Below are positions 1-20,402 of a stretch of DNA of 20,402 bases, one piece after another. The stretch comes from a virus. The stretch is from positions 1-20,402 of IMG/VR virus record IMGVR_UViG_3300022187_000319; one strand, 5' to 3'. The notes under the pieces are model-generated. The model was not told where the DNA came from, ran no database searches, and was given only the letters and a program-made list of their open reading frames with translations. A program made the position numbers and the translations under genes. Position 1 is the first letter of the stretch, and every line of letters starts with the position of its first letter.

Positions 1-1
1 T

Positions 2-1072
2 GAGGAGTTAAACAAGATGGCTGTAAGAGCTGAATCTTTTGAGAAACTTCAAGCAACTAAAGCTGTTAAAGAAGTAACAGAAAACACTCCTAGCGAAGTG
101 AGAGACTATTCTTTCCAAGATGCTATGAATCAAGCTGCTACTGGTCGTTTAGAAGGTCTTGTAAAAGAGATGGACCAAGAAGCAAGAAATGAGGCTCGTT
201 ATACTGGTCAATCATTTAAAGGTATTGCTATACCATCTACAATCTTAACTCGTGCTGCTGTAGCTACTGCTGCTGGTAACGCTACTGAGGTTATGGCTTG
301 GACTGACCAATTAGAAGCAAACTTAGTTTTAGCTTCTGCTGGTGCTAATTTCTACTCTGGTGTGGACAATATGAAGTTCCCAGTATTTAGTGCTATCAAC
401 TCTGGCTTCGTTGCTGAGACTGGTGGTTCTGCTCCAGCTGCTAATGGTACTGCTTCTAGCGTTACATTATCTCCTAAGAAACTTATCTCTATTGTTAATG
501 TTTCTGCTGAGGCTATCGCTCAAAACGCTTCTATCGAGGCTGCATTGAGAAGAAATATGGCTCAATCTGTAGCTGCTACTTTAGAAGAGGCTTTATTAGG
601 AACTGCAGATGTATCTAACGCTCCACAATCTATCTTTGCTGATGCTACTACTTCTGCTACTGGTGTTACTGCTTCTGATTGGATTGATATGGAAACTAGC
701 TTAATTGAGAATGGTGTTCAAATTAACGGAGCTAGATTAGCTTACTTATTAGACCCTTCTGCTTACGCTACTGTAAAATCTTTAGCACAAGTTTCTAATG
801 TTTCTCCTATATGGGACAACGCTAGAAAAGAGCTTAACGGCTATTTCTCTTTCGTATCTCCTAACGTAGGTAACGGTGGAACTGCTGGTAAAGACCACGC
901 TCTATTCGGAGACTTTTCTAAAGTACACATCGCTCAGTTTGGTGGTTTAGACGTTATTTATGACATCTATACTAACGCTGGAACTGGTGAGCCAAGATAT
1001 ATCTTGACTTCATTAGTTGATGGTGATGCTGTTCAGAATGATACTGCTTTTGTAAATATTATTGAAGCATAA
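2..1072 (+). CDS. HK97-fold phage major capsid protein (5' end probably outside window)
   Basis: Main shell protein of the icosahedral head. The visible part resembles HK97-family capsid proteins: a charged helical N-terminus, a stretch rich in Ala, Thr and Val, then the beta-rich body with a LxxxxYxxTSLVDGDAV-like C-terminal segment. From the ATG at 17 it would be 351 residues, short for the family, which usually has a longer N-terminal delta/scaffold domain. The frame stays open back to base 2 (Glu-Glu-Leu-Asn-Lys before the Met), and these residues continue the heptad pattern of ELNKM..RAESFEKLQ, so I infer that the true start lies upstream and the gene is cut by the window edge. The GAGGAG at 2-7 could instead be a ribosome site for the ATG at 17, but this phage otherwise shows few such sites. 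Gene order (capsid, connector, adaptor) fits. Family call is firm; the start is not. Confidence 0.85.
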   Translation, partial: EELNKMAVRAESFEKLQATKAVKEVTENTPSEVRDYSFQDAMNQAATGRLEGLVKEMDQEARNEARYTGQSFKGIAIPSTILTRAAVATAAGNATEVMAWTDQLEANLVLASAGANFYSGVDNMKFPVFSAINSGFVAETGGSAPAANGTASSVTLSPKKLISIVNVSAEAIAQNASIEAALRRNMAQSVAATLEEALLGTADVSNAPQSIFADATTSATGVTASDWIDMETSLIENGVQINGARLAYLLDPSAYATVKSLAQVSNVSPIWDNARKELNGYFSFVSPNVGNGGTAGKDHALFGDFSKVHIAQFGGLDVIYDIYTNAGTGEPRYILTSLVDGDAVQNDTAFVNIIEA

Positions 1073-1087
1073 TTTGTTTATTTTAAC

Positions 1088-1124
1088 GGAGGGAGTGGAA
1101 ACACTCTCTCCATTAATTTTTTTT
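1088..1124 (+). terminator. Hairpin with GAAA tetraloop plus T-tract after the capsid gene
   Basis: GGAGGGAGTG (1088-1097) pairs with CACTCTCTCC (1102-1111) over 10 bp with one G-U pair, closed by a GAAA tetraloop (1098-1101), and is followed by ATTAA and eight T (1117-1124). The shape is that of an intrinsic terminator. Since the next gene starts at 1127 and belongs to the same late block, it may act as a partial terminator that keeps capsid mRNA more abundant than downstream mRNA, or as a 3' stabilising structure. Confidence 0.7.
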
Positions 1125-1126
1125 AA

Positions 1127-1756
1127 ATGGAATACTATAACTACAACTTCAACACATTAAGAGGCTCTGACTATGTGCCTTATGGTAAGTTAGTTCTAAA
1201 GACTGCTCCAACGTCTACGGTAATATCATTATCAGAGGCTAAGGCATTTTTAAGAATAGACTCAGACTATGACGATGACAATACTTATATTACGTCTTTG
1301 ATTAATGTTGCTACGCAAGTTGTAGAGGAGTTTACTAGACGTAGATTAATGACTCAGACGTACAATCTTTTTTACGATGAGTTTCCTCCTTACATTGACT
1401 TACAAGTAGGAGATGTTGCTAGTGTTACTCATATTAAGTATTACGATGCCGACAATACATTACAAACCTTAGCTACTGACCAATACGATGTAGATACTAA
1501 GGTAAGACCAGGAAGGATATATGAATCGGAGGATGGAGACTTTCCTAACACTTACGAAAGACCAAACGCTGTTGAGGTTGAGTTTATAGTAGGTGGGACA
1601 GCGAGTGACGTTCCAGCTCCAATAATTCAAAGCATTTACATAATTGTAGGGCGTTACTTCGAAAATCGCCAGGACGTTGTTATGGGAACTCAAGTAAATG
1701 AATTACCTTTAATGGTAGACCACTTATTAACTCCTTACCGATTGCTTGAACTATGA
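1127..1756 (+). CDS. Head-tail connector protein (phiE125 gp8 / HK97 gp6-like)
   Basis: Predicted 209-residue connector that docks on the portal after DNA packaging. The segment from about residue 34, with ISLSEAKAFLRID, then ITSLINVATQVVEEFTRR and a LMTQTYNLFYDEFP stretch, is the typical signature of the phiE125 gp8 family: an N-terminal helical part followed by a strand-rich middle and a C-terminal helix (IIQSIYIIVGRYFENR). The ATG at 1127 sits directly behind an A/T-rich leader with no Shine-Dalgarno sequence. Its stop overlaps the start of the next gene (ATGA at 1753). The order capsid, connector, adaptor is conserved in siphoviruses and supports the call. Confidence 0.8.
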   Translation: MEYYNYNFNTLRGSDYVPYGKLVLKTAPTSTVISLSEAKAFLRIDSDYDDDNTYITSLINVATQVVEEFTRRRLMTQTYNLFYDEFPPYIDLQVGDVASVTHIKYYDADNTLQTLATDQYDVDTKVRPGRIYESEDGDFPNTYERPNAVEVEFIVGGTASDVPAPIIQSIYIIVGRYFENRQDVVMGTQVNELPLMVDHLLTPYRLLEL

Positions 1757-3159
1757 TAATAGGCAAACTAGATAGAAAGTTAAAACTATACACACAGACT
1801 TACTCAACTAACGCTTATGGCGAGAGAGTAGTATCTGATAATAGTTACGTTACCATCTATGCAGACTTTGACTTCAAAGGTGGTAATACTAACTTCGATG
1901 CTGATGCCTTAATCAATGATGAGCGTATAGAGTGCTTAATAAGATACAGAACTAACATTGGAGTAAGTCCACAATACTTTATCTCTAATGGCTCTACAAA
2001 TTATTCTATCAAGAGTATTAAGGAAGTAGGTCGTAAAGATGCTATGGTGCTTTTATTAGAGAAGAATGACGTAGTAGATTTATCACAGACAGCTCCTAAT
2101 CAATTTGTATTTACTATTGACACAGAGAACACTTCAAGTGGCTCTAGCTTGAACACTCAATTTATGATGCCATTGGTTAGTAGTGGTAGTTATAACGCTA
2201 CAGTAAACTGGGGAGATGGCTCTAGCGATACAATTACAAGTTACAATCAACAAGAGGTTACACACACTTATAGTAGTGCTGGACAATACGAAGTAAGCAT
2301 AGAGGGAACATTACAAGGATGGCAATTTAATAACGCTGGAGATAAGCTTAAAATGCTTGACGTAAAACAATGGGGAGTATTAGATTTATCTACTTCTGCT
2401 GCGTTTTATGGTTGCGCTAATTTAGATGCTAGTGCTACAGATGCTCCTACTATTTCTAGTACATCGTTATATAGAATGTTTAGAGACTGCACCAACTTTA
2501 ATGGTTCTATCGCAAATTGGGATATAAGTTCAGTAACAAATATGAGTCAATGTTTCTTTAATTGTTCTACATTTAATAAAAGTTTAGATAATTGGAATGT
2601 TAGTAACGTAACTAGAATAGACTATATGTTTTATAATTGCTTATCTTTTGACCAAGATTTGAACTCGTGGGACACTTCTAATGTTGAGAGAATGGACGCA
2701 TCGTTTTTTAATTGCTCACAATTTAACGGAGACATATATAGTTGGGACACTACTAACGTAGAAAATATGCAATCAATGCTCTACAACTGCGACTTATTCG
2801 ACCAATCTCTAGCAGCGTGGTCTATTGCAAATGTCTCTAACTTTACTAACTTTATGCAGAACGCTACTGGTTTATCTACTTCTAACTACGATGCAACGCT
2901 AATAGCTTGGGCATTACAAACAGTCAATAGTGGATTAAGTATTAACTTTGGTGGCTCACAATTTACAGAGTCAGCTTATGCTTCAAGATTCAGCTTAATA
3001 GAGGATGATGGTTGGACTATTGTTGATGGTGGTATCTTTGACCCAACACCAGCCGATTACATAAGCGTATTAAACACTAGAGTAGTAGCTGCTGGAGGAG
3101 TAGTAGAGAACACTACAGACAGCCAAGCATTCTTACAAACATTAAACGACATAAGCTAA
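1753..3159 (+). CDS. Head-tail adaptor fused to PKD-like and BspA-like (DUF285) repeat domains
   Basis: A 468-residue protein with unusual architecture. Residues 1-105 look like a phage head-tail joining/adaptor protein (SPP1 gp16 type: GKLDRKLKLYTQT..YGE..., a strand-rich middle and a SIKSIKEVGRKDAMVLLLEK end), which alone would be the usual full length. About residues 118-186 look like a PKD-type beta-sandwich, with VNWGDGSSDTI and VTHTYSSAGQYEVSI. Residues 240-370 form five 25-residue repeats of the BspA/DUF285 kind: Cys recurs at 246, 271, 296, 321, 346 and Trp at 256, 281, 306, 331, 356. The tail (434-468) has ADYISVLNTRVVAAGGVVE, a stretch I have the impression recurs in phage appendage proteins. 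I infer a neck protein carrying a surface-exposed, possibly binding, extension. Starts in an ATGA overlap; its stop overlaps the next start (TAATG). Adaptor identity is good; the role of the extension is inferred. Confidence 0.75.
   Translation: MIIGKLDRKLKLYTQTYSTNAYGERVVSDNSYVTIYADFDFKGGNTNFDADALINDERIECLIRYRTNIGVSPQYFISNGSTNYSIKSIKEVGRKDAMVLLLEKNDVVDLSQTAPNQFVFTIDTENTSSGSSLNTQFMMPLVSSGSYNATVNWGDGSSDTITSYNQQEVTHTYSSAGQYEVSIEGTLQGWQFNNAGDKLKMLDVKQWGVLDLSTSAAFYGCANLDASATDAPTISSTSLYRMFRDCTNFNGSIANWDISSVTNMSQCFFNCSTFNKSLDNWNVSNVTRIDYMFYNCLSFDQDLNSWDTSNVERMDASFFNCSQFNGDIYSWDTTNVENMQSMLYNCDLFDQSLAAWSIANVSNFTNFMQNATGLSTSNYDATLIAWALQTVNSGLSINFGGSQFTESAYASRFSLIEDDGWTIVDGGIFDPTPADYISVLNTRVVAAGGVVENTTDSQAFLQTLNDIS
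2479..2862 (+). repeat. Coding repeats: five 25-residue BspA/DUF285 units
   Basis: Within the adaptor fusion, five consecutive units of 75 nt encode the pattern F-x-x-C-x-x-F-(5)-L-x-x-W-(7)-V-x-x-M. The Cys and Trp positions each repeat with an exact spacing of 25 residues. The DNA units are diverged, so this is an old protein repeat rather than a recent DNA expansion. Confidence 0.8.
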
Positions 3160-4649
3160 TGGCAGATGGACTATTAAATAAAGCAAGTATTATCTTAACT
3201 CCTACTGGTTACAAGGCTGGAACGCTTTACAACGTAGCACCAGTAGTAGAGCCTTATGAGGACTTTGACTTTGCTAGAGCTAGTGTTGCTAGTCGTGTTA
3301 ATTCTAGTGGCTTAGTCGAGATGGTAGGTAGAACTCTTGGTAGTGAGTTAGTTACTAATGGAAACTTTAGTAATGGATTAAATAATTGGACAACAAATAC
3401 TGCTACTGAAAGTGGTGGCGTAGTTACCATACCTAATAATGGTTATATATTCCAAACCATTAACTTTCCTGATAGTGGAACAATAAAAATACAAGTTGAA
3501 GGTAGTGGAACGGTTAAGTATAGATTAGGTGTTACTTCTCCATCTAATACGTTTATAACAAAAACTTTACCATTTACAGCTTACGAGGATTTAAACTCTA
3601 CTGATGTCAGGATACAGCTAAATAATACGAGTGGCTCTGATATTACTGTAACTAGCGTATCAGTAAAAGAAGTAATAGACACAAACAACATTCCAAGAAT
3701 AAGCTATGATAGTAATGGAGATAATGGTCATATATTGTTAGAGCCTACTTCTACTAATTTATTGCCTTATAGTGAGGATTTTAGTGAGTGGACTTTAGGT
3801 AGTAACTCTACTTTAACTTATGAAAGTGATGTGGTTGCACCTGATGGTAGTTTAGGGGTTTATAGATTACAAAATCCACAATCTGGCTCAACTTTTTTGA
3901 GTATAGGATTTATAAATTGTAGAAACTTTAGCTTATTTGTTAAGGCAGTAACTGGTGGTGTTAATAATCAATTTAATTTAGATGCTTCTGGTCAACCTAC
4001 TGACACTAAAACAGCTACAACTCAATGGCAAAGATACGATAGGGACTTTGGAAGCCAAGCTAATTATAATTTATCTATTAATAATGGAATAGACAACTAC
4101 GCCTCTGACATATATATATGGGGCGCACAAGCAGAAGTCTTATCCTACGCTACATCATACATACCAACACTAACTGGAAGCACAGTTACAAGAGCTACAG
4201 AGACTGCAACTGGTGCTGGTAGTGCTGACTTAATAAACTCAACAGAGGGTGTGTTATATGCAGAGATAGCAGCTTTAGATGATAGTTCAATATCAATAGG
4301 TATATGTGATGGAAGCACAGATAATAGAGTGCTTATTTTATTACAATCAAATAATACTATTAGAGGATTTGTAGAAAGTTCAGACACTATTGTTTTTGAT
4401 GAAATTTATCAAGTATCATCTACTTTAGATTATCATAAAGTTGCAATAAAATACAAAGCTAATGATTTTGCTTTATGGATTGATGGAGTAGAAAGAGATA
4501 CTGATACAAATGGAGCTTCTCCTATTGGACTTAATGAATTACTATTTAATAATGGAGGTGGTGGTAGTATTTTCTACGGTAAATGCAAAGCACTAGCAGT
4601 ATTTAATGAGGCTTTAAGTGATAGCGAACTAACACAACTAACAACGTAA
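3159..4649 (+). CDS. Lectin-like multidomain structural protein (CBM-like domains plus LamG-like domain)
   Basis: A 496-residue protein, probably a virion surface or appendage protein that binds glycans. Three parts can be seen. Residues 62-172 start with SELVTNGNFSNGLNNWT and end with ITVTSVSVKEV, the usual frame of a carbohydrate-binding CBM4/9-like beta-sandwich. Residues 200-336 start with LLPYSEDFSEWTL, contain FSLFVKA and end with YIWGAQAEVLSYATSYIPT, a second such module. Residues 345-496 resemble a LamG/concanavalin-A-like domain (GVLYAEIAAL, then KVAIKYKANDFALWIDGVE, ending with ALAVFNEALSDSELTQL). No catalytic motif or signal peptide is seen. It sits between neck genes, linked by TAATG on both sides, so it is most likely made with the head-tail joining proteins. 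A role in adsorption or binding host polysaccharide is inferred. Confidence 0.65.
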   Translation: MADGLLNKASIILTPTGYKAGTLYNVAPVVEPYEDFDFARASVASRVNSSGLVEMVGRTLGSELVTNGNFSNGLNNWTTNTATESGGVVTIPNNGYIFQTINFPDSGTIKIQVEGSGTVKYRLGVTSPSNTFITKTLPFTAYEDLNSTDVRIQLNNTSGSDITVTSVSVKEVIDTNNIPRISYDSNGDNGHILLEPTSTNLLPYSEDFSEWTLGSNSTLTYESDVVAPDGSLGVYRLQNPQSGSTFLSIGFINCRNFSLFVKAVTGGVNNQFNLDASGQPTDTKTATTQWQRYDRDFGSQANYNLSINNGIDNYASDIYIWGAQAEVLSYATSYIPTLTGSTVTRATETATGAGSADLINSTEGVLYAEIAALDDSSISIGICDGSTDNRVLILLQSNNTIRGFVESSDTIVFDEIYQVSSTLDYHKVAIKYKANDFALWIDGVERDTDTNGASPIGLNELLFNNGGGGSIFYGKCKALAVFNEALSDSELTQLTT

Positions 4650-4858
4650 TGAGTTTAAGATTAACAGAAATATGTTACCCAGAGGTAAAGAGTTACTACA
4701 TCGTATGGAACGATAGCGAGGCGATAGTATCGTATGGAGTGCTAGAAACCTATCAATGCTTAGAGACTAAGTGGGACAATGTAGATTTATACACTAAAGA
4801 AATAGATTGGATAAACATATTAATAGATAACGGTATTAACCCTTTTCCAGAGCAATGA
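4649..4858 (+). CDS. Small acidic protein of unknown function next to the lectin-like gene
   Basis: A 69-residue acidic protein rich in Trp, Tyr and Ile, with no motif I recognise. The start is fixed by a TAATG overlap with the lectin-like gene, and its stop overlaps the next start (ATGA at 4855), so it lies in a tight translational chain and is very probably expressed. It may be an accessory partner of the two appendage-like proteins before it, since it stands between them and the conserved neck gene HK97 gp10. That is inference from position only. Confidence 0.6.
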   Translation: MSLRLTEICYPEVKSYYIVWNDSEAIVSYGVLETYQCLETKWDNVDLYTKEIDWINILIDNGINPFPEQ

Positions 4859-5283
4859 TAGTATCAGCGCAAATAGATGAGAAAGAGCTGAAGTCTTTAA
4901 TTAAGGACTTAGAGAAACTTAATATGTCTGAAAGTAAAAACAAGACACTATTGAGACAAGGTATGCGTAAAGCTGCTAAGCCTATTCTACAAGAGCTTAA
5001 ATCTATTGTACCAGTTGAAACTAAACAACTTAAAAAGTCTTTAGCTGTTATAAATGGTAAGAATGTAAAAGGCAAACCACCAACGGTATATGTAGGACCA
5101 AGAGTAACTAAGTCATTTGCTACTAAAGAAAAGTCTGGATTTTACTTTTACTTTTTAGAGTATGGATTTAGAGGAATACCAGGACTTAGAATGTTAGATA
5201 AGACTGCTGCTAGTAAAGGTAATACAGCTATAAACGGTGTAATAGGAGAAATAAAAAAACTCATTGACAAAAGAATGAAGTAA
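4855..5283 (+). CDS. HK97 gp10-like neck/tail component
   Basis: A 142-residue member of the HK97-gp10 family of head-tail/tail completion proteins. Typical points are the N-terminal helix KELKSLIKDLEKL, the basic stretch LRQGMRKAAKPILQELKSIVPVET followed by LKKSL, a central beta-strand with VYVGPR, the GFYFYFLEYG(F) core, and a C-terminal helix. The usual neighbour is a DUF3168/tail-completion gene, as here. Starts in an ATGA overlap and ends in a TAATG overlap. Confidence 0.8.
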   Translation: MIVSAQIDEKELKSLIKDLEKLNMSESKNKTLLRQGMRKAAKPILQELKSIVPVETKQLKKSLAVINGKNVKGKPPTVYVGPRVTKSFATKEKSGFYFYFLEYGFRGIPGLRMLDKTAASKGNTAINGVIGEIKKLIDKRMK

Positions 5284-5699
5284 TGGAGATAGGAAAAGTA
5301 ATATATAATATTTTAAGCAACGACTCAAACGTAGCTCCTTTAGTTACTACTGACGGTAATTTAAGAATATTTCCTAGCCGTTACAATTTTCCTACAGACG
5401 TTAAGTTACCTTATATAACTTATCAGATGTTTGGAGATGAGCCTAACAACACTAAGAACGGAGTAAGTGAGTATGACTATGTTAGAGTACAGATAAGCAT
5501 TTATCACAATAGCTACGCTGATATGATAACTCTAGCTGGTCACGTTAGAACAGCTCTAGACTACGTTAGTGGCACTTATAGTGGTGTAGTAGTAGATAAG
5601 ATATTTTACCAAGACCAGAACGAGCTTTATGATGATTCTGCTGGTTCTATTGGTTTATATGGTATAGCACAAGATTACAGATTTAACATAAATAGATAA
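5283..5699 (+). CDS. Tail completion protein (DUF3168, SPP1 gp17-like)
   Basis: A 138-residue protein expected to join the tail tube to the head-tail connector. The pattern I-x-x-I-L-S-N-D-x-x-V-A-P-L near the N-terminus, a LPYITYQ strand at about residues 44-50, the YDYVRVQISIYHNSYADMITLAGHVRTAL block and a C-terminal strand (YGIAQDYRFNI) match the DUF3168 tail-completion family. It follows the gp10-like gene with a TAATG overlap and precedes the major tail protein region, which is the usual order. Confidence 0.75.
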   Translation: MEIGKVIYNILSNDSNVAPLVTTDGNLRIFPSRYNFPTDVKLPYITYQMFGDEPNNTKNGVSEYDYVRVQISIYHNSYADMITLAGHVRTALDYVSGTYSGVVVDKIFYQDQNELYDDSAGSIGLYGIAQDYRFNINR

Positions 5700-5701
5700 A
5701 T

Positions 5702-5887
5702 ATGGAAACCTATAAAGTAAAGATAAAAAAAGACATCGAATGCAGAGGAGTAGAATACAAAGAAGGCGAATCTTACAAAGTAGTAAGAGCAGTCTTTAAC
5801 TTCTTACAGCACAACGATGCAATAGATACAACAAAGAAAAAGTCTAAGAAGAAAGAAGAATCTTCTGAGGATTTAGATATTAGCTAA
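5702..5887 (+). CDS. Small lysine-rich protein of the tail region
   Basis: A 61-residue protein, two bases downstream of the tail-completion gene. The N-terminal half (YKVKIKKDIECRGVEYKEGESYKVVRA) is strand-rich, the C-terminal third is a charged Lys/Glu tail that is probably disordered. A small protein at this place between tail completion and major tail protein is common in siphoviruses, but I cannot assign a function. Confidence 0.6.
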   Translation: METYKVKIKKDIECRGVEYKEGESYKVVRAVFNFLQHNDAIDTTKKKSKKKEESSEDLDIS

Positions 5888-5912
5888 TTATAAATTTTAA
5901 AATTAAAAGAAA

Positions 5913-6338
5913 ATGGCAATTTTTAACGGAACGGATTTAATCCTAAAAGTTTCTCCTAGTAGTGGAGGAGCTGAAGCGAAATTGATGCATTCTCAGAATG
6001 TTTCACTTTCAATGAATGTAGATACAATAGACATCTCAACAAAAGACTCTGCTGGTTGGAGAGATTTGTTAGGTGGACAAAAGTCTTTTAGCCTTTCGGC
6101 TGATGGTCTTATGGACTTCTCAGCAACTGCTGGAGATACTGATGTAGCAGAATTATTTGACCAGATGTTTGATAGAACGGCAGTAGACTTTACTTTTGCT
6201 CTAGCTACTCCTGCTGGTTATACAATTACTGGAGATGGTTTTATTACTTCTCTTGAGATTTCTGGCGGTACAGAAGATGCTCCTACTTACTCTTGTTCTA
6301 TCGAAGGGTCTGGAGAATTAACTAAGACTGCTGTATAA
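5913..6338 (+). CDS. Major tail protein (TP901-1 family)
   Basis: A 141-residue tail-tube protein. It starts MAIFNGTDLILKV, has a beta-strand with VSLSMNVDTIDISTKDSAGWRDLL, and a GQKSFSLSADGL repeat-like strand, all typical of TP901-1-type major tail proteins; the C-terminal half has the expected GYTITGDGFITSLEISGG strands. Position before the tail chaperone and tape measure genes agrees. The ATG at 5913 follows a 25-nt A/T-rich gap with no Shine-Dalgarno sequence. Confidence 0.85.
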   Translation: MAIFNGTDLILKVSPSSGGAEAKLMHSQNVSLSMNVDTIDISTKDSAGWRDLLGGQKSFSLSADGLMDFSATAGDTDVAELFDQMFDRTAVDFTFALATPAGYTITGDGFITSLEISGGTEDAPTYSCSIEGSGELTKTAV

Positions 6339-6344
6339 TAATTT

Positions 6345-6407
6345 CTTTGTTGGTTGGGGATTGTGCTACGGCACGTCTCCAACTAGCAATAATTTAAACT
6401 AACAAAG
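6345..6407 (+). promoter_or_regulatory. Nested RNA hairpin with UACG tetraloop upstream of the tail chaperone
   Basis: The inner stem GTTGGGGATTGTGC (6353-6366) pairs with GCACGTCTCCAAC (6371-6383), with G-U pairs and one bulged T, closed by C(UACG)G, a very stable UNCG tetraloop. An outer stem CTTTGTTGG (6345-6353) can pair with CTAACAAAG (6399-6407), ending 2 nt before the ATG at 6410; base 6353 can belong to only one of the two stems. No T-tract follows, so it is not a standard terminator. It may stabilise the major tail protein mRNA or limit chaperone translation; this is inferred. Confidence 0.5.
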
Positions 6408-6409
6408 AT

Positions 6410-6760
6410 ATGTACGAAGTAGTTATAATAAACGGTAAAGATTACCCAGTAAGATTTGGAATGAACTCATTGAGATTATTCTGTAAAGATACTGGAAGAA
6501 GTTTAGCTGACTTAGATAAGCTAGGAGAGGGAATGAGTTTAGATGATGCTTGTTATTTAATCCTAAACGGAATAAAAGACGGCTCTAGAGTGAGTGGTCA
6601 AGAATGTTCTTTAAATGTTGATGATGTCGCAGACTTGCTAGACGAAGATTTTGACGCACTAAATAAAGTGCTAGAGATATTCTCTAATCAATTCTCTGCT
6701 AAATTTGAAACGGAGGGAAACGACAAAGCCACGAAGAAAGTGGCAAAGAAAAAGAAGTAA
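6410..6760 (+). CDS. Tail assembly chaperone, G form
   Basis: A 116-residue protein in the place of lambda gpG, between major tail protein and tape measure. It has an N-terminal strand (EVVIINGKDYPVRFGMNSLRLFCKDTG) and a helical region (LDDACYLILNGIKDG, DVADLLDEDFDALNKVLEIFSNQF), as in other siphovirus G-type chaperones, and a lysine-rich C-terminus. The last codons overlap a -1 reading frame that continues into the T extension, with a slippery heptamer at 6715-6721. The role is to coat the tape measure protein before tube assembly (known for lambda). High confidence from context, moderate from sequence alone. Confidence 0.75.
   Translation: MYEVVIINGKDYPVRFGMNSLRLFCKDTGRSLADLDKLGEGMSLDDACYLILNGIKDGSRVSGQECSLNVDDVADLLDEDFDALNKVLEIFSNQFSAKFETEGNDKATKKVAKKKK
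6715..6744 (+). promoter_or_regulatory. Programmed -1 ribosomal frameshift signal (slippery heptamer plus hairpin)
   Basis: In the G frame the codons read gaG GGA AAC, that is X_XXY_YYZ with the heptamer GGGAAAC at 6715-6721. After a 6-nt spacer (GACAAA), GCCAC (6728-6732) pairs with GTGGC (6740-6744) over a 7-nt loop. The -1 frame is closed by a TGA at 6706-6708 and open from there to 7086, so the slip must happen at or after 6709. Every element of a lambda G/GT-type signal is present. Confidence 0.85.
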
Positions 6761-7086
6761 CTTGGGATAGCTTAGAAGCTATAGGTTATGGCTTCGGATT
6801 ACTTCCTCAAGACTTTTGGAGTTTAACTTTCCACGAGTTTATCTGTATGCAGAAAGGCTTTAATGATAGAGTAGAGAAAGAACAGCAATGGGAATGGGAA
6901 CGAGTGCGATGGTTGGCTTGTGTTAATTTACAGCCACATACAAAGAAAGGACAAAACCTAACTCCTCAAAAGCTGATGAAGTTTGATTGGGAGAAAAAGA
7001 AAGTTAAGACCGACATTAAGAAACAAAAGAAGAGAGCAGAATATATTAAAAAGAAATACGAATTGCTAAATAAAGACAATGGCTGA
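6721..7086 (+). CDS. Tail assembly chaperone T extension, expressed as GT fusion by -1 frameshift
   Basis: This -1 frame segment has no good start of its own before an internal ATG at 6847, but encodes continuous, family-like protein from 6721: EVTWDSLEAIGYGFGLLPQDFWSLT..EF, the usual core of T-type chaperone extensions, then a Trp-rich and strongly basic C-terminus. Slipping at 6715-6721 would join 104 residues of G to 121 residues here, giving a GT protein of 225 residues that ends inside the start of the tape measure gene (overlap 7079-7086). Calling only the piece from 6847 would miss the conserved core. In lambda the ratio of G to GT is set by the frameshift; the same is inferred here. 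Confidence 0.8.
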   Translation, partial: RQSHEESGKEKEVTWDSLEAIGYGFGLLPQDFWSLTFHEFICMQKGFNDRVEKEQQWEWERVRWLACVNLQPHTKKGQNLTPQKLMKFDWEKKKVKTDIKKQKKRAEYIKKKYELLNKDNG

Positions 7087-8932
7087 GAAAACATTAAGTA
7101 TAAAATTAAGTCTAAACGACAAGCAGTTTCAGAGTAGTCTCAAAAAATCAATGAGGTCTATGAAAAAGTTCGGAGGTAATATGAAATCCTTTGGACAAAC
7201 ATTGTCAAGAAATGTAACTTTGCCTATTGTAGCTTTAGGAGCTGCTAGTGTTGCAGCATTCGACAAACAAGCTAAAGCTGTAGCACAAGTAGAAGCTGGT
7301 CTAATCTCTACTGGTAATGCTGCTGGTTTTACATCTCAACAACTTCAAAAGATGGCAGCTGATTTACAAGCAAAGACAATCTTTGGAGATGAGGTAATAC
7401 TAAAAGATGCCACTGCTCAACTATTGACATTTACAAATATAGCTGGAGAGCAATTTGCAAGAACTCAAAAAGCTGCTTTAAACTTAGCAACTAGACTAGA
7501 CGGAGATTTGAAGTCTGCTAGTATTCAATTAGGAAAAGCCTTGAATGACCCAATAGCAAATCTATCGGCTCTTAGTCGTAGTGGTATTCAATTCTCAGAA
7601 GAACAAAAAGCAATAATAAAATCTTTAGCTAAGACTAATAAACTAGCCGAAGCACAAACTATAATATTAGACGAGCTAGAGAAACAATATGGAGGAGCAG
7701 CAGAGGCAGCAGCAGAGGCTGGTCTAGGGCCATTCCAACAGCTACAAAACTCTTTAAGCGATGTTTCTGAGGAGTTTGGTAAGTTAATAGTAGAAAACAT
7801 AGAGCCATTCAAAAATTTGCTTTTAGATGTTATAAAAGTTCTTAGAAGTTTAACTGATGAACAAAAGAAAGCCATTGTTAAGTTTGCTGGTTATGCTGCA
7901 GTAATTGGACCAGTTGTAGTTGTTTTAGGTAGTTTAATATCTTCATTAAGTATAGTTATTCCTTTAGTTCTTAAATTTGTAGCTGCATTTAATCCTATAA
8001 CAGCAGCTATTGGAGCAGCAGTTTTAGCAGTTGGATATTTTGCTAAGAGAATGGTAGACTTAAACGATGAATGGAAAGAATACCAAGAGACAACAGACGA
8101 ATTAGATTTAGGACCAGTAGTAGGAGACTTTGAAAAATTATCTAAATTAACTGATGTAGTAGCAAAAAACACTAAAAAAATATCTTTTAAAAAATCTGCT
8201 ATACCTCAAAGAATAGCATCAAAAAAACCTGGAGCTATTGCAACTGATACTGGAATACCAGAAACTTTAGAGGGAGTTGCAGCAATAGAGCCAAGTGGTT
8301 TAGAGAGTTTTAACGAAGCGTTCTTTAGTTTTAGTGAGGACTTTAGAAACTCTTTAATGAATACTTTCACAGAGATAACCAATATAATAGGAAAGGTTGG
8401 AGCTTTATTTGGTCAAATGCATCAAAAGCAATTAACAGAGTTGGAGTTAGTAAGAAAAACAGAAGTAGATAATATAATGGCAATGTCTATAGCTGAGGAA
8501 GAAAAAAATAAAATGATTGCAAAATCTGACGAAAAGTTTGAAAAGAAAAAAGCAGATTTAGAAAGAAAAAGAGCCAAGAGAGCTAAAGCAGTTGCTATAT
8601 TTGAAGCTATTGTAAATACAGCAGCAGCAGTTGTTAAAGCCTTACCTAATTTACCTCTAGCTATTGCTACTGGAGTTTTAGGAACAGCACAAATAGGAAC
8701 TATTGCATCTACTCCATTACCAGCCTTTGCTGATGGTGGTATTGTAAGTGGTCCAACAGTTGGACTTATGGGAGAGTATGCTGGAGCAAATACAAATCCA
8801 GAAGTTATTGCTCCATTGAATAAATTAAAAGATATGATAGGAGGGCAGACGGTACAAGTACAAGGAGTGATTAGTGGAGAGGATATTTTCTTATCAAATG
8901 ACAGATACTCACGAAGAAAAAATAGTTATTAA
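7079..8932 (+). CDS. Tail tape measure protein
   Basis: A 617-residue tape measure protein that sets tail length and is later released to help DNA entry. Features: N-terminal basic amphipathic part (LKKSMRSMKKFGGNMKSFG), the conserved block AQLLTFTNIAGEQF... to IQLGKALNDPIANLSALSRSGI (about 113-170), a hydrophobic section at 271-323 with two or three membrane-like segments, a charged coiled coil at about 450-505, and a Gly-rich end with FADGGIVSGPTVGLMGE, common in Bacteroidota phage tape measures. By the rule of about 1.5 angstrom per residue (known for lambda-like phages) the tail would be near 90 nm. Overlaps the T extension by 8 nt; its stop overlaps the next start (TAATG). Confidence 0.88.
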   Translation: MAEKTLSIKLSLNDKQFQSSLKKSMRSMKKFGGNMKSFGQTLSRNVTLPIVALGAASVAAFDKQAKAVAQVEAGLISTGNAAGFTSQQLQKMAADLQAKTIFGDEVILKDATAQLLTFTNIAGEQFARTQKAALNLATRLDGDLKSASIQLGKALNDPIANLSALSRSGIQFSEEQKAIIKSLAKTNKLAEAQTIILDELEKQYGGAAEAAAEAGLGPFQQLQNSLSDVSEEFGKLIVENIEPFKNLLLDVIKVLRSLTDEQKKAIVKFAGYAAVIGPVVVVLGSLISSLSIVIPLVLKFVAAFNPITAAIGAAVLAVGYFAKRMVDLNDEWKEYQETTDELDLGPVVGDFEKLSKLTDVVAKNTKKISFKKSAIPQRIASKKPGAIATDTGIPETLEGVAAIEPSGLESFNEAFFSFSEDFRNSLMNTFTEITNIIGKVGALFGQMHQKQLTELELVRKTEVDNIMAMSIAEEEKNKMIAKSDEKFEKKKADLERKRAKRAKAVAIFEAIVNTAAAVVKALPNLPLAIATGVLGTAQIGTIASTPLPAFADGGIVSGPTVGLMGEYAGANTNPEVIAPLNKLKDMIGGQTVQVQGVISGEDIFLSNDRYSRRKNSY

Positions 8933-11256
8933 TGGCATACGCAATAACAAATAGAGCAAAGTTTAAAGATGACAACGGCATCTATTACGAGTTACATATA
9001 TTAAAAGATAATTATGTAGGCTCTATTAGTGAGTTTAATGTAGGTGGAGATGGTTTTAAATTAACTTGGGGTGGTAGAGGAGAAAAAGTAGACTCTCCTA
9101 TACATTCATCTGAGATTACTTTTGAATTTGTTTTAAGAGATAACGATGACAGAAATAGAATCTTAGATATAATGCAACAAAATGAAGGTCAGTATATAGC
9201 AAGAATATATAAAAACGATGCTGGTACTGAAACAGATTTTGCATCAACATCTCCTATTGGCAAATTTTGGACTGGTGTAATTATTATGAATGAGTCTATA
9301 ATGGAAGATGTAGACTATCCACAAATAATAACACTAAGAGCTATTGATGGTTTAAAGTTATTAAAGAGTAAAAAATTTAATCAACTAACTAATATATATA
9401 ACGAAAGGACAGAGACTACTGATTCTACAATTTCAGTTGCAGATGCAAATGGAGACTTTGAAGGTGGATATTATACTTTTCATTCTTTGATTCTAGCTAT
9501 ACTTAATCAAAATCCAGTATCTCAAGTATATATAGAGAATGTTTTAATAGATCCACTTTTACAATTCTACGGAGCTTGGTGGAGTTCATTAACAGACGTA
9601 ACTCAAGCAGACGGCTATTATGATTGTTCTAATATTATCATAGTTCAATCTAGTGCATTTTATACAAGACCATCAGTAGCTGGAGGTCAGATAAAATATA
9701 TGAGCTGTTATGATGTGCTAGAAAAAATACTATTTTATTTAAATGCTAGAATACATCAAGAGGAAGGAATTTTTAAAATAGTACAATTAGGAGTATATCA
9801 AAAATGGCAAGATAACGCTGCTGCTAATGGTGTAAGTTATAGCAAAGGTAATAATGCTCTAAGTTTCACTATTAATTATTTAAAGACATTAAGCTCACAA
9901 AATAACAAAAGGTCTCTCACTAAATTTAACTTCAGCAGAATGATTAAGAGACTTGTTTATAATATAGCTGGAGCTTCAGAATCTAATCCTTTAAACTTTA
10001 CGGATTTAGGAGGTGGTCAATCTGTTATTCAACAGCTAAACTTACCAGGTTTACAATCAGCAACAGCTTGGCAAACTTTTACTGTTTCAACAATAAATAA
10101 TGATTTTACTCCAGCTCCAACAGATTTTAAATCTACTTATTTAAGTGTAGAGTCTGGTCAAGATATGACGTTTGTTTTTAATTATTCAAATCAATTTGAA
10201 ATCACTGGATTTAGTGACATAAATTGGTTGTTATATGGAGGCTTTATTTTTAAGCCTTACATTATGGTTAGAATAAACTCTACTACAGACTATTATTTAC
10301 AATTTAATCCAGATGAAAATAAATACGTTTGGACTACATCACAAGTATATGTTACTAATAATCCATTACCAGCAGCTTTTAGTTATGATACAGCTACAGC
10401 AGATGATTTAACTTTTGGAGTAACTAACTCTATTGGTAGTATGGATTTAAATGGAATGGAAGCAGCTCCAGTAAGTGGACTTATAGAGTATTATATTTAC
10501 TATAACATAAGAGGAGTAGGAAGCCTTACACAAGATACAGATGGTAATATTAGTTGGGATTACTCAACACCATTAACCTCACAACTTTCTCCAGATGTTA
10601 TAGGTACGTCAGCTCCTAATTATGATGGTGGATTTGGTGCGCCTTATGATTTTCCAGTTGCATCCTGTCAATTATATTTAGATGGTGCTTCTCCAAGTTT
10701 CGTGGCCTATGAATTTGTAAATGAAGATAGTGGCGTTGTAGTAGAAAGTGGAGAAGAAATTACAGACTCAGTTAATTTTATAGAACAATATTTAACTCAA
10801 GGAGATGCTAACAATAATAATATATTTATTAAAAATAGCACTGGTGTAGATGGTAATTGGACTTTTGCACTATCTCCTAGCTGGACTTATTTATATGATA
10901 CTACTGGAATGAGTGCCGTACATTTACCTAGTTTAAAAGCTATGACTCTTATTGGAATGCAAAAGAATTATAGAATGATTATGGATACTAGAATAGTAAG
11001 AGATACTGATGTATTAAGTGTAGACCCTTGGGAGTTTTTATATATGTTACAAGATACTATAGAAGGTGCTACAAGATACTTCATTTGTATAGGTGGAGAA
11101 TATGTAGCAACTCAAGCATTTTTTACTGGAGAATGGATTGAAGTAGATTTTGATGACGTAGATTTAACTAATGCTGGATTTGAAGGTAGTTTTGTAGCTG
11201 AAAACGTACAAGCAGATAATACTTTTAATAATCTATTTACTGAAAATAATATATAA
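8932..11256 (+). CDS. Large tail-tip/baseplate protein
   Basis: A 774-residue protein directly after the tape measure gene, the place of distal-tail/tail-associated proteins. The first ~150 residues are strand-rich (GDGFKLTWGGRGEKVDSPIHSSEITFEFVLRD... and TGVIIMNES) and could be a Dit-like ring domain. Residues near 260-300 contain MSCYDVLEKILFYLNARIHQEEGIFKIVQL, a pattern I associate with baseplate proteins of Bacteroidota phages in which a short helix is followed by a strand pair. The rest is long beta-rich sequence with few motifs. No Gly-rich or collagen-like fibre is present. I infer a combined distal tail and baseplate hub; no enzymatic motif is seen. Joined to the tape measure by TAATG and followed by the next gene after 1 nt. 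Confidence 0.6.
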   Translation: MAYAITNRAKFKDDNGIYYELHILKDNYVGSISEFNVGGDGFKLTWGGRGEKVDSPIHSSEITFEFVLRDNDDRNRILDIMQQNEGQYIARIYKNDAGTETDFASTSPIGKFWTGVIIMNESIMEDVDYPQIITLRAIDGLKLLKSKKFNQLTNIYNERTETTDSTISVADANGDFEGGYYTFHSLILAILNQNPVSQVYIENVLIDPLLQFYGAWWSSLTDVTQADGYYDCSNIIIVQSSAFYTRPSVAGGQIKYMSCYDVLEKILFYLNARIHQEEGIFKIVQLGVYQKWQDNAAANGVSYSKGNNALSFTINYLKTLSSQNNKRSLTKFNFSRMIKRLVYNIAGASESNPLNFTDLGGGQSVIQQLNLPGLQSATAWQTFTVSTINNDFTPAPTDFKSTYLSVESGQDMTFVFNYSNQFEITGFSDINWLLYGGFIFKPYIMVRINSTTDYYLQFNPDENKYVWTTSQVYVTNNPLPAAFSYDTATADDLTFGVTNSIGSMDLNGMEAAPVSGLIEYYIYYNIRGVGSLTQDTDGNISWDYSTPLTSQLSPDVIGTSAPNYDGGFGAPYDFPVASCQLYLDGASPSFVAYEFVNEDSGVVVESGEEITDSVNFIEQYLTQGDANNNNIFIKNSTGVDGNWTFALSPSWTYLYDTTGMSAVHLPSLKAMTLIGMQKNYRMIMDTRIVRDTDVLSVDPWEFLYMLQDTIEGATRYFICIGGEYVATQAFFTGEWIEVDFDDVDLTNAGFEGSFVAENVQADNTFNNLFTENNI

Positions 11257-11257
11257 T

Positions 11258-12091
11258 ATGAGCAATTTGAATAGATTTACTGGAATGCTTATTGACATCA
11301 ATAACGAAAGGATGTTGAATGTTATAGGCAAAATAAATACAGCTATAAGTAGTGGAGCTTCAGTAAGTAGGGTATTTATAGATGCGTATAATGGTCCACT
11401 AATGCCAAAAGGTTCTTCTATACAAATAAAACCTAGATACACTTCAGAAGTTAAATTGGGTGTGTTATCAAGTGATTTAGAGTCTGGAGATACTCAAATA
11501 GATTTAGAATCTTTTACAGCTCCTTTTGATATACCAGCAAATACTAGAATATTTTTTAATAACTTTTATGCCTTAAATCATATATATAAAAGATTTTTTG
11601 TTGAGCATATTCATATGTTTGAAACAGGAACAACTCACGGAAACGATTTATTAATCAACTCACAAGAACCTGGAGGAGGTAAATATAATCACGATGCTGG
11701 TACGACATTAACGACTGGCTCTAGTTATTCTAATAACTGGGGAACTAAGTTTAGTGTTTTAAATGTGCCTAGTTTTAAATGTAAGCTAGAAAGAATAATA
11801 TATAGTTGCTCTAGCAACGGAACAACTAATGAAGATTGGACTATATCACTTTGGAAAAAACCAATTAATCCTAATTCAACTACAGCAAGTACAATAACTT
11901 TAATAAATGAACAGGAGATAATATGTCAAAACAATGCTTCTTATGTTCACTATATAGAAGTAGAATTAAATGAAAATTTAGATGCTGGAATGGCAATCAT
12001 TCCTAGCTTTAAAAAAAGTGGGAGTAAACAAACAAGCTCCACTAAACACTATGCAGACATAACATTAATATTCAGCTATTACGATGCTTAA
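11258..12091 (+). CDS. Putative tail-tip or receptor-binding protein
   Basis: A 277-residue protein, one base downstream of the baseplate gene and the last gene before lysis, where receptor-binding proteins often lie. N-terminal ~60 residues may be an attachment helix plus strands. Residues ~140-277 look like a beta-sandwich: WGTKFSVLNVPSFKCKLERIIYSC, DWTISLWKKP, ASYVHYIEVELNENLDAGMAIIPSFKK, ADITLIFSYYDA, with alternating hydrophobic residues as in tail-fibre head domains. I do not recognise a named family. Host-surface binding is inferred from position and fold-like pattern only. Confidence 0.5.
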   Translation: MSNLNRFTGMLIDINNERMLNVIGKINTAISSGASVSRVFIDAYNGPLMPKGSSIQIKPRYTSEVKLGVLSSDLESGDTQIDLESFTAPFDIPANTRIFFNNFYALNHIYKRFFVEHIHMFETGTTHGNDLLINSQEPGGGKYNHDAGTTLTTGSSYSNNWGTKFSVLNVPSFKCKLERIIYSCSSNGTTNEDWTISLWKKPINPNSTTASTITLINEQEIICQNNASYVHYIEVELNENLDAGMAIIPSFKKSGSKQTSSTKHYADITLIFSYYDA

Positions 12092-12102
12092 AAAATAAAA
12101 AA

Positions 12103-12306
12103 ATGAAAAATATATTAAAAGAAACATCAGACGTATTAGTACTAAATACCACTACATTTACTTTTGCTACTTTAGCTGATGTTGAGGTAGTGCTTAAAAT
12201 AGCTGTTTTATTACTCTCTATTATATATACAACTGACAAGATAATTTACAACAGAAAACGAAGAAAAAATAATGAATCTAAAGACGTGGCAAAAAAGTCT
12301 AAATAA
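12103..12306 (+). CDS. Small membrane protein of the lysis cassette
   Basis: A 67-residue protein with one clear hydrophobic segment (about residues 26-44, EVVLKIAVLLLSIIYTTDK) followed by a strongly basic tail (YNRKRRKNNESKDVAKKSK). The layout resembles small phage membrane proteins found next to endolysins, such as holins, antiholins or inner-membrane spanins, but a separate 3TM-type holin is present downstream, so a modulator role is possible. The leader is A-rich with no Shine-Dalgarno sequence. Function not assigned. Confidence 0.55.
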   Translation: MKNILKETSDVLVLNTTTFTFATLADVEVVLKIAVLLLSIIYTTDKIIYNRKRRKNNESKDVAKKSK

Positions 12307-12319
12307 AGCCGAAGAAGAT

Positions 12320-12688
12320 ATGGCATTGAAACACTTTAAGTTAAGTGAGTTTGATTCTGACGTTAAAGGAAGTGGCAAAAATATGAAAAGAGACTTTCTT
12401 AAAAAGCTAGACAAGGCTAGAGATATAGCTAAAATACCTTTTAAGATAACATCTGGATTTAGAACACCACAACACAATGAAAGACTAAGAAAGCAAGGCT
12501 ATAAGGCTAGTGCTAACTCAAGCCATTTAAAAGGCTGCGCTGCTGATATATACTGCAAAGATAGTGGCACTAGACAAAAGATAGTCAATGGGCTTATACA
12601 AGCTGGATTTACTCGAATAGGGATAGCTGACTCTTTTATACATTGCGATACTGACCAAGATAAAAATGATGCTATATGGCTATACTAA
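12320..12688 (+). CDS. Endolysin, M15-type D-Ala-D-Ala carboxypeptidase-like peptidase
   Basis: A zinc peptidase expected to cut peptidoglycan cross-links in lysis. From the ATG at 12320 it is 122 residues: HFKLSEF at the N-terminus, ITSGFRTPQHN (43-53), SSHLKGCAADIY (67-78) and FIHCD (107-111) give the M15 zinc-binding set His69, Asp76 and His108. This is the short Peptidase_M15_3 phage type without a separate wall-binding domain. I chose 12320 because family members start right before the HFKLSEF motif and this places the gene after the preceding stop. An in-frame ATG at 12272 would add 16 residues and overlap the membrane-protein gene by 35 nt. The 3' end overlaps the holin gene by 13 nt. 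Confidence 0.85.
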   Translation: MALKHFKLSEFDSDVKGSGKNMKRDFLKKLDKARDIAKIPFKITSGFRTPQHNERLRKQGYKASANSSHLKGCAADIYCKDSGTRQKIVNGLIQAGFTRIGIADSFIHCDTDQDKNDAIWLY

Positions 12689-13059
12689 CAAATATACTTG
12701 GCAATTTATTAGGCAAAGCTGATAAGATTGTCGATGAGGTAATAACATCACAAGAGGAACGTATGCAGTTAAAGAACGAACTGCAAAAGATTATCCAAGA
12801 GCAAGAGGCTCTAATAGAACAAGAAGTTACTAAAAGATGGGAGTCAGATAACTTACAATCTAGTTGGCTTCCTAGAAACATTAGACCATTAGTCTTAGCT
12901 TGGCTTGTTGTTTCTACTACTTTGCTTATATTTATAGATGCTGGAGTTATTACATTTAATGTAGATGAGCAATGGGTAGACCTACTACAAATAGTTCTTA
13001 TCACTTGTATAGGTGCTTATTTTGGTTCTAGAGGATTGGAGAAAATCAACAAAAAATGA
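12676..13059 (+). CDS. Holin, 3TM type
   Basis: A 127-residue protein with a charged coiled-coil N-terminus (QEERMQLKNELQKIIQEQE), a SSWLPRNIRPLVLAWLV start of the first membrane segment (71-88), and a second segment at 100-117 ending in AYFGSRGLEK. The WLPRNIRP and GSRGLEK motifs are typical of the Holin_3TMs family, which forms membrane holes that release or activate endolysin. It overlaps the endolysin 3' end by 13 nt and joins the next gene by ATGA. Only two strong membrane segments are seen, with a third possible in the N-terminal part. Confidence 0.8.
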   Translation: MAILTNILGNLLGKADKIVDEVITSQEERMQLKNELQKIIQEQEALIEQEVTKRWESDNLQSSWLPRNIRPLVLAWLVVSTTLLIFIDAGVITFNVDEQWVDLLQIVLITCIGAYFGSRGLEKINKK

Positions 13060-14111
13060 CAAAAGAGAAAAGGTATAGACTAAAGACAGATGAATGGGAA
13101 CTTATAGACGAATATAGAAAAGACAAAGAAAGGCAATCTCTATTAGCTGACGAATGCAACGAGGCTGGTATAGATGTTGGCTCTGTTTCTCATTATTGGT
13201 ACAAGAGTAAGAAGTTCTCAATATTTGCTAAACCAAATGAATTTACTAAAGATGAATTTTTACAATCTATTGAGGAGCTTATCTCACAATACTCTCCTAA
13301 ATATCCCACCATTGATTATCCTACTAGACAAGATGGTCACTTACTTATAATAAATCCAGCAGACGTACATATTGGCAAATATGCAGATGCTACAGAAACT
13401 GGAGACGAATACAATATAGAAATAGCTAAGAACAGAGTTAGAGAAGGAGTTAAGGGTATTCTAAGAAACGCCGAAGGCTATCCAATAGAACGTATATTGT
13501 TTTGTATTGGTAATGATATACTACACACAGACAACGTACAAGGAAACACAACAAAAGGAACTCCACAAGATAAAGACGGTAAATGGCATAAACACTTTAC
13601 TGAGGCTTTAGAGCTTTACGTTGAGGTAGTAGAAATGCTAATGCAGATAGCTCCAGTCGATTGTGTACACTCTATGAGTAACCACGATTATATGAGTGGA
13701 TTCCATTTAGCACACGCTTTAAAAGCTTGGTATCGTAATACAGAAGCTGTAAGCGTAGATGCCGACCCAATACACAGAAAGTACTATAAGTATAAGAATA
13801 GTCTAATAGGATTGACTCACGGAGATGGTGCTAAGTTACCTAACTTACCTTTACATATGGCTCAAGAAGAGCCTCAAATGTGGGCTGATACTAAATACAG
13901 ATACTGGTATTTACATCACTTACACCATAAGCAACGCTATAAGTTTATGAGTTCTTTTGATAATATAGGAGTAACAGTAGAGTTCTTACGCTCTCCAAGT
14001 GGCACAGATTCGTGGCACTATCAAAAAGGTTATACTGGTAGTATTAAAGCTGTAGAAGGCTTTATTCATAACGAATATGGTCAAATAGCACACTTAACTC
14101 ATATTTTTTAA
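13056..14111 (+). CDS. Calcineurin-like metallophosphoesterase
   Basis: A 351-residue protein. Metal-site motifs in order: ADVHIGK (Asp103, His105), IGNDILHTDN (Gly152-Asn153-Asp154), SNHDY (Asn209-His210), THGDGAK (His255) and HHLHHK (from His287). These form the classic two-metal phosphoesterase core. Residues 1-95 are helical and charged, with a possible HTH-like stretch around 25-55. Such enzymes are common in phages of Bacteroidota, and related nucleases or phosphodiesterases include SbcD/Mre11-type proteins, but substrate is not known. It is the last gene of the late block, joined to the holin by ATGA and followed by a terminator, so it is made late. Confidence 0.8.
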   Translation: MTKEKRYRLKTDEWELIDEYRKDKERQSLLADECNEAGIDVGSVSHYWYKSKKFSIFAKPNEFTKDEFLQSIEELISQYSPKYPTIDYPTRQDGHLLIINPADVHIGKYADATETGDEYNIEIAKNRVREGVKGILRNAEGYPIERILFCIGNDILHTDNVQGNTTKGTPQDKDGKWHKHFTEALELYVEVVEMLMQIAPVDCVHSMSNHDYMSGFHLAHALKAWYRNTEAVSVDADPIHRKYYKYKNSLIGLTHGDGAKLPNLPLHMAQEEPQMWADTKYRYWYLHHLHHKQRYKFMSSFDNIGVTVEFLRSPSGTDSWHYQKGYTGSIKAVEGFIHNEYGQIAHLTHIF

Positions 14112-14174
14112 TATATTTGCAAACTTGTTTTAAGTGTAGAGGGAGTTGTTGCCCTTGTTTTTGGTTTGTTTTAG

Positions 14175-14204
14175 GGGGTAGATTAACGTCTATCCCTTTT
14201 TTTT
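14175..14204 (+). terminator. Intrinsic terminator ending the late transcription unit
   Basis: GGGGTAGA (14175-14182) pairs with TCTATCCC (14189-14196) with one G-U pair and a 6-nt loop, followed by eight T (14197-14204). This separates the late block from the promoter at 14280. A weaker AGGG/CCCT hairpin lies upstream (14140-14155). The remaining gap up to 14280 shows no coding potential. Confidence 0.85.
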
Positions 14205-14279
14205 ATGCTTATATTTAAAAAACTTTAACATTTTTCTTATCTAGTAAACTAAAATAATTACACTTTTTCTGTTAAAAAG

Positions 14280-14311
14280 TTTGCACAATTAAAAAAATGG
14301 TTATATATTTG
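14280..14311 (+). promoter_or_regulatory. Bacteroidota-type promoter for the early/replication unit
   Basis: TTTG at 14280-14283 and TATATTTG at 14304-14311 with a 20-nt spacer match the TTTG / TAnnTTTG pattern known for Bacteroidota. The start of transcription would fall near 14317, leaving a leader of about 24 nt that is A/C-rich before the ATG at 14341. It is the only clear promoter of this kind in the window with both boxes intact. Confidence 0.75.
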
Positions 14312-14340
14312 TACCAACAAACAAACTAAAACACAAAACA

Positions 14341-14568
14341 ATGGAATTAACAACACAACAAAAAAACGCTTTAAAGAATGGCGAAACTCTAACCTTAAGA
14401 AATTCTTTTGACGGCGAAGGAGATTTATTTACCTTATGGTTAGGTAGGTGGGGGCATTTTAACTTAGAAAAAAATGCAGTAATTGTAAAGAGTACAAAAA
14501 CATTAAAGCCAATACTCAACAAATTAGCGATTGACGGAGTATTAACAGAACTAACAGAAATTAACTAA
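14341..14568 (+). CDS. Small protein of unknown function, first gene of the early unit
   Basis: A 75-residue protein directly behind the promoter. It starts MELTTQQKNALKNGETLTLRN and has a short beta-rich middle (DLFTLWLGRWGHFNLEK). It is soluble and near neutral. I do not recognise a family. Being first after a strong promoter suggests an early, well-expressed product, possibly acting on the host; that is inference. Confidence 0.65.
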   Translation: MELTTQQKNALKNGETLTLRNSFDGEGDLFTLWLGRWGHFNLEKNAVIVKSTKTLKPILNKLAIDGVLTELTEIN

Positions 14569-14578
14569 AACAACTAAC

Positions 14579-14680
14579 AAACGAGAAAAAAGAAAAAAGA
14601 GGAGTCACACAGATTGACTAACCAAAATTCTGGACACAATGTTACAACAAAAGCAGTCGACCACAACTGAAACTCGTTTT
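14579..14680 (+). ncRNA. Possible structured RNA between two early genes
   Basis: In the 128-nt gap, AAACGAG (14579-14585) can pair with CTCGTTT (14673-14679), closing a domain of about 100 nt with a T-run at its end. Inside, AGTCA (14603-14607) pairs with TGACT (14615-14619) over a 7-nt loop, and CAGT (14654-14657) can pair with ACTG (14666-14669). No coding gene of reasonable length is present. It could be a leader element, a small RNA or a processed spacer. The pairing is only by eye, so confidence is low. Confidence 0.35.
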
Positions 14681-14696
14681 TTAAAACTAACTAACA

Positions 14697-14927
14697 ATGC
14701 AAGATTTACACCAACAGAAATTTTTAGATGCTAAATTAGAGCTTGGTACACAAGTACAATTCTTTAGCTTTACAATCACTCAATTATGCTCTTATTTAAT
14801 GGTTTTAGCGTTTCTAACGCTATTACTATTGAATTTGATACCAACATACTACACAGAGGTATTAAGCCTTTATACTGGCTCTTTTATCACTATGGTAGTA
14901 TTTTATATTATATACGGAACTAATTAA
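14697..14927 (+). CDS. Small two-helix membrane protein
   Basis: A 76-residue protein with two hydrophobic segments: about residues 22-48 (FFSFTITQLCSYLMVLAFLTLLLLN) and 55-74 (LSLYTGSFITMVVFYIIYG). The first 20 residues are polar. No family is recognised. Early-expressed small membrane proteins of phages sometimes act on the host envelope or exclude other phages, but nothing here proves this. It stands between the possible RNA element and the SSB-like gene. Confidence 0.6.
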   Translation: MQDLHQQKFLDAKLELGTQVQFFSFTITQLCSYLMVLAFLTLLLLNLIPTYYTEVLSLYTGSFITMVVFYIIYGTN

Positions 14928-14941
14928 ATTAAATAAATATT

Positions 14942-15415
14942 ATGAAAAAAGTAGTAAAAACAGTAAAATCAGATGGCTCTTTTGAGTCGCAATACGGACA
15001 CTTCTACAAGTGGTTGATTGAATTTCAAGACAACTACTCGGGAGAATACCTTTCAAAGACTGAAACACAAAACAAATTTGTAGAGGGTCAAGAGGTAGAA
15101 ATAGAAGTAACTACAAGAGAGTACAATGGTACTACAATCAACAAGATTAAACCAGCTTCAACGTTTCAAGGTGGAGGATTTAATTCTTCTACAAATCAAT
15201 CTAACAAGATGTCTAAAGAAGAATGGAACGCTAAAGATTTAAAGAAAGAAACAGCAATAGCTAAACAAGTATCTCTGAAATGCGCTATAGATTATTGTAT
15301 AGCAAATGATGGTGGACCAGCAGAAATTATTGAGATTGCTGATACTTTCACACAATGGATATTAAACGATGTTAAACCAAAATCAACAAACAATGGCACA
15401 GACTTACCTTTTTAG
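14942..15415 (+). CDS. Putative OB-fold single-stranded-DNA-binding protein
   Basis: A 157-residue protein. The N-terminal ~75 residues are strand-rich with FYKWLIEFQDNYSGEYLSK, EGQEVEIEV and TINKIKP, which fits an OB-fold. A Gly/Asn/Ser-rich linker follows (FQGGGFNSSTNQSN), then a helical region and a tail ending in GTDLPF. The tail recalls the DxPF tip of bacterial SSB that recruits partner proteins. I infer a phage SSB or ssDNA-binding helper in replication and recombination. The 3' end overlaps the next gene by 23 nt. It could also be a recombination mediator; no homologue was checked. Confidence 0.5.
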   Translation: MKKVVKTVKSDGSFESQYGHFYKWLIEFQDNYSGEYLSKTETQNKFVEGQEVEIEVTTREYNGTTINKIKPASTFQGGGFNSSTNQSNKMSKEEWNAKDLKKETAIAKQVSLKCAIDYCIANDGGPAEIIEIADTFTQWILNDVKPKSTNNGTDLPF

Positions 15416-15668
15416 TAAAACAACAAGAGACGAAGCATTCGACACAGATACTAGCTATGCTTTTAGATTAAGAGTAGGACGTGGCTGGTTACACTTAAAC
15501 AAGAAAGCTACAGAGCTTATTGAACACGATGACCACTTTGAACTAAGACTAGCTGATTGGTATATCAACGTAGGCGAGAAGTTCATAGCAGATACTGTTA
15601 TAAGACAAGAACGTTGCAACGACTTACAAGAGTATTATCACTTTTTAAAGAATATAAAAGATGACTAA
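15393..15668 (+). CDS. Small protein of unknown function after the SSB-like gene
   Basis: From the ATG at 15393 it is 91 residues: TYLFSKTTRDEAFDTDTSYAFRLRVGRGWLH, a charged, mostly soluble protein with a beta-rich middle. An in-frame ATG at 15369 would add 8 residues and enlarge the overlap with the SSB-like gene from 23 to 47 nt, so 15393 is preferred. Its last 8 nt are the start of the next gene. No family recognised. Confidence 0.6.
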   Translation: MAQTYLFSKTTRDEAFDTDTSYAFRLRVGRGWLHLNKKATELIEHDDHFELRLADWYINVGEKFIADTVIRQERCNDLQEYYHFLKNIKDD

Positions 15669-15849
15669 AAAAGAACGAATAGACAAGATTTTAAAAGATT
15701 CTCACTTGATAATTAACGAGGCTACTGGTACAGACATCAGTAAGACTAGAAAAGACGAAGCAAGGAGAGAATCAAGAAAGAAGCTGAGAGAGCTAAAAGA
15801 CTTAGCTCCAATAATTTATGAACGAGTAAAAGTAGAATTTGATGGATAA
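15661..15849 (+). CDS. Small basic helical protein of unknown function
   Basis: A 62-residue charged, helix-rich protein (KKERIDKILKDS, KTRKDEARRESRKKLRELKDL) with likely coiled-coil character. It starts in an 8-nt overlap with the previous stop (ATGACTAA), and its own 3' end overlaps the DnaA-like gene by 8 nt, which supports expression. No function assigned. Confidence 0.55.
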   Translation: MTKKERIDKILKDSHLIINEATGTDISKTRKDEARRESRKKLRELKDLAPIIYERVKVEFDG

Positions 15850-16276
15850 AATAAATCACATAATAGACACAGCTTGTTATATCGGTAATATATCTGTTAA
15901 AGACTTTAAAAGCAAGTCAAGAGAGAGACATATAGTCGATATAAAAAGAATGGCTTACTCTATTATTAAAGACGTTCTTAGAATGCCTTACTTACACATA
16001 GCAAAGCATTTTAAAATCAATCACGCTACAGTAATGCACCACTACAAGCTCAATAGAACTTTACTAGAATCTGATAGCTATTACTTTAAAAAATATAATA
16101 CTATATTGCAACTAGTAAAAAGTGATTTGAATGTAGTTGAGGTTGAGGAACTTGTAGAGGTTATACAGCGATTAAAAGCTAATCAAGAATCAAAAATAGA
16201 ATTAAAAGAAAAACTAAATAAATTTTACAACAATGAAGAAATTATCACAGAAACAGAAAGTATTAAGACATCTTAA
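15842..16276 (+). CDS. DnaA domain IV-like DNA-binding protein
   Basis: A 144-residue protein. Residues about 33-70 (DIKRMAYSIIKDVLRMPYLHIAKHFKINHATVMHHYK) match the helix-turn-helix of DnaA domain IV, including the signature-like NHATVMHH that corresponds to the DHSTVLYA box-recognition loop of DnaA. The AAA+ domain is absent; a second half (80-144) is helical and acidic/basic mixed. It could bind DnaA-type boxes, or act as an origin or transcription regulator. The start is the ATG at 15842; the codon just before is TTG. Near a possible origin in the replication initiator gene downstream, so a role in origin control is inferred. Confidence 0.65.
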   Translation: MDKINHIIDTACYIGNISVKDFKSKSRERHIVDIKRMAYSIIKDVLRMPYLHIAKHFKINHATVMHHYKLNRTLLESDSYYFKKYNTILQLVKSDLNVVEVEELVEVIQRLKANQESKIELKEKLNKFYNNEEIITETESIKTS

Positions 16277-16457
16277 ACAAATAGGTAGTATTACACCACT
16301 AGAAGCGTTTAATGACTACGCTATAATGAGACTAACATCTCGAATCTGCGAACTTAAAGACGAAGGCTATGACATCAAGTCTGAGCTAGTATCAAGTCAA
16401 AACAGATTCAAAGAAAAAGTTTCATTCTCTAAATATACACTCAATGAGAAGAATTAG
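16233..16457 (+). CDS. Small helix-turn-helix protein
   Basis: A 74-residue protein with the layout of a phage winged-helix domain: KQKVLRHLKQIGSITPLEAFNDYAIMRLTSRICELKDEGYDIKSE then a basic SSQNRFKEKVSFSKYTL end. The ITPLEAFND-x-IMRLTSRICELKDEGY motif is typical of the small HTH proteins found in many phages next to replication genes. Probable DNA-binding or regulatory partner. It overlaps the DnaA-like gene by 44 nt and the initiator gene by 14 nt. Confidence 0.7.
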   Translation: MKKLSQKQKVLRHLKQIGSITPLEAFNDYAIMRLTSRICELKDEGYDIKSELVSSQNRFKEKVSFSKYTLNEKN

Positions 16458-17148
16458 AGTAGAAAAGTCCACTAATTATACAACTATAAACAATGAATTT
16501 ATATTTAATAAGGACTTATCGTTAAAAGCTAAGGGATTGCTATGTCATCTCTTGGCTTTGCCTAACGATTGGAAGTTATACGTAGAGGAGGTCGAGAAAT
16601 GGCATACAGACGGCAAGGCTGCTATCTACTCAGCGTTTAAGGAACTGACATCTAACGGTTATATGAAACGAGAGCAAAAACGTGAAAAAGGTAAGATAGT
16701 TTCTTGGGATTATATAGTCTTTGAAAAACCACATACCGATTTTCAAGATGTAGAAAATCAAGATGTAGAAATTCTAGATGTAGAAAATCGACCACTACTA
16801 AATACTAATAATACTAAAGACTTATATAAACTAAATACTAATAATACTAAAACAGAAGGGGATTATCCTTTTGAATTGAATTTAGAGGCTTGGAATTTAT
16901 GGAAAGAATTTAGGAAAGAGCAATTTAGAACTACTTACAAACCATTAGGCGAATCAGCAGCTATTTCTAAGCTATTAAGAATCTCCAACAACAACAAAGA
17001 AAACCAGGCGCAAATTATCCAGCAGTCTATTGAAAATGGCTGGAAGGGATTATTTGAGCTTAAAACAGAAAAACAAACCAAAGTTCAAAAGATACTAACT
17101 AACTATCAGAAAGGACTAGAAATGATAAACAAAGAACACAATGACTAA
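16444..17148 (+). CDS. Winged-helix replication initiator-like protein
   Basis: A 234-residue protein. Residues 1-80 have the typical phage/plasmid initiator start: NYTTINNEFIFNKDLSLKAKGLLCHLLALPNDWKLYVEEV..., then YSAFKELTSNGYMKREQKREKGKIVSWDYIVFEKP, a winged helix. Residues ~100-138 are low-complexity (DVEN repeats and TNNTK repeats) and their DNA holds direct repeats (see 16744-16851). Residues 140-234 (EAWNLWKEFRKEQFRTTYKPLGESAAISKLLRI to ENGWKGLFEL) look like the C-terminal region of phage replication proteins. By analogy with lambda O, it may bind repeats in its own gene and recruit the helicase. Overlaps neighbours at both ends (14 and 8 nt). Confidence 0.7.
   Translation: MRRIRVEKSTNYTTINNEFIFNKDLSLKAKGLLCHLLALPNDWKLYVEEVEKWHTDGKAAIYSAFKELTSNGYMKREQKREKGKIVSWDYIVFEKPHTDFQDVENQDVEILDVENRPLLNTNNTKDLYKLNTNNTKTEGDYPFELNLEAWNLWKEFRKEQFRTTYKPLGESAAISKLLRISNNNKENQAQIIQQSIENGWKGLFELKTEKQTKVQKILTNYQKGLEMINKEHND
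16744..16851 (+). repeat. Direct repeats inside the initiator gene, candidate origin of replication
   Basis: Three 15-bp direct repeats stand head to tail: CAAGATGTAGAAAAT (16744-16758), CAAGATGTAGAAATT (16759-16773), CTAGATGTAGAAAAT (16774-16788). After 9 bp, an identical 21-bp sequence beginning CTAAATACTA occurs twice (16798-16818 and 16831-16851), separated by 12 bp of AT-rich DNA. Iterons followed by AT-rich sequence inside the initiator gene is the lambda-O layout. They are in frame (multiples of 3), so simple protein repeats are an alternative. Confidence 0.5.
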
Positions 17149-17389
17149 AGAACAAACAGCAGAACTAAATCTCTTAATAGCTACGTTTAGATGCTTTAAC
17201 GAGCAACTATACAACTTAAAAGGCGCACACTCTGGAATAGTAAAACTAAAGTTCAATAGACTTTTAAAAGTAGCTGCACAATATGAGAGAGAAATACTCC
17301 AATGGACAGAGGGAAGTGAACAATTAGAGCTGATATATGACAGCCTAATGGAAGTATTAATAGAAGTTAAAAAGCAAGTAAATGATTAA
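17141..17389 (+). CDS. Small helical protein of unknown function
   Basis: An 82-residue, mostly helical protein (ELNLLIATFRCFNEQLYNLKGAHSGIVKLKFNRLLKVAAQYEREIL..) with charged ends. It overlaps the initiator gene by 8 nt (ATGACTAA) and the next small gene by 8 nt. No family recognised. By location it may belong to the replication complex. Confidence 0.55.
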   Translation: MTKEQTAELNLLIATFRCFNEQLYNLKGAHSGIVKLKFNRLLKVAAQYEREILQWTEGSEQLELIYDSLMEVLIEVKKQVND

Positions 17390-17549
17390 TTACTTTGATA
17401 TAAAAGAGCGCAAAGACGTAACAGTCAAAAATATGTTCAAGATTTACAAAACTGACAATAAATATAGAAACAAAATAACTTGGGATTGTCATTATTTGAT
17501 AACTGGATGGAAACACATACAACAAACTAAAGATGAAAGACAAAAGTAA
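17382..17549 (+). CDS. Small 55-residue protein filling the gap between two replication-region genes
   Basis: An ATG at 17382 opens a 55-codon frame ending in TAA at 17547-17549. It begins MINYFDIKERKDVTVKNMFK and has a TWDCHYLITGWKHI stretch. It starts in an 8-nt overlap (ATGATTAA) with the previous gene, exactly as at other junctions here, and overlaps the next start by 17 nt. Without it a gap of about 143 nt would break the gene chain. No function assigned. Confidence 0.5.
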   Translation: MINYFDIKERKDVTVKNMFKIYKTDNKYRNKITWDCHYLITGWKHIQQTKDERQK

Positions 17550-17985
17550 ACAAGTGTGGTATTTATATGCACACGACATTAAAAAATTAAAAGGAGAATG
17601 CTACGAAATAATTTCTAAGCTATATGTTCAGTTAGGACAAGTTGCTGAAGCTGAGATAATAGTTGAGATGACTAAATTATTTTGCAATGACTTAGCTACT
17701 AACTATGGCTCTATGGAATTAGAGGAGGTTAGATTTGCATTAAATAAACACATAAGAGAGAAAGATGGACCACACTTTGTAAACGTACCAATGTGGAATG
17801 AAGCTCTTAGAAGTTACAAAAAAACTAAAGCATTTAAAAAACAGACAAATCAAATAGACCAATACGAAGTCTATAAAAAGAGAGTAGAGTCTTTTAGCAA
17901 GGTTATTAACAAGAGAGAAACTAAAAAGATAGGCAATGGCCACAACAATAAAAAAACTAAAGAAAAAGCTAGACAAAGTATTTAG
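17533..17985 (+). CDS. Helical protein, possibly helicase-loader-like
   Basis: A 150-residue protein. The stretch VEMTKLFCNDLATNYGSMELEEVRFALNKHIREKDGPHFVNVPMWNEALRSYKKT resembles a pattern common in phage replication helpers of Bacteroidota and in G39P/DnaT-type loaders: L..L...Y..M.LEEV..A......RE..G....V....W...LR.Y. The C-terminal ~50 residues are basic and probably disordered. It follows the initiator gene and precedes the NinG-like gene, which fits a helicase-loading or primosome role, but this is weak inference. It overlaps the NinG-like gene by 50 nt. Confidence 0.45.
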   Translation: MKDKSKQVWYLYAHDIKKLKGECYEIISKLYVQLGQVAEAEIIVEMTKLFCNDLATNYGSMELEEVRFALNKHIREKDGPHFVNVPMWNEALRSYKKTKAFKKQTNQIDQYEVYKKRVESFSKVINKRETKKIGNGHNNKKTKEKARQSI

Positions 17986-18331
17986 CGAGTACATTAGAAA
18001 GCGTGACAGCGATTATAAAGGTAATTGCAAGTGTATTAGCTGTGGTAAAGAATATCCAGCTTTTGGAGGTAGTACTCACGCTGGTCATCTATTTTCTAGA
18101 CGTTACCTTAGCATAAGATATGATGAGAAAAATGTTAATAGCCAGTGTTCGTATTGTAATACTTTTCTTTATGGGAATCAGCTCTTGGCAGCTAGAGGAG
18201 TAGAAAATAAATGGGGTAAGGGTACAGTCGATGAGTTAGAAAGTAGAATGCATATAGTAGTAAAATTAACAAGAACTGATTATGAAGAAGCAATCGAAAG
18301 GTATAAGCAAAAGATTAGAGAGCTGGATTAA
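17936..18331 (+). CDS. ninG: NinG-like recombination protein
   Basis: A 131-residue protein with NinG (Rap) family motifs: KLKKKLDKVFSEYIRKRD at the N-terminus, CKCISCGKEYPAFGGSTHAGHLFSR (Cys31, Cys33, Cys36, His48, His51), then YDEKNVNSQCSYCNTFLYGN (Cys71, Cys74). Lambda NinG/Rap is a structure-specific endonuclease that cuts D-loop and Holliday junction-like DNA and promotes recombination. The metal-binding Cys/His set is complete, which suggests an active protein. Length is shorter than lambda NinG (about 204 residues). It overlaps the preceding gene by 50 nt. Confidence 0.8.
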   Translation: MATTIKKLKKKLDKVFSEYIRKRDSDYKGNCKCISCGKEYPAFGGSTHAGHLFSRRYLSIRYDEKNVNSQCSYCNTFLYGNQLLAARGVENKWGKGTVDELESRMHIVVKLTRTDYEEAIERYKQKIRELD

Positions 18332-18369
18332 CAATCGATTGTTTAAAACTTTAAACCCAAAAGATTGGG
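18332..18369 (+). promoter_or_regulatory. Cluster of three palindromes, candidate operator
   Basis: Directly after the NinG-like stop, three palindromes touch each other: CAATCGATTG (18332-18341), GTTTAAA-AC-TTTAAAC (18341-18356) and CCCAA-AAGA-TTGGG (18356-18369). The third overlaps the TTG of a promoter-like sequence. Such symmetric sites are typical binding sites of dimeric regulators. The last one could also be a weak hairpin in RNA. Confidence 0.45.
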
Positions 18370-18394
18370 AAATTGAATCTATTTTATATATTTA
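18365..18394 (+). promoter_or_regulatory. Promoter-like sequence before the 18400 gene
   Basis: TTG at 18365-18367 and TATATTTA at 18387-18394 have a 19-nt spacer, matching TTG-N19-TAnnTTTG except for the last base. The initiation point would be around 18400, where the ATG is, so a leaderless or very short-leader transcript would result. Lower confidence than the promoter at 14280. Confidence 0.4.
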
Positions 18395-18399
18395 CAATA

Positions 18400-18771
18400 A
18401 TGAAAAAGACAGTAATATTCGAGGGAGGAGTGAACAAGGTAAGCACTCTAGCAGACGGAACTCTTAGTATTAACATACATACACAAGAGCTACCAGAAGA
18501 AACAATGATGAGAGTGTTTAGCTTACGTAAGTCTCCTGGAATGGTTCTAATAAGCTCTGACGATATAAGCAAGGCAGAGGTTCAAGAGGTTGAGAAGTTT
18601 ACTACAGACTTTGAAGTAGGTAAGACTAAAACAGCATCACAAAGATTAAGAGCTGTACTATACAGAGTATGGGAGCAAGAAGGAGAGCCAAGAGGCTATA
18701 CTGATTTCCCAGTGTTTTACGAATCTCAGATGGAGCGTATAATAAATAAGTATAAAACAACACTTGAGTAA
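18400..18771 (+). CDS. Conserved phage protein of unknown function
   Basis: From the ATG at 18400 it is 123 residues: MKKTVIFEGG, VSTLADGTLSINIHTQELPEE, MVLISSDDISKAEVQEVEKF, and KTKTASQRLRAVLYRVWEQEGE...YESQMERIINKYKTTLE. The last part, SQRLRAVLYRLWEQ followed by F..FY...ME.II..YK, is a pattern I know from many phage genomes without a known function, often in the replication or recombination area. An upstream in-frame TTG at 18373 would lie inside the promoter-like sequence, so the ATG is preferred. The stop overlaps the next gene by 8 nt. Confidence 0.65.
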   Translation: MKKTVIFEGGVNKVSTLADGTLSINIHTQELPEETMMRVFSLRKSPGMVLISSDDISKAEVQEVEKFTTDFEVGKTKTASQRLRAVLYRVWEQEGEPRGYTDFPVFYESQMERIINKYKTTLE

Positions 18772-18985
18772 TAATAGGGCGACCAGGCATCAAGAGATAT
18801 GGAAGAGAACGAAGAACGGACTAGAGCTTGTATTACCCAAAAAGATTAAAACAGACATAGGATTTCAGCTAATGTTTGGACATAGAGAGGACTACAGAAT
18901 TGAAGAAAAAAGGATAGAAGATAATGCTAACAGATACCAAGCAAAAACATATTTAAGTATTGAAGATTTTAAGCAGCATATTTAG
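18764..18985 (+). CDS. Small basic protein with TTG start
   Basis: A 73-residue charged protein (RATRHQEIWKRTKNGLELVLPKKIKTDIGF, then a basic/acidic C-terminus). No ATG lies near the start; the TTG at 18764 sits in an 8-nt overlap (TTGAGTAA) with the preceding stop, the same arrangement as at ATG junctions here, which supports it. Not recognised. Confidence 0.5.
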   Translation: MSNNRATRHQEIWKRTKNGLELVLPKKIKTDIGFQLMFGHREDYRIEEKRIEDNANRYQAKTYLSIEDFKQHI

Positions 18986-19145
18986 AACACTATTAGCACT
19001 ATTAGTTATAGTCAGTTGTTTACCTATATTTGTAGTAATATTCTTACACTTTTTTATAGTGGGATTTGTAGCAGAAGAAAACAAAAGAAATGACGATAAA
19101 ACAAATGCAAGAAAAACAAATGAAGAAAGCATTGAGCAAGTATAG
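18960..19145 (+). CDS. Small membrane protein with TTG start
   Basis: A 61-residue protein. It has a long hydrophobic region (about residues 8-37, FRTLLALLVIVSCLPIFVVIF and HFFIVGFVA), then a charged Asn/Lys/Glu-rich tail. One or two membrane passes are possible, and the start may act as signal anchor. The start codon is TTG (18960), no ATG is available, and it overlaps the previous gene by 26 nt. Function unknown; the hydrophobic pattern makes it more likely real than chance. Confidence 0.45.
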   Translation: MKILSSIFRTLLALLVIVSCLPIFVVIFLHFFIVGFVAEENKRNDDKTNARKTNEESIEQV

Positions 19146-19242
19146 TACTATAGAAGAAGCTGCTAAAGTTTTAGGTATAAGTGCTAGAAAGTTATATTTC
19201 TTTAAAAGAAAAATAAAAGATGAAGATAATAGCATCGGTTAG
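19090..19242 (+). CDS. 50-residue Fis-type helix-turn-helix protein
   Basis: An ATG at 19090 opens 50 codons ending in TAG at 19240-19242. After a charged start (KQMQEKQMKKALSKY) comes STIEEAAKVLGISARKLYFFKR, a clear match to the Fis/NtrC-type HTH (xxxAAxxLGISxxxLYxxxKK). It overlaps the membrane-protein gene by 56 nt and the next gene by 23 nt. It is likely a small DNA-binding protein or a stand-alone recognition module. It could regulate the operator at 18332, which is speculation. Confidence 0.55.
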   Translation: MTIKQMQEKQMKKALSKYSTIEEAAKVLGISARKLYFFKRKIKDEDNSIG

Positions 19243-19414
19243 TATAGAGGTTAGAGTAGACGATACAGAGTTATTAGACGATGCTAAGGAAAGAGCAATA
19301 GACGAACTAATAGACTCTTTAGAGGATTGGATAAACAATAACGGTATACCACCAATAATATCTATAGAGTATAAGTTACCAGAGATAGATGAGAATCAGC
19401 AATTTTTAAACTAA
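19220..19414 (+). CDS. Small acidic protein of unknown function
   Basis: A 64-residue acidic protein: KIIASVSIEVRVDDTELLDDAKERAIDELIDSLEDWINNNG then a short strand (PIISIEYKLPEIDENQQF). A beta strand followed by a long helix is the visible shape. The stop overlaps the HNH gene start (TAATG). Family not recognised. Confidence 0.6.
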   Translation: MKIIASVSIEVRVDDTELLDDAKERAIDELIDSLEDWINNNGIPPIISIEYKLPEIDENQQFLN

Positions 19415-19746
19415 TGCCAAGTCTACCAAAAGGAAAGAAAAAGAAATGGATAGCAAGTAGCAAAAAGACTACTGGCTTTACAGAGAAGCATAAGAGCGAA
19501 AACTATGACTTCTATAATAGTAGAGCTTGGAGACAGCTTAGAAAGTGGCATATAGAACGAGAGCCACATTGCAGATGGTGTAGTGAAGAGGGCAAAGTAA
19601 ACTATAAAGATAAGATAATCATTGACCACATAATAGAGATTAAAGACGGTGGAGATAGATTAAACCAAGACAATCTACAGACTTTATGTCTACCACATCA
19701 CAATCAGAAAACAGCGTGGGCAAAAGCTAAAAGGAAAAAGAAATGA
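19414..19746 (+). CDS. HNH endonuclease
   Basis: A 110-residue HNH nuclease with a basic N-terminus (KGKKKKWIASSKKTT), SRAWRQLRKWHIEREPHCRWC (Cys53, Cys56), IIDHIIEIKDGGD (Asp71, His72), NLQTLCLPHHNQKT (Asn87, Cys92, His95/His96). The set Cys-x2-Cys, DH, N, C-x2-H is complete, so it should bind zinc and cut DNA. In HK97-like phages a stand-alone HNH next to the terminase genes helps packaging; if the terminase lies just past the right edge, that would be its role. Otherwise it may be a homing-type nuclease. The order supports the packaging option only weakly. Confidence 0.85.
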   Translation: MPSLPKGKKKKWIASSKKTTGFTEKHKSENYDFYNSRAWRQLRKWHIEREPHCRWCSEEGKVNYKDKIIIDHIIEIKDGGDRLNQDNLQTLCLPHHNQKTAWAKAKRKKK

Positions 19747-20030
19747 AACACTCAAAGTATTATTACGACTATACAAGGAACATAGACGAAGATAAAGAAG
19801 TTATAAAGGACTTAAAGAGTAATCCTATACCAAACTACTATGTAGGTAATACTTATGGCTATGAGGCTCGTAAGGTTGTAGAGGATTGGGATTTAAGTTA
19901 TAATGTTGGTGTTGCCGTTAGTTATCTTTTACGATGTAATTATAAACACGACTCTCCATTTGAGGATATACAGAAGGCAATAAACCATTTAAACTTTGAA
20001 TTAGATAAACTAAACAACAGAGAACAATGA
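19743..20030 (+). CDS. DUF3310-like phage protein
   Basis: A 95-residue protein: YYYDYTRNIDEDKEV, PNYYVGNTYGYEARKVVEDWDLSYNVGVAVSYLLRCNYKHDSPFEDIQKAINHLNFEL. The pattern P-x-Y-Y, then Y/E...VE.W.LS.N...A..YL.R..YK, and EDI-x-KA-I-x-HL agrees with DUF3310, a protein widespread in phages and sometimes fused to nucleotide-metabolism enzymes; function is not established. ATGA overlaps the HNH stop, and its own stop overlaps the next start (ATGA). Confidence 0.65.
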   Translation: MKHSKYYYDYTRNIDEDKEVIKDLKSNPIPNYYVGNTYGYEARKVVEDWDLSYNVGVAVSYLLRCNYKHDSPFEDIQKAINHLNFELDKLNNREQ

Positions 20031-20233
20031 CAAAACAAGAACAAGCAGAAAGAATCTTTAATGCATTAGATAATATGTCTATTATGTCATTCCTTAGATG
20101 TAAATATGCTGAAGATGAATTATCAAAAGGATTTTATAAAATGAACAAAGGATTCATCAAAGAAGCTATTAAATTAGATTTACCAAGACTAATTAACGAG
20201 AACGTTAAGAGACAAAGAAAAAAATCACTATAA
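20027..20233 (+). CDS. Small basic helical protein of unknown function
   Basis: A 68-residue, helix-rich protein with a basic end (NVKRQRKKSL). No family recognised. It is coupled by ATGA to the DUF3310-like gene and followed after 2 nt by the last, partial gene. A regulatory or DNA-binding role is possible because of the basic tail but not shown. Confidence 0.55.
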   Translation: MTKQEQAERIFNALDNMSIMSFLRCKYAEDELSKGFYKMNKGFIKEAIKLDLPRLINENVKRQRKKSL

Positions 20234-20235
20234 CA

Positions 20236-20402
20236 ATGACAAACGAATTACTAGACTTATTTGACGAAGCTAAGCGAATAATAGACAAGCAAGAGCAACT
20301 AATTAAGATGCAACAATCTTTAATAAAGACAATGCAACAAGGACTGCAAGGAGTAGAACTAAATGAGTTACTACTAAAGAAACAACTAGCAGACTTACAA
20401 GA
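20236..20402 (+). CDS. Coiled-coil protein, 3' end outside window
   Basis: Starts MTNELLDLFDEAKRII and continues as a Gln/Leu-rich amphipathic helix (KQEQLIKMQQSLIKTMQQG, then ELNELLLKKQLADLQ) to the window end without a stop, so at least 55 residues. Likely a coiled coil. A terminase small subunit or another structural protein is possible if the packaging genes follow, but nothing here decides it. Confidence 0.5.
   Translation, partial: MTNELLDLFDEAKRIIDKQEQLIKMQQSLIKTMQQGLQGVELNELLLKKQLADLQ

Follow-up and report, generated by a model that had tools for sequence, protein, structure and literature searches.

A G/GT tail assembly chaperone gene probably expressed by -1 ribosomal frameshifting in a phage with a likely Bacteroidota host

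The question raised by this locus is whether the reading frame T, which lies between the gene G and the tape measure gene, is a gene with a start of its own or the downstream part of a fusion, GT, produced by a change of frame near the end of G. The window, by which we mean the whole stretch of DNA that was analysed, is a whole virus record of 20,402 bases and carries a head-tail module with genes for the capsid, connectors, tail terminator, tail tube, G, T and tape measure. The features that bear on the question are the following:

5913-6338, plus strand: major tail (tube) protein, upstream neighbour of G (PF06199 Phage_tail_2, E 1.5e-19)
6410-6760, plus strand: G ORF, putative tail assembly chaperone G, zero-frame product of 116 aa (phrog_2115 'tail protein', E 1.9e-5, over nearly the whole length)
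6709-7086, plus strand: T frame, -1 relative to G (phrog_16333, E 2.4e-17)
6847-7086, plus strand: the T ORF expected from gene callers that rely on start codons, beginning at the first ATG in the T frame and lacking the T-core
7079-8932, plus strand: tape measure protein (phrog_27166, E 1.7e-62; PF06791 TMP_2, E 8.8e-8)

The order tube, G, T and tape measure is that of a G/GT locus, and the start of the tape measure ORF overlaps the T stop by 8 nt. Direct reading bears out the preliminary description of the T frame, according to which it is closed by a TGA at 6706-6708, stays open from there to 7086 and contains a T-core (EAIGYGFGLLPQDFWSLT, at about 6760-6846). The first ATG, GTG or TTG in this frame is ATG 6847 and none precedes the core, so that a gene call from that ATG would lose it, as had been pointed out. 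The gene order and the family matches also fit the proposed identity of the pair as tail chaperones, the latter through the relatives of the window. Among 27 aligned relatives, the G of three matches Pfam Phage_TAC_12 (best E 0.0047), and T matches Phage_TAC_6 in 14 (best E 4.7e-11) and Phage_tail_T in one. The window's own T lies below the Pfam curated cut-off (17.2 vs 23.4 bits), and family membership is weak when judged on the window alone. Foldseek searches of the PDB with models of G and T gave no significant match, and hmmsearch of their profiles against PDB sequences gave nothing credible.

A Bacteroidota host is likely because homologues of T occur in Cellulophaga and Bacteroides phages, and the virus is probably a phage of marine Bacteroidota. 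A search of the GTDB species genomes for a relative of T, and with it for a matching host genome, found none, and a megablast comparison of the whole window with phages gave no match. Flavobacterium has and uses a programmed +1 frameshift site in prfB, a site present in 72% of the Bacteroidia genomes surveyed (PMC8710568); therefore, programmed frameshifting as such works in such hosts. Elsewhere in the module, residues 1-97 of the product of the ORF at 1753-3159 match the head completion family Phage_HCP, and the same protein continues with a PKD domain and DUF285 repeats (E 2.1e-46). A protein that joins head and tail thus seems to end in a large C-terminal domain of repeats, which may be displayed on the particle. 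The adjoining ORF within the head-tail joining cluster (3159-4649) has a C-terminal LamG-like lectin domain that scores below the Pfam cut-off. The tape measure protein is far more variable than G and T among close relatives; in several contigs with a T about 90% identical, much of it is only 35-48% identical, which suggests mosaic exchange.

Near the end of G, the sequence contains three elements in direct succession:

6715-6721, plus strand: slippery heptamer G_GGA_AAC (GGGAAAC), in phase with the G ORF (GAG 6713-6715, GGA 6716-6718, AAC 6719-6721)
6722-6727, plus strand: 6-nt spacer GACAAA, read from the sequence
6728-6744, plus strand: putative stimulatory hairpin GCCAC-GAAGAAA-GTGGC (MFE structure, stem offset kept in relatives), with stem arms GCCAC at 6728-6732 and GTGGC at 6740-6744 and the 7-nt loop GAAGAAA at 6733-6739

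The heptamer in the zero frame, the 6-nt spacer and the 5-bp hairpin had all been placed correctly in the preliminary description. Together they form a tandem-slippage cassette, viz., an X_XXY_YYZ heptamer followed by a structure at a distance of about 5-9 nt. GGGAAAC occurs only once in the 20.4-kb window when both strands are counted. The hairpin is short, with a stability of about -7 to -9 kcal/mol and a fold z-score of -2.15, and an Rfam scan of 6600-6900 gave no match. Two further candidate elements were rejected. A Shine-Dalgarno-like stimulator, GGAGG (6712-6716), touches the heptamer instead of standing some 10 nt before it, and in many relatives this place reads AGAGGGAAAC; a pseudoknot with the hairpin loop is unlikely, as the loop varies in sequence and length.

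Judged from this single sequence, a chance origin of the signal is not negligible. Upon synonymous recoding of G with the window's own codon usage, a heptamer of any X_XXY_YYZ type was found in the overlap in 77% of trials (p = 0.77), mostly because the tail of G is lysine-rich, while GGGAAA[ACT] appeared with p = 0.19 and an equally stable downstream fold with p = 0.017. The comparison with relatives makes chance untenable. Loci were collected by the T protein alone, the heptamer being no selection criterion, and gave 91 distinct G-T sequences after removal of duplicates, with T identities of 64-100%. GGGAAAC is present in phase near the end of G in all 91, where it would give entry to T, and the spacer is invariably 6 nt long though it comes in five versions (GACAAA, GTGAAA, GAGAAA, GACAGA and GTAAAA). 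The stem is intact in 90 of the 91, the exception being an A-G mismatch in locus L218 (same contig as L072). The third stem pair is C-G in 66, U-G in 18 and U-A in 7 relatives and the fourth is A-U in 65, C-G in 25 and broken in 1, such that two of the five pairs covary; each needs 15 Fitch changes on the T tree, a count that may include recombination. Compensatory stem variants include GCUCC/GGAGC and GCUCC/GGGGC. The loop is 4, 7 or 13 nt long and, since these lengths differ in steps of three, both reading frames are preserved. RNAalifold did not recover the hairpin from a MAFFT alignment of 42 sequences because the indels of the variable loop misalign the 3' arm, and hence GC-rich 5-bp stems were sought at each offset in an alignment-free scan of 30 distinct downstream sequences. 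A stem is found at the +6 offset in 29 of these (97%). The next most frequent offset (67% of the 30 relatives) corresponds to a GC-rich 5-bp stem at about 6694, starting 28 nt before the heptamer end.

The codons of the heptamer are constrained at the nucleotide level. In 84 complete G sequences, GAG, GGA and AAC show 0 synonymous changes, as compared with a mean of 5.7 parsimony changes for two-fold (n = 31) and 9.8 for four-fold (n = 18) degenerate upstream codons with equally conserved amino acids, of which 4 and 1, respectively, are likewise free of changes. The heptamer precedes the first T codon read after the slip and shares only its last base with it; thus, T coding is not the cause of this constraint. 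The check proposed in the preliminary description was whether relatives that retain the T frame have lost the heptamer through synonymous changes, and no such case turned up.

Could T instead be a separate gene that starts in its own frame, at ATG 6847 or at a non-standard codon further up, with the heptamer being incidental? ATG 6847 is a possible start and one that mechanical gene callers would take, and, given that a Shine-Dalgarno-like motif is rare in the window (3 of 30 genes; GC content 34%), the lack of one is no evidence against a T start. However, the T-core, which is conserved from close relatives down to phages of about 30% identity, lies upstream of this ATG, 24 of the 91 relatives have no ATG in the entire T frame, and a separate gene leaves the invariant heptamer and the covarying hairpin at fixed spacing unexplained. 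ATG 6847 is probably not the real start of T, and we regard a separate T gene as very unlikely. The same conservation speaks against the notion of a T frame in decay or without expression, with the overlap as a remnant: all relatives have an intact and conserved frame, with 81-100% identity among the first 80 loci, and its core is kept across the distances given above, which renders this reading improbable in the extreme.

More distant relatives bear on a further alternative, in which the frame changes in the RNA. GGGAAAC is absent from the 38 distinct relatives with less than 50% T identity. In 36 of them, an A9 run is present and T is in the -1 frame, while two need a shift of +1 or -2, namely L230 (A9, about 1497) and the Cellulophaga phage phi39:1 (L082, A8, 2945-2952). 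The frame of these two could reflect slippage during transcription, a -2 slip or an error in homopolymer length within a single contig. In a tree of 65 T proteins, the two signal types split at one branch with support of 99/98; the tree is unrooted, and its long branches make the deep order unsure. A9 fits RNA polymerase slippage, with A_AAA_AAA being also a ribosomal slip site. Efficient transcriptional slippage needs runs of about nine A or T. The relatives with an A9 run are likely to gain a base when the polymerase slips on the homopolymer, and this route might be considered for the window too, as an A8 or A9 run is present at the junction in every more distant relative found and the family tolerates such a route. 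However, the runs in GGGAAAC are only three bases long, and in 88 of the 91 clade sequences the overlap has a longest homopolymer of 3-5 bases, which is shorter than the runs needed. Besides, an RNA hairpin that covaries and lies 6 nt downstream is what one expects of a ribosomal stimulator. For the window, we consider slippage of the polymerase even less probable than a separate T gene.

We consider it highly probable that programmed -1 ribosomal frameshifting serves here to express a G/GT tail assembly chaperone gene, and that the phage is of siphovirus type. The central proposal of the preliminary description, that a -1 frameshift signal makes a G/GT pair, is supported by the heptamer (91/91), the hairpin with its covariation (90/91), the coding conservation of T, the gene order and the family matches; the slippage itself, its rate and the chaperone roles are inferred. 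Most ribosomes would read G up to the TAA at 6758-6760 and produce the 116-aa chaperone. A minority, with tRNA-Gly on GGA and tRNA-Asn on AAC, would pause at the hairpin 6 nt downstream, whereupon the paused tRNAs would re-pair on GGG and AAA and the ribosome would continue in the -1 frame to 7086, T being decoded from 6721 on. The predicted result is a GT fusion of 226 aa, whose G and T parts meet at ...FETEGN-RQSHEESGK.... If the proteins act as in lambda, G would coat the tape measure protein and GT would recruit tube subunits through its T part, and both would leave before the tail is completed. The locus thus appears, with very good support, to add one more member to the known G/GT family. 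Gene calling that relies on start codons loses the T-core, and the finding corrects such annotation, including the split hypothetical proteins in Bacteroides and Cellulophaga phage records. In addition, the clade provides a clean natural series of covarying hairpins.

What the comparison adds, indirectly, is a suggestion of two kinds of shift signal within one gene family. At the clade boundary the signal changes type whereas the protein does not. It is an evenly balanced proposition that the recoding mechanism was exchanged within one homologous G/T family of Bacteroidota phages, in which most lineages would rely on an A8-A9 run and probably on RNA polymerase slippage, with the two cases of +1 or -2, and the clade of the window would use a purely ribosomal GGGAAAC-hairpin signal. 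An exchange between ribosomal and transcriptional recoding would be testable here in a single gene family, and in hosts where translation seldom involves Shine-Dalgarno pairing. In the records of the Bacteroides phage Bacuni_F1 (L083, 2723-3375) and of phi39:1 (L082, 2586-3312), G and T are annotated as separate hypothetical proteins with an A8-A9 run at their junction, and the joined product is missing. No isolate of the window's phage turned up, and phi39:1 is a relative in culture. Its record credits virion MS/MS to gp14-18 and gp22 and not to gp19/gp20, the G/T pair, which is consistent with the absence of GT from virions and is no test of it.

Among known systems, the gpG/gpGT pair of lambda shares with the window its place between the tube and tape measure genes, the -1 shift near the end of G, the GT fusion and a heptamer starting with GGGAAA. 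The lambda heptamer is GGGAAAG and not GGGAAAC, the window's clade shows a covarying hairpin after a fixed 6-nt spacer, and the proteins have diverged too far to match directly in sequence, except for Phage_tail_T in 1 of the 27 relatives. The same frameshift logic yields G and GT in a ratio of about 30:1 in lambda (reviewed in PMC5009743), and 6-7% was measured in E. coli for tail chaperone frameshift genes similar to that of HK97 (PMC3711429). The gene preceding the tape measure also has G_GGA_AAC in its zero frame in Rhodobacter phage RcCronus, where the chaperone is annotated as a joined CDS, and in Dinoroseobacter phage R4C, which is annotated without a shifted product. In these alphaproteobacterial Cronusvirus phages (L166, about 2188; L167, 2135), unlike in the window, a zero-frame TGA directly follows the heptamer, and searches with the window's G or T did not find their chaperones. 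Flavobacterium FPSV phages were left out as comparators for G and T, as their tape measure matched but their records name a tail sheath. The Bacteroides phages Bacuni_F1, F2 and F4 and the Cellulophaga phage phi39:1 share a homologous T (about 30% identity) and the same gene order, but at their junction an A9 or A8 run takes the place of GGGAAAC and the hairpin, and phi39:1 needs a +1 or -2 shift instead of -1. Precedent for homologous genes using either type of slippage comes from dnaX of Thermus and E. coli, a cellular gene encoding an unrelated protein, in which one lineage relies on slippage during transcription and another on frameshifting by the ribosome (Larsen et al. 2000, as cited in PMC3711429).
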